Origin: an uncultured Candidatus Melainabacteria bacterium
GTDB lineage: Bacteria > Cyanobacteriota > Vampirovibrionia > Gastranaerophilales > Gastranaerophilaceae
Direction of reading: 5' to 3'
DNA length: 64,000 bases
Assembly (NCBI GenBank): GCA_947570135.1
Contig: CANOTP010000001.1
Location: forward strand, 310,001 to 374,000
The position numbers were made by a program, and so were the translations under genes. Below the pieces are notes generated by a model. It was not told the DNA's origin and ran no database searches. It saw only the letters and a program-made list of their open reading frames with translations. Positions 1-64,000 of this stretch are shown here, piece by piece (the first letter of the stretch is position 1; the number at the start of each line of letters is the position of its first letter).

Positions 1-164
1 ATGGGGTCAAAGTTTTAGGTGCGGTAGATGCCAAAGCGGGTGAAATTATTGCAAAAGATTCTAAAACCCGTTCTCTGACGATTGTTTGCCGTGATGGCAA
101 AGCTGTCAGTTTTGACGGTATAAAACTGTATCGCTGGGGCTTTTTAACAGGTTTATTTCTTTAG
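1..164 (+). CDS. C-terminal fragment, possibly methionyl-tRNA formyltransferase
   Basis: The window opens inside a reading frame (frame starting at base 3) that runs to a TAG at 162-164. It encodes about 53 residues including GEIIAKDSK, LTIVCRDGKAVSF and IKLYRWGF. The pattern of a short beta-rich domain with a GxII element followed by a VxCxDGxxxxF strand resembles the C-terminal domain of methionyl-tRNA formyltransferase, which helps bind initiator tRNA. The match is by eye only and the catalytic domain lies outside the window. The gene converges on mnmG and overlaps its 3' end by 12 bases. Confidence 0.4.
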   Translation, partial: GVKVLGAVDAKAGEIIAKDSKTRSLTIVCRDGKAVSFDGIKLYRWGFLTGLFL

Positions 165-2021
165 TCCGCGGTCAAGCATTACCATTAAAATTGAAATATC
201 CGCAGGCTTTACCCCTCCGATACGGGATGCTTGGGCAAGGTTTTTCGGACGTATTTTTGAAAGTTTATCTTTGGTTTCCGATGATATATGCTCTATTTTA
301 GAGTAATCAATATCATCAGGGATTTTGAATTTTTCAAGTTTTCCTGCCTGATTAACCTGATCTTCCTGACGTTTTATGTATCCGTCGTATTTTATTATAA
401 CTTCTACCTGCTCATAAACATCTTTTGGCATGCTTAAAGTCGGGTCAAGTTCTTGAAGCACTTTATAAGTAATATTCGGACGTTTCAAGAGTTCTGAAGC
501 TCTCATGCCGCGGTCAATATGTTCACCGTATTTAGATAATATTTCGTTCACTTCTTCGCAGGCTGAGATTTTTAACCCGTCAAGACGCTCTTTTTCTTCT
601 TTAATCAATTGTTGTTTGGTATTAAATCTTTCAAATTGCGCATCATCAATCAATCCGACTTTGTGACCGATTGGAGTTAAGCGTTCATCAGCGTTATCCT
701 GTCTTAAAAGTAATCTGTATTCTGAGCGCGAAGTGAGCATCCTGTAAGGATCTTGGATATCTTTTGTTACCAAATCATCAATAAGTGTCCCGATATAAGA
801 TGAACTTCTTAAAAGTTCAAGCATTTCAGTTCCGTTAAGGTAATTAAATGCGTTAATCCCTGCGATAAGTCCTTGCGCTGCGGCTTCTTCATAACCGCTT
901 GTTCCGTTGATTTGACCGCCGAAGAACAATCCATTAACCTTTTTAGACATCAGAGAATGAGTTGTCTGAACTGCGGGTACATAATCGTATTCAACAGCGT
1001 AAGCAGGTTTTATGATATGCGCGTTTTCAAGTCCCGGTAAGCTTCTCAGCATCCTTTCCTGAACATCATAAGGCAAGCTTGTTGAAAAGCCTTGAATATA
1101 AGTTTCATAAGTTCCTAAACCCTCAGGTTCGATAAAAATATGATGAGAAGGGTTTGAAGCAAATCTTACGATTTTATCCTCGATTGACGGACAATATCTT
1201 GGTCCGACTCCGTGAATCAAACCTTGGTACATAGGTGATTTATCAAGGTTTGAGCGGATAATCTCGTGGGTTTCTTCTGTTGTGCGGGTTAAGTAACACG
1301 GATAAGTCTTTCTTATCGGGCGGTTCGGCTTAAACGAGAAGAAACTTAATTCTTCATCTCCCGGTTGAATCGTCATTTTTGAATAATCAATCGTTCTTTT
1401 ATCAACACGGGCAGGCGTTCCTGTTTTTAATTTTTTTGTTTCGATACCTAATCTGTGCAGAGAATCTGATAACCCGATTGCGGCTTTTTCACCTAATCGT
1501 CCTGCACTGTAAGCTTTTAATCCGACAAAAATCCGTCCTTCAAGAGAGGTTCCAGTTGTTAATACAACTGCTCTTGCGCTGTAATTTACCCCGAATTCAT
1601 CCATTGCGCCGACTATTCTGTCGTTTTCAACGAGTAATTCAGTTATACAGCATTGTTTTAAGTAAATATTTTCGTTACTTTCGATTAAATTACGCATATA
1701 TCGGGTATATTCGGCTTTATCTGATTGTGCGCGAAGTGCTCTTACAGCAGGTCCTTTTGAAGAATTTAAAACTTTTAACTGTAAGTATGTGGCGTCAGTT
1801 ACTTCACCCATAACCCCGCCCAATGCGTCAATTTCACGTACTAAAGTTGATTTAGCCGGTCCGCCGACAGCAGGGTTGCAAGGTTGAAGTGCAATGTTAT
1901 CAACGTTTAATGTACAAAGCAAAACCTTTGTTCCTAATTTTGCGCAAGCCAAAGCAGCTTCACATCCTGCGTGTCCCGCACCAACGATAATTATGTCAAA
2001 TTTGTTTTTTAAGTAATCCAT
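153..2021 (-). CDS. mnmG: tRNA uridine-5-carboxymethylaminomethyl(34) synthesis enzyme MnmG
   Basis: MnmG (GidA) works with MnmE to place the carboxymethylaminomethyl group on U34 of several tRNAs, using FAD and methylene-tetrahydrofolate. The protein shows the N-terminal FAD fingerprint GAGHAGCEAA, then GGPAKSTLVREIDALGG, KTGTPARVD, GPRYCPSIEDKIVRF, GGQINGTSGYEEAAAQG near residue 370 and TSRSEYRLLLRQDNADERL near residue 430, followed by the helical C-terminal domain. At about 622 residues it has the usual length. The ATG at 2019-2021 is preferred over the upstream TTG at 2037-2039. No Shine-Dalgarno is visible, but a perfect TATAAT (2028-2033, minus strand) ends six bases before this ATG, so the message may be leaderless. 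MnmE is not in the window. Confidence 0.97.
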   Translation of the reverse strand: MDYLKNKFDIIIVGAGHAGCEAALACAKLGTKVLLCTLNVDNIALQPCNPAVGGPAKSTLVREIDALGGVMGEVTDATYLQLKVLNSSKGPAVRALRAQSDKAEYTRYMRNLIESNENIYLKQCCITELLVENDRIVGAMDEFGVNYSARAVVLTTGTSLEGRIFVGLKAYSAGRLGEKAAIGLSDSLHRLGIETKKLKTGTPARVDKRTIDYSKMTIQPGDEELSFFSFKPNRPIRKTYPCYLTRTTEETHEIIRSNLDKSPMYQGLIHGVGPRYCPSIEDKIVRFASNPSHHIFIEPEGLGTYETYIQGFSTSLPYDVQERMLRSLPGLENAHIIKPAYAVEYDYVPAVQTTHSLMSKKVNGLFFGGQINGTSGYEEAAAQGLIAGINAFNYLNGTEMLELLRSSSYIGTLIDDLVTKDIQDPYRMLTSRSEYRLLLRQDNADERLTPIGHKVGLIDDAQFERFNTKQQLIKEEKERLDGLKISACEEVNEILSKYGEHIDRGMRASELLKRPNITYKVLQELDPTLSMPKDVYEQVEVIIKYDGYIKRQEDQVNQAGKLEKFKIPDDIDYSKIEHISSETKDKLSKIRPKNLAQASRIGGVKPADISILMVMLDRGLKK

Positions 2022-2139
2022 AATATAATTATAGTGCAAAAGTGTCGTTACGGATTGAATTTAAACCGAATATTTACAATTAAAACCACGGATAATCACT
2101 TGAAATTTGCCAGCCGTCCTGCATAATAAGTGCCGCGCA

Positions 2140-2763
2140 TCAATAACCTTTTTTACTTTTGTTGCAGGCATACTGATTGCCTGTTCCCTTGATTTTACTT
2201 CGAGAATATGTTCCGTAGTTGTACAAAGAAGGTGTGCCGTTAGCACCGTTTGGCACTAAGCCGTATTTGTTTGAAAAAAAATAGAAAAATGTGTCTATCC
2301 CCATTCGGTTTGGTTTAGAAGGTCCGTTTACATCTATTCCTATAAATAACCCGTTAGTTTCTACTTGAACTGATATCATTGCGCCGTTAAGTAAAGAAAA
2401 GTGCGAGGTGATATTACTTGTATAAAATGTTCCTGTGTATGGTGAACCGTCAAGATGTTTTCTCGGTGCTTGCTTCTTTAAATCAGTTGTAGTGTATTCT
2501 TTTTGCCATTTTATATAATTTGCAAGGTACTTATGGAAAAAATCATGTCCGCTTAACTTGGTATCCCATGCATCAGCTTCTCCATTTTCATCTTCCGATA
2601 ACCGTATAGCTTGCTGAATAATTGAATATGATTCTTTTAACTGTGTTACGGTTTTTGTTTTCTGATAATGTGCAATAAGGTTTGGAATAGTCATTGCTGC
2701 GACTACTCCAATTATCCCAAGAGTTATAAGAGTTTCAGCCAATGTGAAAGCTTTATGATGCAT
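2140..2763 (-). CDS. Type IV pilin-like protein, C-terminus cut by a TGA codon
   Basis: A 207-residue pseudopilin that starts MHHKAFTLAETLITLG, so the prepilin peptidase cleavage/N-methylation motif and the hydrophobic helix GIIGVVAAMTIPNL sit right at the N-terminus. A good ribosome site (AAGGAGA) precedes the ATG at 2763. The globular part has NRMGIDTFFYFF, the family's usual xNRxGxDxF element. The frame ends at a TGA (2140-2142), yet the same frame continues for 19 codons to a TAA at 2080-2082 with CAALIMQDGWQISSDYPWF. This matches the C-terminal ends of the other pilins here (CTALIARNGWKIPSDYPW). The gene may therefore be freshly truncated. It is divergent from an XRE regulator, with a palindrome over its predicted transcription start. 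Confidence 0.85.
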   Translation of the reverse strand: MHHKAFTLAETLITLGIIGVVAAMTIPNLIAHYQKTKTVTQLKESYSIIQQAIRLSEDENGEADAWDTKLSGHDFFHKYLANYIKWQKEYTTTDLKKQAPRKHLDGSPYTGTFYTSNITSHFSLLNGAMISVQVETNGLFIGIDVNGPSKPNRMGIDTFFYFFSNKYGLVPNGANGTPSLYNYGTYSRSKIKGTGNQYACNKSKKGY

Positions 2764-2780
2764 GATATCTCCTTTTGGTT

Positions 2781-2796
2781 ATGACTAATAAGTCAT
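2781..2796. promoter_or_regulatory. Palindromic operator candidate between pilin and XRE gene
   Basis: ATGACTAATAAGTCAT is an inverted repeat with six-base arms and a four-base centre. It covers the predicted transcription start of the minus-strand pilin and touches the predicted -35 (ATGACT, 2795-2800) of the plus-strand XRE gene. It is a natural binding site for that XRE repressor, by inference from position and symmetry. Confidence 0.5.
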
Positions 2797-2800
2797 GACT

Positions 2801-2829
2801 ATACTATCATATCTCATTAGAATTGTCTA
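2801..2829 (-). promoter_or_regulatory. Promoter of the pilin at 2140-2763
   Basis: On the minus strand a -35 TAGACA (2824-2829) and a -10 TAGTAT (2801-2806) are separated by 17 bases. The start would fall near 2794, inside the palindrome at 2781-2796. The same stretch read on the plus strand holds TAGAAT (2818-2823), seven bases before the XRE start codon. Confidence 0.55.
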
Positions 2830-2830
2830 T

Positions 2831-3115
2831 ATGAAAAAGCAAAATAAAAAAGCTCAAGATGATAAATTGTTATTACTTGATGTAATGGGGCAAATTGTAA
2901 AAGAAAAACGTAAAGCTTTGAATAAAGGTATATTACTGCTAAGTTATGAGTATGATATCCCGAGTAGTTCAATTGCCCAGCTGGAAAAGGGAAAACGTGA
3001 TGTTCAAATTTCCACATTGTGGAAACTTGTTAACGCTTTAGGTATGAATTTTACAGATTTTATTGATGAAGTTAACGCAAGATTACCTGAAGGGTTTAAG
3101 CTTACTGAAGATTAA
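2831..3115 (+). CDS. XRE-family helix-turn-helix regulator paired with a pilin
   Basis: A 94-residue DNA-binding protein. The helix-turn-helix spans roughly residues 20-80: VMGQIVKEKRKALNKG, then IPSSSIAQLEKGKRDVQISTLWKLVNALGMNFTDF, the classic Cro/C1 arrangement in which IAQLEKGKRD is the recognition helix and its following turn. An earlier in-frame ATG at 2795 lies in the operator region. The start at 2831 is preferred because TAGAAT ends seven bases before it, with ATGACT 17 bases further upstream and no ribosome site, which suggests a leaderless message. It is divergent from the pilin at 2140-2763 and the same gene pairing recurs at 54393-55469, so it probably controls that pilin and itself. 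Confidence 0.85.
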   Translation: MKKQNKKAQDDKLLLLDVMGQIVKEKRKALNKGILLLSYEYDIPSSSIAQLEKGKRDVQISTLWKLVNALGMNFTDFIDEVNARLPEGFKLTED

Positions 3116-3218
3116 ATTTAAGCACAACAAACCGAACGTTTAATAAATAAACGTATTTCTTACACTAAAAACTTTCCAAACCCTCTTAAATGTCAAAAAA
3201 CGAAATTTTTTACGGCTT

Positions 3219-3311
3219 CTATGATTCTGTAGTTAATTCTTCCCAGATGCTTGGTACAACAATTAACGCAGTGTACACAATAAAACCGAACAGGATTAAA
3301 TTAATTGCCAT
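3219..3311 (-). CDS. 30-residue single-span membrane protein
   Basis: A very short gene preceded by a near-perfect ribosome site (AAAGGAGG, seven bases before the ATG at 3311). The product begins MAINLILFGFIVYTALIVVP, a single hydrophobic span of about 18 residues, followed by SIWEELTTES with an acidic tail. I do not recognise the family. The size and layout recall the small accessory subunits of membrane complexes, but nothing in the sequence names a partner. It fills most of the otherwise empty stretch 3116-3419. Confidence 0.6.
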   Translation of the reverse strand: MAINLILFGFIVYTALIVVPSIWEELTTES

Positions 3312-3419
3312 GATAACCTCCTTTGGTTACATGTATATTAATCCCATTTTTTGAAGTAAAATAACAATAAATAGTATAAATAGTGGAAATGTTTACAAAA
3401 ATTAATCTAAAATATTGAT

Positions 3420-3707
3420 ATGAAAAACTTTACTCAAAAAGACATAAAAACACTGTTTTCGGGGCTTTGCTGCTCGAGGTGCAAAAACGAATTTGATATA
3501 AATTCAATAAAAATTATCGAAAGGGATTGCGATATTTTGCTCTGTAGTTTATCATGCGCAAAATGCGGGAAAGATTTTGGTGAAGTTGTTTTTAATTTCA
3601 ACAGAAAAGCAAATCATCATAATCCGTTGGAGATAGTGGAAGGCCCGCCTCCTATTGATTATGATGATGTTATTCGTGCTCATAAATTTATTAAAGATAA
3701 TTTATAA
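3420..3707 (+). CDS. Small zinc-ribbon protein
   Basis: A 95-residue protein with two cysteine pairs, CCSRC near residues 17-21 and CAKC near residues 46-49. Together they would form a rubredoxin-type zinc ribbon. The C-terminal part EGPPPIDYDDVIRAHKFIKDNL looks conserved rather than random. The function is unknown; a nucleic-acid or protein-binding role is usual for such ribbons. There is no ribosome site. TAAAAT (3408-3413) ends six bases before the ATG, so this gene joins the leaderless candidates. Confidence 0.7.
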   Translation: MKNFTQKDIKTLFSGLCCSRCKNEFDINSIKIIERDCDILLCSLSCAKCGKDFGEVVFNFNRKANHHNPLEIVEGPPPIDYDDVIRAHKFIKDNL

Positions 3708-3725
3708 TATCGGTTGTGATATTTA

Positions 3726-3881
3726 GTGGTTTTATCATTAAAAAAATCTCATTGTTTTGGTGCTTTAAAAACAGGTAGATTTTTAATTTTGCTATTTTCT
3801 TACCAGCAAAGACAAGATTATTCTGATATTGATGTTTATAGAGCAATTTTAAATGAAGATAATAAGCAATATGTTGCATAG
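3726..3881 (+). CDS. Possible 51-residue reading frame or gene remnant
   Basis: After the zinc-ribbon gene a frame opens with GTG and ends at TAG. Its second half, FSYQQRQDYSDIDVYRAILN, has normal codon use and a protein-like composition. There is no ribosome site and no recognised family. It could be the tail of a decayed gene. The only other structure in 3708-3925 is the terminator. Confidence 0.2.
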   Translation: MVLSLKKSHCFGALKTGRFLILLFSYQQRQDYSDIDVYRAILNEDNKQYVA

Positions 3882-3885
3882 TCAG

Positions 3886-3917
3886 AAAAAAGGCTTGAAT
3901 TTTTATTCAAGCCTTTT
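3886..3917. terminator. Bidirectional terminator at the end of aspS
   Basis: AGGCTTGAAT, a four-T loop and ATTCAAGCCT form a perfect ten-base stem, with A-rich and T-rich flanks on the two sides, so it can work in both directions between aspS and the plus-strand genes. Confidence 0.85.
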
Positions 3918-3925
3918 TCTTTTGA

Positions 3926-5707
3926 TTATTTATTAACGTTTGCTGTACTTTTTATGTGAAGTTCACGTAATTGCTGCAGTGAAGCAATTCCAGGAGCATC
4001 ACTCATTAAACATTTAGCACCTGCGTTTTTAGGGAATGCTATAACGTCACGAATTGACTCTGTTCTTGCTAGCAAGGCTACAAGTCTGTCTAATCCGATT
4101 GCAAGACCTGCGTGCGGTGGTGTGCCGTATTGAAGAGCATTAACCATGAATCCGAATTTTTCCTGAGCTTCTTCTTCTGTTAAGCCTAAAGCTTTGAAGA
4201 TTGCTGATTGAACTTCCGAATTATGGATTCTGACAGAACCTCCGCCAAGTTCTGTTCCGTTATAAACGATATCGTAAGCGATTGATTTAACATTGCCCAA
4301 ATCACCTGATTTCAATTTATCTAAATCTTCAAGGCAAGGTGATGTGAACGGGTGGTGCATTGCTTTGAATCTTCCTTCTTCGTCAGACCATTCAAACATT
4401 GGGAAGTCTACAACCCAAAGAAGTGCGTGTTTAGATTCATCAATCAGATTCAAAGATTTACCGAAATGTAATCTTAATCTGCCCATAATATCATATACAA
4501 GTTTTGGTTTATCAGCTACGAAGAAAATAATATCGCCAGGTTGAGCACCTGCTCTGTCTTGAATAGCTTTTGCCTGTTCTTCTGTTACAAACTTCAATAC
4601 AGGAGATTTAGCCGTTCCATCTTCGTTGTAGATAATATTTGCTAATGCTTTAGCGCCGAATGATACTGCAAGTTTTGTAATATCATCAATTTCTTTTCTT
4701 GAATACTTAGCTCCGCCCGGTATTCTGATACCGCGAACGATTCCGCCGTTTTCTAATGTATTCTTAACGATTTGGAATTCTGATTGAAGGATAATATCAC
4801 CTATATCAAACAATTCCAAACCAAATCTTGTATCAGGTTTATCTGAACCGAATCTGTCCATAGCTTCTTGCCAAGGCATTTGAATAAACGGAGGTTTAAC
4901 TTCAACACCTGCTGCTTTAAATGCATCAACAATCAAGCCTTCAACAACTTTGATAACGTCAGGTTGTTCAACAAAAGACATTTCAATGTCAACTTGAGTA
5001 AATTCAGGTTGACGGTCTGCGCGTAAATCTTCATCTCTGAAACATTTTGCGATTTGGTAGTATCTTTCGATACCGCCAACCATTAGCAATTGTTTAAAGA
5101 TTTGCGGAGATTGAGGAAGCGCGTAGAATTTACCTTCCTGAACACGTGACGGAACAAGGTAATCTCTTGCGCCTTCAGGTGTTGTTTTACAAAGAATCGG
5201 TGTTTCAACTTCCAGAAAATCAAGGTTGTTCATGTAATTTCTGATAGCTTTAACTATATTGTGGCGCATAATCATTTTTGATAACATTGGTTCGCGTCTT
5301 AAGTCTAAGTATCTGTATTTTAATCTGATATCTTCAGATACGTTTTCATCGTCTAAAACAAACGGTAAAACTTTTGATTCAGACAGTACTTCAATGCTTT
5401 GCGGATACATTTCAACCTGACCTGTCGGATATTTTTCATTGTAAGTTTCTTCAGGTCTTTTTGAAACTTGTCCTGTTACTTTAATAACATATTCCGATCT
5501 GACATGCTCTAATGTTTTATGAACATCTGGGTTAATTTGCGGGTTTGCAACGATTTGGAAAAATCCGCTTCTGTCACGTAACTCTACAAATAAAATTCCG
5601 CCCAAATCACGTATGGTTGAAACCCAGCCTGAAAGAGTAACGGTTTCACCTGCATTTGTCAAATTAAGTTTACCGCATTCGTGGTCTTTATAATTTGTTT
5701 TAATCAT
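3926..5707 (-). CDS. aspS: Aspartyl-tRNA synthetase
   Basis: A class II synthetase that charges tRNA-Asp. At 593 residues it has the bacterial length. It contains an N-terminal OB-fold anticodon domain (VTLSGWVSTIRDLGGILFVELRD), then motif 1/2 elements including FLEVETPIL, VQEGKFYALPQSPQIFKQLLM and CFRDEDLRADRQPEFTQVDIEMSF, the bacterial GAD insertion around residues 300-420, and motif 3 near the end (GLAIGLDRLVALL). The ATG at 5707 has a GAGGGA ribosome site. No T-box or other leader structure is evident upstream. The gene is alone and ends at a strong terminator. Confidence 0.98.
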   Translation of the reverse strand: MIKTNYKDHECGKLNLTNAGETVTLSGWVSTIRDLGGILFVELRDRSGFFQIVANPQINPDVHKTLEHVRSEYVIKVTGQVSKRPEETYNEKYPTGQVEMYPQSIEVLSESKVLPFVLDDENVSEDIRLKYRYLDLRREPMLSKMIMRHNIVKAIRNYMNNLDFLEVETPILCKTTPEGARDYLVPSRVQEGKFYALPQSPQIFKQLLMVGGIERYYQIAKCFRDEDLRADRQPEFTQVDIEMSFVEQPDVIKVVEGLIVDAFKAAGVEVKPPFIQMPWQEAMDRFGSDKPDTRFGLELFDIGDIILQSEFQIVKNTLENGGIVRGIRIPGGAKYSRKEIDDITKLAVSFGAKALANIIYNEDGTAKSPVLKFVTEEQAKAIQDRAGAQPGDIIFFVADKPKLVYDIMGRLRLHFGKSLNLIDESKHALLWVVDFPMFEWSDEEGRFKAMHHPFTSPCLEDLDKLKSGDLGNVKSIAYDIVYNGTELGGGSVRIHNSEVQSAIFKALGLTEEEAQEKFGFMVNALQYGTPPHAGLAIGLDRLVALLARTESIRDVIAFPKNAGAKCLMSDAPGIASLQQLRELHIKSTANVNK

Positions 5708-5796
5708 ATCATATTCCCTCTTTTGTCTATTTTATTTCGCGTTATTATTTTAGCAAAAACACAAAAAAATAACTATACTATGTAACATTTGTTATT

Positions 5797-6069
5797 TTAT
5801 TCTTCAATAATTTGGCAAGAATGAACAATATTTAAGTTGATATTATAATATTTAATTTCTTCGGGTTTGTATTCTACGCTGTTTTTGCTCATTATTATAC
5901 AGTTGTGAAGTGAGATGAACATATTACCGCAATTTAAAACATAGAATAATAAATTTTCGGTAGTCGGGTTATCAACAACAGAAGGAATAGGTAATTCCAG
6001 GTCGCCTCTTATAAGGTATTCTTCTGTAGTAATTAAAATTTTAATTATTTTTTGTTCTGATTTTTTCAT
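5797..6069 (-). CDS. Small conserved-looking protein of unknown function
   Basis: A 90-residue protein with a good ribosome site (AGAGAGGAAATA before the ATG). It reads KILITTEEYLIRGDLELPIP, then an ENLLFYVLNCGNMFISLHNCII stretch and a beta-rich end. The layout (a strand, xIxGxLxLP, a short loop, then a strand ending in a polar turn) resembles the small family of proteins built around IRGxLxLPxxxRLSDxLN, but the RLSD core is missing here. It appears to be transcribed alone. Confidence 0.6.
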   Translation of the reverse strand: MKKSEQKIIKILITTEEYLIRGDLELPIPSVVDNPTTENLLFYVLNCGNMFISLHNCIIMSKNSVEYKPEEIKYYNINLNIVHSCQIIEE

Positions 6070-6151
6070 TATTTCCTCTCTTTTTTATGATTGGATTTTA
6101 GTATAAAAATATGGGTTGGACAATGGTTTTGCTTTTTAGTAAACTTATTTT

Positions 6152-7564
6152 ATGATTACATTTGATAATTTTACATTAAATGCATTTGTAAAAGAACAAG
6201 ACGAATTCCTTACAGGTGCAAGGATTAATAAGATTCAGCAGCCGACAAGGAGAGAATTTGTTCTGACTCTGCGCAACAACAGTGAATCAAGACAGTTGTA
6301 TATTAACATTAATCCTGCTTTTTACCATGTTTGTTTTATGAGTAAGGAAAATTATCAAAAACGGCTGATTGAAATTCCTCAAAAACCGCCGATGTTTTGT
6401 ATGCTTTTGCGAAAATATTTGGAAAATTCCCGAATTGCAAGGGTAAATCAACCTGATGGCGAGAGGATTTTAGAATTTTTTATAGAAACTTATAACGAAC
6501 TTGGCGAAAAGATTTATTTATGTCTTGCCATTGAACTTATGAGTAAACATTCAAATGTGATTTTATATAATACGGATACTGATGTAATTATAGGTTGTGC
6601 GCACAATGTGGGTGCTGAAAAAAGTCGAGAACGGGAAATTTACGGTGGTATCCCTTATGTTTATCCTCCAAAACATAATGTAGAGCAAACCTGGACAAGT
6701 CTTTTGAACTTATTTGAAAGCGGTTCTGTAAATGACCTGATTGATAATTATTATACTCACTTTATTTCACTTGATAAATTTAAGTCCCTAAAAACAAAAT
6801 ACCGAACACTTATTTCTCAACGTTTGAAAAAGGTCGTTAAATCATTAAAACAAATGGAATATAAGCTAAGTTCGGATTCTGATTTTGATAAATACAGGCT
6901 GTGCGGAGATTTGTTAATGGCAAATCTTTATGCCCTGAGTGATTATAGTAAGTCCGCGGCGGTTTATGATTATGAAAACGACAAGCAAGTTGAAATAAAT
7001 TTAGATGAAACAAAAACAATAAAGGATAACGCAAATGCCTTTTATAAACTTTATAATAAGTGTAAGACTTCACGTGAAAAATTAACTGCTTTAGTTGACG
7101 AATCTGTGAAGAAAAAGATTTATTTAGAGCAGGTTTTGTATTCGATAAACAGTGCCGAAAAAATCGAGGATTTGTTTGAAATTTCATCTGAGGTAGAGGA
7201 AACTCCGAGGGCAGCAGAGAAAAAATCGTCTGAGATAATGAAGATTGAAACAGAAGACGGGTCGCGGATTTTTATCGGGAAAAATAATAAACAAAACGAT
7301 TATATAATTTCAAAACTTGCAGATGAAGACGATTTGTGGTTTCACGTACATAATTGTGCGGGCTCTCATATATTGTTAAAGTCGCAAAATGTAACAGAGG
7401 AACTGATTTTACGCTGTGCAAAACTTGCTAAAGAGTATTCAAGCGTGAAGGATTCATCTAAAATCGGTGTAATTTATACAAAACGTAAGTACTTGCGAAA
7501 ACCCCCAAAGGCAAATTTAGGTTATGTTACCTACCGAAACGAATCAGAGATTGTTTTGGATTAA
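6152..7564 (+). CDS. rqcH: NFACT family protein, RqcH-like
   Basis: A fibronectin-binding-A/NFACT protein related to RqcH, which binds stalled 50S subunits and directs alanine tailing of nascent chains. The N-terminal NFACT-N domain covers residues 1-220 (FLTGARINKIQQPTRREFVLTLR, PPMFCMLLRKYLENSRI), a coiled-coil region lies near residues 250-340, and a C-terminal NFACT-R domain (DUF814) includes DEDDLWFHVHNCAGSHILLK and ends YTKRKYLRKPPKANLGYVTY. At 470 residues it is short because the C-terminal extension of firmicute RqcH is absent. At the place of the usual catalytic Asp-Arg pair it reads GERIL, so Asp is replaced by Glu. There is no ribosome site; TAAACT (6140-6145) ends six bases before the ATG, with TGGACA 17 bases upstream. 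Confidence 0.88.
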   Translation: MITFDNFTLNAFVKEQDEFLTGARINKIQQPTRREFVLTLRNNSESRQLYININPAFYHVCFMSKENYQKRLIEIPQKPPMFCMLLRKYLENSRIARVNQPDGERILEFFIETYNELGEKIYLCLAIELMSKHSNVILYNTDTDVIIGCAHNVGAEKSREREIYGGIPYVYPPKHNVEQTWTSLLNLFESGSVNDLIDNYYTHFISLDKFKSLKTKYRTLISQRLKKVVKSLKQMEYKLSSDSDFDKYRLCGDLLMANLYALSDYSKSAAVYDYENDKQVEINLDETKTIKDNANAFYKLYNKCKTSREKLTALVDESVKKKIYLEQVLYSINSAEKIEDLFEISSEVEETPRAAEKKSSEIMKIETEDGSRIFIGKNNKQNDYIISKLADEDDLWFHVHNCAGSHILLKSQNVTEELILRCAKLAKEYSSVKDSSKIGVIYTKRKYLRKPPKANLGYVTYRNESEIVLD

Positions 7565-7581
7565 TATATTGTTACATATTA

Positions 7582-7612
7582 GCAAAAAATTTTAATTTGT
7601 TGCTTTATAAAG
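7582..7612 (+). promoter_or_regulatory. GCAA-N16-CTTTATA type promoter of the 7652 gene
   Basis: GCAAAAA starts at 7582 and GCTTTATAAAG starts exactly 20 bases later at 7602. The same two elements with identical spacing precede three other small genes (13816, 16141, 16880). This copy is the most divergent. Confidence 0.45.
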
Positions 7613-7651
7613 TCTGTGTGGAGTTGATGAAATAGTTCAGAAAGGTTTATT

Positions 7652-8005
7652 ATGCGTGTAGATTCTTTATCAAGTGTTGGTGTAACTAAAAATGGTAATC
7701 CTTACAAGAAATCAAAAGCAGGTAAGAAAATGGGCGAGTTTGCAGGAGCGGCTTACGTGGGTACAAGTGCTGCAATGCTTGTTAAAAACGGCGGTTTAAA
7801 ACGTCCGCTTGCAAAGGTTATGGTTTCTTTAAGAAATTTAGGTATGAAAAATCCGAAAATCGCGGCTTATGGGGCTGCAGGAGCGGGTGTTTTACTTGCA
7901 ATGGCTATAGCAGTGGGAGTCGGTAAATTGATTGGAGCAGGAGTTGATAAAATTATAAACTCTCGCAGAGCAAAAGCTGCTGATAATGCTGCTGCAGAAG
8001 TATAA
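7652..8005 (+). CDS. Small Ala/Gly-rich membrane protein of unknown function
   Basis: A 117-residue basic protein with an AGAAAGG ribosome site. The first half is Lys/Gly-rich (KKSKAGKKMGEFAGAAYVG). A hydrophobic helix follows near residues 70-95 (AAYGAAGAGVLLAMAIAVGV), then IGAGVDKIINSRRAKAAD. I do not recognise the family. It probably sits in the inner membrane with a charged C-terminal tail. It precedes rsmE by about 50 bases, and rsmE has its own TATAAT in the gap. Confidence 0.65.
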   Translation: MRVDSLSSVGVTKNGNPYKKSKAGKKMGEFAGAAYVGTSAAMLVKNGGLKRPLAKVMVSLRNLGMKNPKIAAYGAAGAGVLLAMAIAVGVGKLIGAGVDKIINSRRAKAADNAAAEV

Positions 8006-8057
8006 TTAAATTTTTAAATAAAATTTGTGGTATAATTATCGTATTAAAGAGGTAATT

Positions 8058-8801
8058 ATGCCGCATTTTTTTATTAATTCAAGTCAGGTAAAAGATAATA
8101 TTATAACAATATCAGATAAAGAAAACTATCAACATATAGCGCGCTCGCTGCGCTCGCGCGTCGGAGAGTCTTTGCTTATGATTGACGAGGAGCAGATTCA
8201 GTATGAAACAATTATTACAGAGATTACAAATCGTGAGGTTGTAGCGCGAATCGAAAAATTTTACCCTTCAAACAGGTATTTGGATTTTGAATTATGTTTA
8301 GCGCAAAGTCCTTTAAGATCAGACGCTCAGGGGTTGTTGGTTGAAAAGGCAACCGAGCTTGGTGTAAGCAGAGTTTATCCTGTTATAACCGATAATTGCG
8401 CGTTAAATCGTTCTGTTGTTGAGAAAAAAATCCCTAAGTGGCAAAAGATTATGTATGAATCCTCAAAACAGTGTGAAAGAGCTGTCGTGCCTGAGTGCTG
8501 TGATGTTAGGACTCTAGAAAACCTACTTAACTCTGAAACTTTTGATAAGGTGATTGTTTTTTGTGAAAGGATTGCGGATAAGACTTTAAGACAAAGTTTC
8601 GAAGAAAAACCTATAAAAAAAGGTGACAGGGTTCTTGTAATAATCGGACCTGAGGGCGGATTTTCTCAAGCAGAATTTGATTTCTTTAAAGGAAAGGGCT
8701 TAGAGATGCTGACACTCGGGGATTTGATATTAAGAGCCGAAACGGCTGTTGTGGTGGCGTTAGGAAATATTATTTATGAATACTCAAACTTTGGTAGATA
8801 A
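8058..8801 (+). CDS. rsmE: 16S rRNA m3U1498 methyltransferase RsmE
   Basis: A SPOUT-class methyltransferase that modifies U1498 of 16S rRNA. It has an N-terminal PUA-like domain (HIARSLRSRVGESLLMID) and the SPOUT domain with QSPLRSDAQGLLVEKATELGVSRVYPV, QCERAVVPE and the knot loop VLVIIGPEGGFSQAEFDFF, then LGDLILRAETAVVVAL. At 247 residues it is the normal size. The ATG at 8058 follows a GAGG site; an in-frame ATG at 8025 has none. It overlaps the next gene (cca) by 26 bases, so the two are translationally coupled. Confidence 0.95.
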   Translation: MPHFFINSSQVKDNIITISDKENYQHIARSLRSRVGESLLMIDEEQIQYETIITEITNREVVARIEKFYPSNRYLDFELCLAQSPLRSDAQGLLVEKATELGVSRVYPVITDNCALNRSVVEKKIPKWQKIMYESSKQCERAVVPECCDVRTLENLLNSETFDKVIVFCERIADKTLRQSFEEKPIKKGDRVLVIIGPEGGFSQAEFDFFKGKGLEMLTLGDLILRAETAVVVALGNIIYEYSNFGR

Positions 8802-10176
8802 AATAAAAGAAGATGATTTATTAAATAATCTGGCAAGTTTTTTCCCTAACAAAATTTATCTTGTCGGAGGTTCTGTTCGTGACGCGCTGCTTGGAAAATC
8901 ATCCTTAGATAGAGATTTGATTGTAGCAGATGAGGATGCTCGTGAGTTTTCATTAAAAGTTGCAGAGTTTTTTGACGGTGTGTTTATTCCGCTTGATGAA
9001 GAAAATAAGATTTATAGAGTTGTGCTGGCTGATAAAGAGAACTATTTTGATATTACAAATCCTGTAGACGGGTTTTTGGAAAAAGATTTGTTAAGACGTG
9101 ATTTAACGATTAATGCTGTTGCTGTTGATATCCGCAGCGGCGAGATTATTGATGTTTGCGGCGGGGTATGTGATATCGAAAACCATGTGATTCGCGGAAT
9201 TAAAGAAGATAATTTCACCGATGACCCGTTAAGACTTTTAAGAGTTTTCAGATTTTATTCGATTTTAGGATTTGAGATTGATGAATCCTTGCTTAAAATT
9301 GCCACAAAATATGCTTATTTAATTAATAAACCTGCAAGAGAACGTGTTATTTATGAATTGATGAAACTTTTCAGCGGAGATTTTGTGCATAAGGCACTTT
9401 TAAAAATGGATGAGTGCGGCATTTTAAGTGAAATTTTCCCCTTTGTTGCTGAATTAAAAAGGGTTCCGCCAAATTTGCATCATCATCTTGATTTGTTTAA
9501 CCATAGTATTGAAACCGTCAGGCAGCTCGGATTATTGTATGAATCCTCCTCAAATGAGGTTAAGGAGCATCTTCAAAGGGTTGATTTCGGCGGGTTTTCA
9601 AGGTTGGCGCATTTGCGTCTTGGCTGTTTTATGCATGATATAGGCAAGTTTTCTACCTGGACAATAGAAGATGACGGAAGACATCGTTTTATTGGACATG
9701 ATGAAGTCGGAGCCAACCTTGCTGTACCGTTTTTAAAGAAGTTGACTTTTTCAAATAAACAAATTGAGTATATTAAATATATTATAAAAAAACACATGTA
9801 CCCGACAGCGGTTGTATCTGCGCCTGAATTGAATGAAAAAATTATGATGCGTTATGTTAGAAAATCCGAAGATAACGCGATTGATAATATCTTAATAGCT
9901 CAGGCTGACAGGTTATCTGCTCGCGGTCCTGAGATAACCGAAGAAATTGTTAATGAAAATATTTCGGCATTGAACAGTTTATTAAATTTCTATTTAAATG
10001 TCAGAGAAACTCTAAAACCTCTGCCAAAACTTTTGGACGGAAACGAGGTTATGAAAATTCTTGGTCTTGAGCCTTCAAAACGATTGGGGGAAATCTTAAA
10101 CGCGCTTAAAGAAGCTCAAATTTCAGGCGAGGTTAACACGAAAGACGAAGCGATTAATTTTGTTCGCTCTCTTTAA
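8776..10176 (+). CDS. cca: CCA tRNA nucleotidyltransferase with HD domain
   Basis: A class II polymerase-beta-like nucleotidyltransferase that adds or repairs the 3' CCA of tRNAs. The motifs are YLVGGSVRDALLGKSSLDRDLIV (residues 28-50), FDITNPVDGFLEKDLLRRDLTINAVAVD, DDPLRLLRVFRF and PARERVIYELMKL. A C-terminal HD-type domain contains LRLGCFMHDIGK and FIGHDEVGANLA. It has 466 residues. The start codon lies inside the end of rsmE. Notably the tRNA-Phe gene in this window already encodes its CCA, so Cca would act mainly in repair for that tRNA. Confidence 0.95.
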   Translation: MNTQTLVDKIKEDDLLNNLASFFPNKIYLVGGSVRDALLGKSSLDRDLIVADEDAREFSLKVAEFFDGVFIPLDEENKIYRVVLADKENYFDITNPVDGFLEKDLLRRDLTINAVAVDIRSGEIIDVCGGVCDIENHVIRGIKEDNFTDDPLRLLRVFRFYSILGFEIDESLLKIATKYAYLINKPARERVIYELMKLFSGDFVHKALLKMDECGILSEIFPFVAELKRVPPNLHHHLDLFNHSIETVRQLGLLYESSSNEVKEHLQRVDFGGFSRLAHLRLGCFMHDIGKFSTWTIEDDGRHRFIGHDEVGANLAVPFLKKLTFSNKQIEYIKYIIKKHMYPTAVVSAPELNEKIMMRYVRKSEDNAIDNILIAQADRLSARGPEITEEIVNENISALNSLLNFYLNVRETLKPLPKLLDGNEVMKILGLEPSKRLGEILNALKEAQISGEVNTKDEAINFVRSL

Positions 10177-10218
10177 TTTTCGTGGTAAAATTAAATAAAA
10201 AATATAGGGGTATATGTT

Positions 10219-13200
10219 ATGATTATAAATTGGAAAAAAGTTTCAATAAGGACTGCATACGTGATTGCAGGATTATATATATTGTTTTTAATCTCACCGA
10301 TTGTTGTGTCGCCGATATTAAACTCTTACTCGGAAGATATTGCTACATCTGTGAAAACAGCAACAGGTTTTGATACAAATATAGAAAAACTTTCGTTTGT
10401 TGCAACTCCGAATTTAACCGCAGGAATAAAGGCTAAAAACTTATCAATGTCTGTACCCGCCGCTGAAAATCCTTTTGTGAGTGCGTATAATGCGTCAGGC
10501 AGAATTGCATTATTACCTCTATTATTCAGAAAAATCCAAATTGCTGGAGTTTCTGCGGATAATTTGACAGGTGAATTTGTCATAAAAAAAGACGGAACTT
10601 TTTTAATCCAGGATTTTCTTATTCAGGAAGATAAGCCTTCATCTAAAGTGCAAACACAGGCAGCCTTACCTTTTGGTTTTACTCTTTCTAATCATCTGCC
10701 GAATGTCAGGGTTAAGGCATACAAACTGGCTTTTGTTGATGCTATGACTTCAAAGTCTTATGGTTTGGAAGGGGAAACCCTTCATATTACCGACTTTATT
10801 CTTGATAAAAAGATTAAAATTTCAACTGTAGGTAAAGTCATATTTGAAGACAGTGTGATTTCTAATTATGATATAAAACTGTTTAATAAAATTATGCCAA
10901 ATCTTAAGCTACAGGATTTGGTTTTCCCAAAAGAAATTGCTGTTGAAGAAGAACCTGCCGAAATGCAGTTTAATATCATTGATATTTTTAAAACCGTTTA
11001 TAATAACAAATTCAGCGCAGATTTAACTACTGATGTAAAATTAACGGGAACTTTAAAAAATCATAAAATTAACGGTAAAATGAAGATAGATGCTTTAACT
11101 GTCGGGGTTGACGGGAATAAATTACCTGAAAGTTATCTTGACTTAGTTTTTAAAGGAAATAGAACTTCGATTGATTCAATATTTTTTACATCCTTTGATG
11201 AAAGAGAAAAAACTCAACTGATAGGTGATATTACATCAGGTAAAAAGCCTTCCGTAGACTTGACTTTAAGATCTAATGCCAAATTTAACAATATAATTAC
11301 ACTAATAGACAGGATTGCAAAAACCTTCGGGGTAAACGATTTTGATACCCTGTCTGCAACAGGCGGAATTGATGCTGATTTTAATATAAGTTCTGATTTG
11401 AAAAAGGTAGCATCAACAGGTTATTTAAAAATTCCGACTTCAAGTGTTAAATACGGACTTTATGATGTATTAATTGATAATATTACAGCCGATGTCGGTA
11501 TGATGAATAATAATATTGATATTCATAATGCAGGGTTCAGTATTTTGGGACATCAGTTGAATATTGCGGGATCAATTAAATCTGATTCCGAAACAGATAT
11601 TAAGCTGACTGTCGATAAATTGTCCTTAAAAGGGCTTCTTGCCGTAACAGGTCAAGGTGCGTTGTTAAAAGAAAATAAATTCAACAGTGGAGATTTATCT
11701 GTTCTCGCTGTTTTAAAAGGTAAGTTAAATGCCATAAAACCTGAACTTAGCGCAAGTGTTGATAATGTTGATGTTTTAAATATCTCTTCAGGAGCAAAAC
11801 TTACGCTTAAAAAAGTTATATTTGAACTTCTTTATGACGGAAAAACAGCTGTAGGCGATTTTGATATAAAAGACTTACTTATAGCTCATCCGTCTGTACG
11901 TTTGTCTGTGCCTGATACAAATATTTTGATAGATACCAAAGATATAAATATTAAAAAATGCTATCTGCTCTTAAATAACTCAAGAATTGATATTACAGGC
12001 GCGGTTAAAGATTTTATAACAGACAGAATGAATATAAACGTATTGGCAAAAGGAAACCTGAATGCGTCAGATATTATGGCGTTGTTACCTAACGAGTTGT
12101 CTTCCCTGATATCAGGAAAAGGAAGCTTGCCTGTTAATGTTTTAATTAGCGGAAGCTCTAAAATTCAAAATATAAAATCCGAAATTAATGCAAATCCTCA
12201 AAACTATGTTGCTTTGGCTGATTTAGACGTACTTAAAAACCAAAATACGAAAATTCATTCAAATATAGAAGTTATCGGAGATACTCTGAATATCTCAAAT
12301 ACAGGCATTTCAAATGATAAAACGACAGTAGCAAAATTATCGGGCGAAGTTACAAAATTGTATTCAAGTCCTAAGCTGAACCTTAATATTGCAGTGCCGA
12401 ATCAGGTATCATTCCCGATTTGGGGTGTTCCAAACTCAAATATAACGGCAAACGGAACGGTATCTGTTGTCGGTTCGGCATTGAATCCTCAAATGCGCGG
12501 TTCTATTAACTTAACGGATATTTCTATGAAAGATATGGATTTTGCAATCTCTGATTTAACCGCAGATTTATCAGGCGAAATTCTTAACGGTCATGCTACG
12601 GTAAGACAGTTTAAATCAGGGGGAATTGTTGCAACCGATTTGACGGGTAATTTCTCTTTGAAAGACTATTCTAAGTTTTATTTGACTGATTTTTCCGCAA
12701 AAGCTTTTGATGGCAAGGTTAAAGGTAATATGTCGTATTCAATCCCTGATTCTAAAATCGGTGTTGAATTTAGCGGAAACGGTTTAAATTCAACAAAAGC
12801 CGTTGAAGGGGCTGTAGGGATAAAAAATGCTTTAACAGGTGTGCTTGACTTTGACGCGAATTTAAAAATGCAAGGTATAACCGATAAAGATATTATAAAT
12901 TCAATGTTTGGGAATATAGATTTTAATATCACAGACGGAAAATTTATCAGTATCGGACGATTGGGAAACCTTGTTGCCGCTCAAAATGTTTCATCAAACT
13001 CTATATTAAAATCGGCAGTTTCAGCTCTATCATCAGTTGCAACGGTTCAAGAGACCGATAAGTTTAAATATATCAGGGGTAAAATGGCTCTCGGTTCAGG
13101 AAAAGCAAACCTATCTGAAATCTTAGTTGCAGGACCTTTAATGTCTTATTATGTGACAGGGACTTATAACATCTTGCCTAACAGTGCTAATTTAATAATT

Positions 13201-13776
13201 CTCGGGCGTCTGGAAGCAAAGGTTGTATCTTTGCTCGGGCCTTTGGGTGATTTATCTGCCGAAAAACTGTTATCATTTATTCCGAAATTCGGTACAATGA
13301 CATCTAATATGTTAAAACAATTAACAGCAGATCCCGCAAATGAAAATGTTGCGCTAATTCCAGCTTTAACAGGTGGAAGTGCTACTTATAAAGATTTTAA
13401 AGTTGTATTTAACGGTCCTGTTGAAAGCTCCGCATCAGTCAGAAGTTTTAAATGGCTTTCTACTTGTGATACTACCGAAATGAATCTTAAACAAGAGCTC
13501 GAAAATGCCAAAGATGCTGTTAAAACCAATGTTACAAACAGGATTGAAGAAGCTAAAACAAATGTTCAAAATGTTAAAACAAATGTAAATAATATTATTG
13601 AAACTCAGAAAAATAAAGCACAAGAAGTTAAGAACAATTTTGAGCAGTCAAAAGCTGAGTTCCAAGCGGCAAAAGAGAATGCAAAACAAAACTCAGAGAA
13701 TATGAAAAACTTATTCCAAAATGTTATTAAAAATTCTCAAACAAAAATGCAAACACCTTCAACTCCTCAAGAATAA
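10219..13776 (+). CDS. AsmA-like envelope protein
   Basis: An 1185-residue protein with one N-terminal membrane span (VIAGLYILFLISPIVVSPIL, residues 14-33), followed by about 1050 residues of repeated beta strands of the AsmA/TamB kind. Examples are the N-terminal pattern ATGFDTNIEKLSFVATPNLTAGIKAKNLSM and a C-terminal block DGKFISIGRLGNLVAAQN with LTAGIKAKNL-like strands throughout. The last 100 residues are an Ala/Lys/Asn-rich coiled coil (residues 1085-1180). Proteins of this class bridge inner and outer membranes and are thought to carry lipids. A weak AGGGG site precedes the ATG. It probably follows cca in one transcript (42-base gap). Confidence 0.85.
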   Translation: MIINWKKVSIRTAYVIAGLYILFLISPIVVSPILNSYSEDIATSVKTATGFDTNIEKLSFVATPNLTAGIKAKNLSMSVPAAENPFVSAYNASGRIALLPLLFRKIQIAGVSADNLTGEFVIKKDGTFLIQDFLIQEDKPSSKVQTQAALPFGFTLSNHLPNVRVKAYKLAFVDAMTSKSYGLEGETLHITDFILDKKIKISTVGKVIFEDSVISNYDIKLFNKIMPNLKLQDLVFPKEIAVEEEPAEMQFNIIDIFKTVYNNKFSADLTTDVKLTGTLKNHKINGKMKIDALTVGVDGNKLPESYLDLVFKGNRTSIDSIFFTSFDEREKTQLIGDITSGKKPSVDLTLRSNAKFNNIITLIDRIAKTFGVNDFDTLSATGGIDADFNISSDLKKVASTGYLKIPTSSVKYGLYDVLIDNITADVGMMNNNIDIHNAGFSILGHQLNIAGSIKSDSETDIKLTVDKLSLKGLLAVTGQGALLKENKFNSGDLSVLAVLKGKLNAIKPELSASVDNVDVLNISSGAKLTLKKVIFELLYDGKTAVGDFDIKDLLIAHPSVRLSVPDTNILIDTKDINIKKCYLLLNNSRIDITGAVKDFITDRMNINVLAKGNLNASDIMALLPNELSSLISGKGSLPVNVLISGSSKIQNIKSEINANPQNYVALADLDVLKNQNTKIHSNIEVIGDTLNISNTGISNDKTTVAKLSGEVTKLYSSPKLNLNIAVPNQVSFPIWGVPNSNITANGTVSVVGSALNPQMRGSINLTDISMKDMDFAISDLTADLSGEILNGHATVRQFKSGGIVATDLTGNFSLKDYSKFYLTDFSAKAFDGKVKGNMSYSIPDSKIGVEFSGNGLNSTKAVEGAVGIKNALTGVLDFDANLKMQGITDKDIINSMFGNIDFNITDGKFISIGRLGNLVAAQNVSSNSILKSAVSALSSVATVQETDKFKYIRGKMALGSGKANLSEILVAGPLMSYYVTGTYNILPNSANLIILGRLEAKVVSLLGPLGDLSAEKLLSFIPKFGTMTSNMLKQLTADPANENVALIPALTGGSATYKDFKVVFNGPVESSASVRSFKWLSTCDTTEMNLKQELENAKDAVKTNVTNRIEEAKTNVQNVKTNVNNIIETQKNKAQEVKNNFEQSKAEFQAAKENAKQNSENMKNLFQNVIKNSQTKMQTPSTPQE

Positions 13777-13815
13777 TCTTTATGTAAAGTTATGTAACAA
13801 AAATTTTGCATTCCT

Positions 13816-13846
13816 GCAATTTGGTTATTAAAAAATACTTTATATA
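13816..13846 (+). promoter_or_regulatory. GCAATTT-N13-TACTTTATATA promoter of the 13878 gene
   Basis: GCAATTT (13816-13822) and TACTTTATATA (13836-13846) have the same 20-base offset as the copies at 16141 and 16880. A TATACT at 13853 overlaps the ribosome site region and is less likely to be the -10. Confidence 0.55.
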
Positions 13847-13877
13847 AATAAGATATACTAATATGGAGGATTTGATT

Positions 13878-14060
13878 ATGGACATGTCAATTGATAAAGT
13901 CGGTTCAAAAAGTACAAATTCCGTAACCGATTATTATAAAAATATGATGCAAAGATTTAAACAGTATAATGCAAGACAGCATATTCTTATTGGTGATTAC
14001 TTAAACGGTAATTATCCTCACGCAGGTGTTCAAACCGCTGCTGCTAATTTGGATAAATAA
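13878..14060 (+). CDS. 60-residue protein of unknown function
   Basis: A small gene with a strong ribosome site: GGAGG lies nine bases before the ATG at 13878. The upstream ATG at 13863 overlaps that site and is rejected as the start. The product (MDMSIDKVGS, DYYKNMMQRFKQYNARQHIL, AAANLDK) is polar and partly helical, without signal peptide or membrane span. No family is recognised. It carries the unusual GCAATTT/TACTTTATATA promoter shared with other small genes here, so it may belong to the same regulon. Confidence 0.6.
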   Translation: MDMSIDKVGSKSTNSVTDYYKNMMQRFKQYNARQHILIGDYLNGNYPHAGVQTAAANLDK

Positions 14061-14102
14061 TTTGTCTTGGTGATTACTTTGCATTAAAACTATGTTTGTA
14101 AT

Positions 14103-14136
14103 AAAATGATTCTCGGATACAAAAGAGGATCATTTT
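14103..14136 (+). promoter_or_regulatory. Hairpin that hides the coaX ribosome site
   Basis: AAAATGATTCTC (14103-14114) pairs with GAGGATCATTTT (14125-14136), twelve pairs including one G-U, around a ten-base loop. The Shine-Dalgarno GAGG (14125-14128) is inside the stem and the stem ends at the base before the coaX ATG. Initiation should depend on opening this hairpin. Confidence 0.6.
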
Positions 14137-14904
14137 ATGCTGTTAACCGCAGATATCGGAAATACAAATATAACACTTGCGTTATTTGATAATGATAAGT
14201 ATGTAAATGAGTTTAGGTTGGCTTCAGATAAGGATTTGTCTAAAGAAGAATACGAAATTCTTTTAAAATCTTTGTTTAAAGATTATGTGATAGAAGGTTG
14301 TGTTATTGCTTCTGTTGTTGAAGAATTGAATGTCAAGTTTAAGCGTGCGGTTGATAGTGTATTTAATATTGATTCAGTGTTTGTGGATTCAACTATAGAT
14401 TTAGGTATAAAAATAAAAACGGATAACCCGACAGAAGTCGGTGCTGACAGGATTGCTAATGCTGTTGCGGCATCTAAAATTTATAAAGGTGCGGTTATTG
14501 TAATTGATTTTGGTACCGCAACTTCTTTTGATATAATTAATTCAAAATCCGAATTTTTAGGCGGAGTAATCGCTCCCGGGATTAATACCCAGATGAAATG
14601 TTTAAAAAATTCTACATCGAAGTTACCTAAAATAGAGGTTTCAATTTCAAATAGTGCAATCGGGCATAACACGACAGATGCTATACTCTCAGGTGTAATC
14701 CGTGGGACTGCGTGTATGGTGGACGGGCTTGTTGAACAGTGCGAAAAAGAGCTTGGTGAAAAAGCTACAATTATTGCTACAGGCGGATATTGCGGCTTGA
14801 TAGCAAATTATTTGAAAAGACCGTTTGACTGTGTAAATCCGATATTGACACTTGAAGGGTTAAAATTAATTTATAATATGAATAATAAAAAGGTTAAGGT
14901 ATAG
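14137..14904 (+). CDS. coaX: Type III pantothenate kinase
   Basis: Catalyses the first step of coenzyme A synthesis, phosphorylation of pantothenate. The ASKHA-fold motifs are clear: DIGNTNITLALF at residues 6-17 (phosphate 1), TEVGADRIANAVAA near residues 97-110, IDFGTATSFDII near 125-136 and FLGGVIAPGI near 142, plus IIATGGYCGLI near 208-218. At 255 residues it has the type III length. The start has its GAGG site buried in a hairpin that ends at the ATG, so translation may be regulated. The stop codon lies in the loop of the terminator. Confidence 0.96.
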   Translation: MLLTADIGNTNITLALFDNDKYVNEFRLASDKDLSKEEYEILLKSLFKDYVIEGCVIASVVEELNVKFKRAVDSVFNIDSVFVDSTIDLGIKIKTDNPTEVGADRIANAVAASKIYKGAVIVIDFGTATSFDIINSKSEFLGGVIAPGINTQMKCLKNSTSKLPKIEVSISNSAIGHNTTDAILSGVIRGTACMVDGLVEQCEKELGEKATIIATGGYCGLIANYLKRPFDCVNPILTLEGLKLIYNMNNKKVKV

Positions 14905-14918
14905 ACCTTAACCTTTTT
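14887..14918. terminator. Bidirectional terminator between coaX and ychF
   Basis: A perfect stem of 14 pairs with arms AAAAAGGTTAAGGT and ACCTTAACCTTTTT around the loop ATAG, flanked by T-runs on both strands. The coaX stop codon is partly in the loop. Confidence 0.88.
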
Positions 14919-14922
14919 TATT

Positions 14923-16020
14923 TTAAACATTAAATCTGAAGTGTGCTAAATCACCGTCTTGCATAACATAATCCTTACCTTCAAGACGGGTTACCCCTTT
15001 TTCTTTGCAGGCATTGTAAGAGCCCAGTTCCACAAAGTCTTTGTATGGCGTAATTTCTGCACGGATAAATCCTTTTTCAAAGTCCGTATGGATTACACCT
15101 GCTGCTTGAGGAGCTTTTGTTCCTGCCGTGATTGTCCAAGCATGAACCTCTTTTTCGCCGGCAGTGATAAATGTTCTCAGTTTTAGCAGATTATAAACGG
15201 ATTTAATCATTCTGTTTATTCCGCTGTCTTCAATACCTAATTCTTTTAAATACTCTTCGGCTTCTTCTTTTCCGAGTTCTGCCAGTTCTTCTTCTATTTT
15301 TGCCGTAATTACAACCATTTCGGCACCGTGTGATTTCGCGTATTCTTCAACTTTTCTTGTGTAATCGTTGCCGTCTTTTAAATCAAATTCAGATACGTTA
15401 GCACAATAGATTACAGGTTTTGTTGACAGTAAATTGAGCATTTTTGCAACAGGAATCTCGTCGCCTTCAAAATGTTTATTTATATCAATAAATGTGCATT
15501 CAGATAACAGGTCATTAAGTTTTTTCAATACTTTATCTTCTAAAACTGCATCTTTATCACCTGATTTAACGGTTTTTGCAATTCTTGCCAGGCGTCTTTC
15601 TATTGATGCCATGTCTGCAAGTGCTAATTCTGTGTTAATTGTTTCTATATCGCTAATCGGGTCAACTTTTCCTTCAACGTGAATAGTATTTTCATCATCA
15701 AAACATCTTACAACCTGAATTATAGCGTCAACTTCACGAATATTTTGTAAGAATTGATTACCTAACCCTTCACCTTTGCTTGCACCTTTAACTAAGCCTG
15801 CAATATCTACAAATTCAATTGCCGTCGGGATAATTGTCGGAGCTTTACATAATGTTGAAAGAATTTCCAGTCTTTCATCGGGAACTTCTACAACCCCGAT
15901 ATTCGGTTCTATTGTACAAAACGGATAATTTGCGCTCTGTGCGTTTCTTGCATTTGTAAGTGCGTTAAATAATGTTGATTTGCCTACATTAGGCAGTCCT
16001 ACTATTCCTGTTCTAAGCAT
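14923..16020 (-). CDS. ychF: Redox-regulated ATPase YchF (Obg family)
   Basis: A ribosome-associated P-loop ATPase of the Obg/HAS-GTPase group. The motifs are GLPNVGKSTLFNALT (Walker A), FVDIAGLVKGASKGEGLGNQFL (G3), a helical insertion TELALADMASIERRLAR and a C-terminal TGS domain (TFITAGEKEVHAWTITAGTKAPQAAGVIHTDFEKGF). The length of 365 residues is standard. The ATG at 16020 has AAAGGAAAT upstream. It is transcribed alone toward a bidirectional terminator shared with coaX. Confidence 0.97.
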   Translation of the reverse strand: MLRTGIVGLPNVGKSTLFNALTNARNAQSANYPFCTIEPNIGVVEVPDERLEILSTLCKAPTIIPTAIEFVDIAGLVKGASKGEGLGNQFLQNIREVDAIIQVVRCFDDENTIHVEGKVDPISDIETINTELALADMASIERRLARIAKTVKSGDKDAVLEDKVLKKLNDLLSECTFIDINKHFEGDEIPVAKMLNLLSTKPVIYCANVSEFDLKDGNDYTRKVEEYAKSHGAEMVVITAKIEEELAELGKEEAEEYLKELGIEDSGINRMIKSVYNLLKLRTFITAGEKEVHAWTITAGTKAPQAAGVIHTDFEKGFIRAEITPYKDFVELGSYNACKEKGVTRLEGKDYVMQDGDLAHFRFNV

Positions 16021-16140
16021 TTATATTTCCTTTTTAAGCTGATTCTGTTATTTAATTTTAACCCAAACTCACTTATTTTGCACTCTTTTCTGTGATTGTT
16101 AAGTTTTGTAACGAATATATACTTTTTAAATATAATTTAG

Positions 16141-16178
16141 GCAATTTTTAAATACAAAAATACTTTATATAAATGTAA
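16141..16178 (+). promoter_or_regulatory. GCAATTT-N13-TACTTTATATA promoter of the 16207 gene
   Basis: GCAATTT at 16141 and TACTTTATATA at 16161, followed by AATGTAAGGG. The copy at 16880 matches over the whole stretch including the downstream GTAAGGG. Both also have ATATACTTTTTAA about ten bases upstream of GCAATTT. Confidence 0.6.
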
Positions 16179-16206
16179 GGGATAAAAATTAAAGGGAATA
16201 AATATT

Positions 16207-16377
16207 ATGAGAAACGAATATGAAATGATTACAGTAAGCGAATATATCAATAACTTAGAAACAGTAAAAGTATTATCAGTTGAAGAACAACAAATCGAAG
16301 CTGAAATCGAAAAATATTTATTAAGTGCTCAAAGAGCTAAAACTAACGCAAAAGTTGTTGAAGCATTACTTGCATAA
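16207..16377 (+). CDS. 56-residue protein, paralogue of the 17182 product
   Basis: A tiny gene with an AAAGGGA ribosome site. The product begins MRNEYEMITVSEYINNLE and ends SAQRAKTNAKVVEALLA. It is clearly related to the product of 17182-17358 (YQMVTVNEYVKLL..., QTNAKILEALLA). It is mostly helical and charged. The last eleven residues also match the end of the ribbon-helix-helix protein between them. The function is unknown; a partner or antitoxin-like role with the ribbon-helix-helix protein is an inference. It has its own promoter and a terminator directly after it. Confidence 0.7.
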   Translation: MRNEYEMITVSEYINNLETVKVLSVEEQQIEAEIEKYLLSAQRAKTNAKVVEALLA

Positions 16378-16403
16378 TCAAAAATGACAACTAAAACAAA
16401 TTT

Positions 16404-16436
16404 AAAGGGTTGATTAGTAATAAATCAACCCTTTTC
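16404..16436 (+). terminator. Terminator after the 16207 gene
   Basis: AAAGGGTTGATT and AATCAACCCTTT form a perfect 12-base stem around a seven-base loop, followed by TT and a T-rich tract. Confidence 0.85.
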
Positions 16437-16440
16437 GTAT

Positions 16441-16860
16441 TTTTATTTATTATTTGCTAAAGCTCCGTTACTGAGTGCGCCTTCTTTAACCAAGCTTTTA
16501 ACAGAATGTATTGTTGAATCTGTCAATATAATCAAATAATGGTCAAAAAGCATTTTAGCCATTTGATTCTAAGATTTTAATAATATCTTTTCGTTTGTGC
16601 TGTAAGAATTTTGTAACATTGCACCTTTCATATACTAAGTTCAGAACCGGCTTTTATGTCTGGTGCTGTTGTTAATGCGGTTAATCAGTATCCTTTTTAG
16701 TAGCATTTTTTGGTTTTTTCTGTCATAAATGCCTACCTGTTGTTTGCCGTTTATGATAGGTCCCTGTGTCGGATTCGTATTATATGAATTATAAAAGGAA
16801 ACTGCCTGCGGAATTTTAAGGTTATGCATATATATTTGTAACAATATATTACAAATATAT
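16441..16860 (-). other. Gene-poor stretch with short broken minus-strand frames
   Basis: No intact gene is convincing here. On the minus strand there are three consecutive short open stretches in different frames: one reading IPQAVSFYNSYNTNPTQGP and on to HKSRF (ending at 16641), one reading VTKFLQHKRKDIIKILESNG, and one reading MAKMLFDHYLIILTDSTIHS and ending ALANNK at about 16449. The middle piece resembles the N-terminal helix of HicA-like toxins, but only weakly. This is probably decayed coding sequence between the two copies of the small-gene module. Confidence 0.3.
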
Positions 16861-16879
16861 ACTTTTTAATTAAAAAAAA

Positions 16880-16917
16880 GCAATTTTTTATATCGAAAAT
16901 ACTTTATATATATGTAA
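16880..16917 (+). promoter_or_regulatory. GCAATTT-N13-TACTTTATATA promoter of the RHH operon
   Basis: GCAATTT at 16880 and TACTTTATATA at 16900, with downstream TATGTAAGGGG. The spacing is identical to the copy at 16141. Confidence 0.6.
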
Positions 16918-16956
16918 GGGGATTTATACAGGAAAAATTAAAAGGAGAAAATTATC

Positions 16957-17145
16957 ATGGCAAGAGTATTAATTTCAATGCCCGAAAAGTTTTTAGACGA
17001 GATTGATTCAGTAGCGGATTCAGAAAATCGTACACGTTCCGAATTGATTCGTGAGGCATTAAGGACTTACATGTACAGAAGTCAGGTTAGAACAGGAAAA
17101 AAAGCTGCATCTAACGCTGAAATATTAGAAGCGCTTCTTGGATAA
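16957..17145 (+). CDS. Ribbon-helix-helix (CopG-type) DNA-binding protein
   Basis: A 62-residue protein. The beta strand MARVLISMPEKFLDEID is followed by ENRTRSELIREALRTYMYRS, the typical ribbon-helix-helix fold that dimerises and binds operators through the strand. The tail after residue 50 (AASNAEILEALLG) is not part of the fold and matches the ends of both neighbouring small proteins. AAAAGGAGAAAATTATC before the ATG is a strong ribosome site. The next gene begins 36 bases after its stop, so they form an operon. It could be a plasmid-type antitoxin regulator or a chromosomal repressor; no toxin is recognisable beside it. Confidence 0.85.
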   Translation: MARVLISMPEKFLDEIDSVADSENRTRSELIREALRTYMYRSQVRTGKKAASNAEILEALLG

Positions 17146-17181
17146 GTGAAATTGGGGAAAAATATATTAAGGACAGGGGAA

Positions 17182-17358
17182 ATGAAAAAGAACAACTATC
17201 AAATGGTTACGGTTAACGAATACGTTAAACTGCTTGATGATGAGGTAAAATATCTTGATTCTGATGCCAAAGAAATCAGGGCTAATGTTGAAAAGTATTT
17301 ACTCAGAGTTCGAAGAGCGCAGACTAATGCTAAAATTTTAGAAGCATTACTGGCTTAA
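17182..17358 (+). CDS. 58-residue protein, paralogue of the 16207 product
   Basis: It begins MKKNNYQMVTVNEYVKLLDD and ends RAQTNAKILEALLA. The start at the ATG 17182 is supported by AGGACAGGGGA just upstream; the in-frame GTG at 17146, directly after the stop of the RHH gene, has no ribosome site. The residues shared with the 16207 product are spread over the whole length (xMxTVxEYxxxL, ExxxxEKYLLxxxRAxTNAKxxEALLA), so this is a duplicated gene. It is co-transcribed with the RHH gene. Confidence 0.7.
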   Translation: MKKNNYQMVTVNEYVKLLDDEVKYLDSDAKEIRANVEKYLLRVRRAQTNAKILEALLA

Positions 17359-17430
17359 CTTGAAAATTTTAAACTAATAGCTTCATGGCTTTTACGATTA
17401 AACTTGTGTAAAAAAGAAAGTAAGGATAGA

Positions 17431-17466
17431 AAAAAAGACTTGATATATTTATATCAAGTCTTTTTT
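17431..17466. terminator. Bidirectional terminator between the RHH operon and tuf
   Basis: A perfect stem of 16 pairs, AAAAAAGACTTGATAT with its complement, around the four-base loop ATTT, with A/T runs on both sides. It ends tuf from one side and the small operon from the other. Confidence 0.88.
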
Positions 17467-17489
17467 AATGGTTTTTAGATTGTTAAAAA

Positions 17490-18698
17490 CTATTCGATGA
17501 TAGAGTCAACAACACCTGCACCAACTGTTCTACCGCCTTCACGGATAGCAAATCTCATACCTTGTTCGATAGCTACAGGAGCGATAAGTTCAACTTCCAT
17601 AACTACGTTATCACCAGGCATTACCATTTGACCTTCAAATTTGATTGAACCAGTTACGTCAGTTGTTCTGATGTAGAACTGAGGTCTGTAACCAGGGAAG
17701 AATGGAGTGTGACGTCCGCCTTCTTCTTTAGTCAATACGTAAACGTTTGCTGTGAATTTAGTGTGTGGGTGAATAGATCCAGGTTTAGCCAATACTTGAC
17801 CACGTTGAATTTCAGTTTTATCGATACCACGAAGTAAAGCACCAACGTTATCACCTGCTTGACCTTGGTCAAGAGATTTTCTGAACATTTCAACACCTGT
17901 AACTGTAGTTTTCTTAGTTTCGCCTAAACCAACTAATTCAACTTCGTCACCAACTTTAACTACACCACGTTCAACACGACCTGTAGCAACAGTACCACGA
18001 CCTGTGATAGAGAAAACGTCTTCAACAGGCATTAGGAACGGTTTGTCTAATTCTCTGACAGGTTCAGGGAAGTATGAATCCAATGCATCCATCAAATCCC
18101 AGATTTTAGCTGTCCATTCGTTATCTTCACGAGTAACCGCAGGGTTAGCTTGAACTGCTTCTAAAGCTTTTAGAGCTGAACCGTGAATGAACGGAATGTT
18201 GTCACCGTCGAATTCGTAAGAAGAAAGAAGTTCTCTAACTTCCATTTCTACTAATTCTAATAATTCAGGGTCATCAACCATATCGCATTTGTTTAAGAAT
18301 ACAACAAGGTTAGGAACACCAACTTGGCGAGCAAGCAAAATGTGTTCACGAGTTTGAGGCATTGCACCGTCAGTAGCTGCAACTACAAGAATTGCACCGT
18401 CCATTTGAGCAGCACCTGTAATCATGTTTTTAACATAGTCGGCGTGGCCCGGGCAGTCAACGTGAGCATAGTGTCTTGTATCTGTTTCGTATTCTACGTG
18501 AGCTGTAGAGATGGTAATACCTCTTGCTTTTTCTTCCGGAGCAGCATCGATTTCATCGAATTTTTTAGCATCTGCTTTACCTGCTGCAGCCAATGTACCG
18601 GTAATAGCTGCTGTTAATGTAGTTTTACCGTGGTCAACGTGGCCGATTGTACCTACGTTAACGTGCGGTTTCGTACGTTCATACTTTTCACGTGCCAT
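17490..18698 (-). CDS. tuf: Elongation factor Tu
   Basis: A GTPase that delivers aminoacyl-tRNA to the ribosome. The motifs are [10 protein letters not shown] (G1), [14 protein letters not shown] (switch I), [13 protein letters not shown] (G3), NKCDMVDD (G4) and GSALKAL (G5), then domains II and III ending [16 protein letters not shown]. It has 402 residues, including a small insert near residue 190 common in non-proteobacterial EF-Tu. AAGGAGATTAATCTC precedes the ATG. The gene stands alone here, away from fusA, rpsL and rpsG. Its promoter is predicted at 18766-18793. Confidence 0.99.
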
Positions 18699-18765
18699 GA
18701 GATTAATCTCCTTCTTTTTTGTCTACTATATACTATTTTCAATTTAGTATTCTACGATACTTTTA

Positions 18766-18793
18766 ATTCTATCTGCTCATAATTTTTTGTCAA
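18766..18793 (-). promoter_or_regulatory. Promoter of tuf
   Basis: On the minus strand TTGACA (18788-18793) and TAGAAT (18766-18771) are separated by 16 bases, giving a leader of about 60 bases before the tuf ATG. Confidence 0.65.
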
Positions 18794-18817
18794 GATTATA
18801 TATAAAATCAGGATTAA

Positions 18818-18846
18818 TTGACAAAACTTTCGGTGATAAATATAAT
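18818..18846 (+). promoter_or_regulatory. Consensus promoter of the pilin at 18885
   Basis: TTGACA (18818-18823), a 17-base spacer and TATAAT (18841-18846): a perfect match to the housekeeping consensus, upstream of a pilin that is now frameshifted. Confidence 0.8.
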
Positions 18847-18884
18847 AGTTTAGTATATAAAATTAAACAAAAGGAGAGAAAAGT

Positions 18885-19571
18885 ATGAAAAAGCAGGCTA
18901 CAGTTAAAATTTCGGGGGGGGGTAGCTTTTCTTGCTTAGCGCGGAGCGCATTCTCATTAGCTGAAATATTAATTACCCTCGGTATAATCGGGGTTGTTGC
19001 GGCACTTACTATCCCAAATCTTATTACATCTCATCAAAAAGAATCACTGTTACTAAACTTCAAAAGGCAATATCTGTATTAAATCAGGCTTCTAAACTTG
19101 CGAATGAAGAGGGGTTAGGAGTACCTCCTTCCGATATGTCAAATGCAGAATATTTTAAAACCTATTGGGCTCCGTATTTAAAGGCTTCATATTGTAATAT
19201 TTACAGTGCTTGCGGGTATAAATCAAACTGTCCTTTTGTTTTCCCCGGCGGGTATCCTTATCAGGCTGAACTGATAACTCCTAATATTGCTGTTTTTTTT
19301 AACAATGGACGGGTTCTTTGTCAGTATACGTGATTTTAATACCGAGAGTTCTGCTGTAATTGTAGATATAAACGGTTCTTCTCCTCCAAACAGATTTGAA
19401 CGAGATGTTTTCTTTTTAGTTAAGGAAAATGATGCTGTATATCCTGAATGTAAAGATTCTCCAAATGCTTATGTTAATGCGTATTGTCGTGGTGCTAACG
19501 ACGGCAGATGTTGTGCCGAGCGTATACGTCGTGCAGGGTGGAAGATTGATAAATCATATCCGTGGAAATAG
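18885..19571 (+). pseudogene. Pilin-like gene with a G-tract leader and two frameshifts
   Basis: It starts with the shared leader ATG at 18885 behind an AAAGGAG-type site (AAAAGGAGAGAAAAGT). The leader contains nine Gs (18914-18922) and runs in frame into SAFSLAEILITLGIIGVVAALTIPNL. The frame then breaks. Near 19047 two extra bases shift it; the other frame continues TVTKLQKAISVLNQASKLAN to about 19333. At the T8 run (19292-19299) a single extra T returns it to the first frame, giving TMDGFFVSIRDF, SPPNRFERDVFFL and the usual end CCAERIRRAGWKIDKSYPWK. The two indels add up to three bases. Either the gene is inactive or these are sequence errors; the T8 run is a typical error site, but the two-base insertion is not. 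Confidence 0.8.
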
Positions 19572-19572
19572 G

Positions 19573-19600
19573 TTGATATTTTACTTAAAAAGAGTATAAT
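19573..19600 (+). promoter_or_regulatory. Promoter of the Xer recombinase gene
   Basis: TTGATA (19573-19578), 16 bases, TATAAT (19595-19600). The -10 ends seven bases before the ATG at 19608, so transcription should start at or next to the start codon. Confidence 0.6.
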
Positions 19601-19607
19601 CAGGTTT

Positions 19608-20486
19608 ATGGATATTTGGTACTTATCGGAATATTTAGAGTTTTTGGAGATTGAAAAAGGGTTAAGTCAAAATACTTTAGATGCATACCGTCGTGATTTG
19701 ACCGATTTTTTTGAGTACGTAACCGAACGATCGTTGGCAGATGTCTGTAAAATCGAACGAGGGGATTTAAATGCTTATATTTTGAAGCTTCGTGAGAAAA
19801 AATATTCACCTACAAGTGTTACAAGAAAAGTTGCATCATTAAGAGGCTTTTTTAAGTGGTTTTGCGCAAACGAATATGGGACAAAAAATCCCGCACAAAC
19901 TTTAGAACAGCCAAAGCTTCCGAAACGATTGCCGAAAGTTATGACAATTGATGAGCTTAATACAATTCTTAATTCTAAATTAAGTGAAAGAGAAGCTGTT
20001 ATTGTCGAACTTTTATACGGCTGCGGACTGAGGGTATCAGAACTTGTAAACTTAAAACTTAGCAATATAGATATCAAATCAAAATATATTCAGTGTTACG
20101 GAAAAGGTTCAAAAGAGCGGATTGTGCCGTTCGGTTCTAAAGCAAAAACGGCTTTGACAAAGTATTTTAAACTCAGAGATTATATTTTACTTAATAACAA
20201 TTTAAAGGATAAAAAACTGCCGCTTTTGCTGCGCGATAACGGAAAAACTGTAACCCGCCAGGATATTTATGATTTTATCAGGCAGCAGGGCGAAAAGATT
20301 CATAAACATATCTCTCCACATACCTTAAGGCATAGTTTTGCGACACATTTACTTGAAAATGGAGCAGATTTGAGGGTTGTTCAGGAACTTTTGGGGCATA
20401 GCGACGTTGCAACAACTCAGCTTTACACTCATATCACCAAAAAACGCTTAAAAGAAGTTTATTTTGCAATAAATAATCGCTCATGA
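19608..20486 (+). CDS. xer: Tyrosine recombinase of the XerC/XerD family
   Basis: A site-specific recombinase of 292 residues, the normal Xer size. The N-terminal SAM-like domain reads YLEFLEIEKGLSQNTLDAYRRDL and VTRKVASLRGFFKWF. The catalytic domain shows all active-site residues: Arg in YGCGLRVSELVNL, Lys in YGKGSKERIVP, His-x-x-Arg in SPHTLRHSFATHLLENGADL, His in QELLGHSDVATTQ and the nucleophile in QLYTHITKKRL. It probably resolves chromosome dimers, since nothing nearby looks like an integrated element that would need its own integrase. It is apparently leaderless (TATAAT seven bases before the ATG). Whether it is XerC or XerD cannot be settled here. Confidence 0.93.
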   Translation: MDIWYLSEYLEFLEIEKGLSQNTLDAYRRDLTDFFEYVTERSLADVCKIERGDLNAYILKLREKKYSPTSVTRKVASLRGFFKWFCANEYGTKNPAQTLEQPKLPKRLPKVMTIDELNTILNSKLSEREAVIVELLYGCGLRVSELVNLKLSNIDIKSKYIQCYGKGSKERIVPFGSKAKTALTKYFKLRDYILLNNNLKDKKLPLLLRDNGKTVTRQDIYDFIRQQGEKIHKHISPHTLRHSFATHLLENGADLRVVQELLGHSDVATTQLYTHITKKRLKEVYFAINNRS

Positions 20487-20492
20487 TAGTAT
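20464..20492 (+). promoter_or_regulatory. Promoter of the BioD-like gene
   Basis: TTGCAA (20464-20469), 17 bases, TAGTAT (20487-20492), ending six bases before the ATG at 20499. The -35 lies inside the end of xer. Confidence 0.5.
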
Positions 20493-20498
20493 GTGGGT

Positions 20499-21221
20499 AT
20501 GTTAAATATATTTATTTCGGGATTAGAACGGCAAACGGGTAAAACTCTTGTAACATCGGGGCTTGCTGCTACTATGCAGAGTCTTTCGTATTCTACAAGT
20601 GTCTATAAACCAATCCAAACAGGAGCTAAGATTCTTAACGGATTTAAGTCTTCTCCCGATTTATCAGTTATTAAACGTATAGATTCAAATATTAACACTT
20701 TATCTACTTATATGATTTCAGGCTCTGAGTCTCCTTTTGTAAGTGCTTATGAGGATAAGGTAAGTATCAGTATTGATACGATTTTTAATGAGTATAGAAC
20801 CATGTCAAATTTAACCGAATGCAATATCGTAGAAGGTTCTAACAGTATTGCTTCACCGATTGCGGATAATATGACGGAAGTTGATATAATCAGAGGTTTA
20901 AGATTACCTCTTGTGTTGGTTATTAATCCTTCTAAAACCTCAATGGATAAAGTTCTTATGGGGTTAAATTATATAACGTCAAATAAAATTAATTTGCTTG
21001 GTGTAGTTATTAATCAATACAACGAAAATTCTGAGAATCTTGAGGAAAAATATTTCCCGCAAATTTTGAAAGAATACACAGAGGGGGTAAATATTCTCGG
21101 TTCGTTACCTGATTACGGGGATACATCTAAGCTTGCGCCCGAAGTCTTGATTTCGGATATATTAAATAACCTTAGACTTGAAGAAATTTTTAAAGTAAGA
21201 ATTGCAAAGTTATATAACTAA
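20499..21221 (+). CDS. BioD-like P-loop protein (dethiobiotin synthetase family)
   Basis: A 240-residue P-loop protein starting MLNIFISGLERQTGKTLVTSGLA, where GLERQTGKT is the Walker A loop. SVYKPIQTGA keeps the Lys and Thr that bind substrate in BioD. VEGSNSIASPIADN aligns with the BioD VEGAGGxxxP loop but has lost its glycines. LGVVINQYN follows. BioD makes dethiobiotin in biotin synthesis, but no other bio gene is nearby, so the substrate is uncertain and a diverged relative is possible. The ATG at 20499 is preferred to the GTG at 20493, because the -10 TAGTAT ends six bases before it and there is no ribosome site. Confidence 0.7.
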   Translation: MLNIFISGLERQTGKTLVTSGLAATMQSLSYSTSVYKPIQTGAKILNGFKSSPDLSVIKRIDSNINTLSTYMISGSESPFVSAYEDKVSISIDTIFNEYRTMSNLTECNIVEGSNSIASPIADNMTEVDIIRGLRLPLVLVINPSKTSMDKVLMGLNYITSNKINLLGVVINQYNENSENLEEKYFPQILKEYTEGVNILGSLPDYGDTSKLAPEVLISDILNNLRLEEIFKVRIAKLYN

Positions 21222-21251
21222 AAGAGGCTGATATTTATCAACCTCTTCTTT
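21222..21251. terminator. Terminator after the BioD-like gene
   Basis: AAAGAGGCTGAT and ATCAACCTCTTCTTT form a stem with one mismatch around a short loop and a T-rich end; it also serves the converging operon at 21281-22221. Confidence 0.6.
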
Positions 21252-21280
21252 ATTTATATATATTAAAATACGAACAAACC

Positions 21281-21670
21281 CTAGCTTAATGCCATTAATG
21301 CTTTTACTGAGCGGGCATTTTCTTTAACTTCTTCATCAAAACCTTCTGATGAAATTGTATTTTCTAAAACTCTCATTGCTTCTTCTTTGTTTTCCAATGA
21401 CAGTAATTCATTAATAGTACTCATAGCAACGATTGTTGACATATCGTTTATACCTTTTCCTCTGTTAGAAATTACAACTTGAAGTGAATCATGTTCGTTT
21501 CTTTTTACTAAAGCGCGAGATGTTAATTCTCTTACTTCATCGATTGAAGAGTTTGTTCCGATTTCTTCCAAAACAGCAACCGAATCAGGATTTGTATTGA
21601 TTGTTAATGATTCAATAATGTCACTTACTTTATTAAAGTTTTTATTTGTTCTTATATTAGTTTTTTCCAT
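21281..21670 (-). CDS. Protein of unknown function, second gene of a pair
   Basis: A 129-residue soluble, mostly helical acidic protein (SDIIESLTINTNPDSVAVLEE, VREL TSRALVKRNEHDSLQVVI, STINELLSLENKEEAMRVLENT). The repeating helix pairs suggest a HEAT-like or armadillo-like solenoid, but no named family is recognised. AAGGAGGGATTAAATA gives it a strong ribosome site. It begins 14 bases after the gene at 21685, so they form an operon. No signal peptide is seen. Confidence 0.65.
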   Translation of the reverse strand: MEKTNIRTNKNFNKVSDIIESLTINTNPDSVAVLEEIGTNSSIDEVRELTSRALVKRNEHDSLQVVISNRGKGINDMSTIVAMSTINELLSLENKEEAMRVLENTISSEGFDEEVKENARSVKALMALS

Positions 21671-21684
21671 TATTTAATCCCTCC

Positions 21685-22221
21685 TTATGCAACCTGAACC
21701 ATGTCTGCTTCAAGTGCTTGTAGTGCATCTTTAAATATAGACTTAACTTCCATGTGAGGATTCATGTTTGCCATTTTAGAGATTTCTCTTTCTCGCTTGT
21801 TAACAAAGAATGTTGTAATATCTCTTCCTAACAATTCTTTTGTGCCGTTAAGACTTTCTTCTTTGTTTCCTATTTCGTGAATTTTATTCCAAGTATTAAC
21901 ACAAGTGTTAACAATTCCTTCTTTCATTCTGCTTCCGAAAGCTTTAATAGATTCGATACCTGAAGAAATTCTGCTTCCGATATCGTTAATTGAACCTACA
22001 AACACAGAGTAGATTCTTTTTGAGCTTGCAGATAAATTACCTGTAAAGTTTACTTTATTAGCTTCTTTTGATTTGCTTGATTCAAAAACATCTTCTGTTA
22101 AAATGTTTTTTTGAAAATTTGACGCAGCAAACGGATTACTGGTTCTTGATGTTGATTGTTCGTTTTTGCTCGTATTAAAAATACGGTGGCTTAATTGATT
22201 TACTTTTTCAATTGCTGACAT
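21685..22221 (-). CDS. Lineage-type protein with an NPF/VFESS N-terminal motif
   Basis: A 178-residue protein. Residues 28-60 read NPFAASNFQKNILTEDVFES and then KVNFTGNLSAS. This NPFxxSxFxxNxLxxDVFESS...FTGN layout looks like a recurrent N-terminal motif of proteins in this lineage (from general knowledge, not checked). A helical C-terminal part follows (INDIGSRISSGIESIKAFGSRM). There is no classical signal peptide. It is the first gene of a two-gene operon with 21281-21670. The AAGAGG ribosome site supports the ATG at 22221. Confidence 0.6.
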   Translation of the reverse strand: MSAIEKVNQLSHRIFNTSKNEQSTSRTSNPFAASNFQKNILTEDVFESSKSKEANKVNFTGNLSASSKRIYSVFVGSINDIGSRISSGIESIKAFGSRMKEGIVNTCVNTWNKIHEIGNKEESLNGTKELLGRDITTFFVNKREREISKMANMNPHMEVKSIFKDALQALEADMVQVA

Positions 22222-22310
22222 GTATAAACCTCTTTCTTAATTAATCACTTCCTCAGTTTAACATAGCGTTATTTTTATAAATCCACCTTTTGAATGATTT
22301 GTGTTAAAAT

Positions 22311-23087
22311 ATGAATATGGAATATAAAAACTTGGAAGAATTAATATCTGTAATCGCGAAATTACGAGCTCCCGATGGGTGTCCGTGGGACAGAGCGCAG
22401 ACTCATTCTACTCTTCGTCCGAACATGATTGAGGAAGCTTATGAGGCTGTTGATGCGATTGATGATAATGATATGGCACATTTAAGAGAAGAGCTCGGGG
22501 ATGTTTTGTTACAGGTGCTTTTGCATTCTCAAATTGCCTCCGAAAACGGTGATTTTAATATTGAAGATGTTGCTAAGGAATTAAAAGATAAGCTTATTCA
22601 TCGTCATCCGCATGTTTTTGGTGATGCAAAAATTGACACTGCAGACGATGTAAAAGAGGCATGGGATAAGCTGAAAGAGGAAGAGAAAATCGAACGTATT
22701 TCTGCAATGGACGGTTTATCAAGATGTCAGGCCGCATTGGTTTCTGCTCAAAAGATTTCAAAACGTGCCGTTAAAACGGGTTTTGAGTGGCCGAATGAAG
22801 AATCTTTATATGATTGTATAATGTCAGAGTTTGAAGAGTTTAAACATGCAAAAAAAGAAGGCGATAATGCTCACATGGAAGAAGAGTTCGGGGATATTCT
22901 GTTTGCAACGGTAAATCTTGCACGTTGGAATAAAATAGACGCCGAGCAGGCTTTACTAAAAGCTAATAAAAAGTTCGAACTAAGATTTCGTAAAATGGAA
23001 GAACTTGCCGTAAAGCCGCTTAATGATTATTCTTTTGAAGAGTTTGACGAGCTTTGGCGAAAAGCAAAAAAGGAAGTTACAAAATAG
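22311..23087 (+). CDS. mazG: Nucleoside triphosphate pyrophosphohydrolase MazG
   Basis: A house-cleaning enzyme that hydrolyses NTPs and dNTPs to monophosphates. It has two tandem MazG all-alpha domains: LRAPDGCPWDRAQTHSTLRPNMIEEAYEAVDAID with LREELGDVLLQVLLHSQIA (metal-binding EExxE and ExxD), then ESEFEEFKHAKKEG-like elements and MEEEFGDILFATVNLARW. The total length of about 258 residues is normal. TAAAAT (22305-22310), with an extended TG element, abuts the ATG at 22311 and lies six bases before a second in-frame ATG at 22317, which may be the true start of a leaderless message. The stop touches the folE2 start. Confidence 0.95.
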   Translation: MNMEYKNLEELISVIAKLRAPDGCPWDRAQTHSTLRPNMIEEAYEAVDAIDDNDMAHLREELGDVLLQVLLHSQIASENGDFNIEDVAKELKDKLIHRHPHVFGDAKIDTADDVKEAWDKLKEEEKIERISAMDGLSRCQAALVSAQKISKRAVKTGFEWPNEESLYDCIMSEFEEFKHAKKEGDNAHMEEEFGDILFATVNLARWNKIDAEQALLKANKKFELRFRKMEELAVKPLNDYSFEEFDELWRKAKKEVTK

Positions 23088-23861
23088 ATGAAAGACGTAC
23101 AAAATACACAAGATACCAGAAATGTTGATATACAAAAAGTCGGAATAAAGCATATTGAATTGCCTTTAACGATTGAACGTAAAAACGCTTCAAATAAGGT
23201 TGTTTATGCAACCGCAAGGGTTTGTGTATCTCTGCCCCGAGCTTATAAAGGCACTCACATGAGCCGTTTTGTCGAGGTTTTAAACGAATGGCGGACTAAA
23301 AAACTTTTAGGCGTTGATATAAAAGGATGTCTTGAAAAAATTATCAAAAAACTTCATGCTAAAAGCGGTGAATTAGAGTTTGATTTCAAATATTTTATAG
23401 ATAAGGAATCGCCCGTAACAAAGCTTTCAGCTCCAATGTGTTATGATTGCTCGTTTGAAGGAATTATGGACGGTGATGATTATAAGTTTATTTTGGGAGT
23501 AAAAGTTCCTGTTACAACGCTTTGTCCTTGCTCTAAAGAAATTTCGCAATACGGTGCGCATAATCAGCGAGCAATGATTTCGGTTAAGGTTTCTTATGAT
23601 GAATCAGAACATATTTGGCTTGAGGATTTGATTGAACTTATTGAATCATGTGCGTCTTGCCCGTTACATCCGCTTTTGAAACGTCAGGATGAGAAGTTTG
23701 TGACTGAGCAAGCCTATGAAAATCCAAAGTTTGTGGAAGATGTTTTACGCGATGTCGTTGTAAAGCTTCGAAATCATCCGACAATTAAATCTTTTGAAGT
23801 TGATTGTGAGGCGTTTGAAAGTATTCATAATCATTCTGCCTGGGCGTATCAGGCTGAGTAG
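23088..23861 (+). CDS. folE2: GTP cyclohydrolase FolE2
   Basis: A type IB GTP cyclohydrolase that makes dihydroneopterin triphosphate for folate or queuosine. The hallmark is VTTLCPCSKEISQYGAHNQRA near residue 145, containing the metal-binding Cys and the family PCSK element. Other conserved pieces are RKNASNKVVYATARVCVSLP, GTHMSRFVEVLNEW, ESCASCPLHPLLKRQDEK and FEVDCEAFESIHNHSAWAY. It has 257 residues. The start codon directly follows the mazG stop, so translation is coupled. The folate pathway partners are not in the window. Confidence 0.95.
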   Translation: MKDVQNTQDTRNVDIQKVGIKHIELPLTIERKNASNKVVYATARVCVSLPRAYKGTHMSRFVEVLNEWRTKKLLGVDIKGCLEKIIKKLHAKSGELEFDFKYFIDKESPVTKLSAPMCYDCSFEGIMDGDDYKFILGVKVPVTTLCPCSKEISQYGAHNQRAMISVKVSYDESEHIWLEDLIELIESCASCPLHPLLKRQDEKFVTEQAYENPKFVEDVLRDVVVKLRNHPTIKSFEVDCEAFESIHNHSAWAYQAE

Positions 23862-23917
23862 GGCTAAAGGGGTAAATTATAGGTTATCAAACAGATAAAA
23901 GGAAAAGGAGAAAAAGT

Positions 23918-23965
23918 ATGAAAAAGCAGACTACAGTTAGAATTTCGGGGGGGGTAACTTTTTAA
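23918..23965 (+). CDS. Leader reading frame upstream of the second G-tract pilin
   Basis: AAAAGGAGAAAAAGT precedes an ATG that encodes MKKQTTVRISGGVTF and then TAA. It contains eight Gs (23947-23954). With one more G the frame would skip this stop and run without interruption into the pilin frame that contains position 24022 and 24142. The same leader opens the pilin loci at 18885 and 61646. It may be a leader peptide, the out-of-phase start of the pilin, or a frameshift site. Confidence 0.55.
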   Translation: MKKQTTVRISGGVTF

Positions 23966-24120
23966 GCTCCTTTCGGAATAGTTTTGCAAGTAAGGTCACT
24001 CTGAACATCAGCTCTTCTTGTTTGCGAGGAACGAGGATTACAAGGGAGGGTACCCCTTGTGGGTGGATTCAGGGTCTATCCATGTATATGCCGGCCCTAA
24101 CGGGACAAACCAACATTTAC

Positions 24121-24147
24121 AGATTCCGTGTCAAGCACGGAATGACA
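24121..24147. repeat. Palindromic repeat unit inside a pilin reading frame
   Basis: AGATTCCGTG, TCAAG and CACGGAATGACA: a hairpin of the form AGATTCnGnn-TCAAG-nnCnGAATGACA. The same unit occurs at 25949-25975 and, with another centre, at 61788-61813. A left-hand element GTCACTCTGAAC lies at 23996 here and at 61719 in the third pilin. Confidence 0.7.
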
Positions 24148-24798
24148 AAAAGATTTGCATTTACCCTTGCAGAAGTATTAATAACCCTCGGGATTATTGG
24201 GATTGTTGCTGCGATAACTATCCCGGGTCTTATTACAAGGTGTCACAGGCAACGTGTTGAAACCAAACTCAAAAAGTTCTCTTCTGTAATGAATCAAGCT
24301 GTCAGAATGTCTGTTGCAGAACATGATGATATAGTATTTGATACTGTTTCCGCTGAAAATATGGGAAATCGCGGAGCTATTCTTCGCGAGTGGTATGATG
24401 AGAATTTGTTGAAATACCTCAAAGCCGAATATACGAAAGATTATCCTGTTAAAAGTCCGTATGTTAAGGTAATGTTACTTGACGGCAGCGGTTTTGTTTC
24501 GTATATTTCAAACAGCGGAACAGTGATTCATTTCTTCTATTGTGTGGATGTTAATGATAAATCTTGCAAGCTTGAAAGTTATGACGGGCGAAATACTTTT
24601 CTGTTTAATTATTACCCTGCTAAAAAGGCTGTATTACCTGTCGGTTACAATATTCCTGATATTAATACGCTAAAAAACAATTCTAAATCTATGGCTGCAG
24701 GATGTTACAATAAGAGCTATCCGAACAGGCATTATTGTACTGCTTTAATCGCTCGTAACGGGTGGAAAATTCCGAGTGATTATCCTTGGATTAAATAA
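24142..24798 (+). CDS. Type IV pilin-like protein behind a G8 leader
   Basis: From the ATG at 24142 the product starts MTKRFAFTLAEVLITLGIIGI, a compact prepilin signal with the hydrophobic helix. It ends CTALIARNGWKIPSDYPWIK, the common C-terminal end of this set. It contains several cysteines (CYNKSYPNRHYC). The frame stays open upstream to 24022 and beyond, through a palindromic repeat (24121-24147) that supplies the ATG at 24142. The only strong ribosome site is at the leader ATG 23918, which is one base out of frame because of the eight-G tract. The true start is therefore uncertain: 24142, or 23918 after slippage. It lies downstream of mazG-folE2 and could share their transcript. Confidence 0.8.
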   Translation: MTKRFAFTLAEVLITLGIIGIVAAITIPGLITRCHRQRVETKLKKFSSVMNQAVRMSVAEHDDIVFDTVSAENMGNRGAILREWYDENLLKYLKAEYTKDYPVKSPYVKVMLLDGSGFVSYISNSGTVIHFFYCVDVNDKSCKLESYDGRNTFLFNYYPAKKAVLPVGYNIPDINTLKNNSKSMAAGCYNKSYPNRHYCTALIARNGWKIPSDYPWIK

Positions 24799-24801
24799 TC
24801 G

Positions 24802-25770
24802 TTACAAGATACATGCCAGAACCATAAGTATTAGCGTTCCTATTTGGAATGCTGTTGCCATGTTTTGCCCGAATTTGTTGTTGTCGTAGCGTTTGGCTGA
24901 TTTTTGGGCGTTAATCGCACTTGAGATTCTTGCGATACGCTCACTTTCGGGGTCTTGAGCAAATACGCTTCCAAAGATACTTGATTCAATTCTCGATAAT
25001 CGTGATGCCATCGGTTCGTTTTCGTATTTTGTTTTGTAGAGTGTTTTTTCGATTGTTGAAATGTTTAGCTGTTTTGCGGGTTTAAATACGTTCGTAGAAG
25101 ACCCGAAATCGTCATAGCCATAGTTTTGGCGAGAATTGAATGTATCATAAATATCCGTGCTGTTATACGGGTCGTATGAGTCAAGGTGGTAATTTTGCGC
25201 CATAGGGTCGATATCACCACCGTAGAAATCGTTTTCCTGTTTTGCCATTTTATTATCCATAAAGCTTCTTGGCTGAATGTCTGCTTTTAGTCTGTCTACA
25301 CGGGTTGAAAGATCTTCGTTATCGTAAGTCTTGCCAAATGTTTTTGTTTCAAGGTTAGACAAGCGGTTTTTTATATTTTGGTCTTTAAACTCTTTTTTAA
25401 AGACTTGTTTTTCAAGATCGTTAATTACAGGGTAATCAATTTTACTGCTTTCAACGGGTTCTTTTTCGTAGACAATGGTGTCTTCGGGTTCACGGAACGA
25501 ATCTTCTGTTGGTGTAATTTCCTGCCCGATAAGTTCAGCGCTCATATCTTTTTTAAGTTTTGATATTCGGTTTTGGAGTGCTCCGCTTGATTTCTGCCCG
25601 TAAATGTTTTCTTCAAGACGTTCAACACGGGTTTGTTCTGCGTCTTTTGAATATGTAAAACCGAATATTGAGTTCTCGATTTTATCAAGAACCTGGCTGT
25701 TTGAGCTTGCTCCAAATGCACTGCTTGTGGTGAATATTAATGCTAAGAATATAATTAATTTTTTCATCAT
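24802..25770 (-). CDS. Exported protein with repeated LExxIFG motifs
   Basis: A 322-residue protein with a signal peptide (MMKKLIIFLALIFTTSSAFGASS) and one hydrophobic segment at the very C-terminus (AFQIGTLILMVLACIL). Between them a motif recurs about six times: LDKIENSIFGFTYSKD, RVERLEENIYGQK, INDLEKQVFKKEF, RLSNLETKTFGKTY, ISTIEKTLYKTKY and RLSRIESSIFGSVF. Each unit has the form LExxxFGxxY followed by RLxRL. Residues 175-225 are Tyr/Asp-rich and of low complexity. The protein is probably periplasmic or anchored by its C-terminus; its function is unknown. TAAGGAGTTTTTA precedes the ATG. Confidence 0.7.
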   Translation of the reverse strand: MMKKLIIFLALIFTTSSAFGASSNSQVLDKIENSIFGFTYSKDAEQTRVERLEENIYGQKSSGALQNRISKLKKDMSAELIGQEITPTEDSFREPEDTIVYEKEPVESSKIDYPVINDLEKQVFKKEFKDQNIKNRLSNLETKTFGKTYDNEDLSTRVDRLKADIQPRSFMDNKMAKQENDFYGGDIDPMAQNYHLDSYDPYNSTDIYDTFNSRQNYGYDDFGSSTNVFKPAKQLNISTIEKTLYKTKYENEPMASRLSRIESSIFGSVFAQDPESERIARISSAINAQKSAKRYDNNKFGQNMATAFQIGTLILMVLACIL

Positions 25771-25871
25771 TAAAAACTCCTTAGGCTAAGAATAAGTTTT
25801 TTTGAAACCTAAACCAATTCATCAATTCAGGAGTTTTTCAATTTTGAAATTTGAGGCTTTTTTCGTAAGAC

Positions 25872-25906
25872 AAAAGTCCTATATTTTGAAAAACATAGGA
25901 CTTTTT
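25872..25906. terminator. Hairpin terminator downstream of nifS
   Basis: AAAAGTCCTAT and ATAGGACTTTT form an 11-base stem around a 12-base loop with T-rich flanks. It lies beyond the 3' end of nifS (minus strand) and upstream of the gene at 24802-25770. Confidence 0.65.
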
Positions 25907-25948
25907 ATGTAGTTTTTATGTTTAATTACATTCTATGTAATAATTTTA

Positions 25949-25975
25949 AGATTCTGAATCAAGTTCAGAATGACA
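25949..25975. repeat. Intergenic copy of the AGATTC...GAATGACA palindromic repeat
   Basis: AGATTCTGAA, TCAAG and TTCAGAATGACA: a seven-base perfect stem around TCAAG, just after the nifS stop codon. It is the same family as the copies embedded in the two pilin genes. Confidence 0.7.
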
Positions 25976-25984
25976 AAATTTTAT

Positions 25985-27184
25985 TTACCTCCGTAAGTTT
26001 TTTAACTGTTCAAGTTCTTTTTGGTATGGAGAAATTGAACGGACTTTTTCAATTATCTGCGGAAGTTTTTCTATGACGTAATCAATTTCGTCTTCGGTTG
26101 TGAACCTGCTTAAACTAAATCTTATGCTGCCGTGAATTGCGGTGAACGGAACATTCATTGCTCTTAGAACATGGCTTGGTTCAAGCGAGCCTGATGTACA
26201 CGCAGAACCTGATGATGCGCAGATTCCTATATCAGACATGTGAAGAAGTATGAGTTCACCTTCAATGTATTCAAAACCTATATTGGTGGTGTTTGGAACC
26301 CTGCTTGCCACTGCTCCCGTGTTTAATCTCGCGTTATAAATCTTGTTTATGATGTTTGTTTCAAGTTTATCTCTTAATCTTTTAACTTCTATCAACTCAA
26401 AATCCAACCCGTTTTGAGCAAGTTCAGCCGCTTTACCAAGTCCGACAATGTAAGGTGTGTTTTCCGTTCCCGCACGTTTTCCGCGTTCCTGGTGACCACC
26501 TATAATAAGCGGTGTTATCATTGTTTTAGAGTTAATATAAAGCGCGCCGATTCCTTTTGGTGCATGGAATTTGTGACCTGAGATTCCTAAAAGGTCAACT
26601 CCTGCTTTTTGCACGTCAATAGGGATTTTCCCCGCAGCTTGAACCGCGTCAACAAAGAATTTTGTTTCTTTGTTTTTTGATTTTATGATTTCTGAAATCT
26701 TTTCTATTGGGTTGATAATTCCGTTTTCATTGTTCGCCCACATTACAGATACTAAAGCGGTATCATCGTTTATCGCGGCGTCTAATTCTTCCAAATTAAG
26801 TTCACCGTTAGAGTTTACCCCGATATAGTCAACCCTGTATCCTTGTTTTTCAAGTGATTGATAAAGGTTTAAAACACACGGGTGTTCGACTTTTGTTGTT
26901 ATAATGTGTTTTTTGTTTTTGTTGTAATTTAATACCCCGCGAATTGCCATATTAGCGCTTTCAGAACCGCAAGATGTGAAAAATATTTCTTTTTCGTCTT
27001 TTGCATTTACAAAATCTCTAATTTTAACGCGAGCTTCTTTAATCGCATCAGATGATTTTTTTGAAAAATTGTACATACTTGAAGGGTTTGCGTATTCTTC
27101 TTTGAAATACGGCATCATCTCATCAAGTACCCTTTCATCAACTTTTGTAGTTGCGTTGTTATCTAAATATATAAGATTTGTCAT
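25985..27184 (-). CDS. nifS: Cysteine desulfurase (NifS/IscS type)
   Basis: A PLP enzyme that removes sulfur from cysteine for Fe-S cluster assembly. The motifs are IYLDNNATTKVDERV, TSCGSESANMAIRG, VEHPCVLN, SVMWANNENGIINPI, VDAVQAAGKIPID with the PLP lysine in DLLGISGHKFHAPKG, GGHQERGKRAGTEN and the active-site cysteine loop SSGSACTSGSLEPSHVL. It has 399 residues from the ATG at 27184. The upstream in-frame TTG at 27199 lies in nifU and is rejected. The start follows the nifU stop by one base, so NifU and NifS are made together. Confidence 0.96.
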   Translation of the reverse strand: MTNLIYLDNNATTKVDERVLDEMMPYFKEEYANPSSMYNFSKKSSDAIKEARVKIRDFVNAKDEKEIFFTSCGSESANMAIRGVLNYNKNKKHIITTKVEHPCVLNLYQSLEKQGYRVDYIGVNSNGELNLEELDAAINDDTALVSVMWANNENGIINPIEKISEIIKSKNKETKFFVDAVQAAGKIPIDVQKAGVDLLGISGHKFHAPKGIGALYINSKTMITPLIIGGHQERGKRAGTENTPYIVGLGKAAELAQNGLDFELIEVKRLRDKLETNIINKIYNARLNTGAVASRVPNTTNIGFEYIEGELILLHMSDIGICASSGSACTSGSLEPSHVLRAMNVPFTAIHGSIRFSLSRFTTEDEIDYVIEKLPQIIEKVRSISPYQKELEQLKNLRR

Positions 27185-27185
27185 A

Positions 27186-28040
27186 TTATTCTGCCTCAAT
27201 AACTGTTACATCAGTTCCCAGGGAATCCTGAAGGACTTTTTGTGCAAAATTCTTTAATGTCATTGTTGAATTTTTGCAGCCTGAGCATCTGCCTTTCAGT
27301 TTTACGTAAATTGTTTTATTTTTTATATCGACAAGTTCGATATCTCCGCCGTCTTTTTGCAGTTCAGGTGATATTTGGGTTTCTATAACATTATTCACCT
27401 TCAAAATCCACTGAGTCGGTGTTAATTTTTCGATTTCGGTTTTTTGTTTGTTATAATATGTGTCAATGATATCCTGGATTGCGGATTTACATTTGCCGCA
27501 AGCTCCGCCTGCTTTGGTGTAGTTTGTAACTTCTTCAACAGTTTTTAATCCGTTTACCTTAATCGCATCCCAGATTGCGTTTTCGGTAACTTCAAAACAT
27601 GTACAAACCATTTTTTCTTTTTTCTCGGGTTTGCCGTAGTGTTCGTCAAGAATTTCGTCTAAATCAACGTAACCGTCTGCACTATAGTGTTTTAAAGCGT
27701 CTTCCAAAGCTTCATAACCCATAACAGAGCAGTGCATTTTCTCAGGCGGCAACCCACCGAGTTCGTCTGCGATATCTTTGTTTGTAATTTTTCTAACCTC
27801 ATCAACGGTTTTACCTATAATCATCTCTGTCAAAATGCTTGAACTTGCAACCGCTGAGCCGCAGCCAAATGTTTGGAATTTAGCATCCGTTACGATATTA
27901 TTTTCTATTTTTAAATATATTTTTAACTGGTCTCCGCAAGTTAATGAACCCGCAACCCCGACAGCATCGGCATTATCAATTGAACCGACGTTTCTTGGGT
28001 TTCTGTAATGGTCCATAACCTTCTCTGAATAATCCCACAT
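27186..28040 (-). CDS. nifU: Fe-S cluster scaffold NifU, three-domain form
   Basis: The full-length scaffold of 284 residues. The N-terminal IscU-like domain carries the cluster cysteines in GSLTCGDQLKIYLK, FGCGSAVASSSILTEMI and KMHCSVMGYEAL. A central [2Fe-2S] domain follows (MVCTCFEVTENAIWDAI, TKAGGACGKCKSAIQDII). The C-terminal Nfu domain has the CxxC in LKGRCSGCKNSTMTL. The three-domain layout is that of the NIF-type system. No other nitrogen-fixation gene is present, so it is likely the general Fe-S assembly system. AAAGGGAAAAACT precedes the ATG, and nifS follows directly. Confidence 0.96.
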   Translation of the reverse strand: MWDYSEKVMDHYRNPRNVGSIDNADAVGVAGSLTCGDQLKIYLKIENNIVTDAKFQTFGCGSAVASSSILTEMIIGKTVDEVRKITNKDIADELGGLPPEKMHCSVMGYEALEDALKHYSADGYVDLDEILDEHYGKPEKKEKMVCTCFEVTENAIWDAIKVNGLKTVEEVTNYTKAGGACGKCKSAIQDIIDTYYNKQKTEIEKLTPTQWILKVNNVIETQISPELQKDGGDIELVDIKNKTIYVKLKGRCSGCKNSTMTLKNFAQKVLQDSLGTDVTVIEAE

Positions 28041-28106
28041 AGTTTTTCCCTTTCTTACTTATATTATTTTAACTCAAAAATAACTATAATAAAGGGATGT
28101 TAATTA

Positions 28107-29078
28107 TTATTTAATTTTTATGCGGTAAATGTATTCAAAATCTTCAAGGAGTAATTGTTTGGTGATATTTTTATTTATTTCAAATACTTTGTCGTAATTC
28201 AGTTTGAAGTTTTCAAAATCCCAAAGCTGTTTGTATGCAAAAGCCAGGTGTCCGTATATACATTTGTTGCCTTTTTGGGCTTTCAGGTATTGGTTGCATA
28301 ATTTTATTGAGTCAATGTATAATTCTTTTTCGTAATATATTGCAAGCAAATATCCGTAGGAAAGCGTATTCATCGGGTATTTTTTGATAAGTTTTTGCAG
28401 GTTTTTTATTGATTGTTTTGTCTTTCCGAGAAGATGTTCGGTATAATATTTCATAAGATAAGCGTCTGTGTAATCCCGTTTTGCTTTAATTGTTTTGTTG
28501 AAATATTCTAATGCTTCCTTGTAGTTATCCGCGTAATAATTTGCAAGCCCTTTATATATATATAATCCGTACAGTTTATCTTTGTCGGGAGTAGACTTAG
28601 CGATTTTGTCGCAATATTTGATAAGTTTTTTGTATTTTTTTGCTTCTAATAATATACAGCATTTTGCTAAATATAAGTCGTTTCCTTCGTTATGTTTAAT
28701 CGCTTTATTTATGTATTTCAGTGCTTGAGAGTAGTTTTCTGCTTTGAAAAAGCTGTTTGCGGTTTTTTCGTATGACTCAATTTCTCCAAATTCATTTTTG
28801 TATATTTCGTCATATTGCAGTTGAATTTTTAGTGCTTCATCATATTTTTTCAAAATCCGCAGACAATTAACTTTATCAGAATATAAAGTATAATTTTTCG
28901 GATCTTTTTCTATTGCAATATCCAGATAAAAAAGAGCTTTTTCGATATCGTTCAGTTTAACGTAACAGCTTGCGATTTCACTGTAGTTTGTATAATACTC
29001 GGGGTAAAACTCAAGAGATTTCTTGTAATCTTCGATTGCACCTTTATAATCTTTATTATCTGTCAGATATTGTGCCAT
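28107..29078 (-). CDS. Tetratricopeptide repeat protein
   Basis: A 323-residue protein made almost wholly of TPR helices: DYKGAIEDYKKSLEFYPEYY, DIEKALFYLDIAIEKDPKNY, NYSQALKYINKAIKHNEGND, NYKEALEYFNKTIKAKRDYT and others, about eight units. No signal peptide or enzymatic domain is visible, so it is presumably a cytoplasmic scaffold. No ribosome site is evident before the ATG at 29078. It is expressed alone, upstream (on the minus strand) of nifU-nifS. Confidence 0.8.
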   Translation of the reverse strand: MAQYLTDNKDYKGAIEDYKKSLEFYPEYYTNYSEIASCYVKLNDIEKALFYLDIAIEKDPKNYTLYSDKVNCLRILKKYDEALKIQLQYDEIYKNEFGEIESYEKTANSFFKAENYSQALKYINKAIKHNEGNDLYLAKCCILLEAKKYKKLIKYCDKIAKSTPDKDKLYGLYIYKGLANYYADNYKEALEYFNKTIKAKRDYTDAYLMKYYTEHLLGKTKQSIKNLQKLIKKYPMNTLSYGYLLAIYYEKELYIDSIKLCNQYLKAQKGNKCIYGHLAFAYKQLWDFENFKLNYDKVFEINKNITKQLLLEDFEYIYRIKIK

Positions 29079-29214
29079 AATATAATAAATTCTGTCACAT
29101 TTGGGGGATTGTTTAAGAATTTCTCTTTTTAATCCGAGTAATCATTGCTCATATTTTTTATTATAAGGTATTTTTAGGTTTTGTAAACAATTGTTACAAA
29201 AAGAGCCGAATTAT

Positions 29215-29242
29215 TAAAGAATAAAGTAAAGTTTGCCGATAT
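29215..29242 (+). promoter_or_regulatory. Sigma-28-like promoter candidate
   Basis: TAAAG at 29215 and GCCGATAT at 29235-29242, separated by 16 bases after TAAA. The flagellar sigma factor consensus is TAAA, about 15 bases, GCCGATAA. The element sits about 40 bases upstream of the 29281 start codon. Confidence 0.35.
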
Positions 29243-29280
29243 AAAGATTAAAGGAAAACAATGACGGAAAGGACAAACTT

Positions 29281-30387
29281 ATGGGAATGTCAGCATCACA
29301 GGCAAGGTTTTTATGTCTAACAGCTCGCAAAAATAATGTTGAGTTTGAAGGGCAGCAAATTAACCAGCAAAGAACTTCATTATCCAATGAGTCAGGAAGC
29401 TACTACAGCGAATTATGTAATATGGTGGTTCCGACACCTCCGTCTATTGACGATTATACAAAAGTGTCTTACACATTTGATGACGGTGCGTTGACTAACA
29501 CTATTACTTCAATGATTGCAAAAGGCGGTAACGAATACTCTATCAGCTATATTCAACAATGGCAGGATGATTATTCAATCGTTTCAGCCTCAACAAGCGT
29601 TGTGTCAAGAAAAGAAGTCGGTGGTGATTATGAATACAGAATCGGTTCAGCGCAGTTAAGAAAAATGGACGGAACTTTTGCAGGTAATATCGGCACCGAA
29701 GATATTCAAAATATGGATGAAGAAGCTTTTAAAAACTTCCAAAATTCAGATGCTATCAAAAACGATAAATATTTGAATACTTTAACACAAAGTCAGTTTG
29801 TTGACCTGATTGAACAGGAAAGCTACTATAAATCAATGCTTAATGAGAAAAACGGCACAGGTGAAGATTATTACGTTCGCTATGTGAAAGATTCTCAAAC
29901 AGGCGGATATACACCATTTTTCTATAAATCATCAGATATTGAGAGTGAAGCAAACTATGAAGACGATAATCTTTCAGGTAGCTTACCTTGCTATACAATC
30001 GGCAGCTCAACCAAAACAAAAGAAGTTTTGAACCAAAAAGGTATTGTTGAAAAAGATTCTACAGGCAGATATTTGTCTATCACTTTGTTTGACAAAGATG
30101 ATGAAGATAAACCCGGGATTACATACAACTTAACAACAAATACACTAACTGATGAAGAAGCTTATAATGATGCGATGAACAAATATGCTTACGAACAACA
30201 TCAGTACAATCAAAAAGTTCAAGATATCAACTCAAAAATTGAAATCGTTCAACAACAAGATAAAAGCTTAGAATTGAAATTAAAACAACTGGATACCGAA
30301 GAAAATGCTATAAATACCGAAATGGAAGCGGTTAAAAAAGTTGTATCTAAAAACGTTGATAATACATTCAAGACATTTAATGCTTAG
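29281..30387 (+). CDS. GMSASQARFL-type protein, possibly a secreted structural protein
   Basis: A 368-residue protein beginning MGMSASQARFLCLTARKNNV, then EFEGQQINQQRTSLSNESGSYYSEL. The N-terminal helix with a conserved QARFLxLTARKxNxExxGQQINQQR pattern and the long C-terminal coiled coil (residues 300-368, with DINSKIEIVQQQDKSLELKL and VDNTFKTFNA) recall flagellar hook-associated or secreted filament proteins, in which N- and C-terminal helices pack together. There is no classical signal peptide. GGAAAGGAC gives the ribosome site. A sigma-28-like promoter lies upstream. The assignment to a flagellar-like family is inference; I know the motif only as typical of this bacterial lineage. Confidence 0.65.
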   Translation: MGMSASQARFLCLTARKNNVEFEGQQINQQRTSLSNESGSYYSELCNMVVPTPPSIDDYTKVSYTFDDGALTNTITSMIAKGGNEYSISYIQQWQDDYSIVSASTSVVSRKEVGGDYEYRIGSAQLRKMDGTFAGNIGTEDIQNMDEEAFKNFQNSDAIKNDKYLNTLTQSQFVDLIEQESYYKSMLNEKNGTGEDYYVRYVKDSQTGGYTPFFYKSSDIESEANYEDDNLSGSLPCYTIGSSTKTKEVLNQKGIVEKDSTGRYLSITLFDKDDEDKPGITYNLTTNTLTDEEAYNDAMNKYAYEQHQYNQKVQDINSKIEIVQQQDKSLELKLKQLDTEENAINTEMEAVKKVVSKNVDNTFKTFNA

Positions 30388-30480
30388 CGGATTTTCGGTA
30401 GGGCGTCGTGTGAGCGTAGCGAACTCCGCCCGTAAGGTGGAGGAAAGCTGAGAACTTTCCGACAACCCGAAAATCCAAGA
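30388..30480 (+). ncRNA. Compact structured RNA candidate
   Basis: A GC-rich stretch in an AT-rich region. GGATTTTCGG (30389-30398) pairs perfectly with CCGAAAATCC (30467-30476), enclosing two inner hairpins: GGGCG (30401-30405) with CGCCC (30427-30431), extended by GAG/CTC, and GGAAAG (30442-30447) with CTTTCC (30455-30460). A terminator follows. The three-helix shape may be an independent RNA or the 3' untranslated region of the 29281 gene. It has no match to a class I can name. Confidence 0.4.
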
Positions 30481-30483
30481 CAT

Positions 30484-30516
30484 AAAAAGGTCGGGAATTT
30501 CACCCGACTTTTTTAT
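30484..30516 (+). terminator. Terminator after the structured RNA
   Basis: GTCGGG, loop AATTTCA and CCCGAC followed by seven Ts and more A/T. It can also end the exbD operon from the other strand. Confidence 0.75.
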
Positions 30517-30521
30517 TATTA

Positions 30522-30902
30522 TTAAATTTGATCTATTGAAATCGCTTTAACCCCTGCATATCTTGCTTTATCCATAAGCTTTACAACCGCGCCGTGGGTT
30601 GATTCTCCGTCGGTTTGGATTAAAAGCCCGTCAGGATACTTTTTTATTTCCTGAGCAAGAACCGTTCCCAAGATATCAGGGGAAATTTCTTCATTATTTA
30701 TATAATACTTATCATTATGAGTCACTGTTATTGTCAAAATTTGAGGGTCGTCCTGAACTTGAGATTGTTCAACGTTTTCAGGTACGGTTAAGCTTATTCC
30801 CTGTTTATCAAGTAACGGAGCTATAACCATCATTATGATTAACAGTACCAAAAAGATATCTGTTAACGGTGTTATGTTAATTTCGTTAAATGTGTCTCTC
30901 AT
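30522..30902 (-). CDS. exbD: ExbD/TolR family protein (second copy)
   Basis: A 126-residue proton-channel subunit with a short cytoplasmic start, then INITPLTDIFLVLLIIMMVIAPL containing the membrane span and the conserved Asp of the proton path (PLTDIFLVLLIIMM), and a periplasmic domain. It partners the ExbB-like protein to energise TonB. Its ATG overlaps the stop of the preceding exbD by one base (TAATG), so translation is coupled. Two different ExbD copies in one operon suggest a mixed channel dimer. Confidence 0.93.
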   Translation of the reverse strand: MRDTFNEINITPLTDIFLVLLIIMMVIAPLLDKQGISLTVPENVEQSQVQDDPQILTITVTHNDKYYINNEEISPDILGTVLAQEIKKYPDGLLIQTDGESTHGAVVKLMDKARYAGVKAISIDQI

Positions 30903-31372
30903 TATTCTTCTCCCTCTTGAGGAATATTAACTTGCGAGTTCTTTTCTAACTCTTTTTGTTCTTTTTTGTTTAAAGGTTCACCTGCAACAACAAGTTTTTG
31001 ATATTCAGCGTTTTGGGCTGCGTTCATTACATCCATTATTGTTGCACTTTTTACGGCTTTATCGGCTTTTACGATAACTTCGGGTTTTTCGGTATCACCT
31101 TTTAGTGCAAGTAATTTATCCGTTAATTGAGAAGCTTGAACGCTTTCTCCGTTAACGTACATTTCGCCTGCTTTTGTAATCGATACGGTTACCTTTTCAT
31201 CTTCAATATTTATACCGTTGTTAACCTCTGGTACATCCATCGAATTATCCATTGACTGGAAAGACGGTGCGACAACCATCATTATGATTAACAGAACCAA
31301 GAAAATATCTGTTAACGGCGTAATATTGATTTCATTGAACATTTTTTGTTTTTTGTTAGTAGAAAAAGCCAT
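30902..31372 (-). CDS. exbD: ExbD/TolR family protein (first copy)
   Basis: A 156-residue subunit with the same membrane signature as its neighbour (MFNEINITPLTDIFLVLLII) and the essential Asp in that span. The periplasmic domain reads VTVSITKAGEMYVNGESVQA and VIVKADKAVKSATIMDVMNAAQNA. It carries a longer, Lys/Glu/Gln-rich C-terminal tail of about 30 residues not present in the second copy. It lies 21 bases after exbB. Confidence 0.93.
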   Translation of the reverse strand: MAFSTNKKQKMFNEINITPLTDIFLVLLIIMMVVAPSFQSMDNSMDVPEVNNGINIEDEKVTVSITKAGEMYVNGESVQASQLTDKLLALKGDTEKPEVIVKADKAVKSATIMDVMNAAQNAEYQKLVVAGEPLNKKEQKELEKNSQVNIPQEGEE

Positions 31373-31393
31373 TTTATTTCACCTGTTTATAGA

Positions 31394-32041
31394 TTAAAGA
31401 ACTTTTGAAGACGGGTATTTTGCTTGCGGTTCGGCTTCTGAATCAACAAAGCTTAAGAACAGCAACTTGATAAGTTGGAAATCGTCTTCGTAGTGTTTAA
31501 CAATTGATTGGAAAGAGTTGAAAAATACAACCGCAACAATCGCAACACCAAGACCGAAAGCTGTTGCAATCAACGCAGAACCGATACCTGACGCTACCGT
31601 TGCAGCCTGATTTCCTGAATCTGCCAAAATGTTGAATGTTAAAAGAATTCTGACAACGGTACCGAACAAACCTAAGAACGGTGCTACACCGCCAATTGTA
31701 CCTAAGATTGTTAAGTGGCTTTCAAGTTTTCTTGTTGCTAAAGCTGCCGAGATGTCAAATGAACGGGAAAATCCGTTTCTTTGTTCAGAGAAAATTCTGA
31801 CAGCTTCTTCAATAACTTCACCGATAACCCCGCCGCAACGGATTGCGATGTTTTGAGCTGCTGATAAGTCGTTTTTAGATAATACTGAGTTTAATTCTCT
31901 CATATAAATCGTAATATCTCTTTGGTTTTTCTGGTAGAAAGACCATTTGCTGATAACAACGCCCAGTACCAAGATTGAGCAGACAAAGATTGGTAATAAG
32001 ACGGGCCAGTCCATTTTAATTGACTCTAATAATAATTCCAT
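31394..32041 (-). CDS. exbB: ExbB/TolQ/MotA family proton channel
   Basis: A 215-residue inner-membrane protein with three predicted spans: residues 13-33 (LLPIFVCSILVLGVVISKW), 110-140 with the conserved LGTIGGVAPFLGLFGTVVRIL, and 148-175 (GIGSALIATAFGLGVAIVAVVFF). These are the hallmarks of the ExbB/TolQ pentamer that carries the proton flow with ExbD. It follows the TonB-like gene by about 35 bases in a four-gene operon (tonB, exbB, exbD, exbD). Confidence 0.94.
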   Translation of the reverse strand: MELLLESIKMDWPVLLPIFVCSILVLGVVISKWSFYQKNQRDITIYMRELNSVLSKNDLSAAQNIAIRCGGVIGEVIEEAVRIFSEQRNGFSRSFDISAALATRKLESHLTILGTIGGVAPFLGLFGTVVRILLTFNILADSGNQAATVASGIGSALIATAFGLGVAIVAVVFFNSFQSIVKHYEDDFQLIKLLFLSFVDSEAEPQAKYPSSKVL

Positions 32042-32075
32042 AGTTTTTTATCCTCACTTTTTGTATATAACTCTA

Positions 32076-33320
32076 CTAATATTTTGTTGCACCAAATACA
32101 TTGTAGTCAAATGTAAATTGGATATCTATACTTTGTCCTTTAAAATCAGGCGGCAGCGGTCTGAATGGAGCAGCTAAGTGTACTGCATTAATTGCTGCTT
32201 TATCCGCGTTTGGAAGACCTGAAGATTTAAACACACTGCAAGACAGTAATCTTCCGTCTTTTGCGATTTTGAACAGTAGAACAACGCGTTTACTTTCGTT
32301 ACCTTTTGGCGGATCCCAGTTCATTTTGATTCTGCGTTGTAGTTCTCTCATGTATGGTCCGAAATCAGGTTCTCTGATAGCGTCAATTCCCGGGCGTCCT
32401 CCGCCTCCTCCCGGATTGCCTCCGCCTGAGCCTGAACCTGAGCGTCCGCTTCCTGTACCTGAGCCAGAACCCGTTCCCGGCCTGCCGGAACCTGATGCGG
32501 TTCTTGTCCCAGAACCGTTTCCGATAGGTGCTAATGACGGGTTAGGAGAATGAGTTCCTGCGCCTGATGTACCACCTGTTTTTGACGTACCTGAGCCTCC
32601 AATCGGTCCTGTTGCGTATTGTCCCGCTTTAGTACCACCTGCGGGTACGGGAACCCTGAACGGACTGCCTGTCGGTTTTGAAACTGTTTTCGGAGTCATA
32701 GCAGGTCGAACAGAAGGTTTTGCCGTCGGCGGCTGTGGACGTGCAGCTTGCGGTTTTGGAATTGCTTGCTGCGGTGTCGGTGACGGTTGAACGTTTTTCT
32801 GCGGAGTTGTAACCGTTTGAGTCGGTTTTGCCGCAGGTTTTTGGGTTACGCTCTGTGTTATTTTATTTATAATATTCGGTTTTTTCGGAGCAAGAGAAGG
32901 TGATGATGAAGACTGCTGAGGTTTTTTCGCAGGAGCCGTTGAAGGCATTGAAACAGGCTTTTTAGGATCATTAATACCGCCTGTTCTTGAGTTTTTATCT
33001 GCTCTGTTTTTTGTGTTCGGGTCTTTTGGTTTTTCTTCTCTGTCTACAAGTACAAACTCGATATCATTTACTTTAGGTTTCGGTTTGTTAAACAGGTGTA
33101 ATGTTATTCCGAAAAACGCCAATATGGTAAGTAGTGCCCATATAGAAAAGATTGTTGTAATGTGTATGCTTGTTGACATTTTTATCCCTTTATCAAGAGG
33201 GATTGAAACTTTGTCTTTCCGAGTAACGGCAGGCATTTTAAAGTTATCACTGCTTGTTTTTAACAGTGCTTTTGATGAATCATTTCTGTTTTCTTCTGTA
33301 TATTTTCCTAGTATTGACAT
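32076..33320 (-). CDS. tonB: TonB-like energy transducer
   Basis: A 414-residue protein with an N-terminal cytoplasmic part of about 45 residues, one span (SIWALLTILAFFGITLHLF) and a long Pro/Thr/Lys-rich periplasmic linker (residues 110-230). A Gly/Ser-rich stretch follows (TGSGSGTGSGRSGSGSGGG, about residues 260-305), then the TonB C-terminal domain (YMRELQRRIKMNWDPPKGNE, VVLLFKIAKDGRLLSCSVFKSSG, AAINAVHLAAPFRPLP). The start is the ATG at 33320 behind TAGGGAATAAA; the upstream TTG at 33338 is rejected. It delivers energy to outer-membrane transporters, none of which is in the window, or acts as a TolA analogue. Confidence 0.9.
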   Translation of the reverse strand: MSILGKYTEENRNDSSKALLKTSSDNFKMPAVTRKDKVSIPLDKGIKMSTSIHITTIFSIWALLTILAFFGITLHLFNKPKPKVNDIEFVLVDREEKPKDPNTKNRADKNSRTGGINDPKKPVSMPSTAPAKKPQQSSSSPSLAPKKPNIINKITQSVTQKPAAKPTQTVTTPQKNVQPSPTPQQAIPKPQAARPQPPTAKPSVRPAMTPKTVSKPTGSPFRVPVPAGGTKAGQYATGPIGGSGTSKTGGTSGAGTHSPNPSLAPIGNGSGTRTASGSGRPGTGSGSGTGSGRSGSGSGGGNPGGGGGRPGIDAIREPDFGPYMRELQRRIKMNWDPPKGNESKRVVLLFKIAKDGRLLSCSVFKSSGLPNADKAAINAVHLAAPFRPLPPDFKGQSIDIQFTFDYNVFGATKY

Positions 33321-33386
33321 TTTATTCCCTAACAACAAATATTTACTCTTATTTGTTAATAATTCTATTTAAAATCATTAATAATA

Positions 33387-34127
33387 TTATTGCCCGAATG
33401 ACTTATTCTCGGGGTTAACAGTAATTGGCTGGGTTAAAATAAGCTCTAACGCTGCGTTTGCAGGAATTTCCACATCAGAACCTTTATCCCAAACAGATTT
33501 AAGAAGTCCTCCGCCAGCACCAACAGCTGTTGCTAAAGCTGTTCCTCTGCCGACACTTCCACCGGCTAACGGTGAAATTATAACACCTGTTAAAGCTCCT
33601 GCGCCTGCGCCGACAGCTATATCTTTTGTGTAATCTTTAGCTACATCAAGTTTTGTTCCGCCGATAAGGGTTCCAGTGTAATCGTCGGTTTTGATTACGG
33701 CTGAAATTGGGATGTTAAGCCCTGTAGGGGTAATAATTTGAGTAAATCTCAATGTTAATTTACCGTTCAGGCTTCCGTGTTTTGCTTTTGAAACTTCGAT
33801 AACGGAACCGTTAACCGTACTTCCTGCGGGTGCAATTCTTGAACCGTTGTAGTAGAAATCAGAACCTAACACCATTGTGACATTTTGTCCCGTTACGGCT
33901 GACTCTGAGCTTACGGGAGATGCCATAACGGCTTTAAATACCTGTCCTGCTGGAACTGTTACTACACTTCCTTTTAGAGTGTTATTATTCAGTTTATAAC
34001 TTTCAGCACTGTAATAAGACGGATTATAGGTCGGAGTTGGTGTGTTTTGCTGATAATTGTAATTCTGTGCTGCAAAAGCACTTCCCGAAAACGCAAGTAA
34101 TGTTGCAATTATATAGTATTTTTTCAT
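33387..34127 (-). CDS. Exported beta-domain protein, paralogue of the 34203 product
   Basis: A 246-residue protein with a clear signal peptide (MKKYYIIATLLAFSGSAFAAQ), a Tyr/Asn/Gln-rich stretch, then a domain VVTVPAGQVFKAVMASPVSSES through LRFTQIITPTGLNIPISAVI, a Gly-rich segment (AVGAGAGALTGVIISPLAGGSVG) and an end VEIPANAALELILTQPITV. The order of LPxG, a loop IAPAGSTVNGSVIE and ITPTGLxIP is repeated in the neighbouring product. The shape recalls the beta-barrel domain of VirB10/TrbI-like proteins, which I offer only as a possibility. AAGGGGATATATTA precedes the ATG. It lies beside the TonB operon. Confidence 0.7.
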   Translation of the reverse strand: MKKYYIIATLLAFSGSAFAAQNYNYQQNTPTPTYNPSYYSAESYKLNNNTLKGSVVTVPAGQVFKAVMASPVSSESAVTGQNVTMVLGSDFYYNGSRIAPAGSTVNGSVIEVSKAKHGSLNGKLTLRFTQIITPTGLNIPISAVIKTDDYTGTLIGGTKLDVAKDYTKDIAVGAGAGALTGVIISPLAGGSVGRGTALATAVGAGGGLLKSVWDKGSDVEIPANAALELILTQPITVNPENKSFGQ

Positions 34128-34202
34128 TAATATATCCCCTTTTCCCTAAAGCCCTTTTATATTTTATATTGTACATTATATAAAAGTTTTGTCAATTATA
34201 TA

Positions 34203-34820
34203 TTAATCCGTAAGTGTGTGGGTAATCGGGGCAGGGGCGGTGAGGATAATGATTTGTTGGTCGCCTGCTGGGATTCTTGTATGAGAACCCATACTGCGTC
34301 TTCCCCCGGGACGGATTTGAAGAGTTGCTGCGCGGTGGTTCCAGGAGATTCCCTGAAATTTGCTTTGGTAATGCGGCATTTTAACCCATTCTGACGGCGG
34401 TGTTAACTCTCCGCCGATAAGGTTATCGTTTGATGTGTAAATGTACCCTTTCATCGGGATTTCAAACCCGTCAGGAAGAAGTAATTTTGTTATCTTAATC
34501 TTCATAGACGCGTTTGTTCCGACAACGGGTTCGTTAATTTTTTCGATATATCCGAAAAACTCTGTGTTTCGCGGGATTATATTTGTTTCATACATAAACA
34601 AATCGCTTGTTGAGATAAATTTTAATTTATACCCTTGCGGGCAGGTTTCTGTTGAGATTTCCTGTGTTGTGATTACTGGAATAAACGAGCCTGTCGGAAG
34701 TATAATTTCATCATAATCACGCATTTCAAACTCTATCTTCTCAATTTCTTGGGCTTGTACAAAGTTTTGACAAGTCACGGTAAAATTTATAATCGCTAAT
34801 ATTATTAACAAAAATCTCAT
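34203..34820 (-). CDS. Exported beta-domain protein, paralogue of the 33387 product
   Basis: A 205-residue protein from the ATG at 34820 with a signal peptide (MRFLLIILAIINFTVTCQNF...QAQE). The domain reads EIILPTGSFIPVITTQEIST, IIPRNTEFFGYIEKINEPVVG and ITKLLLPDGFEIPMKGYIYTS, matching its neighbour motif by motif. It lacks the Gly-rich segment. Near the end it has a basic stretch with RPGGRRSMGSHTRIPAGDQQ before LTAPAPITHTLTD. The promoter TTGATA/TATAAT ends seven bases before this ATG with no ribosome site, so the message may be leaderless. An in-frame start at 34874 would overlap the upstream gene. Confidence 0.65.
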   Translation of the reverse strand: MRFLLIILAIINFTVTCQNFVQAQEIEKIEFEMRDYDEIILPTGSFIPVITTQEISTETCPQGYKLKFISTSDLFMYETNIIPRNTEFFGYIEKINEPVVGTNASMKIKITKLLLPDGFEIPMKGYIYTSNDNLIGGELTPPSEWVKMPHYQSKFQGISWNHRAATLQIRPGGRRSMGSHTRIPAGDQQIIILTAPAPITHTLTD

Positions 34821-34827
34821 AGCTTTT

Positions 34828-34855
34828 ATTATAACAGTTTTTTTGATGATATCAA
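34828..34855 (-). promoter_or_regulatory. Promoter of the 34203 gene
   Basis: On the minus strand TTGATA (34850-34855) and TATAAT (34828-34833) with a 16-base spacer; the -10 ends seven bases before the ATG at 34820. Confidence 0.6.
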
Positions 34856-34860
34856 GGGGG

Positions 34861-35580
34861 TTAGAAATCTTCATCTTCTGTTAAAAGTATGTAATTTCCT
34901 ATAACTTTTATTTTATTTTTAAATATAGGTTTTAGAATAATGTTATCATTGTAATCACTTACACCCCATAAGGAGTTTTGTTTAAAGGTGAAATACTTAG
35001 ATGATGTTTTAATTTCTTCATATTTTTCAGGGATGATTACTTGTCCGTCAAGTTTAACTCCGCATAAATCATTGCAAGATACGGAATAAATTTTAAAATC
35101 GGCTTTTCTGTTTTCTGAGTATTCGTAATAGGTATCCCATTCTTCTTCCGTAATTTTTGTTTTCTTACCTGTTTTGTCTATTTTATAGCAGTTTTTATCT
35201 TTCTCATCATATACAATGATATCTCCGTTATTAAGGCAAAGATATTCCCAATTATAATTATTATCTGACGGTATGATTATTTTTCCGTTTGAATCTAATA
35301 AGTCAAATTTTTTATCATTTCCTGCAAAAAAATACGGACCGTAAATGGCTTTTGAAATAAATTCATAGTTTTTACTTTTTTTACCGTTTTTAAGCAGTAA
35401 AAAGAATCCCTGTTCGTCTTTTATAACCGAGGCTTCTGGACTGTAATATGTTATATTGCCTTTTAAGTATTCAAAAACTTTTTCACCGTTTAAATTGTAA
35501 GCTTGGTGATATTCTGCTCCGAAAGTTTTTAATGAAATCTGTAAAAACAAACATGTGATAATAAGTAAAATCTTTTTCAT
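34861..35580 (-). CDS. Exported WG-repeat protein
   Basis: A 239-residue protein with a signal peptide (MKKILLIITCLFLQISLKTFG). The rest is built of beta units of the WG/KWG kind: KKFDLLDSNGKIIIPSDNNY, LCGVKLDGQVIIPEKYEEI and SLWGVSDYNDNIILKPIFK. Each ends in an xxGxxIIPxxY/F pattern. Such repeats form beta propellers or solenoids at the cell surface; the function is unknown. It is upstream of, and in the same orientation as, the two exported paralogues. Confidence 0.75.
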   Translation of the reverse strand: MKKILLIITCLFLQISLKTFGAEYHQAYNLNGEKVFEYLKGNITYYSPEASVIKDEQGFFLLLKNGKKSKNYEFISKAIYGPYFFAGNDKKFDLLDSNGKIIIPSDNNYNWEYLCLNNGDIIVYDEKDKNCYKIDKTGKKTKITEEEWDTYYEYSENRKADFKIYSVSCNDLCGVKLDGQVIIPEKYEEIKTSSKYFTFKQNSLWGVSDYNDNIILKPIFKNKIKVIGNYILLTEDEDF

Positions 35581-35661
35581 ATAAAAATGTTAATTCAAAA
35601 TTGTATATTTGCAACTTTTTTGAAAATACATTATACTTATAAAAACAAGGAGAGCTTTTGT

Positions 35662-36303
35662 ATGGAAAAAATCAGTTACACGCTTACCTGTGAAGATTGC
35701 AGAGATTACGTGAAATATCAGTATAAGATCCCGAGAATTAAGAAGTTTATTTTGAAAACTTATATCCCGTTTTGGGTTATCGGTAGTGTGTTGGTCGTGC
35801 TTTATATGCTGCCGTTGTTTATTAACCTTTTTACAGGGGTTCAGTATTTGATGAGTGAAGGCGGAATGTCCTTTTTTGCGGCTTTAACTGATTTTCAAAT
35901 GGTTGAGTTTTATAAGGGTGCTTTACAATATCTTGTTCAGGTTGTATTGCCGATTATCGGAATTTGGCTTGCTTTGTTTGCTATAACCTGGTCTATCGGT
36001 GCAACAGATGCGTTTTCACATTCGTCAAAACGTGTGTTTAAAATACTTGAAGGCAGAGCACTTGATGCTGAAGTCGAAGTACAAGACGGCGGGCTTAATA
36101 TGACGGGGAAAAACGCTTCAACTTTTATGAGTTGGGACGGTATTGTTGATGTTTATTCTGCACCAAGTACGTTTTTACTTTTTGTAAGTGATTATCAGGC
36201 AGTAATTATCCCGAAAAGAGCTTTCCAAACCCCTGAAAAAGCCGATGAGTTTTTCAAGTTTGTTGATGAAAAAGTTAAAACTGCAAAAACTATACAGGAA
36301 TAG
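35662..36303 (+). CDS. YcxB-like membrane protein
   Basis: A 213-residue protein with two membrane spans (residues 35-60, IPFWVIGSVLVVLYMLPLFI, and 95-118, YLVQVVLPIIGIWLALFAIT) and a C-terminal soluble domain: VEVQDGGLNMTGKNASTFMSWDGIVDVYSAPSTFLL, then VIIPKRAFQTPEKADEFFKFV. That order (ligand strand, xWxxIxxVxxxxxxxLL, IIPKRAF) is typical of YcxB-like proteins. AAGGAGAGC precedes the ATG at 35662; the upstream in-frame start at 35587 has no site. Its 3' end overlaps dus on the other strand. Confidence 0.72.
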   Translation: MEKISYTLTCEDCRDYVKYQYKIPRIKKFILKTYIPFWVIGSVLVVLYMLPLFINLFTGVQYLMSEGGMSFFAALTDFQMVEFYKGALQYLVQVVLPIIGIWLALFAITWSIGATDAFSHSSKRVFKILEGRALDAEVEVQDGGLNMTGKNASTFMSWDGIVDVYSAPSTFLLFVSDYQAVIIPKRAFQTPEKADEFFKFVDEKVKTAKTIQE

Positions 36304-37252
36304 CTTTTATATAATCAATTACTTCTAAGATTTTTTCGTAATTATCTTCTAAAACAAGTACTCCTCTGATTTTTGAGGCATTTTTTATTCCTGCAATATA
36401 ATACGGGTAAAACTTGCGGAAGAATTTAATCCCGACAGATTCCCCGCGAAGTTTAATCTCTTCATCAAGGTGTATTTTCATCATTTCAAGTTTATCTTCA
36501 AGTGTCGGAGGTGGTAAGTTTTCACCTGTTTTAAGGTAATGTGCGACTCTTCCGATAAGTGTCGGGTCGCCTAAAATTCCTCTGCCGATTGCAATCCCGT
36601 CAGCTTTACTTTTTTCAAGACATTCAACAGCACTTTCTACAGATACAATATCACCGTTTGCAAAAACAGGAACATCAACGTTTTCTTTTAAAAGCCTGAT
36701 TTTATCCCAGTCGGCTTTTCCCGCATAAAACTGAGAACGGGTTCTAGCGTGGATTGTTATAAATTCGGCTCCCGCTTCCTGCATCTGTTGACCGAATTCA
36801 ACGTAATTCATTTCATCCGCGGTGTAACCAAGGCGAAACTTAACACTGACAGGTTTATCGGTTCCTTCTTTTACAGCCTTAACCAAATCCGCCGCAAGTT
36901 TCGGGTTTCTCATTAACGCCGCACCGTCTTGCCCTTTAACGACTTTATTAACGGGACATCCCATATTAATATCTATCATATCCGCAAATTGTGTTAAATA
37001 CTGCGATGCTCCTCTCATTAAGTGCGGCTTGTGACCGTTTATCTGGTAAACTATCGGGTGGTGTGTGTCATCAAGTTTGGTTATTTCTGTTCTAACGTTT
37101 TGTGCCAGAAACTCGGAACTTATCATTTCTGTTGTTAAAAGCGCATCCGGTGCGTATTTTCGCACAAGAGTACGCAGAACATAATCAGTTATTCCTGCCA
37201 TTGGGGCAAGTGAAACTTTACTTTGTATTAAGTTTTTTACTCTATTTTGCAT
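36290..37252 (-). CDS. dus: tRNA-dihydrouridine synthase (Dus family)
   Basis: An FMN enzyme that reduces uridines in tRNA. The motifs are VSLAPMAGITDYVLRTLVR at the N-terminus, MIDINMGCPVNKVVKGQDGAALM with the catalytic Cys, VSVKFRLGYTADEMNYVEFG, FITIHARTRSQFYAGKADWD and VFANGDIVSVESA with ADGIAIGRGILGDP. It has 320 residues and the layout of the DusB group. The ATG lies inside the last codons of the upstream TPR gene, so translation is coupled. Confidence 0.94.
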   Translation of the reverse strand: MQNRVKNLIQSKVSLAPMAGITDYVLRTLVRKYAPDALLTTEMISSEFLAQNVRTEITKLDDTHHPIVYQINGHKPHLMRGASQYLTQFADMIDINMGCPVNKVVKGQDGAALMRNPKLAADLVKAVKEGTDKPVSVKFRLGYTADEMNYVEFGQQMQEAGAEFITIHARTRSQFYAGKADWDKIRLLKENVDVPVFANGDIVSVESAVECLEKSKADGIAIGRGILGDPTLIGRVAHYLKTGENLPPPTLEDKLEMMKIHLDEEIKLRGESVGIKFFRKFYPYYIAGIKNASKIRGVLVLEDNYEKILEVIDYIKAIPV

Positions 37253-39359
37253 ATTCCTTTAATTCTTCGGCTCGGGCTTTTGCATATTGCTTATACTCAT
37301 CATCCTGAACGTCAGATTCAGCGTAAGCCGTATAGTATGTGTAAGCCTCTTTGTATTTTTCCAATGCATCATAATCAGATGCGATTAAATAATTACAGAT
37401 AGTAAATTCCTTATTTAAGTCATAAGCTTTTTTCAAATCCGCAATCGCTTCGTTGCGTTTTTCCTTCGCATCATAAATCATACCACGATAATAAAGTGCG
37501 TACGAATTTTGTTTATCCTTAGCAAGAATCTGATTGAATTTTACTAAGCTTTCATCATAGTTATTCGCTTCATACAGTGCAATTGCATCGTTTAGCAGGT
37601 TTGAACTTTCCATTTCGTCAATAGATTTTAAATATTCTATTGCCTGAGTGTTATTTTTATTAAACGCTATAGCCTTTTGAAGGTATTCTTTTGTGTTTTT
37701 GTAATCCTCTCCTTCTCCGTACAGGCATGCAATTGCGTAAGCAATATCTGAATCTACAGGTTTAAGTTCAAGTGCTTTTTTATAATAATCTATAGCCTTT
37801 GTCCTGTTACCCATTTCCTGGTAAGCCGTTGCAACCCCAAGCATTGTGTCTGCCGTTGCGGGTTTTATTGCAAGGTAGCTGTTTATAGCAGTTTGGTAAT
37901 CTTTATCTCCAAAAGCTTTAGCTGCAACCGTCAGTTGGTTATCCGTTTTCATTGATGAAATATTTTTTAAAGTTGCTCCGATTGTTGACTCGTTCGGGAA
38001 TTTTGTTTGAGCGGTTTGCAGTGTCTTTAGCGCATCATCAAACCTGTTGTCCTGAGCTTGTGCAAGCGCCATATTTACGTACATTTCAGGAACTTGTGAG
38101 TTAGATTTTATCGCTGATTGGTACATATATAACGCGTCGTTAATCTTGCCTTTTTTGTGAAGTTCAATCGCGTAATCATATAAAACGCCTGACGGGTTTG
38201 ATTCAGTGCTCAGATTTGTATTAACGTATGCGACAAATTCTTGAGGCTGCATTGTTTTTTTAGCGTTTTCAAGCATTTGAGTCTTTAAGTAATCGTTTGT
38301 AGGGTCAAGTGCCAGAACTTTTTGAAAACCTTCCTGGGCAAGCTTTGTATCACCAAGCTTATCATGACATTGAGCCCTATATAATAACGCATTAACATTA
38401 TTCGGGTAAAGAATTAAGACAGATTCATAAGCCTTAATAGCTGTTCTGTAGTCTCCCTTTTGTTGGTATAGAGTTCCTGCGTTAATTCTTGTATTAATAT
38501 TTGAAGGATCCAGGCTTTCTGCTTGTCTGTAATAGTTCAGCGCCTCATCCAATCTGCCTTCTTTTTGTAAAATTGCACCCATATTTGCGTTTAAATTTGC
38601 GTTATTTGGAGTGGCCGCGACTTTTTTACTGAATGTTCGTTCTAAGTTATATAAAATATCTTTGTTATCCGCATTAACTCTTTCAAGTACGTAACTGTAC
38701 TCTTTTAACGCATCATCAGCGTTTCCCTGATTGTCCAAAATTTTTGCATAAGCCAGTCTTAAATTTATGTCTGACGGGTTAACGGAAATGGATTTTTTGT
38801 AATACTCGGCAGCTTTCGGTTCGTTACCTAATATTTTCATAATATCACCGACTTGCTCAAAACTTTTTGCCTGTAATTCTTTTCCGCCCAAAGCCTGGTT
38901 AAATTCGTAAGCCGCGGCAGGAAAATTCCCTTCGGCACGAAGTTTCTTTGCAGTGTTAAACCTGTTCTCAGGTGATATATCGTAATCAATTGCGTCAAGA
39001 CATATATCTAAATATTTTTCAATTTGGTCAATTTTTGACCCAGGAGTTCCTGAATTAGGATAATAAACTAAATAAAATAAAGCACTTCGGTAGTCATTGG
39101 CAGCTTTTTCCCAGGATTTTGAATTAGCATACTCAGCCCCTCGTGCTAGATATGAATTAATAAGTCCGATTCTTGCAGATGTGTCAAGGTAGTTTATTCT
39201 AAGTGCACTTTTAAATTCCGTGATTGCTCCAGAATACTGGAATTGCGTTAAATAACTTTGACCCAAATCAAAGTGTTCTCTGAAATCTGCGAATGCAATC
39301 CCGTTTAATAAACATATTACAACCGATAGCTTAGCAAAACTTACCAATGAATTTTTCAT
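37242..39359 (-). CDS. Large exported TPR protein
   Basis: A 705-residue protein with a signal peptide (MKNSLVSFAKLSVVICLLNGIAFA) followed by TPRs to the end, more than a dozen units. Examples are FRE HFDLGQSYLTQFQYSGAI, GNEPKAAEYYKKSISVNPSD, GRLDEALNYYRQAESLDPSN, GNRTKAIDYYKKALELKPVD and KRNEAIADLKKAYDLNKEFT. It is presumably a periplasmic or outer-membrane scaffold, by analogy with exported TPR proteins. AAAGGGAGCAAAC precedes the ATG. It is co-transcribed with dus. Confidence 0.85.
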   Translation of the reverse strand: MKNSLVSFAKLSVVICLLNGIAFADFREHFDLGQSYLTQFQYSGAITEFKSALRINYLDTSARIGLINSYLARGAEYANSKSWEKAANDYRSALFYLVYYPNSGTPGSKIDQIEKYLDICLDAIDYDISPENRFNTAKKLRAEGNFPAAAYEFNQALGGKELQAKSFEQVGDIMKILGNEPKAAEYYKKSISVNPSDINLRLAYAKILDNQGNADDALKEYSYVLERVNADNKDILYNLERTFSKKVAATPNNANLNANMGAILQKEGRLDEALNYYRQAESLDPSNINTRINAGTLYQQKGDYRTAIKAYESVLILYPNNVNALLYRAQCHDKLGDTKLAQEGFQKVLALDPTNDYLKTQMLENAKKTMQPQEFVAYVNTNLSTESNPSGVLYDYAIELHKKGKINDALYMYQSAIKSNSQVPEMYVNMALAQAQDNRFDDALKTLQTAQTKFPNESTIGATLKNISSMKTDNQLTVAAKAFGDKDYQTAINSYLAIKPATADTMLGVATAYQEMGNRTKAIDYYKKALELKPVDSDIAYAIACLYGEGEDYKNTKEYLQKAIAFNKNNTQAIEYLKSIDEMESSNLLNDAIALYEANNYDESLVKFNQILAKDKQNSYALYYRGMIYDAKEKRNEAIADLKKAYDLNKEFTICNYLIASDYDALEKYKEAYTYYTAYAESDVQDDEYKQYAKARAEELKEYAK

Positions 39360-39508
39360 GTTTGCTCCCTTTCCTTGACCCTATTCTATTATAACATTTA
39401 TCTTATGTATATACACAAACGGCTAATTGTAAAATTTTTTTATATAAAACTAAAAGAGTAAGATAACAAGGTTACCTTACTCTTTATAAAAAACATTAGT
39501 TTTAAAGT

Positions 39509-39652
39509 TTAAACATTAAAGTCATTTACAGAAATAAAATTGAGACATTCATCAAATAAATTCTGAATCGGAATCTCTATCCCTTTCGCTTCCGAATAAA
39601 TCTTCTCATTCACTGTGCCCATCATCATTTCACTTTCTGAAACTGTTTTCAT
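39509..39652 (-). CDS. 47-residue protein with a strong ribosome site
   Basis: A short frame starting at the ATG 39652 behind TAAGGAGTATTAAGT. The product begins MKTVSESEMMMGTVNEKIYS and ends LNFISVNDFNV. It is acidic and has no membrane span. No family is recognised. The ribosome site and start are as good as those of known genes here, which is the main evidence that it is real. The rest of 39360-39906 holds only AT-rich promoter-like sequence for this gene and infC. Confidence 0.5.
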   Translation of the reverse strand: MKTVSESEMMMGTVNEKIYSEAKGIEIPIQNLFDECLNFISVNDFNV

Positions 39653-39906
39653 ACTTAATACTCCTTATTTAATTTTACTGAGGGGAAAATATCCTTTAAT
39701 ATCAACAGTCTATATGTCGGCAAAATTTTTTAAAACTTTAGTAAAATTTTAAATAAATTTACAAAATATAGCCTAAATAGTATATATATTGATATCTGGC
39801 TTGTTACAAAAGTTAACATTGGGTTGATGTTACACTATAGCTTTATTTTATTTTCATGTTATTATAAACCTGTAGTAAAATATTAACTAACATAGGAGAT
39901 ACAACA

Positions 39907-40449
39907 ATAGCTAACGATAACAGGTCCATGAAAGATAAGGACAAAACAATAATGAATGAACGTATACGTTCAAAAGAAGTAAGATTAATTGATGAAAAAG
40001 GAACAAATCATGGTGTGGTTCCAACTTCAAAAGCCTTGGCAATGGCAGAAGAAGCAGATTTAGATTTAGTGTTGATAAGCCCTAATCAGGCACCTCCTGT
40101 AGCAAAAATTTTAGACTATGGCAAATATAAATATGAGCTTGCTAAAAGAGCAAAAGAAGCTAAGAAAAAACAGCATGTCGTAGAAATTAAAGAAGTTAAA
40201 GTAAGATACAAGATTGATGTACATGATTATGAAGTACGTCTGAAAAGTGTAAGGAAATTTATCGCTCAAGGTAATAAAGTTAAGATTGTTGTAATGCTCC
40301 GCGGACGTGAGATGCAGCATTCAAATCTGGCATTCGAACTGGCAAACAGATTTCTTGCGGACTTAGAAAATGATCCGATACAAGTAGAGAAAAAACCTCA
40401 ACTGGAAGGTCGAAATGTAACATTGTACTTGGTTGGTCAATCTTCGTAA
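39907..40449 (+). CDS. infC: Translation initiation factor IF-3, probable AUA start
   Basis: IF-3 binds the 30S subunit and checks the start codon. Conserved pieces are MNERIRSKEVRLIDEKGTN, SPNQAPPVAKILDYGKYKYE, VVEIKEVKVRYKIDVHDYEV, KIVVMLRGREMQHSNLAFEL and KPQLEGRNVTLYLV. The first ATG in frame is at 39928 and has only a poor site. Seven bases after a strong AGGAGA (39894-39899) there is an in-frame ATA at 39907, giving a 180-residue protein of the usual size. Non-AUG starts are known for infC (AUU in E. coli), where they allow IF-3 to limit its own synthesis. No rpmI or rplT follows; the next gene is tRNA-Phe. Confidence 0.93.
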   Translation: MANDNRSMKDKDKTIMNERIRSKEVRLIDEKGTNHGVVPTSKALAMAEEADLDLVLISPNQAPPVAKILDYGKYKYELAKRAKEAKKKQHVVEIKEVKVRYKIDVHDYEVRLKSVRKFIAQGNKVKIVVMLRGREMQHSNLAFELANRFLADLENDPIQVEKKPQLEGRNVTLYLVGQSS

Positions 40450-40459
40450 AAGAAAAGTC

Positions 40460-40487
40460 TTGACATTTAACATTGAGCAGGTATTAT
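40460..40487 (+). promoter_or_regulatory. Promoter of tRNA-Phe
   Basis: TTGACA (40460-40465), a 16-base spacer and TATTAT (40482-40487), about 35 bases before the mature tRNA. Confidence 0.7.
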
Positions 40488-40527
40488 TAAAAACGTAGCC
40501 TGCATGGTTACGAAGGGCAACTTGCTA

Positions 40528-40603
40528 GCCGCAATAGCTCAGTTGGTAGAGCAAGGGACTGAAAATCCCTGTGTCCTTGGTTCAATTCCGAGTTGCGGCA
40601 CCA
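40528..40603 (+). tRNA. tRNA-Phe (anticodon GAA)
   Basis: A 76-base cloverleaf: acceptor arms GCCGCAA and TTGCGGC, D-arm GCTCAGTTGGTAGAGC, anticodon stem AGGGA/TCCCT with loop CTGAAAA (anticodon GAA), variable loop GTGTC, T-arm CTTGG TTCAATT CCGAG, discriminator A and an encoded CCA. Confidence 0.98.
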
Positions 40604-40620
40604 TTTAAAACAAAGATATA

Positions 40621-40646
40621 ACGAGGGTTTTAGCCCTCGTTTTTTG
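40621..40646 (+). terminator. Terminator after tRNA-Phe
   Basis: ACGAGGG and CCCTCGT form a seven-base stem around TTTTAG, followed by six Ts. Confidence 0.88.
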
Positions 40647-40698
40647 TTGTATTATTATATTTTCACAAAAAGTATGGAAATCTCAGACAGTTTGGTAC

Positions 40699-40739
40699 AA
40701 ATCGCCAAAATGCAATAATTGAAAGCATTTTGGCGATTT
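40699..40739. repeat. Perfect 15-base inverted repeat
   Basis: AAATCGCCAAAATGC (40699-40713) and its exact complement (40725-40739) around an 11-base loop, followed by a long T-run. It can act as a terminator facing the phage remnant, or mark its edge. AGTTTGG and TTTCACAAA motifs next to it recur near 40860. Confidence 0.65.
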
Positions 40740-41101
40740 TATTTTTTTTTGAAATTTTTATACCATACCATTTTTTAGTTCCCTTTAACTTCCGACACTT
40801 TCCAATTTCGAGAAAGTCAATATATAATTGAATTTCAGAAGTTTTATAAAATTTTTATTTTTTCACAAACAGTTTGGTATTTTTCGGCAAATTTAAAAAC
40901 TCGGAAGATTTTTTTATAAACTTGGAAGGAAAGTCGGAAGAAAAATTTTTACTAAAATTTTTGAAATTAAAATTTTATCATTCGGTTTGAATTTTATTCT
41001 CGGAAGTAATAAAAAACTTATTTTAGCAAAAGTTAGCAAACGATTTAAAAAAGGTCAAAAGTACTTTAAAATATAGAAAAGAAGTTAATTTGAGGTACTT
41101 A

Positions 41102-41632
41102 ATGGCAAATAAAAAAGACAAATATATAGATATAGATCTAATCGCAAAATTAAAAGGTTACACGACAAACCGCCCTATTAGACAGAAAATTAACAAAGAA
41201 AATTCAAAATATACCGCCCGAAAAGTTAAAGTTCAGGGCGGTTTTACTTATGAAATATTATTTTCAACACTTGAACCCGAATTACAAGAGAAAATTTTAG
41301 ATGAAGAAATTAAATCAAAAAATTTAGTTCCTATTAATATTAATAATAATATAGAACCAAAATATGAATTTAAAACCGAAAAATTAAGAGTTGAAGCATT
41401 AGCGAAAATAGACCTTATTAAATCTTTTGAATAGTTTGAAGCACGTTATCCAAGTAAAAAACAAGCCGAAGAAATATTTTTAGATTTATACAATTCCGGC
41501 GAATATTTAAAAGATATTTATAAACAATTAGGTAAAGTTTCAAGATCATCTTTATATCGTTGGAGTACAAAATACAAACAATATGGAACAGTTGAAAGTC
41601 TTATGACAAAGATTTATTCATTGCATTTTTGA
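41102..41632 (+). pseudogene. Mu-type transposase, N-terminal part with an internal TAG
   Basis: From the ATG at 41102 (GAGG site six bases upstream) 110 residues read DLIAKLKGYTTNRPIRQKI, YTARKVKVQGGFTYEILFST and LEPELQEKILDEE, the N-terminal DNA-binding domain of Mu A-type transposases. A TAG at 41432-41434 interrupts the frame. Beyond it the same frame continues FEARYPSKKQAEEIFLDLYN and then IYKQLGKVSRSSLYRWSTKY, the next helix-turn-helix domain of the same protein. The similarity ends near 41600 where the tape-measure piece begins. The catalytic DDE domain is absent. The gene is dead by deletion as well as by the stop. Confidence 0.8.
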
Positions 41633-42005
41633 GAGGCAGTGGTTTTATGGTAGAAGCAACGGTTTCAACAATTTTTACTTTGTGCAAATCTTTCAACGGC
41701 CCAGTTTTAGCAGGAGAATGTGGTAAGTGATCCCTAATAACTTGAGAAACTTTTGCAATACATTCTTTGACTTTTGCGATTCCTCGCATAATACCTTCTG
41801 CAAGCATAGAAGTAATTTTTGCACTACATTCAATGGTTTTTGTTACCAGTTCAACGAATTTTACAATGATTCCTGAGGTTGCTTTACCGAAACGAAGCCC
41901 CATATTTTCAGCTGCTCCACCTGTATCTTCAACAGGCTTAATTAGTTTCTTAAACCAATCAATAATGGCTCGAATCGGCTTTGTAACAGCTTCAAGAGCA
42001 ACCAT
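41601..42005 (-). pseudogene. C-terminal fragment of a phage tail tape-measure protein
   Basis: A 134-residue frame reading IIDWFKKLIKPVEDTGGAAE, AKVKECIAKVSQVIRDHLPH and SPAKTGPLKDLHKVKIVETV. The LPHSPAKxGPLKDLxK...IVETxxxxIKP pattern is the typical end of tape-measure proteins in Mu-like and other tailed phages. An intact gene would be several times longer, and the start here is only an internal codon. It lies opposite and adjacent to the transposase fragment. Confidence 0.75.
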
Positions 42006-42046
42006 TAATCGTTTAAATAATGGCGGTTGTAAATAAGGGTAAAACC

Positions 42047-43687
42047 TTATATGTAAAAAGATTTACAATAATCATCCCAAGCTTTTTGGTAAGCATTTTC
42101 GACACGAGTTGCAAACCCGTCCGAATCTTTCATCAGCTTTGAATTGAACAGGATATTTCGCAGGTTTTTGCGGTAGTAATCAAGTTTTTTAATATCTTTT
42201 GAAAGTTTTACGCCTTTTTTGATGTACTCATCTTCATTTGTTGCGATAAGATCATCCAGTTTAAGAGCTTTATTTACTCTTGCGCAGCCGCGGGATTGCA
42301 TGCTTTGACCGATAAGGGTTAATATAGGAAGCCCCATTGAAATTGCTTCTATTGTGATAGTAAGCCCGTTAAACGGTGTTGGGTCAAGTCCAATATCTGC
42401 AAGTTTATATGCGCTGAAGTGTGAGTCTTTACACACAATATTGTTAAATATAAGCCTGTCGGATGTTATGCCAAAACTTTCAAATTTGTATTTCAATCGT
42501 TCGATAATACTTGGTGTCATCTGGGTTCTGTAGATTAAGAGTTTTGAGCTTGGAACTTCTTTTAAAAGTTTTGCCCAAAGCTCAAGTGTGTAATCGTTAA
42601 GTTTTGATGTGCAGTTAAAGCTTCCGAAAGTTATGTAACCGTTTTTATGGTACGGAAGTTCGTTTAGTTCGGGCAGAACCTGATTTTTGTTATTGAAGCA
42701 AAATCTTTGCATACAGGTGCCTAAGTATAACGGTTTTTCTGTATAATTTTTAGCGAAATCTTTTGGTATGGTAAATTCATCGGCGAAAATATAATCAATT
42801 TCGGGGATTCCTAAGGTATTTACAAAACCCAAATACTGCATTTGAATCGGTGCGGGCTTTTGCATTAGTGCAAAACTTCTGCAATGTGTAAAACCTCCCA
42901 AATCAACAAGAATGTCAACGTTATTACAGTAAATAAATTTTGCCAGTTGTTCATTTGTCATATTACTGCAATCGTTCCATAACATTCCTGTTTGTTTTAT
43001 TCTTTCGGTTACATAATCATTTTTCTTTGTTGTCGAAAATAGAGAGAAGTCAAATTTGTCCTGATGATGAGATTCCAGAAGCGGAAGAATAAATTGCATC
43101 ATAGCGTGACACTTAAAATCAGAAGATAAATATCCGATATGTAATCTCTTTTTATCTTTTCTGTTTCTAGATGAATGGTCAAAGATTTCAATATCCGAAG
43201 TTAGATAATGAGCTCGAAAATTTTTTACATCGGCTTCAATAGCTTCTTTTAATTGTTCTTGGGTATAATTGTGAGATTTTAGTATTGTAAGAGCTTTGCC
43301 TGATAGTGAAATTTCATCTGTTGGTTTTAATTCCAGAACTTTAGAGTAATATTTTATTGCGATGTCGTTATCAACATAGTAATAAAGATAAGCAAGCATA
43401 GCGTAAATGCTTGAGTTTGTAGTGCAATAATCAAGAGTTTTTTCGTAAGCTTCTCTTGCTTGGTCGCGTTTATTTTGAGCATAATAGCAGTTGCCGAGTT
43501 TTCTGTAGATTTCGCAGATGTCAAACTCAAAAGACTTATCCGTCATTTTCAATGCTTCATTAAGAATTTTGATGGCTTCATTATAACTAGCATTTTTATA
43601 AAGCTCATCTGCATATCCTATTTTGTCGTAAATCGGACCTTTTGTAATCCTTTTGCTTAAACGTACATATTCACTCTTCTTTTCCAT
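42047..43687 (-). CDS. TPR glycosyltransferase of family GT41 (OGT/SPINDLY-like)
   Basis: A 546-residue protein. Residues 20-170 are TPRs (ADELYKNASYNEAIKILNEA, RDQAREAYEKTLDYCTTNSS, AIKYYSKVLELKPTDE). The catalytic part resembles O-GlcNAc transferase: KRLHIGYLSSDFKCHAMMQF with the conserved His, DILVDLGGFTHCRSFALMQK, PAPIQMQYLGFVNTLGIPEI-DYIFAD, YITFGSFNCTSKLNDYTLELW, then LADIGLDPTPFNGLTITIEAISMGLPILTL and SRGCARVNKAL. GT41 includes O-GlcNAc transferases and the HMW1C N-glucosyltransferases that modify adhesins. It is divergent from the giant autotransporter at 43803. Its promoter TTGACT/TATTAT ends six bases before the ATG, so it is probably leaderless. Confidence 0.9.
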   Translation of the reverse strand: MEKKSEYVRLSKRITKGPIYDKIGYADELYKNASYNEAIKILNEALKMTDKSFEFDICEIYRKLGNCYYAQNKRDQAREAYEKTLDYCTTNSSIYAMLAYLYYYVDNDIAIKYYSKVLELKPTDEISLSGKALTILKSHNYTQEQLKEAIEADVKNFRAHYLTSDIEIFDHSSRNRKDKKRLHIGYLSSDFKCHAMMQFILPLLESHHQDKFDFSLFSTTKKNDYVTERIKQTGMLWNDCSNMTNEQLAKFIYCNNVDILVDLGGFTHCRSFALMQKPAPIQMQYLGFVNTLGIPEIDYIFADEFTIPKDFAKNYTEKPLYLGTCMQRFCFNNKNQVLPELNELPYHKNGYITFGSFNCTSKLNDYTLELWAKLLKEVPSSKLLIYRTQMTPSIIERLKYKFESFGITSDRLIFNNIVCKDSHFSAYKLADIGLDPTPFNGLTITIEAISMGLPILTLIGQSMQSRGCARVNKALKLDDLIATNEDEYIKKGVKLSKDIKKLDYYRKNLRNILFNSKLMKDSDGFATRVENAYQKAWDDYCKSFYI

Positions 43688-43693
43688 AAATAA

Positions 43694-43722
43694 ATAATAA
43701 AAGATAAGTGACTTTTAGTCAA
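43694..43722 (-). promoter_or_regulatory. Promoter of the GT41 gene
   Basis: On the minus strand TTGACT (43717-43722), 17 bases, TATTAT (43694-43699), ending six bases before the ATG at 43687; no ribosome site is present. Confidence 0.6.
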
Positions 43723-43802
43723 ATTTGTTGTTGAAAATCATGTCTGTTTGTTATAAATTTTAATTATAATAAAGAGTGAGATAGAGTAACCGGAGGGATG
43801 TA

Positions 43803-46800
43803 ATGAAATTAGGAATTAAGCGTTCTTTATGCGTTGCAGGCTGTTTGTCAGTGCTTGTTTTACCGACGGCAACGGCTGCAGATGTTAGTTGTTCAAATAT
43901 TTTAAATAAAGGAATTATAACGGGAGCTGCTATTAAAATTGGTAATGATACTTATCCTGTAGACCCGTCAGATATAAGTTATACCAATAATAGTGATATT
44001 GATCTTAGTGCCGGAGAAAATTCACAAGTTTTGGTTGATACTGGTTTTACATTAACAAATAATGGCGCTTTGACAAACATTGGAGGGTTTGAAAACCATG
44101 GTACTATTACTACAACTAACAATGGTGGTACTTTATCAATAGTAAGCGGAACTAATGGCAATTACGGTACGATTACTCAAAGTAGTATGAATATAAGTGC
44201 TCAATTTACTAATCGTCAAAATGGAAGCATAACTGCTGAGGTTACAAATAGTGTGGGCGCAAACTTTACTAACGAAGAAAACGCATCAGTAACAGGTTCT
44301 GTTATAAATAAAGCTACATTTGCAAATAACGGAACGGTTAACGGTGCAATATCAAATGAAGTTGGAGGAGCCTTTACCAATACGGGTGTAATCGGGTTAG
44401 AATCAAGTAAAGTTAATATTACAAACTCAGGTACTTTTAATGCTAACAGCGGAACTTTGAATGTTGACAAGATTACGAATAATGCAGGAATCTTTACAAA
44501 CAAAGTTGCTTCAACTTTTGGTACTATTGATAACAAAAACGGTGCAACTTACAATAATGACGCCGCAACGACGGTTACAACGTTAACAAACGCGGGCAAG
44601 ATTAACAATAATTATAGCTTAAATGTTACAAATAGTTTTAATAATACCTCAAACGGAGAGATTTCAGGCCGTAACGGTACTTTAGATATCAGAAACGGCG
44701 GAACAAATGACGGTACGATTTCTCAAAAAGATGTTAAAATCGCAGGTGATTTCGCAAATAATAACTCTTTAACTGCAACAACCAATTTTGAAAATACAGG
44801 AACAATTACGGGAAATAACGGTAATTTGACTGTTAAAGACGGTTCTTCAACGGGTTCAATAACTCAAAATAACGTGAGCGTAAATGGTACATTTACTAAC
44901 AGTAACAGCATAACTGCTGTTACTAAACTGCTTAATGGTGGAGAGTTTACAAATGATGCGACAGGTTCAATAACCGCTGCAACTATTGAAAATAGTGTCG
45001 GTAAAACCTTTACCAATGATGGAGCTGCCGCAGCTGCGGTTACAAACAGAGGACGGTTTAACAATAATGGAACCGTAACAGGTACTGTATCAAATGTGTC
45101 AGGTGCAACATTCACCAATACAGGTACAATAGGTTCTGCTTCAAGCAAAGCAAATATAATAAACTCAGGTACTTTTAACGCTAATAGCGGAACTTTGAAT
45201 GTTGACAAGATTACAAATAATGCCGGAACTTTTACAAACAAAGTTGCTTCAACTTTAGGCTCAATTGATAATAAAAACGGAGCAACTTATAATAACGAAG
45301 CTGCAACCACTGTTACAGCGGTTACAAATGCGGGCATATTTAATAATAAAGCTGATTTAACAGCTACAACTGTTGCCAATACTAATACATTTACAAATAC
45401 ATCTAACCTGACGGCAGATAATTTAACAAATGAAAAAACTTTCAATAATAATGGCGGAACAGTTACTGTTAATACAAGTTTTGAAAATACCTCAAACGGG
45501 ACAATCTCAGGTGGTACTTTAAATCTTGAAAACGGCGGTACCAACAGCGGTACAATCTCTAACGGTACCTTAAACATTAACGGCGGAACTCTTGATAACA
45601 AAGGTGCTGTTTCAGGGGCTACAGTTAAAGTTGACGGTAATTTGACCAATAACGGTTCAATTACAAACAGCAATACTACCGTAAATAATGGTGCAAAACT
45701 TACTAATAGTGCGAATAAAACAATCAGCGGCGGTTCAATTGTTGCTAACGGAACATTAGATAATAAAGGTAAAATTACAGGTTCAACCATTACAGTCAGC
45801 GGTACGGATTCTGTTAACTCAGGTACTATTGAAAACAGTACAACAAATGTTGATTCAAGCTTTACAAATTCAGGCACAATTTCAGGCGGAACAACTAATG
45901 TTAACGGCACATTAATCAACAGCGGTACTATGAACGGTACAGGTTCTGTTAATGTTTCAGGAACTCTTAATAATAACGGAAAAATAGAAGGAGCTTTAGC
46001 TCTTACAATAAATAATGCTGCAAAGGTTGAAGTCGGTAACGGTGCGTCAATAAATACTACAGGTAAAATTACGATTGCAGACGGCGGAGCTTTAAATATC
46101 AATAACGGCGGAAGTGCAACTTTAAAGGCAAACGACGATTGGAGCGGTTCAATCACAAATACTGACGGAACATTAAACCTTAGCGGAAGAAATGATTCAG
46201 GCAAAGACTATACCCAAAGCGGCGGCATTTTAAATCTTACCGATTCAACTTTTGAACTTGCAAATGGCAGTTCAATTTCAGGCGGTATAGTAAATGTTAA
46301 CGGAGGTTCTTTCTCATTAGCTGACGGTTCTGAAATGACAGGAGGAAAGGTTAATGTCACAACAGGCACAGTTAACGTTAGCGGTACAATTGAAGACGGT
46401 GCAGAACTTTCAATTACAAACGGTGTAACTTATGATGTTAAATCAACAGGTGATGTTGTTCTAAATAACAACGATACTTGGAATGGAACGGGAACCGTTA
46501 AATTAAGCGGCGGAAATCTTGATTTTCAAGGTACAAAAGACGGCGCAAACGGTGTTTTAAAAGCCGATAGCGGAGAGTTGAAAATTAACGGTGCTTTAGC
46601 TCTTGGTAACGGTAGTTACATAAAAGATGCAGTAAATGCTGAAATCAATAAAGATGTAACACTTAATTCAGGTTCTTCTGTTTCACTTAATACGGGTGAC
46701 AGTTGGAATGCAGGTGCAGATATTACAGTATCAGGCGGTACTTTAAATTATACCGATTTAACTTCAAACGGCGCATTACACGCAAATTCAGGTAATGTTA

Positions 46801-49800
46801 ATATCTCAGGCGGAGAGTTAACAATTGCTTCTGGCAGCACAATTGCAAGTGCGGTTAATACTCAACTTACAGGCGGTAAATTGATTGTTGACGGCGGTTC
46901 TGTTGCTTTGAACGGACAAGACAAATGGTCAGGGGATGTTGAATTAAGTTCGGGTTCGCTTGACTTTAATATGGCAAATACAAATACGGGTAAGTTAAAT
47001 GCTACAGGCGGAAACTTAAACGTAAACGGCGGAACTTTGACTTTGGTTAACGGAAGTTCTGTTAAGGATACTGTAGCAACCACAATAAACGGTAATGTTG
47101 ATGTACAAGCAGGAGCAGATCTTAACCTGAATAGCGGTGATTCTTGGAGCTCTGCAGGTAAAGTTACTCTTAACGGCGGTACATTGAATTACTCAGATTT
47201 AACCTCAAACGGTGTTATTGATGCAAAAACAGGTGACTTAAATATTAATAGCGGAACTTTAAATGTTGGTAACAACAGTTCTATCGAGTCTGCTGTTAAT
47301 ACAACAGTTACAGGTGATATGAATATTTCAGGCAGCGGTAAAGTTGTCCTTGACGGCAGCGATAAGTGGACAGGTGACATTACAATGTCAGGAGGAAGCT
47401 TAGATTATAGCCTTGATTCAAACGGAAAACTTGTAGCATCAGGCGGAAATCTGACGGTCCGCGGCGGAACATTAACACTTGCGACCGACAGTTCTGTCGG
47501 AAATGCCGTAAAAACTGCAATAAAAAGTGACGTTGTTGTAAATGGCGGCGAACTTAACCTGAATTCAGGCGATAGTTGGACATCAGGTACAATCACAATG
47601 GATGACGGTACGTTTAACTATAGTGATATAACTTCATCCGGTAAACTTGTTGCATCAGACGGTACGTTTAATTTCAACAGCGGATCTTTAACACTTGTTG
47701 ACGGTAGTTCAATTGCTGCAGAAGTTGATACAAAAATTGCAGGAACTCTAAACCTTAACGACGGTTCTGTTATTCTTGAGGACAGTGAAAAAGATTCGTG
47801 GACTGGAGTTGTAAACTTAAACGGCGGAAGTCTTGATTATGCTTTAAATAAAAACGGTGCGTTACACGCATCAAAAGGAGATTTAACCGTCAGCGGAGGC
47901 AAATTAACTCTAAATAACGGAAGTTATGTAAATAATGATGTAAAAACAGTTATAAACAGTGCAGTTGACGTTAAAGGCGGGACCTTAAGCTTAAACAGTG
48001 GTGATACCTGGACTGAGTCAAGCAAGGTTACACTGGACGGCGGAACATTTAACTATGCGGATTTAATAGCTAACGGATTATTTGCGGGTGTTAAAGGCAA
48101 CTTAAATACAAAAGAAGGTAGTGTTTTAACTGTTTCAGGTGCCGAATCATTTATTAAATCAGAAGTTACTGCAAACATTAATGGTGATTTGGTTATCGCA
48201 AACGGTGGTGTTGTAGACCTTGGCAATACAGGACATTCAACTGTCGGAGCTGTTGATAAAATCACGGGTAATGTGCTTGTTGATAACGGCGGTACATTAA
48301 ATATCTTCAATGACTTGAACTTTAGACCTGTAAACCCTGATACGGGGTACTCTGATCAGGTTATAACAATAAATTCTGACGGTAAAATGAACCTTGAAAC
48401 AACAGGCGAACTTCACTTGTATCCGAACCTTGCAGGAGCAGGTCCTGTTGATAAGAACGGCGAAGGTAACGTTTGGTTCCACGGTAATTTTGATAATTAT
48501 ACTGGTAATATTACTATCAAAAATGGTGGAGATTTACTGTTTGAACAGGGCTTAACAGGAAGCTTGGTTATCGGTGAAGATGTCGATGGTAAAGGTTTAA
48601 CTATCGGTATTCACGCTGATGAAATTAAAGGTAATCTGATTCAGGAACGTGATATTACCATGAAGTATTCAACTTACCATGATGATATTGATTTGAACTT
48701 GGCAATGAATCCTGACAGTGTTGTCAACGTAACTAAAGGTGCTATTATTGCTCAATCAAAAGGTGATAATAATATTAACTTTGGCGGAACAATTACAGTA
48801 TCGCCTGCCGAAGGCTATGAAAAACCTGTTTCAATGACTGCAATAAGTAACGGTTCTGTTAACTTTAATAATAATGTTAATATAAACGATGCAACCATGA
48901 ATTTAACCACAGGCAAGGGGGCAAACTTCAATAAAACTACTGTTTTAAGCGGAGATAGCCATTTGAATGTGATTAAAGGCGACTTGAATTTTGATAAATT
49001 AACATTTATCGGAACAGACGCTGTAATTCATGATATGAACGGTCAAATCAACAGCAATACAATCGGAGATTTGGATTTATATAACGGAAAAGCTGATTTT
49101 ACGGTTGATTTAAACGGCAGAGATTGGCAGCACGATAAATTTGTTATTTCTGATATTACGGATTTAGACGGCGGAAATATTCATATCAGTGATTGGCAGT
49201 TTGCCGATGATTGGAACAGAACAAATAAAGCTCCGATTGACAGACATATTATCATGAATATGTTTGATGTATCAAAAGTTGATCCTGCAATTGCAGCTAA
49301 TATCAACTTTACTCAAACCGATAAAGAAATCTTTACACCAATCGGTTGGTACAAGTTAGAAAATTACACTAAATATAATAATATAACAGGTGTAATGGAA
49401 TCTGTTCCGGGGGTAATTCAATCTTCATTAGTAAGATATAACCCTCAAGTCTTCAGAGGTCAGGTTGCAACGTTAGCAATGCATAATAATCAATTGATTA
49501 TTGACGATATGTTAACAAATCATGTAGGTTTACATAGCGAAAGATTTCTTGATTCAAAAGCTAATAAATATGCAATTCATGAAGGAAACTACGTCGGACC
49601 GTATCAATATACCCAAGAAGACGGCGGAATCTGGATGAAAAATTTTGTTTCATTTGAAAAACTTTCAATGACTCAAAATTTGAGAGTAGGTAATAATTTC
49701 TACGGAACATTGGTTGGTGCTGATTTACCTGTTGTAGACTTAAAACAAGGTTGGAAATTGGTTCCTACCGCATATATCGGTTATAACGGCGCTCACCAAT

Positions 49801-50447
49801 ATTTCAGTAATGTAAGTATGTACCAAAACGGCGGACAATTAGGCTTTATGGGTACTTTCCTGAAAGATAACTTTGTAGGTTCAGTGTTAGCTTATGCTGG
49901 TGCTTACTTAAACGATATGAAAGTTAACGGTATAAACGAGTATACCGAAAACTTCTTTGTCGGTACTGCTGCAAAAGCTGCTTATAACTATCACCCGACA
50001 AAGCATTTCACAATCCAACCGAATGTGTTTGTGTCATATAACTTCTTCGGAAAACAAAATTGGCACTCTAACTTTGGTGATATGTGCATGAATTCAGGCT
50101 ATATGAACGGGGTTAACGTTGCACCGGGATTAAACTTAATTTATGCAAGAGAAACTTGGAGTACTTATGCTACATTCCAGTATATGTATAATATCAATGA
50201 TGATTTAACAGGTCGTGCAGGAAACGTAATGCTTGACGGTGTTCAAATGCGTCATGGTTATATTCAATATGGTATCGGTGTTACAAAAACTTGGAAAGAT
50301 CGTATGAACTCATTCTTCCAAATTGTATTAAGAAACGGCGGAAGAACAGGTATCGGATTCCAGTTAGGTGCTCAATACTTATTCGATTGGAAAACTCCTT
50401 GGTCTAAAAAGCCTCAAGCAGCTCCAAAACATGAAATTAAGTTATAA
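43803..50447 (+). CDS. Giant autotransporter adhesin
   Basis: A 2214-residue surface protein with a signal peptide (residues 1-26, CVAGCLSVLVLPTATAA). The passenger of about 1850 residues is rich in Asn, Gly, Thr and Ser with short beta-helix-type repeats (xxNNGTxxGxxxNxxG). The C-terminal barrel covers about residues 1940-2190 (GGIWMKNFVSFEKLSMTQNL, RVGNNFYGTLVGADLPVV, WKLVPTAYIGYNGAHQYF, YIQYGIGVTKTWKDRMNSFF). A block near residues 170-265 is duplicated near 415-510, and units of about 144 residues repeat from 962 to 1440. After the last strand (LGAQYLFDW) there is an extra basic tail KTPWSKKPQAAPKHEIKL, unusual because barrels mostly end in an aromatic residue. GGAGGGATGTA precedes the ATG. 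The divergent GT41 gene may glycosylate it. Confidence 0.92.
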   Translation: MKLGIKRSLCVAGCLSVLVLPTATAADVSCSNILNKGIITGAAIKIGNDTYPVDPSDISYTNNSDIDLSAGENSQVLVDTGFTLTNNGALTNIGGFENHGTITTTNNGGTLSIVSGTNGNYGTITQSSMNISAQFTNRQNGSITAEVTNSVGANFTNEENASVTGSVINKATFANNGTVNGAISNEVGGAFTNTGVIGLESSKVNITNSGTFNANSGTLNVDKITNNAGIFTNKVASTFGTIDNKNGATYNNDAATTVTTLTNAGKINNNYSLNVTNSFNNTSNGEISGRNGTLDIRNGGTNDGTISQKDVKIAGDFANNNSLTATTNFENTGTITGNNGNLTVKDGSSTGSITQNNVSVNGTFTNSNSITAVTKLLNGGEFTNDATGSITAATIENSVGKTFTNDGAAAAAVTNRGRFNNNGTVTGTVSNVSGATFTNTGTIGSASSKANIINSGTFNANSGTLNVDKITNNAGTFTNKVASTLGSIDNKNGATYNNEAATTVTAVTNAGIFNNKADLTATTVANTNTFTNTSNLTADNLTNEKTFNNNGGTVTVNTSFENTSNGTISGGTLNLENGGTNSGTISNGTLNINGGTLDNKGAVSGATVKVDGNLTNNGSITNSNTTVNNGAKLTNSANKTISGGSIVANGTLDNKGKITGSTITVSGTDSVNSGTIENSTTNVDSSFTNSGTISGGTTNVNGTLINSGTMNGTGSVNVSGTLNNNGKIEGALALTINNAAKVEVGNGASINTTGKITIADGGALNINNGGSATLKANDDWSGSITNTDGTLNLSGRNDSGKDYTQSGGILNLTDSTFELANGSSISGGIVNVNGGSFSLADGSEMTGGKVNVTTGTVNVSGTIEDGAELSITNGVTYDVKSTGDVVLNNNDTWNGTGTVKLSGGNLDFQGTKDGANGVLKADSGELKINGALALGNGSYIKDAVNAEINKDVTLNSGSSVSLNTGDSWNAGADITVSGGTLNYTDLTSNGALHANSGNVNISGGELTIASGSTIASAVNTQLTGGKLIVDGGSVALNGQDKWSGDVELSSGSLDFNMANTNTGKLNATGGNLNVNGGTLTLVNGSSVKDTVATTINGNVDVQAGADLNLNSGDSWSSAGKVTLNGGTLNYSDLTSNGVIDAKTGDLNINSGTLNVGNNSSIESAVNTTVTGDMNISGSGKVVLDGSDKWTGDITMSGGSLDYSLDSNGKLVASGGNLTVRGGTLTLATDSSVGNAVKTAIKSDVVVNGGELNLNSGDSWTSGTITMDDGTFNYSDITSSGKLVASDGTFNFNSGSLTLVDGSSIAAEVDTKIAGTLNLNDGSVILEDSEKDSWTGVVNLNGGSLDYALNKNGALHASKGDLTVSGGKLTLNNGSYVNNDVKTVINSAVDVKGGTLSLNSGDTWTESSKVTLDGGTFNYADLIANGLFAGVKGNLNTKEGSVLTVSGAESFIKSEVTANINGDLVIANGGVVDLGNTGHSTVGAVDKITGNVLVDNGGTLNIFNDLNFRPVNPDTGYSDQVITINSDGKMNLETTGELHLYPNLAGAGPVDKNGEGNVWFHGNFDNYTGNITIKNGGDLLFEQGLTGSLVIGEDVDGKGLTIGIHADEIKGNLIQERDITMKYSTYHDDIDLNLAMNPDSVVNVTKGAIIAQSKGDNNINFGGTITVSPAEGYEKPVSMTAISNGSVNFNNNVNINDATMNLTTGKGANFNKTTVLSGDSHLNVIKGDLNFDKLTFIGTDAVIHDMNGQINSNTIGDLDLYNGKADFTVDLNGRDWQHDKFVISDITDLDGGNIHISDWQFADDWNRTNKAPIDRHIIMNMFDVSKVDPAIAANINFTQTDKEIFTPIGWYKLENYTKYNNITGVMESVPGVIQSSLVRYNPQVFRGQVATLAMHNNQLIIDDMLTNHVGLHSERFLDSKANKYAIHEGNYVGPYQYTQEDGGIWMKNFVSFEKLSMTQNLRVGNNFYGTLVGADLPVVDLKQGWKLVPTAYIGYNGAHQYFSNVSMYQNGGQLGFMGTFLKDNFVGSVLAYAGAYLNDMKVNGINEYTENFFVGTAAKAAYNYHPTKHFTIQPNVFVSYNFFGKQNWHSNFGDMCMNSGYMNGVNVAPGLNLIYARETWSTYATFQYMYNINDDLTGRAGNVMLDGVQMRHGYIQYGIGVTKTWKDRMNSFFQIVLRNGGRTGIGFQLGAQYLFDWKTPWSKKPQAAPKHEIKL
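46689..48120 (+). repeat. Tandem ~144-residue repeats in the autotransporter passenger
   Basis: Units starting at a (T/S)GD(S/T)W element occur at about 46692, 47133, 47565 and 47997, so the period is about 432-441 bases. Each unit has NSGDSW, GGTLNYxDLTSNG, a GSSI element, D(K)W(T/S)G and GGSLDYxLxxNGxL in the same order. Confidence 0.75.
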
Positions 50448-50452
50448 TAAAT

Positions 50453-50492
50453 AAAAAAAAGGCGGCGGGATTTACAATCCCGCCGCCTTTTT
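50453..50492. terminator. Strong bidirectional terminator after the autotransporter
   Basis: GGCGGCGGGAT (50461-50471) and ATCCCGCCGCC (50477-50487) form an 11-base GC-rich stem around TTACA with A-run and T-run flanks. It serves both the autotransporter and the flavoprotein gene. Confidence 0.93.
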
Positions 50493-50499
50493 TGCTTTG

Positions 50500-51042
50500 T
50501 TAAACATTTTTACCCATATCGCAGGCTTCTTGAATATATTTTGTATTGTCGACTTCACCCTTTTGCCAAACTCCTGCCGCGCAAAGGATTCCTTTTTCTC
50601 GAGCATAAGACAGACAAGCAAGAAACCCTCGAAACTCTTCGACTGTTCTTACAAAAGCTCCTTGGCTTACGTCTGCTGCGCTCATTATGTAGTAAAATTC
50701 TTTGTTCGTAATTTTTGTATAACGGCTGCAGCATCTGTCAATGAATGTTTTCATTTGACCTGACATTGTATAAAAATATATTGGAGTAGCTAAGACTATT
50801 ACATCAGCTTCTGTCATTTTGTCCAAGATTTCTTCCATATCGTCTTTCTGAGAACATTTAGAGTAGCTGTTGGAGTTACAGAATCCGCATCCGCTGCAGT
50901 AGTTGATATTTTTGTCTTTCAGGAAAATCTTTTCGACCTGATTTCCTGCATCCAGGGCGCCTTGTATGAATTTGTCGCACAAAGTGTCGGAGTTGCCGCC
51001 TTTTCTTGGGGATGAAGAGATTACTAAAACTTTTTTACTCAT
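50500..51042 (-). CDS. Flavodoxin-like NAD(P)H-dependent FMN reductase
   Basis: A 180-residue flavoprotein. VLVISSSPRKGGNSDTLCDKF is the FMN phosphate loop; INYCSGCGFCNSNSYSKCSQKDDM carries the four cysteines found in the iron-sulfur flavoprotein-like branch; ADVIVLATPIYFYTMSGQMKTFIDRC is the second FMN loop. AAAGGAAG precedes the ATG at 51042. It is divergent from a MerR regulator, and its promoter has the 19-base spacer and dyad typical of MerR control. A role in removing quinones, aldehydes or other electrophiles, or in redox balance, is inferred from that regulator. Confidence 0.85.
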   Translation of the reverse strand: MSKKVLVISSSPRKGGNSDTLCDKFIQGALDAGNQVEKIFLKDKNINYCSGCGFCNSNSYSKCSQKDDMEEILDKMTEADVIVLATPIYFYTMSGQMKTFIDRCCSRYTKITNKEFYYIMSAADVSQGAFVRTVEEFRGFLACLSYAREKGILCAAGVWQKGEVDNTKYIQEACDMGKNV

Positions 51043-51072
51043 TTTTTACTTCCTTTCTTTTTTCATGTTTTT

Positions 51073-51103
51073 ATTTTACTATTTGATAGTAGCTCTCAGT
51101 TAA
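51073..51103 (-). promoter_or_regulatory. MerR-type promoter and operator of the flavoprotein gene
   Basis: On the minus strand TTAACT (51098-51103) and TAAAAT (51073-51078) are separated by 19 bases, two more than normal. A perfect dyad TACTAT-n3-ATAGTA (51077-51091) lies in the spacer and touches the -10. This is the hallmark of promoters that MerR proteins activate by untwisting. Confidence 0.75.
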
Positions 51104-51227
51104 CTCCTCGGCCGGAGGGGGCACCATGCTACCAATGGAAGTGAAATTTGTGAGGTTTTGCTACTCCGAATAATTCGTACTCGGTTGAGCAGAGGCATGA
51201 GCGAAGCGAAAAACGAAAGGACAAACA

Positions 51228-51599
51228 ATGTACACAATCAAAGAAGTTTCAAGAATGATGGATGTGTCCGAGCACACTTTAAGATTTTGGGCAAAGAGCG
51301 ACTTTTTTCCGCTTGTGACGCGTAATGAGAACAATTTCCGTATGTTTTCAGACACTGATGTTGAGTTTGTTAAGATAATCAAGTGTTTGCGCGCTATCGG
51401 AACTGATAACAAAAACATTAAAAAATATATCGACTTATGCTTGATTGGAGATTCCACAATTGAACAGCGTTATGAAATTATCAAAGAAACCCATAAAAAA
51501 GCAATCGAACAAATGAAAGAGCACCAAAAAAGGCTTGAACTATTGGATTACAAGGAAAAGTATTATCAAAACCTAATGAAAAAAGCAGGTATCAAATAA
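51228..51599 (+). CDS. MerR-family regulator (AdhR/NmlR-like)
   Basis: A 123-residue regulator. The winged helix reads YTIKEVSRMMDVSEHTLRFW and ENNFRMFSDTDVEFVKIIKC, followed by AIGTDNKNIKKYIDLCLIGD and a dimerising helix to the end. Cys53 sits in the position of the reactive cysteine of AdhR of Bacillus subtilis, which senses aldehydes. There is no metal-binding cysteine loop at the C-terminus. AAAGGAC precedes the ATG. The target is most likely the divergent flavoprotein gene through the dyad at 51077-51091. The 51104-51227 spacer is unusually GC-rich, with CTCC-GGAG and other short inverted repeats. Confidence 0.88.
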   Translation: MYTIKEVSRMMDVSEHTLRFWAKSDFFPLVTRNENNFRMFSDTDVEFVKIIKCLRAIGTDNKNIKKYIDLCLIGDSTIEQRYEIIKETHKKAIEQMKEHQKRLELLDYKEKYYQNLMKKAGIK

Positions 51600-51600
51600 T

Positions 51601-51903
51601 TTATTTGCCCTTTTCAACGCCTTTGGCGTCTTTTATAATAAACGGTCTGACAAATGCAAAAGTCCCGTACATTGAGGTTAGAAGCCCTGCAATACTTAGT
51701 GCTTTTGATGTTTTTGCGTGTTTATTCAAAATTCCGCCAAGCGTTAAGAGTGTTGTACCGCCCATAATACCGAGATATCCTTTGAAAATGGTTCTCGGGA
51801 CAACGATTGTGTCTGTCATATCGGCAGAATTTCTTGTCTTTTCGTGAAATTTACTTAAAAAGTCTGATGTGAAATGTGTGTTATTAATTCGTGTAATTTT
51901 CAT
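51601..51903 (-). CDS. Small membrane protein of unknown function
   Basis: A 100-residue protein from the ATG at 51903. It starts MKITRINNTHFTSDFLSKFH, then has two hydrophobic segments (IFKGYLGIMGGTTLLTLGGIL near residue 45 and ALSIAGLLTSMYGTFAFVRP near residue 70) and a basic end. The upstream TTG at 51924 is rejected. No family is recognised. It lies between merR and the polymerase gene and has no clear ribosome site. Confidence 0.5.
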   Translation of the reverse strand: MKITRINNTHFTSDFLSKFHEKTRNSADMTDTIVVPRTIFKGYLGIMGGTTLLTLGGILNKHAKTSKALSIAGLLTSMYGTFAFVRPFIIKDAKGVEKGK

Positions 51904-51935
51904 ATTTGTATTAAAACATAACAAGGGAATTTTTG

Positions 51936-53111
51936 CTATTTCTTTACAAAACCTGTTTGGATAATATTTTTGCCGAATTTTGATTCAAGTCTGTCAAAAC
52001 ACTTTGCAAGTTTTTCTTTTTTTATGCAGTCAGCACCGTCTGTATACAGAGATAATTGTTCAACTCCCTGTTCTCCTATTTTTTCAAGGATTACTCCTGT
52101 ACTACGGTAAAGAATGTTCGGGTTATAGATTTCTTCAAGCAGTTTTATTGCTATATCGGATATTTCAAGTTCAAAATCAACGGGCGTTAGTAAATCTTTT
52201 TTTGTGTAATAAACTTTAAAATCTTTTGTTCGTAGCATTACCCCTATTTGAAGACATTTTGTGTTATATGAACGAAGTTTTCTGCAAGATGTGTGGATAT
52301 GTCTGTTGAGTTCATTTTTTATGAAATTAAAGTCTGATGTGAATATCCCGAAAGCCCGAGTATTTTGAATAGATTTGGGTGCTTTTTCGGCATTTGTAAC
52401 AGGGGATGTCATCTCGCCCAAAAGTTCATGTTTCATTTCCAGTCCGTGGATTCCGATTGTTGAATCAAGCCAGGCATCCGATTTTTTTATTAAATCTTCT
52501 GCAGTTAGGATTCCGTAGCGCTTGAGACTTTTTGTAAGTCTCCTGCCGATTCCCCAGATTTCTTCTATTATGGTGTTATTTAATTCTTTATGGATTTTGC
52601 ACCTGCCTATCAGATACACCCCGCAAGATGTTTTCTTTGCTTTATCTGAGGCAAGTTTAGATAGTGTTTTTGTTGAACTTACTCCAATTGATACGGGGAT
52701 GTCTGCTTCTTGCAGAATTTTTTCACGCAGGTGTATTGCAAGGTTTTTGTAATTCTTTTTGTAAAGTTTAACCAACCCCGTAAGGTCTACAAACGCCTCG
52801 TCAATCGAGTAAATTTGCACATAAGGACTGAAATCTTTTAATATTGCCATAACCTGTTTTGATACTTGGGAGTAATATTCATGGTCGGCGATTTTGAAAA
52901 TTGCTTTTGGGTGTTCTTTTTTCAGCATAAAATAAGGTTCACCCATTCGAACCCCCATTTTTTTAGCTTCTTTAGAACGGGAAATTACACAGCCTTCGCT
53001 GTTTGACAGAACACAAACGGGCTTGTTTTTAAGCGTTGTATTACGCTTTTGTTCACACGATACAAAAAACGAGTCACAATCAACTAAAGCTATGTATTTT
53101 TGTTTAACCAT
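51936..53111 (-). CDS. umuC: Y-family DNA polymerase, UmuC/ImpB type
   Basis: A translesion polymerase of 391 residues. YIALVDCDSFFVSCEQ gives the first metal-binding Asp; VLSNSEGCVISRSKEAKKMG and VRMGEPYF are the UmuC-type palm/finger signature; VQIYSIDEAFVDLTG carries the catalytic Asp-Glu pair. IPVSIGVSSTKTLSKLASDKAK, the helix-hairpin-helix IIEEIWGIGRRLTKSLKRYG and a little-finger domain follow. No umuD is in the window. The start is the ATG at 53111: TTTACA and TATAAT, 17 bases apart, end six bases before it and there is no ribosome site. A longer frame to 53201 has no support. Confidence 0.92.
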   Translation of the reverse strand: MVKQKYIALVDCDSFFVSCEQKRNTTLKNKPVCVLSNSEGCVISRSKEAKKMGVRMGEPYFMLKKEHPKAIFKIADHEYYSQVSKQVMAILKDFSPYVQIYSIDEAFVDLTGLVKLYKKNYKNLAIHLREKILQEADIPVSIGVSSTKTLSKLASDKAKKTSCGVYLIGRCKIHKELNNTIIEEIWGIGRRLTKSLKRYGILTAEDLIKKSDAWLDSTIGIHGLEMKHELLGEMTSPVTNAEKAPKSIQNTRAFGIFTSDFNFIKNELNRHIHTSCRKLRSYNTKCLQIGVMLRTKDFKVYYTKKDLLTPVDFELEISDIAIKLLEEIYNPNILYRSTGVILEKIGEQGVEQLSLYTDGADCIKKEKLAKCFDRLESKFGKNIIQTGFVKK

Positions 53112-53117
53112 AATTAT

Positions 53118-53146
53118 ATTATATATCTTTTTGTAACAAATGTAAA
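53118..53146 (-). promoter_or_regulatory. Promoter of the Y-family polymerase
   Basis: On the minus strand TTTACA (53141-53146), 17 bases, TATAAT (53118-53123); the -10 ends six bases before the ATG at 53111. No LexA-type palindrome is visible around it. Confidence 0.65.
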
Positions 53147-53218
53147 AAATATAGCAAAAAATATCTTGCTGTTTTTTTACACATAGTATATCATTAGACA
53201 AAAAAGAAGGTAGAAATT

Positions 53219-54388
53219 ATGAATGATTATATGTTTCCTAAGAAAAACGAGTTATATAAAATAGGTATTGAAGAAGTGGATGCTTCGCTTCCTGATTTAA
53301 AAAATACGGATGAATCCAAGGCTGTAGTTATCGGTAACTGGCTTGGCGTTTGGATACGGGAAAGCTTAAAGTCAGGAAAGATTAGTGTTAATAATATTTT
53401 GCCTTCAAAAGCTGAATTTGCGTACAGGCTTGGTGTGAGTATCGGAACCGTTCAAAATGCGCTGCGTTATATTGAAGATTTAGGATATGTAGAATCCAAA
53501 CAGTGTATCGGCACATTGGTTAAAGATATTGATGATTCAAAAACGACATTAAGAAAACTTACCTCAAAAAGAGATATGGCAGTAGATTCGATTAAGCGCT
53601 ATATTCTAAATGACGGATTTAAGGCTGGTTCTTTACTCCCATCATCAAGAACGATATCAACAATTATCGGGTTTAGCGCAAATACTACAAGGCTTGCGTT
53701 AGAGAACCTTGCAACATTCGGGATTATCAAACGCGATTTTAAAACTCCGAAAGATAAAGGATGGATTGTTATAACAACAGACTTTGAGGTCGAACCTCAG
53801 GTTGCCTCAACAAAAGTCGAAACCCTTGTTGATATGGTTGTAAAAGATTTGGAAAACTATATTTCCGAAAACTTAAAAACAGGTGACAGAATGCCTGCGC
53901 ATTCTATGTTGGCAAAAACATTAAAAGCTAGCATGAAGACAGTACACGATGCGTTAAAGGTTTTAATCGATCGAGGAATCCTTCTTGCTCGCCGCGGAAG
54001 ATACGGTACAACCGTTATCAGAATGCCGAACGGTGAAATTCCTTCAATGAAGCCTGAAACCTCAATTTTTGCATCAGCCAAAGATACTGCGTTCTATCAT
54101 TACGAAAAAACTCAAAACTATTTAAAACGAATGATTGCAACAGAGTATGAAGTAGGTGATAAATTACCGTCAATTCAGGAGCTTTCAAAGAAACTTGATT
54201 TAAGCCCTAATACGATAAGAAAAGCGTTTCATAACCTTGCAAAAGAAGGATACTTGGTCTTTTCAAGAGGTCGTTACGGCGGAACATTTGTAATAGATAT
54301 TCCTGAAGTTGAATCACAAACCTTCAAATGGCTTGCTGTTAATCCTCAGTATGCAAAAACTTATTCACAAAACGAATCAGCTAATTAA
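53219..54388 (+). CDS. Regulator with four tandem GntR-type winged helices
   Basis: A 389-residue protein in which the GntR DNA-binding domain occurs four times and no effector domain is seen. Unit 1 (about residues 37-100) reads LPSKAEFAYRLGVSIGTVQN and ends GYVESKQCIGTLV. Unit 2 (115-190) has LLPSSRTISTIIGFSANTTR and ends KGWIV. Unit 3 (205-275) has MPAHSMLAKTLKASMKTVHD and ends RRGRYGTTV. Unit 4 (295-365) has LPSIQELSKKLDLSPNTIRK and ends SRGRYGGTFV. Classic GntR proteins have one such unit plus a ligand domain. GAAGGTAG precedes the ATG. It is divergent from the UmuC-type polymerase, which might be a target. Confidence 0.85.
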   Translation: MNDYMFPKKNELYKIGIEEVDASLPDLKNTDESKAVVIGNWLGVWIRESLKSGKISVNNILPSKAEFAYRLGVSIGTVQNALRYIEDLGYVESKQCIGTLVKDIDDSKTTLRKLTSKRDMAVDSIKRYILNDGFKAGSLLPSSRTISTIIGFSANTTRLALENLATFGIIKRDFKTPKDKGWIVITTDFEVEPQVASTKVETLVDMVVKDLENYISENLKTGDRMPAHSMLAKTLKASMKTVHDALKVLIDRGILLARRGRYGTTVIRMPNGEIPSMKPETSIFASAKDTAFYHYEKTQNYLKRMIATEYEVGDKLPSIQELSKKLDLSPNTIRKAFHNLAKEGYLVFSRGRYGGTFVIDIPEVESQTFKWLAVNPQYAKTYSQNESAN

Positions 54389-54392
54389 ATAC

Positions 54393-55142
54393 TTACGGAT
54401 TTTTTTTGAATCCCGCTTTTTCCAAATCAGGTAATTTCCCATGTGTTAGCACATACGCAGCAGGACTTTTAGCATCAACTTTGCAGGATTTTGCATTTTG
54501 ATAGCTGCACAGACCCTTATAAAATGCAGAAGCTGCCCATGGGTGGATTGAATAATAAGGAACCACGTTATAATTATCACCAAAAGATGTAACTGGGAAC
54601 ATATCCTTTCCCACTCTGTTTGGTCCTGATTTTCCGTTTGTGTCTATTACTATATTCAATGTCCCGTTATCGCTGAAGGCATTCATTCTGGACATGGCAA
54701 CTACCGTTCCGTTATATAATTTGTAATAGCAAACTCCTGAGTTGTCGGCTCCCAGTCTTGCCCCTATTGAATAAGTTGAATAACTTGCGCTTGTTCCGTC
54801 TAACGCATAAGTTTTTTCAGGCAGCCAGCTTTGTATTTCTTTTCTCCAACCATAAAAGTTATAACACTTTTTATCTGCGTATTTAAAGTGTTTATCAATA
54901 TTTGATGCAATGGCTTCGATTTCAGGCGCTTTGTATCTGTTATAGCAACTGCTGCCTTGACAGTCTTCTGCTTCTTCCATCATTCTGATTGCATTATTTA
55001 TAATTGAAAAACTTTGTTTAAAATTATTCACTGATTGCTTTTCAAACAGGTGGGCTTTTAATTGAGGAATAGTTAATGCTGCAACTACGCCTATTATGCC
55101 GAGAGTTATAAGTGTTTCTGCTAAAGTAAAACCCTTTTTCAT
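54393..55142 (-). CDS. Type IV pilin-like protein paired with an XRE regulator
   Basis: A 249-residue pseudopilin that starts MKKGFTLAETLITLGIIGVV, the plain short prepilin signal. The start is the ATG at 55142 with AGGAGAA upstream; the longer frame to 55178 begins in the operator region. Cysteines occur in pairs (EDCQGSSCYNRY, KKCYNFYGW, GLCSYQNAKSCKV), suggesting disulfides. GPNRVGKDMFPVTSF is the common xNRxGxDxF element. It ends VLTHGKLPDLEKAGFKKNP and not with the SDYPW end of the others. It is divergent from an XRE gene and has a perfect promoter with a palindrome at the start point. Confidence 0.88.
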   Translation of the reverse strand: MKKGFTLAETLITLGIIGVVAALTIPQLKAHLFEKQSVNNFKQSFSIINNAIRMMEEAEDCQGSSCYNRYKAPEIEAIASNIDKHFKYADKKCYNFYGWRKEIQSWLPEKTYALDGTSASYSTYSIGARLGADNSGVCYYKLYNGTVVAMSRMNAFSDNGTLNIVIDTNGKSGPNRVGKDMFPVTSFGDNYNVVPYYSIHPWAASAFYKGLCSYQNAKSCKVDAKSPAAYVLTHGKLPDLEKAGFKKNP

Positions 55143-55170
55143 AATTTCTCCTGTCAATATGATGTCACCC

Positions 55171-55190
55171 AATATCAATATATTGATATT
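55171..55190. promoter_or_regulatory. Perfect 20-base palindrome at the pilin transcription start
   Basis: AATATCAATATATTGATATT is fully self-complementary. It begins about seven bases after the -10 of the minus-strand pilin promoter, so it covers positions about +1 to +20. It is a likely operator for the divergent XRE protein. Confidence 0.6.
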
Positions 55191-55196
55191 AATAAT

Positions 55197-55225
55197 AATA
55201 TATTCACTTATATAACTTTTGTCAA
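55197..55225 (-). promoter_or_regulatory. Promoter of the pilin at 54393-55142
   Basis: On the minus strand TTGACA (55220-55225), a 17-base spacer and TATATT (55197-55202), an almost perfect housekeeping promoter. Confidence 0.75.
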
Positions 55226-55244
55226 GGTTATATAATTTAAAATA

Positions 55245-55469
55245 ATGAAAGATGATATTAAATATAAATTAGGCCGTAATATAAAAATTGAGCGTATTCG
55301 TAAGGATATAACTCAAGAACAATTTGCGGAGTTAATTGATATGAGTGTGAGTTATGTCAGTAAGCTTGAACAGGGATTGACTTCCCCTACCGCGTTAGCA
55401 CTTTATAAAATGTCTTGTGTTTTGGATGTTCCTATGGAAGAGTTTTTTAAGGGTATTTCTAAATTGTAA
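55245..55469 (+). CDS. XRE-family helix-turn-helix regulator
   Basis: A 74-residue protein that is just one Cro/C1 domain: KLGRNIKIERIRKDITQEQF, AELIDMSVSYVSKLEQGLTS, PTALALYKMSCVLDVPMEEF. MSVSYVSKLEQG is the recognition helix region. TATAAT (55231-55236) ends eight bases before the ATG and there is no ribosome site, so it is probably leaderless. It is divergent from the pilin at 54393 and a likely repressor through the palindrome at 55171-55190. The pairing repeats the one at 2140-3115, although the two regulators differ in sequence. Confidence 0.88.
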   Translation: MKDDIKYKLGRNIKIERIRKDITQEQFAELIDMSVSYVSKLEQGLTSPTALALYKMSCVLDVPMEEFFKGISKL

Positions 55470-55487
55470 ATATTATTCAATATTTTT

Positions 55488-55517
55488 GACATGACTTGTT
55501 CTTATCTGCCATAATGG
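55488..55517 (+). promoter_or_regulatory. Promoter of the smc operon
   Basis: TTGACA (55488-55493), an 18-base spacer and CATAAT (55512-55517), about 26 bases before the smc ATG. Confidence 0.5.
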
Positions 55518-55543
55518 TGAAACAGACTGTAATTAGGTAGATT

Positions 55544-58500
55544 ATGTACATAAAACAATTAGAGATAGATAATTTTAAATCATTTGCCAACAAATCGGAA
55601 ATACCTTTGCTAAAAGGATTTACGACTGTTTCAGGGCCAAACGGCTCAGGTAAAAGTAATATTATAGACAGTGTTATGTTTGCCTTGGGGCTTCGTACGG
55701 GTTCGGCTTTGCGTATTGAGAATTTATCCGATTTTATTACAACTTTTAATAATAAGAACGAAGCTATGGTAAAAGTCGTTTTTGGCGATGTTGAGGGCAA
55801 TAAGGAACTTTCTGTCGGGCGTCGAATTAAAAAGACTAATCAAGGGTTTGCAAGTACATATTACCTTAATGATAAGGTTGATACCTTAACAAATATCAGA
55901 TCTATCTTAGAAAAATATAATATTACTCCGAACAGCTATAACGTAATGATGCAGGGCGATGTGAACAGTATTGTCATGTGTTCTTCTAAGGTTCGTCGCG
56001 GAATTATTGATGAAATCGCTGGTGTTGCTGATTTTGACCGTCGAATAGACCAAGCAACAGGTGAATTAAAAACCGTTGAACAGCGTGTTGAAGCAGCTGC
56101 ACTTATTTTGTCTGAGGTTGAAAAAACTTTAGAACAGTTAAAATCAGAGCGTGAAGTTGCTTTAAAATACAAAAAATTACAGGAAGAAAAATCAGGCTTG
56201 GAATCTCAAATCAGTACGGTTAAGTTCTTTGATTTGAAACGTAATTTAGAAATGGCGCATGAAAATATTCTTCAATCCAACAAAAAACTGAAAGAAGAAC
56301 AGGCAAATAAGACTGATTTAGATGAAAAAATTAAGCTTATTAATGAAAAATACAAAGAGCTTGATGCTAAATTAAAAGAACAGGGCGAAGATGAGCGTAA
56401 CAAGTTGAAAGATTCTCAAAGCGATTTAACTGCGCGTATTCAGACTAAGAAAAACGCGATTGATTATTCTCAAACTCAAATTCAAAAAGGGTTACAATCA
56501 ATTGAAAACGCAAAAAACGGTATTGAATCTTATAAGAAAAAAATAGAAGATGAGAAACTTAATATCAAGCTAGCTCACGATAGAATCGGAATTTTGGAAT
56601 CTCAATTAACAGAGAAAAAAGAAGAGCTTTCAAAAAAACTTGCTGATATTTCGGGCTTAAGCTCAACCGCGGATAAATATATTCAGGAAAGAAACGATGT
56701 TTCCCGAAACTTAGACAGTTTGAAAGACAAAGATAACGAACTTTTAAAAGAATCTTTACCTAAAGAAAACGATTTGCGCAATTTAAGAAAAGAAATTGAT
56801 GAAGCTAAGGCTTTTATAGAGCAGGCAGAAAACGCTAAAGCAAACTTTGGTGACAACAAGTCCTTAAAACAGCTTGAAGTCGATAATCTTAAGAAAGAAA
56901 TGGATGAATTAAAAGAGATTCAGTCTAAAACCATGCAGGAGTTGGATGACGCGAAAACGGCAATAGAAGATTATGATCATGACGTAAGAGCGGCTTATCG
57001 TAAGTTTACCGAAATGGAAGCTCAGCGCAGAGCTGTTTCTGCCTCAGGATCAAGTATTCCTATCACAACTGTTATGAACGCTCATTTAGAAGGTGTTCAT
57101 GCACCTTTAATGCAGTTGGGAACGGTTGATGAAGAGTATTCGACGGCACTTGATATCGCGTTTGGCGGAAGACTTGCACATATTGTTGTAGATGATACAC
57201 ATGCTGCGTATGTTGCAATGGAATTGTTAAATTCATCTCGCGCTGGTCGTGCTACATTTATTCCTCTAAACAAGGTTAAAAAAGCTCCTGGACGTCTGCA
57301 GCTGCCGAAAAATCGCGGAGTAATCGATTTTGCCATAAACCTTGTTGATTTTGACGATATCTATTTGGATGCGTTTTTCTATGCTGTCGGTGATACTTTG
57401 ATTGTAGAAGATGCGGAAGCTGCCGAACAGTTAATGGGTAAGTTCCGTATGGTAACTTTAGACGGTAAACTTTACGAAAAATCTGCCGCTATCACAGGCG
57501 GTTATGTTAAAAAATCAATATTCGGTTTCGGACAAAACGATGATAAAGAACTTGAAAACGCTAAAGCTAAGTTAGATGATTTGCAGAAAAAATACGATGA
57601 AGCCGTTCTTCGCAAAAAATCGCTGGAAGAAAAACTTGATAAAATAAGAGTTACTTACTCTTCATCTTCTACCGAGTTTTCAAAGGCAAAAATCGAGCTT
57701 TCAAATATGACTTCTCAATTTGAGAACAGTCAAAATCTTTTAGAAACCAAGAAGACTTTTGTATCGGAAAACGAACCGAAAATCGAAAAACTTAACTCTG
57801 AACTTGATAAAATTGAGGCAAAAAGGGTTGAATTGGCTGATAGTATTCAGGCTGCTCAGGATAAGTTAACAGAGCTTGACGCGTTATTAAACGACAAAGA
57901 CTTAAAAGACCTGAAAGAAAAAACTCAAGGGATTGAAGATGAAATCCGACACCTTAATAACAGCTTAATGGGTGTAAATAACGAGATTAATGGTTATAAC
58001 AATACAATCAAGTTCAATGAACAATTAATTATCTCTAAAGAAGATGATATTAAAAACACATTGAAAAACAACGAGTCTTTAGAAAAAGACAAAGAAACTT
58101 ACAGTGCTGAAATCGTTCAATTAGAGGATCAATTAAACGCCCTATCCGATAAAATTGCGGTAATAGATGAAAAGATAGGTGAACTTTTGAGACACAAAGA
58201 AGAAATTCACACAAGTTTGGTTGATTTACAGACAAACAGTGCGGTTAAGGCTTCTGAAATCGACAGGATAAATGAGCAAATCGAGTCGTTTAAACTTCGC
58301 CGCCGCGAGTTGGAACCTCAACTTAAAGAAGCATCTGAAATCTTAGAAAACTCAGGTGTTGAAATTTCTAAACTTGAGCCTGTCGAAATTTCGATTGATG
58401 AACTAAACGCAAAAATTCAGCGTCTTGATAAGAAAATGCAGGAATTGGGTGATGTTAATATGCGAGCTATCGTGTCTTACGAAGAAAAAGCCGCAAGGAA

Positions 58501-59053
58501 AGAAGAACTTGATACCCAAATAAAAACTCTTTCTACCGAACGTCAATCAATTTTAGATAAGATGAACGGGTTTGAACAACAGAAAAAAGAAGCGTTTATG
58601 ACAACATTTACTGCGATAAACGAAAACTTTAAAGATATTTATCACCAATTATCGGAAGGTGAAGGAAGACTTATTCTGGAAAACGAAAAAGACCCGCTGT
58701 CAGCAGGCATGACAATTGAGGCAAAACCGAGAGATAAAACTACAAACAATAAACTCGGAGCGTTATCGGGCGGTGAAAAAGCTCTTACCGCGCTTGCTCT
58801 GGTATTTTCAATTCAAAAATATCTTCCTGCGCCATTCTATGCATTGGATGAGGTCGACGCAAGCTTAGATACAATGAACGTTGAAAGAATTGCCGAAATG
58901 GTTAAGAAACAATCATCAGATACCCAGTTCCTTGTCGTAAGTCACAGAAGACCGATGATTGAAGCCGCAAACCGCACAATCGGTGTTACCCAAAAAGAAA
59001 AAGGTAAAACAAAAGTTACAGGTGTAAAATTAAGAGAAGATGACAATGAATAA
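55544..59053 (+). CDS. smc: Chromosome segregation protein SMC
   Basis: The ATPase of the bacterial condensin, which loads on DNA and extrudes loops. At 1169 residues it has the normal size. Walker A is GFTTVSGPNGSGKSNIIDSV (about residues 26-45). Two long coiled coils flank a hinge (about residues 510-680, ITTVMNAHLEGVHAPLMQLG, VDEEYSTALDIAFGGRLAHI, AAITGGYVKK). The C-terminal head has the ABC signature GALSGGEKALTALALVFSIQ and Walker B APFYALDEVDASLDTMNVER. AGGTAGATT precedes the ATG. scpA starts inside its last codons and scpB follows, so the whole condensin is made from one message. Confidence 0.98.
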   Translation: MYIKQLEIDNFKSFANKSEIPLLKGFTTVSGPNGSGKSNIIDSVMFALGLRTGSALRIENLSDFITTFNNKNEAMVKVVFGDVEGNKELSVGRRIKKTNQGFASTYYLNDKVDTLTNIRSILEKYNITPNSYNVMMQGDVNSIVMCSSKVRRGIIDEIAGVADFDRRIDQATGELKTVEQRVEAAALILSEVEKTLEQLKSEREVALKYKKLQEEKSGLESQISTVKFFDLKRNLEMAHENILQSNKKLKEEQANKTDLDEKIKLINEKYKELDAKLKEQGEDERNKLKDSQSDLTARIQTKKNAIDYSQTQIQKGLQSIENAKNGIESYKKKIEDEKLNIKLAHDRIGILESQLTEKKEELSKKLADISGLSSTADKYIQERNDVSRNLDSLKDKDNELLKESLPKENDLRNLRKEIDEAKAFIEQAENAKANFGDNKSLKQLEVDNLKKEMDELKEIQSKTMQELDDAKTAIEDYDHDVRAAYRKFTEMEAQRRAVSASGSSIPITTVMNAHLEGVHAPLMQLGTVDEEYSTALDIAFGGRLAHIVVDDTHAAYVAMELLNSSRAGRATFIPLNKVKKAPGRLQLPKNRGVIDFAINLVDFDDIYLDAFFYAVGDTLIVEDAEAAEQLMGKFRMVTLDGKLYEKSAAITGGYVKKSIFGFGQNDDKELENAKAKLDDLQKKYDEAVLRKKSLEEKLDKIRVTYSSSSTEFSKAKIELSNMTSQFENSQNLLETKKTFVSENEPKIEKLNSELDKIEAKRVELADSIQAAQDKLTELDALLNDKDLKDLKEKTQGIEDEIRHLNNSLMGVNNEINGYNNTIKFNEQLIISKEDDIKNTLKNNESLEKDKETYSAEIVQLEDQLNALSDKIAVIDEKIGELLRHKEEIHTSLVDLQTNSAVKASEIDRINEQIESFKLRRRELEPQLKEASEILENSGVEISKLEPVEISIDELNAKIQRLDKKMQELGDVNMRAIVSYEEKAARKEELDTQIKTLSTERQSILDKMNGFEQQKKEAFMTTFTAINENFKDIYHQLSEGEGRLILENEKDPLSAGMTIEAKPRDKTTNNKLGALSGGEKALTALALVFSIQKYLPAPFYALDEVDASLDTMNVERIAEMVKKQSSDTQFLVVSHRRPMIEAANRTIGVTQKEKGKTKVTGVKLREDDNE

Positions 59054-59876
59054 TAATCTTATAAATTCACAGGAATTAGAATCAACAATTTATTCCCCGC
59101 AAGGCGAGTTTGACGCAAATGACGGTATCGGGATTCTGGTTGATATGGCAAAACAGGGTAAAATTGACCCGTGGCATATTGATATTCTTGATGTAACGGA
59201 AAAATATCTAGCAAGAATGATTGAATTAAAATCTCTAAATCTTCGAGTTGCAAGCAGAACTTTATTGTTTGCTTCAATCTTATGCCGTTTACAGTCAAAT
59301 GTTTTGGCAGGGTTAACTTTAGATGAGTTTCAGGATGAACCCGAGCAGGATGTAATTTATGATGATGATGGGTTTATTGTTGATTACGCGGATGAAAACG
59401 AGGAATTTATTCCGACAAGTAACGTTGTAAGTTTTGATGAAGCCTTGCAGCGTCGTACAAGTATTCGTTTGAACCGTAATCGTGTTGTTACATTGAAAGA
59501 CTTGATTAAGCAGTTAGAGTTTTACGAAAAACTTGAAAAACGTGCGTCTATGAAAAGTGCTCATGAACGTGCTAAACGCCATGTTAGAAACTATTCAAGG
59601 TTAACGCCTGAAGAGATTGTTTCTATGGCGCATGAAGAATATATCGAAGAATCAGTTTTAAAATTAAAAGATAATTTGGAACAAATATTTAATCATCAGG
59701 ATAAAATCGAGCTTAATGAATTAACAATACTCGGTATGGATAAAATCAGCGCTTATCTTGCGTTGTTGTTTTTAAGTCGAGATACTGATTATGAGCTTGA
59801 ACAGGAAGAGTTTTATTCTGATTTATATGTTGTAAAAGGTGGTAGAAATGTCGCAGCAGTTGAAATCCAGAATTGA
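59040..59876 (+). CDS. scpA: Segregation and condensation protein ScpA
   Basis: The kleisin that bridges the SMC heads. At 278 residues it has the usual kleisin features: an N-terminal helical domain (GIGILVDMAKQGKIDPWHID, ILDVTEKYLARMIELKSLNL, VASRTLLFASILCRLQSNVL), an acidic linker (DEPEQDVIYDDDGFIVDYADENEEF, residues 97-122), a middle helix (LKDLIKQLEFYEKLEKR) and a C-terminal winged helix. The ATG overlaps the end of smc by 14 bases; a second ATG lies two codons later. Confidence 0.95.
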   Translation: MTMNNNLINSQELESTIYSPQGEFDANDGIGILVDMAKQGKIDPWHIDILDVTEKYLARMIELKSLNLRVASRTLLFASILCRLQSNVLAGLTLDEFQDEPEQDVIYDDDGFIVDYADENEEFIPTSNVVSFDEALQRRTSIRLNRNRVVTLKDLIKQLEFYEKLEKRASMKSAHERAKRHVRNYSRLTPEEIVSMAHEEYIEESVLKLKDNLEQIFNHQDKIELNELTILGMDKISAYLALLFLSRDTDYELEQEEFYSDLYVVKGGRNVAAVEIQN

Positions 59877-60363
59877 AACGGTATTGTTTGTAACGGCAAA
59901 AGCTCTGTCGGTTGAAGAGATTGCCGCATATTTAGATGTTGAAGCCGAAGAAGTTGAAGAAGCTATTTTAGAGCTCATTATGGATTATGCATCTCGTGAC
60001 GGGGCGCTTGAAATTGATGATGAGAACGGTTATATTTTGCAGGTAAAAGAAGAATATAGCGATATCGTCGAAAAAATTTGTCCGATTGATTTGTCACCTG
60101 CTGTTTTAAGAACACTTCTTGTTATCGCACTTAAAGAACCTATCCGCCAGACTGAGCTTGTAAAACTTCGCTCGGCAGCCTATGAACATGTAGCTGAACT
60201 TGTTGAAAAAGGTTTGGTAGCAAAACAAAAAGACAAAAACGGCAGAAGTATTAATGTTAAAACGACTGCAAAGTTTGCGGAATACTTTAAATTAAAGGGT
60301 GATACAAGAGCTTTGGCACGACAACTGGAAATGGATTTGGAAGAAAAGAAAGCTGATGCGTAA
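59848..60363 (+). CDS. scpB: Segregation and condensation protein ScpB
   Basis: A 171-residue partner of ScpA with two winged helices: QQLKSRIETVLFVTAKALSV, EEIAAYLDVEAEEVEEAILE, and LRTLLVIALKEPIRQTELVK with RSAAYEHVAELVEKGLVAKQ and KFAEYFKLKG. The ATG at 59848 follows AAAGGTGG; the GTG at 59839 would overlap that site. It overlaps scpA by 29 bases, and its last bases overlap the next gene. Confidence 0.95.
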   Translation: MSQQLKSRIETVLFVTAKALSVEEIAAYLDVEAEEVEEAILELIMDYASRDGALEIDDENGYILQVKEEYSDIVEKICPIDLSPAVLRTLLVIALKEPIRQTELVKLRSAAYEHVAELVEKGLVAKQKDKNGRSINVKTTAKFAEYFKLKGDTRALARQLEMDLEEKKADA

Positions 60364-61633
60364 AGTTTTACTTGGAATATTATTTTTGGTATTGGTTGCG
60401 GCTTTGTTGTATAAGTCACCGTTTTCGGCACTTTTTAATTATAACAGGGCAAAGGCTTTATATGACGGTGGGAAGTACGAACAGGCGCTGCCGTATTTTG
60501 AAAAATCTCTTTTTTCGGATAATAAAGGGATTCAGGCAAGATATTATTACGTAATGGCACTGTCTAAATCAAAACCGACATATTCCGTTCAGAAAAAACT
60601 CTATGAAATGGCGGTCGGCTTACCGCAGGATGAAGCGGCAAAAGTTGCAAAAGCTCAAGCCTCAGCACTCAGATATAAGCTTTTGAAAGGCGTTGATAAT
60701 AATTATATTTATAACGCAGCAATGGGGAATGATATTTTAAGGTGGGATATTAAATCTTTTCCGTTAAAGGTTTATATTGAACGAGTTTCAGATGTTCCCG
60801 ATTATTATTGCCCTGCAATAAAAACGGCGTTAGAGGCTTGGAGTGAGCGAACTAATTTTGTAAAATTTGATTTGGTTGAAACTCCTGACGGCGCTGATAT
60901 TTTGATTAAATTTAAAGATATTCCTTCGAATATTTGCACAGGCGGAGTTTGCAGGTATTCGGTTGCCTACACCGAACCTAATGTCGGAAAAGAAAATGTT
61001 TTACAAAATATGAGTCTGACTTTTTATAAGACAAACCCGTTAAATAAGCCGTTTACAAATTTGGAGATTTATAACACCGCAGTCCATGAAATCGGTCATA
61101 CTCTGGGTATAATGGGACACAGTGAAAATCCTTCTGATATTATGTTTGCGACAAAAGACGGTGAAGCTTCGGTTTATCGAGCTTATAATTCATTATCAAT
61201 GCGGGATTTAAGAACTCTGGCACTTTTATACAGGTTAAAACCGACAATTTCTAATGTGAAAGACTTATCAAGTGAGAATTTTTACTATGCTCCGTTAATT
61301 ATCGGAGGAGATGAAGTCAGGCTGCAAAAGAAATTAACCGAGTATAAACGATACATTCAACAATATCCGAATATCGCATCAGGCTATATAAACTTAGCTA
61401 CAGTATACGCGGATTTAGGTGATTTTGATTCAACGCTGAAACTTCTTAATCAGGCAGAAAAGCTTGTTAAAAACGATGATGAAAAGTATTTGATAAATTA
61501 TAATAAAGCGGTTTTACATTTTAACACTCAGGAATATTCTTTGGCATTAGAATATGCAAATCGTGCAAAATCTATAAAGAGTAATCAGGGAGTAGATGAG
61601 TTAATATCTGAGATAGAAAAACTTACAAAATAA
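60356..61633 (+). CDS. Membrane-anchored matrixin-type zinc protease with TPRs
   Basis: A 425-residue protein with an N-terminal anchor (MRKVLLGILFLVLVAALLYK), a TPR near residues 30-75 (RAKALYDGGKYEQALPYFEK) and a metzincin domain. KTALEAWSERTNFVKFDLVE, the zinc site AVHEIGHTLGIMGHSENPSD (HExxHxxGxxH) and the Met-turn DIMFATKDG identify the matrixin group. TPRs return at the C-terminus (NIASGYINLATVYADLGDFD, STLKLLNQAEKLVKN). It acts outside the inner membrane. The start overlaps scpB by eight bases, so an extracytoplasmic protease is coupled to condensin genes. The pilin leader ATG follows 12 bases after the stop. Confidence 0.9.
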   Translation: MRKVLLGILFLVLVAALLYKSPFSALFNYNRAKALYDGGKYEQALPYFEKSLFSDNKGIQARYYYVMALSKSKPTYSVQKKLYEMAVGLPQDEAAKVAKAQASALRYKLLKGVDNNYIYNAAMGNDILRWDIKSFPLKVYIERVSDVPDYYCPAIKTALEAWSERTNFVKFDLVETPDGADILIKFKDIPSNICTGGVCRYSVAYTEPNVGKENVLQNMSLTFYKTNPLNKPFTNLEIYNTAVHEIGHTLGIMGHSENPSDIMFATKDGEASVYRAYNSLSMRDLRTLALLYRLKPTISNVKDLSSENFYYAPLIIGGDEVRLQKKLTEYKRYIQQYPNIASGYINLATVYADLGDFDSTLKLLNQAEKLVKNDDEKYLINYNKAVLHFNTQEYSLALEYANRAKSIKSNQGVDELISEIEKLTK

Positions 61634-61645
61634 AGGAGGAAAAGT

Positions 61646-61708
61646 ATGAAAAATCAAGCTATGACTAGTATCTCGGGAGGGGTAACTTTTACGGCTCAGG
61701 ATTGGTAG
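61646..61708 (+). CDS. Leader reading frame upstream of the third G-tract pilin
   Basis: AAAGGAGGAAAAGT gives a perfect ribosome site for an ATG encoding MKNQAMTSISGGVTFTAQDW and then TAG. It contains GGGAGGGG (61675-61682), the counterpart of the G8/G9 tracts. One extra base in the tract would place it in frame with the pilin, as at 23918. The plain frame overlaps the pilin frame at 61702. Confidence 0.5.
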   Translation: MKNQAMTSISGGVTFTAQDW

Positions 61709-62487
61709 GAATTTTTCGTCACTCTGAACTTGATTCAGAGTCTATCCATGCCAATAAAAACCCCTTACTGGAAGAATCGACATTGATAGATTCTGACGTA
61801 CGTCAGAATGACAGAAAATTTGCATTTACCCTTGCAGAAGTATTAATTACCCTAGGTATAATCGGTGTTGTTGCAGCGATGACTATTCCGAATTTAATGA
61901 ATACATATAAAGCTAAGCGTTTACAGACTCAGTTTTTGAAAACTTATTCTGTAGTTCAACAAGCATTTAAGCAAATGGAAGCGGATGATGTGTCTTTAGA
62001 TCCTTCAACTTATGACAGGCATGAAAATCCTTTTTATAATATTTTTAAACAATATTTTAAAGGGGTTACGTATTGTAAGTCCTCCAGTAAGGCTTGTTAC
62101 AGCTTGCAAGATGTTCAGGGTGGTTATAAAAATTTGACGGGCAATAGTAAACTTGCAAGTACTTATTTTGATGATTGTCAGTTTGTATTGCCGGATGGTA
62201 CATTGATAAATATTGATAGTCCATATATTCCAGGGGTAAGCCGAGTATGGGTTATGCCGGATATAAACGGTTATAATAATCCACCTAATCGCTTAGGATA
62301 TGATCTTTTTGTATTTGAGTTTAAGGATGGCGAACTGAGAACAATGGGCAGCGAAGGAACAATGTATTCAGATATGGATAAGTATTGTTCATTAACAAGT
62401 TCTGAGGCTTTAAACGGTATGGCTTGTTCTCATAAAGCAAAAACAGATACAGATTATTTTAAATGGGTTGTAAAAAACGTTAAATAA
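61702..62487 (+). CDS. Type IV pilin-like protein behind a GGGAGGGG leader
   Basis: The frame contains KFAFTLAEVLITLGIIGVVA and AMTIPNLMNTYKAKRLQTQF, then NNPPNRLGYDLFVFEF. Several cysteines occur. Upstream of the prepilin motif the only possible start in frame is the TTG at 61702, which has no proper ribosome site; there is no in-frame ATG before the helix. About 40 codons between TTG and the motif come from a palindromic repeat (RHSELDSESI at one end, IDSDVRQNDRK at the other). Translation most likely begins at the leader ATG 61646 with a change of frame, or the gene is switched off. It ends FKWVVKNVK and overlaps the PHP gene by eight bases. Confidence 0.75.
   Translation: MVGIFRHSELDSESIHANKNPLLEESTLIDSDVRQNDRKFAFTLAEVLITLGIIGVVAAMTIPNLMNTYKAKRLQTQFLKTYSVVQQAFKQMEADDVSLDPSTYDRHENPFYNIFKQYFKGVTYCKSSSKACYSLQDVQGGYKNLTGNSKLASTYFDDCQFVLPDGTLINIDSPYIPGVSRVWVMPDINGYNNPPNRLGYDLFVFEFKDGELRTMGSEGTMYSDMDKYCSLTSSEALNGMACSHKAKTDTDYFKWVVKNVK
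61718..61813. repeat. Palindromic repeat pair inserted in a pilin reading frame
   Basis: The left unit GTCACTCTGAACTTGATTCA(GAG) folds as CTCTGAA-CTTGA-TTCAGAG. The right unit (61788-61813) is AGATTC, TGACGTACGTCA and GAATGACA with a perfect 18-base palindrome. The two are separated by about 45 bases and are translated in the pilin frame. The same left and right elements flank the insertion in the pilin at 24142. Confidence 0.7.
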
Positions 62488-63106
62488 ATGATTCGTGACA
62501 GTCAGTTCCGCCTGTTTTAATAAGGTTGTATTTATCGGCAAATGATTCTATCTGTTCGGGGTTGGAGAATTTTATATATTTTCTCCACCTCGGGTATGGG
62601 TAGTAAACTTCTATTCCGTCTAAACCAATGTCTTTTAAATCTTTAACAAATTTTTCTAAATTCAGTGCCCAGCAGCAGGCAGGATGAGCAAGAACAGCGA
62701 TTCCGCCCAAGGTGTGGATTGCTTTAATCAGTTCTTTTATATCCCGTTTTGCAAAAATTCTTACGATATCTGCTTCTGTTTCCTTTTTGTTTTTTGCAAG
62801 AAAAGGCTTTAGGAATTCATTATTAACATCAATTCCATAAGCTAAAAGGTGCAGAAAAATGTATTTGTACCATACATCAAATTCAACCGCGGGAATTACA
62901 TCCGTGTTCGGGTTATCAATATGCCCTTGAACCGTATTATGATCTGATATTGCAAATGCTTTCAGATTCTTTTCTTTGGCTTGTGATACTATATTTTCAA
63001 ATGTTGCTTTTCCATCAGAGTAAGTCGAGTGGATATGTAAATTCACCCTTCCGTTTTCATAATCTTCTTTTGTAAAAGATTTTATCAGTTCTTTATAATT
63101 TATCAT
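62480..63106 (-). CDS. PHP-domain phosphoesterase
   Basis: A 208-residue protein of the polymerase-and-histidinol-phosphatase fold. The metal ligands are visible in VNLHIHSTYSDGKATFENIV, AFAISDHNTVQG, VIPAVEFD, AVLAHPACCW and the final GGTDCHES. Proteins of this size include nucleoside 3',5'-bisphosphate phosphatases and other small phosphoesterases; the substrate is unknown. It is transcribed toward the pilin at 61702 and away from the membrane protein at 63153. Confidence 0.88.
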   Translation of the reverse strand: MINYKELIKSFTKEDYENGRVNLHIHSTYSDGKATFENIVSQAKEKNLKAFAISDHNTVQGHIDNPNTDVIPAVEFDVWYKYIFLHLLAYGIDVNNEFLKPFLAKNKKETEADIVRIFAKRDIKELIKAIHTLGGIAVLAHPACCWALNLEKFVKDLKDIGLDGIEVYYPYPRWRKYIKFSNPEQIESFADKYNLIKTGGTDCHESFI

Positions 63107-63117
63107 CTAAAAAGCCC

Positions 63118-63143
63118 TATTTGTAATAAAATTATATTACAAA
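63118..63143. promoter_or_regulatory. Inverted repeat between two divergent genes
   Basis: TTTGTAATA and TATTACAAA flank a short A/T centre, directly upstream of both the PHP gene and the membrane protein gene. It could be a shared operator or part of back-to-back promoters. Confidence 0.35.
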
Positions 63144-63152
63144 GGAGGCTTT

Positions 63153-64000
63153 ATGTCCAAGTATGAAATAAAAAACAGTATATTGTCTGTTTTAGCTGAG
63201 AGTATAAAGATTTATTTTACCAATATTGATAAGTTTTTTGTTTATATGTTGTTTCCCGTATTCGGGCAAATTCTTGGAATAGCACTTGCTTTCGGGTTTT
63301 CGTTAGGCTTTGGTGAGAAAATCGCACAAAGAGTTGACAGTGTTTCTCATGCATTGCTTTTGATTATATTGCTTGCTCTGCCGGGGTTGTTAATTTTTGC
63401 AAAAGCCTTCTGGGATTTTATGGTTGCTTATGTTGCACTTAACTCAATGACAGAAGGGGCAATAAGTACGGGTAAAGTTTATGATTTTCAATCACATAAC
63501 GAAGTTGCAACAAGAAGAACTTTTAAGTATGTGTTATTTCTGGCTTCTGTCGGAATTTTAAGCGGTCTTGCAAGTAATATTCTGCTGATGATACCGGGAT
63601 TTATTTTGTGGATTTATTTTATACTCGTTTTTCAGGTATTCACGTTTGAGCAGGAATTGGGTGTTGTCGATTGTTTTAAACGGAGTTTAGCGATTGTTCG
63701 CGGAAACTGGCTCAGAACGGTTATAATCCTTGCTATTTTATGGTTTTTCTCTATTTATATAATCACGGTCGGTGTGAGTGTTGTATTTGATTACCTGAAC
63801 TTAACCGACAAAATTTGCGAGATGTTTAATTTTATAACCAATATGATTCCGCTTGATTTTACAAACAAGGTTCTGACATATTTTCATTATCCGATAATCA
63901 CGCCTGATATGATTTCAAAATCAATATTTTATACAATACTTTCAACAATAGTAATGGGGTTGACGCTGCCTATCAGAAGTATTTGCTGGACATTGTGGTA
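63153..64000 (+). CDS. Multi-span membrane protein, truncated by the window end
   Basis: From the ATG at 63153 (AAAGGAGG eight bases upstream) the frame is open to the last base, 282 codons. The product has about six hydrophobic segments, for example FVYMLFPVFGQILGIALAFG, LLLIILLALPGLLIFAKAFW, VLFLASVGILSGLASNILLM, IPGFILWIYFILVFQVFTFE and TVIILAILWFFSIYIITVGV. The central FEQELGVVDCFKRSLAIVRGNW resembles the amphipathic element of DUF975/YciC-like and glycerophosphodiesterase membrane domains, where it follows a span and precedes the next. The function is unknown. Confidence 0.75.
   Translation, partial: MSKYEIKNSILSVLAESIKIYFTNIDKFFVYMLFPVFGQILGIALAFGFSLGFGEKIAQRVDSVSHALLLIILLALPGLLIFAKAFWDFMVAYVALNSMTEGAISTGKVYDFQSHNEVATRRTFKYVLFLASVGILSGLASNILLMIPGFILWIYFILVFQVFTFEQELGVVDCFKRSLAIVRGNWLRTVIILAILWFFSIYIITVGVSVVFDYLNLTDKICEMFNFITNMIPLDFTNKVLTYFHYPIITPDMISKSIFYTILSTIVMGLTLPIRSICWTLW

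Follow-up and report, generated by a model that had tools for sequence, protein, structure and literature searches.

The pilin gene behind the short leader at 23918 is, with a probability that we put at about 0.6, one of a large family of phase-variable genes whose reading frame is set by slipped-strand changes in a run of Gs, and together these genes probably allow surface filaments to be switched on and off on a very large scale. The locus lies on the plus strand of the window, by which we mean the whole stretch of 64,000 nucleotides that was analysed (C1:310001-374000 of the source genome, a 1.90 Mb assembly of 16 contigs labelled G000, from a gut bacterium belonging to the non-photosynthetic cyanobacterial line). 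Directly established are the cassette family, the frames, the translation across the junction, the selection on the pilins and the differences in tract length between loci and between species.

The 23918 leader consists, in this order, of an AGGAG ribosome-binding site (23906-23910), an ATG that opens a stretch of 29 nt (23918-23946; MKKQTTVRIS...), a run of eight Gs (23947-23954) that would be the switch, its in-frame length being one G away, and TAACTTTT. The frame of this ATG encodes MKKQTTVRISGGVTF and is then closed by a TAA (23963-23965), much as an earlier note on this DNA had described it. The pilin frame is at -1 to that of the leader: a TAG shuts it upstream of the tract (read from the sequence), and beyond the tract it is open, as the same note had claimed, as far as the stop at 24796-24798. 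It runs through a 68-codon extension (23955-24159) into the prepilin cleavage and methylation motif (24142-24219, an N_methyl match that includes an in-frame ATG at 24142) and the pilin body, which extends from that ATG to 24798 and matches N_methyl and DUF6613 of Pfam. The N_methyl score is just above its cut-off (21.3 bits vs 21.2) and TIGR02532 gives 19.9 against 16.3; by its prepilin motif the product would be a type IV pilin-like protein, with a DUF6613 body and a predicted role in a filament. A prepilin peptidase (PF06750, E 2e-36) is encoded in the genome. The named relatives of the N-terminal part of the pilin are Candidatus Gastranaerophilus and other Gastranaerophilales or Melainabacteria records, and one record labelled Fusobacterium and another labelled just 'Bacterium' are found among them. 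The ATG at 24142, which had been thought weakly served, is not preceded by a good ribosome site and stands at the end of a palindromic dispersed repeat, GATTCCGTGTCAAGCACGGAATGA, inserted in the extension at 24122-24145 and belonging to a family with eight exact matches in the genome. This repeat, of the form GATTCCGTGTC-n-CACGGAATGA, lies in frame and directly before the prepilin motif in at least five pilins (the one in the window and those at C3:77780, C4:107624, C4:128987 and C2:167880 of G000), and a repeat of mobile type is thereby now part of the predicted N-terminal extension. Moreover, the prepilin motif is present twice in the pilins L061, L111, L116, L118, L119 and L299, its two copies being joined by a repeat-encoded stretch (FTLAEGATHVTLLP...FGFTLAEVLITLG), which looks as if another repeat were inserted in frame within the motif.

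The leader cassette is common to about 40 loci of the 1.9 Mb genome, nearly all of which precede a type IV-like prepilin gene and are out of frame with it. The exact number depends on the search pattern: ten copies when at most three mismatches are allowed, 33 when the pattern is loosened and 37-39 when the tract core is used. In the 34 copies that were aligned, conservation extends from the ribosome site, whose AGGAG is kept, to TAACTTTT and GCTCCT; further upstream the sequences are not conserved. About 41 runs of at least eight Gs occur in the genome and all but six are inside such leaders, which is more than chance. The genome has 121 N_methyl matches, in itself a very large number for 1.9 Mb, and 38 of them could be assigned to a G-run leader. 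Across the genus, 46 genomes were searched and 20 matched the tract core, some of them by a weak single match; reading the loci individually confirmed leader-type loci in at least ten other species, each with its own version of the leader and with runs of G8-G12. In viral contigs the core pattern was absent, without a single copy. Elsewhere in the genus, large surface-type proteins bear a G8-G12 run within the signal peptide (GGGVTLKALS...), some of them in frame and some out of it (L077 in G011, L221 in G066, L222-L223 in G007, L233-L234 in G059, L202 in G029 and L199 in G014).

Translation across the junction between tract and pilin was assessed on the 43 loci with at least 25 codons between the tract and the prepilin motif, long extensions that are often built of inserted palindromic repeats. 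Over their 2313 extension codons there is one stop in the pilin frame vs 412 in the other two frames; the single exception, in L080, probably belongs to a decayed or mis-assigned locus, and at none of the 43 loci is another frame free of stops. Among the short-extension loci, 50 of 51 have no in-frame Met after the tract. An extension that is open just in the pilin frame, together with this want of a Met, means that reading of the pilins begins at the leader ATG and, consequently, that the out-of-frame copies need a change of frame at the tract. Loss of the open frame between tract and pilin was looked for in relatives and none was found. The same data bear on the view that the arrangement is an artefact or a product of decay, the G-run being miscalled, the genes dead or the pilins started internally, for instance at 24142. 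An in-frame ATG is indeed present there, a few loci are decayed (L001, L030 and L117) and several contigs end at a leader; however, interrupted runs of the same total length keep the offset, the assemblies of eleven species agree, and both the junction results and the selection on the pilin bodies (below) speak against it. We consider this view very improbable for the 23918 locus, and as a general account it is disproved by the junction stop-codon test. An internal start as the general rule is ruled out by that test and by the missing Met of the short loci, and a homopolymer miscall by the interrupted runs of equal length and the agreement of many assemblies. Contigs often end at or inside a G-run leader (C1, C2, C3, C5 and C15 of G000, and many contigs of G014); the cause may be the repeat itself or reads of mixed tract length.

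The out-of-frame pilins are evidently under constraint. For pilins that are out of frame both here and in G026, reciprocal best pairs show 72-83% identity, dS of about 1-2 and omega of about 0.1-0.2, i.e. purifying selection; the single usable pair of plain pilins gave 0.17, and the median of other genes was 0.07. Since these pilins are unreadable as they stand, such selection implies that they are read on other occasions or in some other way.

All three phases occur among the loci whose runs are uninterrupted, 120 in eleven species: 7 are in frame, 82 need one G more (-1) and 31 need one G less. Shuffling tract lengths among the loci within each species gives means of 19 in frame and 66 at -1, and leader length and tract length are thus coupled (P<5e-5, a value that is too strong because related leader copies are not independent). 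The -1 offset is common to leaders of 28, 29, 30, 31, 50 and 71 nt with runs from G8 to G12. Tract length is typical of a species (G8 here and mostly G8 in G026; G9 in G001, G068 and G014; 9-11 in G007, 10-11 in G029 and 11-12 in G034), and the runs before prepilin genes span G7-G12 overall, so that the G8 is not fixed across relatives. Orthologues can be unlike in their tracts, as are L038 (G9, in frame) and L088 (G8), or L306 (G11) and L295 (G9), and so can two copies with one leader, L031 (G8) and L035 (G9), both of which are contig ends. These genes show three marks of a slipped-strand locus: a surface-protein gene with a simple repeat near the 5' end of its coding sequence, a repeat length that sets the frame, and a length that varies between related copies.

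In the mechanism that we favour, a shared 5' cassette of ribosome site, ATG, about ten codons and a G-run stands in front of many different type IV-like prepilin genes, and the gain or loss of a G during copying of the run would change the frame. With the run one G off, as in most copies including that at 23918, translation would stop after about 15 codons and yield no prepilin; with the right run length it would produce a fusion of leader, extension and prepilin, and the prepilin peptidase would cut this fusion immediately ahead of the F-T-L-A-E motif. If some 40 loci are mostly off, each cell would show few of the many pilins at once, and the excess of the -1 state might arise from a tendency of the runs to lose one base from the in-frame length. 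We infer, then, a slip that takes place in the DNA and is heritable, cells that switch and a role for the pilins at the surface. The earlier note had proposed either phase variation or programmed -1 frameshifting. The first of these has gained from the leaders found throughout the genus, the three phases, the tract differences and the G-runs of other surface proteins, and dedicated -1 frameshifting has become the less likely. Slipped-strand variation is favoured because it is the simplest account of the three phases, the changes in length, the surface proteins, the selection and the strand rule described below.

Recoding is nevertheless a serious, if rather unlikely, alternative. The DNA would stay out of frame, and a low level of pilin would be made in every cell through ribosomes that slip by -1 on G GGG GGG or through an RNA polymerase that adds or drops a G. 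Uninterrupted copies do have the slippery heptamer G GGG GGG in the zero frame (it is lost in the GGGCGGGG and GGGAGGGG copies), the excess at -1 holds across leader lengths, and the constraint on pilins out of frame in both of two species is as strong as that on the single plain-pilin pair for which it was measured. This resembles programmed -1 frameshifting of the class known from dnaX and insertion sequences (PMC3711429), with a slippery heptamer in the leader frame and the product, in most copies, in the -1 frame; it is unlike that class in that the offset varies, no common stimulator was found and the homopolymer length differs between orthologues. No downstream RNA structure common to the family was detected (mean z -0.1, 26 loci), a result that removes a downstream hairpin as a shared stimulator. 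The 31 loci offset in the other direction include most of the full-length G014 set and several have intact, well-preserved pilins, in-frame copies exist, and the coupling of lengths may partly reflect the common descent of the leader copies. A universal -1 programmed frameshift is ruled out by the mixed offsets in G014, G034, G009 and others. There are, however, two observations that phase variation explains incompletely and recoding explains better. The in-frame state (7/120) is much rarer than free switching would give, the lengths being coupled towards -1. Moreover, although the interrupted runs L025, L030 and L021 precede decayed pilins, four others that should not slip (L034, L048, the locus at 61.6 kb and L098) have intact pilins behind them. 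The out-of-frame condition could even be the working state, with about 40 pilins here and many more in the genus made by slips of the ribosome or RNA polymerase, and with leader and tract length co-evolving to remain one base off; this we regard as unlikely.

If slipped-strand switching does operate, it may be slow, since a run of eight Gs falls below the threshold of nine used for poly-G in a survey of Neisseria (PMC5953494) and the MutS and MutL families are both present in the genome. Their presence also rules out lost mismatch repair as the cause.

The position of the leaders relative to the two DNA strands is strikingly uniform. Of the pilins with a G-run leader, 37 of 38 are on the strand with positive GC skew (37:1), as against 23 of 75 plain pilins (23:52; Fisher 8e-13). 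In G026, G007, G029 and G034, stretches with minus-strand leaders have mostly negative skew and the others positive skew, and in G026 the rule is without exception at third positions. Judging from the skew, the G-rich strand is presumably the leading strand, which would put most plain pilins on the lagging one (52, against 23 leading). Almost every stretch read from contigs C1-C10 of G000 (L132-L145) has the given strand as its G-rich one, the start of C2 excepted, and this would be unlikely for randomly oriented contigs. The near-exclusive placement on the G-rich strand points to a process linked to replication; slippage at the level of RNA gives no reason for it. The leaders have also evolved separately from the genes that they precede. 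Of 13 orthologous pilin pairs, 11 have leaders that each resemble a paralogue from the same genome more than they resemble one another, sometimes by a wide margin (the leader of L007, for example, is at a distance of 2 from a paralogue vs 44 from its G026 orthologue), so the cassettes are homogenised within a genome, separately from the pilin bodies, and the strand rule suggests that an exchange linked to replication may be responsible.

In Neisseria, silent pilS copies feed the expressed pilE by recombination. Perhaps the out-of-frame pilins are a similar silent archive, donors to a few expressed loci with the leader as the anchor for recombination, and both the homogenised leaders and the uniform orientation to replication are in keeping with this. 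We nonetheless think it improbable, as each copy has its own ribosome site, ATG and full-length body with its own orthologue elsewhere, and silent copies would need neither the ribosome site and ATG nor an open extension frame.

Phase-variable pili whose switching depends on such repeats are known from other bacteria. The closest case is that of the sortase-dependent pilus genes bbr_0113 and bbr_1889 of Bifidobacterium breve UCC2003, in which replication slippage joins the frames (Penno et al. 2022, PMC9187656); these pili are mostly off in culture, and in-frame tracts are enriched in the mouse gut (PMC9187656). There, as here, a short upstream ORF has the sole good start and is followed by a G-tract, with the pilin body beyond it out of frame, but the system comprises two sortase-pilus operons of a Gram-positive bacterium, whereas ours has about 40 scattered type IV-like prepilin genes, one exchanged leader and a strand rule. 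On/off switching by repeats that shift the frame is also found in Neisseria, in the multi-copy opa genes with a CTCTT pentamer (about 4-12 copies) in the region encoding the leader peptide (PMC3960869) and in the pilus gene pilC, which has a homopolymer of 9-20 and encodes, in two copies, a pilus-associated protein (PMC5953494); here, by contrast, the pilins themselves bear the run. In pil1 of Streptococcus gallolyticus, a change of repeat length in a short leader ORF sets pilus expression, most cells being weakly piliated (PMC3894217), but that leader acts on a transcription terminator and ours would be fused in frame to the pilin. No report of phase variation, or of a frame switch in pilins, turned up for gut Melainabacteria or Gastranaerophilales when we searched the open literature, a search that does not cover most subscription papers. 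The kind of system is thus known; new are the size of the family, with one cassette in about 40 copies, the prepilins as its targets, the exchange of leaders and the strand rule. If phase variation is indeed the explanation, about a third of the 121 prepilin-type genes would be under one G-run switch, a larger repertoire than that of opa or of the bifidobacterial pilus switch. Standard annotation would call most of these pilin genes broken, or would misplace their start codon.

Two other leaders lie in the window, both likewise on the plus strand. The one at 18885-18922 ends in a G9 run (18914-18922) and is in frame with its prepilin motif. In this respect it is the in-frame counterpart of the 23918 locus that it had been taken for, but its pilin body (18923-19571) is twice broken in frame, near 19036, within an A-run, and near 19330. 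The third leader, at 61646-61682, had been missed by the earlier note; its interrupted run, GGGAGGGG (61675-61682), has the -1 offset and is followed by an open pilin frame of 267 codons (61684-62487).

Follow-up and report, generated by a model that had tools for sequence, protein, structure and literature searches.

Pilin-like genes of an uncultured gut melainabacterium stand behind a common leader module in which the length of a G-tract sets the reading frame of the pilin. We consider it fairly probable (about 0.62) that these genes form a phase-variable family switched by slipped-strand mispairing and that the copy starting at position 61646 has most likely been frozen in the off state. 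Slipped-strand phase variation fits the data better than programmed ribosomal frameshifting. The copy at 61646 is probably a locked relative of homopolymer contingency loci and not itself a member of that class. Throughout, the window denotes the whole stretch of DNA that was analyzed (64,000 nucleotides), and positions refer to it.

Anatomy of the locus at 61646

The features of this locus, and of the two other family members in the window, are as follows.

60299..61633, plus strand: matrixin-like (Peptidase_M10) protein with TPR repeats, the upstream gene; the same gene lies upstream in the sister genome G026
61634..61639, plus strand: Shine-Dalgarno sequence AGGAGG, 6 nt before the ATG, from the sequence
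61646..61708, plus strand: leader ORF, as the DNA reads, MKNQAMTSISGGVTFTAQDW and stop; family leader MKxQxxxxISGG
61675..61682, plus strand: interrupted tract GGGAGGGG; the collinear G026 locus has a pure G8
61683..61824, plus strand: spacer of 142 nt, open in the pilin frame only, from stop counts
61725..61792, plus strand: dispersed repeat in the spacer, in-frame ELDSESI...STLIDS; the two motifs that were searched are the ends of this repeat
61783..61785, plus strand: TTG with GGAAG 8 nt upstream, possible but weak as an internal start, 14 codons upstream of F61825
61825..62487, plus strand: intact pilin-like protein with 220 aa counted from the prepilin F and a class III N-terminus (PF07963)
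18885..19082, plus strand: first family member; leader at 18885, G9 at 18914-18922, pilin in frame (F18951)
23918..24798, plus strand: second family member; leader 23918-23965, G8 at 23947-23954, pilin from F24160 to its stop, offset 2

Direct reading of the sequence bears out the preliminary description of an ATG with a good ribosome site and a broken tract: six bases separate AGGAGG from the ATG at 61646, and the 20 codons of the leader end at a TAG stop codon (61706-61708). Since the ribosome site comes directly after the stop codon of the matrixin/TPR gene, the leader may be co-transcribed with that gene. Inside the leader, GGGAGGGG takes the place of the G8 of the family; it occurs once in the window (mean of 0.27 in dinucleotide shuffles) and, with a longest run of 4, it is not an uninterrupted mutable tract. 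The prepilin motif FTLAEVLITLGIIG starts at 61825, 179 nt past the ATG, which puts the pilin at offset 2; its mature form of 220 aa is intact up to the stop codon at 62485-62487. No stop codon interrupts the pilin frame in the spacer, compared with 6 and 3 in the other two frames. From the last stop in the pilin frame (61666) to F61825 there is no ATG, as had been claimed before, and no GTG either; the sole candidate starts in this interval are TTG 61702, TTG 61783, CTG 61768 and ATT 61711.

The protein encoded at 61825 is pilin-like and a predicted prepilin. Its N-terminus scored above the cut-offs of PF07963 (N_methyl; 22.7 bits, cut-off 21.2) and TIGR02532 (IV_pilin_GFxxxE; 18.2, cut-off 16.3), and it combines the prepilin motif with a hydrophobic helix in the manner of type IV pilin-like proteins with a class III signal. 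A profile search matched PilA-type chains over the first 30-50 residues (E 0.0007-0.005). The predicted structure (mean pLDDT 85, confident outside the first 20 residues) has a helix at 3-53, of which residues 5-19 are of low confidence. When this model was compared with the PDB by Foldseek, none of the 29 matches reached E<=0.001; in a further fold comparison, PAK pilin came first (114 residues at rmsd 4.1, Z 4.5) but level with unrelated entries, and no pilin stood out from these.

The dispersed repeat lies in frame within the part of the prepilin that is expected to be cleaved off, and related inserts are present in other tract pilins (L204/L232, L247). The cleaved prepilin leader may be tolerant of inserts. 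An Rfam scan of the window returned tRNA only and no known leader RNA, and a repeat finder run with default settings on the 61646 and 23918 loci found nothing.

A family of tract pilins and its frame rule

The source genome (G000) is a draft of 1.9 Mb in 16 contigs. When searched with the leader pattern MKxQxxxxISGG, allowing up to two mismatches, it yielded 29 places, and a reversed-pattern control yielded none. A prepilin query detected 121 pilin-like N-termini, 36 of which stand behind tracts, and most of the 41 distinct runs of at least eight Gs that we counted are located at pilin leaders. For the analysis of reading frames, we tabulated 43 leader/G-tract/pilin loci that contain a pilin motif (34 in the source genome, nine in the sister species G026). 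Absent from this table are L012 (because of the regular expression used), L004, L005, L009 and L062 (no pilin motif within reach), and the G000 loci L215, L217, L222 and L232 (no in-frame leader, or at a contig end).

An 8-nt tract combined with offset 2 was found at 32 of the 43 loci (25/34 in G000, 7/9 in G026), including four with interrupted tracts: the window copy (L003), L024, L027 and L066. A single rule, by which the pilin frame minus the tract length is constant, fits 38/43 loci; length 9 is in frame, 8 gives offset 2 and 7 gives offset 1. Random frame relations at other leaders had been set beforehand as the refuting outcome, and the loci instead follow this rule. In-frame copies are rare (3/43; L001, L028 and L079). 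The claim that the loci at 61646 and 23918 have the same offset proved correct, since both are at offset 2. That this agreement goes beyond chance holds insofar as it is systematic (29 places compared with zero in the control; 32/43 loci), but the loci are paralogous and do not count as independent cases; judged from the leaders, the common offset is inherited through a homologous leader module rather than being an independent coincidence.

The spacers between tract and prepilin motif range from 22 to 271 nt. Over their combined 3,493 nt, the pilin frame contains no stop codon, compared with 104 and 108 in the two alternative frames, in loci that share ancestry and are not independent trials. 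We see no other reason for a stop-free pilin frame than that the spacers are translated through. Most members with short spacers have no start codon from the tract to the motif, so that translation has to begin in the leader and pass through the tract. The tract therefore lies in the 5' coding region, and its length sets the frame.

The in-frame pilin at 18885 is stopped 43 aa past F18951 by damage in its body. The region 18885-19800 holds the window's only in-frame tract copy (G9), and at least two frame changes break its pilin body. Six contig ends of the source genome fall at tract leaders: on C1, C2, C3 (end), C5 (start) and C15 (both). These breaks suggest that near-identical leader copies are common to several loci.

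Tract length within and between species

The neighborhood of 61646 is collinear with that of the sister species (80% at the nucleotide level over 3.7 kb), where the counterpart carries a pure G8 at offset 2. The spacers of the two loci, 142 and 187 nt long, differ by 45 nt, and the phase is kept. The mature pilins are 72% identical (dN/dS 0.18, dS 1.04). Measured against the outgroup G014, dN amounts to 0.217 for the window pilin and to 0.265 for its G026 counterpart; hence the window copy is not decaying faster. The sister species also carries the same GGGAGGGG at another locus (L066), in front of a different, intact pilin that is 31% identical to that of the window. In G000 and G026 together, with the contig-end loci L004 and L009 excluded, the pilin was dead or missing behind 3/6 interrupted tracts compared with 3/41 pure ones (Fisher p 0.021); among motif-bearing loci alone, dead pilins were found in 2/5 and 1/39 cases, respectively (p 0.030). 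Interruption of the tract apparently tends to accompany loss of the pilin, and the window pilin is still retained.

Tract length differed in seven of nine within-genome pairs that have 0-3 mismatches over 52 flanking nt; these pairs come from three genomes, share loci between them and are thus not independent, and the lengths are those of the assembly consensus. The loci at contig ends on C1 and C3 are identical in the leader and the downstream sequence, and their tracts are G8 and G9. With these reservations about consensus assemblies and dependent pairs, tract length changes much faster than the neighboring sequence. Among pairs with larger flank divergence, 46-61% have equal tract length. 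Tract length appears to retain its history only briefly and to gather around a mode specific to the genus. It is constrained as well as mutable, because 46-61% of the divergent pairs are equal and because, at a dS of about 1, the tracts of the window locus and of its counterpart in G026 have the same length of 8 nt. Pairs of G000 and G026 loci matched through their flanks had lengths of 8/8 (window L003/L064), 8/8 (L219/L071), 8/8 (L010/L069), 8/7 (L025/L073), 8/9 (L009/L079) and 9/8-interrupted (L228/L066); gene order beyond the flanks was compared for the window pair L003/L064 alone. Loss of mismatch repair was ruled out as the cause of length change, since MutS (MutS_I) was found in 11/11 genomes.

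The family extends beyond the genus. A pattern that ignores the leader (six Gs, then 10-40 nt, then FTLAE) matched in 70/288 genomes of the family and never in the controls, among the matches listed. Its eight-G version matched in 51/192 genomes of the order, all from that same family, and in none of 22 genomes from six other families of the order, again among the matches listed. From 96 matching places in other genera we examined 80 loci, of which 66 have a strict leader, i.e., an ATG preceded by a Shine-Dalgarno sequence; the remaining 14 are without such a leader or without a tract. Genus g7 has mostly G10, one base short of the frame, and g10 mostly G11, one base past it, while the g3 tracts vary from 9 to 11 and are in frame at 10. 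Under the strict leader rule, a single frame class accounts for 35/39 loci in g7 (mode G10), 16/19 in g10 (mode G11) and 7/7 in g3 (lengths 9-11). Outside the source genus, 7/66 loci are in frame by the strict rule and 13/79 by a looser one (L150 excluded; L173, one of the 13, is a doubtful TTG call). Binomial values derived from hand counts (12/78 for the other genera) presuppose independence and carry no weight in our conclusions. The pattern of stop codons recurs in the spacers of these 79 loci from 12 family genomes (1,718 nt), with none in the pilin frame compared with 65 and 65. The direction of the shift is not conserved: the source genus (g1) and g7 need one base more, and g10 needs one fewer.

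One locus outside the genus (L167, G255) has an interrupted tract of its own, GGGA followed by eight Gs, and its pilin is stopped 12 aa past the motif. In viral contigs, two matches to the tract motif were found, with no pilin motif around either of them, and we put them down to chance.

Proposed slipped-strand switching, competing readings and known systems

In the model that we favor, about 36 pilin genes of the source genome share a module of ribosome site, ATG, short basic leader, G-tract, spacer and pilin, and translation would begin at the leader ATG. With a tract of 9, the leader would run into the pilin and yield a prepilin of ordinary appearance, with a basic leader and with FTLAE preceded by G or A, that could then be processed; with a tract of 8 or 7, the peptide would end a few codons past the tract. 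Slipped-strand mispairing at replication would alter the tract length, so that each pilin would switch on and off at random, being off most of the time and a single base away from the on state. The tract at 61646 would have been divided into G3 and G4 by a G-to-A change, with slippage left at ordinary low rates only. Because the A in GGGAGGGG makes slippage unlikely, the window copy is most likely locked off, perhaps since recently, given that its pilin is still intact, although it may be expressed in some other way. Slipped-strand switching accounts for the lengths, the frames, the in-frame copies and the fast change, but not for the dominance of one off state, which possibly stems from default-off selection, shared leader ancestry or a mutational mode. 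Several observations count against parts of the model. The low share of in-frame copies (3/43 in the source genus, 7/66 elsewhere), with the in-frame gene at 18885 a damaged one, speaks against a free switch; all tract lengths are assembly consensus from one genome per species, and homopolymers are prone to error; and the window pilin shows no sign of the decay that a locked gene should undergo, its amino acids changing no faster than in G026.

Slippage might instead occur on the mRNA or the ribosome, with out-of-frame G8, G10 and G11 tracts as the normal condition, a few percent of pilin made from every copy, and the A of the window copy tuning its output low or silencing it. We regard this as unlikely, even though one out-of-frame state is in strong excess (32/43 loci, with g7 and g10 alike), the out-of-frame pilins are intact and under purifying selection (dN/dS 0.15-0.18), and a pure G8 contains the perfect heptamer G GGG GGG. 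Near-identical copies differ in tract length, in-frame lengths exist, and the shift in g10 runs in the direction opposite to that in g1 and g7, which argues against a single programmed ribosomal frameshift. A slippery heptamer (X XXY YYZ), present in the pure-G8 copies, is absent from the window tract (TCG GGA GGG GTA), which has no run of five or more either; the long uninterrupted run used for programmed transcriptional slippage is therefore missing as well. Moreover, 12 loci folded about like shuffled sequences downstream of the tract (z -1.67 to +1.90; pseudoknots lie outside the folding model), so no marked stimulatory RNA structure was seen. These points leave a programmed -1 ribosomal frameshift unsupported: the missing heptamer at the window copy, the lack of downstream structure at the 12 loci and the inconstant direction. 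The preliminary description had offered locking or ribosomal frameshifting for the window copy; the former is the best reading, as the A makes slippage rare, and the latter is unsupported. The out-of-frame state might still be the working state in a related sense, with pilin repertoires decoded at a low level by message slippage and GGGAGGGG as a weaker setting. This seems to us decidedly unlikely; if true, the homopolymer would be a genome-wide dial for pilin dose, which would explain the dN/dS near 0.18 of a copy that cannot slip and the recurrence of GGGAGGGG in the sister species ahead of another, likewise intact pilin.

Similarly improbable is the proposal that the window copy is a dying pseudogene or a silent donor, permanently out of frame and intact only through recency or recombination. 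The intact window pilin of 220 aa, with a dN/dS of 0.15-0.18 and no acceleration, speaks against it, despite the interrupted tract, the more frequent dead or missing pilins at interrupted copies (3/6 vs. 3/41) and the near-identical leaders at several contig ends, which suggest copying between loci. Internal initiation would make the leader ORF a remnant or a regulator. At TTG 61783 the SD-like GGAAG lies 8 nt upstream, and the basic residues of what would be a 14-residue basic leader ending A^FTLAE are present. This start is possible at the window locus because the dispersed repeat supplies the TTG; the TTG and its SD belong to that repeat, however, the commonest spacers in the family (22-28 nt) are too short for such a start, and the lack of stops in the pilin frame all the way from the tract would go unexplained. 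TTG 61702, in turn, lacks a properly spaced SD, and we consider internal initiation very unlikely. Least credible of all is a sequencing or assembly error in the tract that masks an in-frame gene. Homopolymers are prone to error and this is a draft assembly of 16 contigs, but the same 8-nt offset recurs at 25/34 loci and at 7/9 in another assembly, spacers of many different lengths lack stops in the pilin frame, GGGAGGGG does not resemble the typical error in a homopolymer, and the tract of the G026 counterpart is equally long.

Homopolymeric contingency genes are known from Campylobacter and Neisseria, in which the frame is set at many loci per genome by a poly-G or poly-C tract of about this length in the 5' part of the coding sequence. 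Those systems mostly concern glycan, flagellar or outer-membrane genes, whereas the melainabacterial repertoire consists of pilin-like genes with one common leader module. The closest architecture is that of two sortase pilus loci of Bifidobacterium breve UCC2003 (bbr_0113, bbr_1889; PMC9187656): there, a G-tract lies between the ORF for the secretion signal and that for the pilin, and the two are fused only if replication slippage brings the tract to the right length. Further likenesses are a second ORF without a usable start, a gut commensal as host and a genome copy that is off. Those pili are of the sortase type (LPXTG, Sec), with two loci per genome and tracts of G10 and G11 (PMC9187656), whereas the melainabacterial loci number in the dozens and encode type IV prepilin N-termini, with tract lengths of 8, 10 or 11 depending on the genus and with an interrupted copy. 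Homopolymeric tracts near the 5' end are reversible inactivators, e.g., in Listeria inlA (PMC2831843); there, too, the tract is very near the start codon and the out-of-frame product is a very short peptide. The inlA tract is a poly(A) in a single gene, in contrast to the poly(G) of the melainabacterial gene family with its conserved out-of-frame default. Passages of a paper on a termite melainabacterium mention pilA for pilin once and tracts not at all. Our literature search, with most subscription journals outside its reach, found no description of a leader/G-tract/pilin family. The architecture is already known from the B. breve loci; the novelty lies in the class of pilin, in how many loci there are, in tract lengths that are specific to the genus and in the lineage.

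If the slipped-strand reading is correct, uncultured gut Melainabacteria would possess a switchable pilin repertoire that is large for the genome size (36/121 behind tracts in 1.9 Mb), and tract-length counts in metagenomes that already exist would allow surface variation in a common uncultured gut lineage to be tested directly. The broken copy at 61646 would serve as a natural control, with the same leader and the same offset and slippage not expected.

The tract pilins of the source genome are also unusual in their orientation: 35 lie on the plus strand and one on the minus strand, compared with 33 and 52, respectively, for tract-less pilins (Fisher p 2e-10). On each of 20 fragments from three other genomes, all tract pilins of the fragment are on one strand. 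Plus-strand GC skew was about zero or positive in all 20-kb samples (G000 contigs C1-C10 and the window), even where coding is mostly on the minus strand, which is odd for draft contigs of arbitrary orientation.
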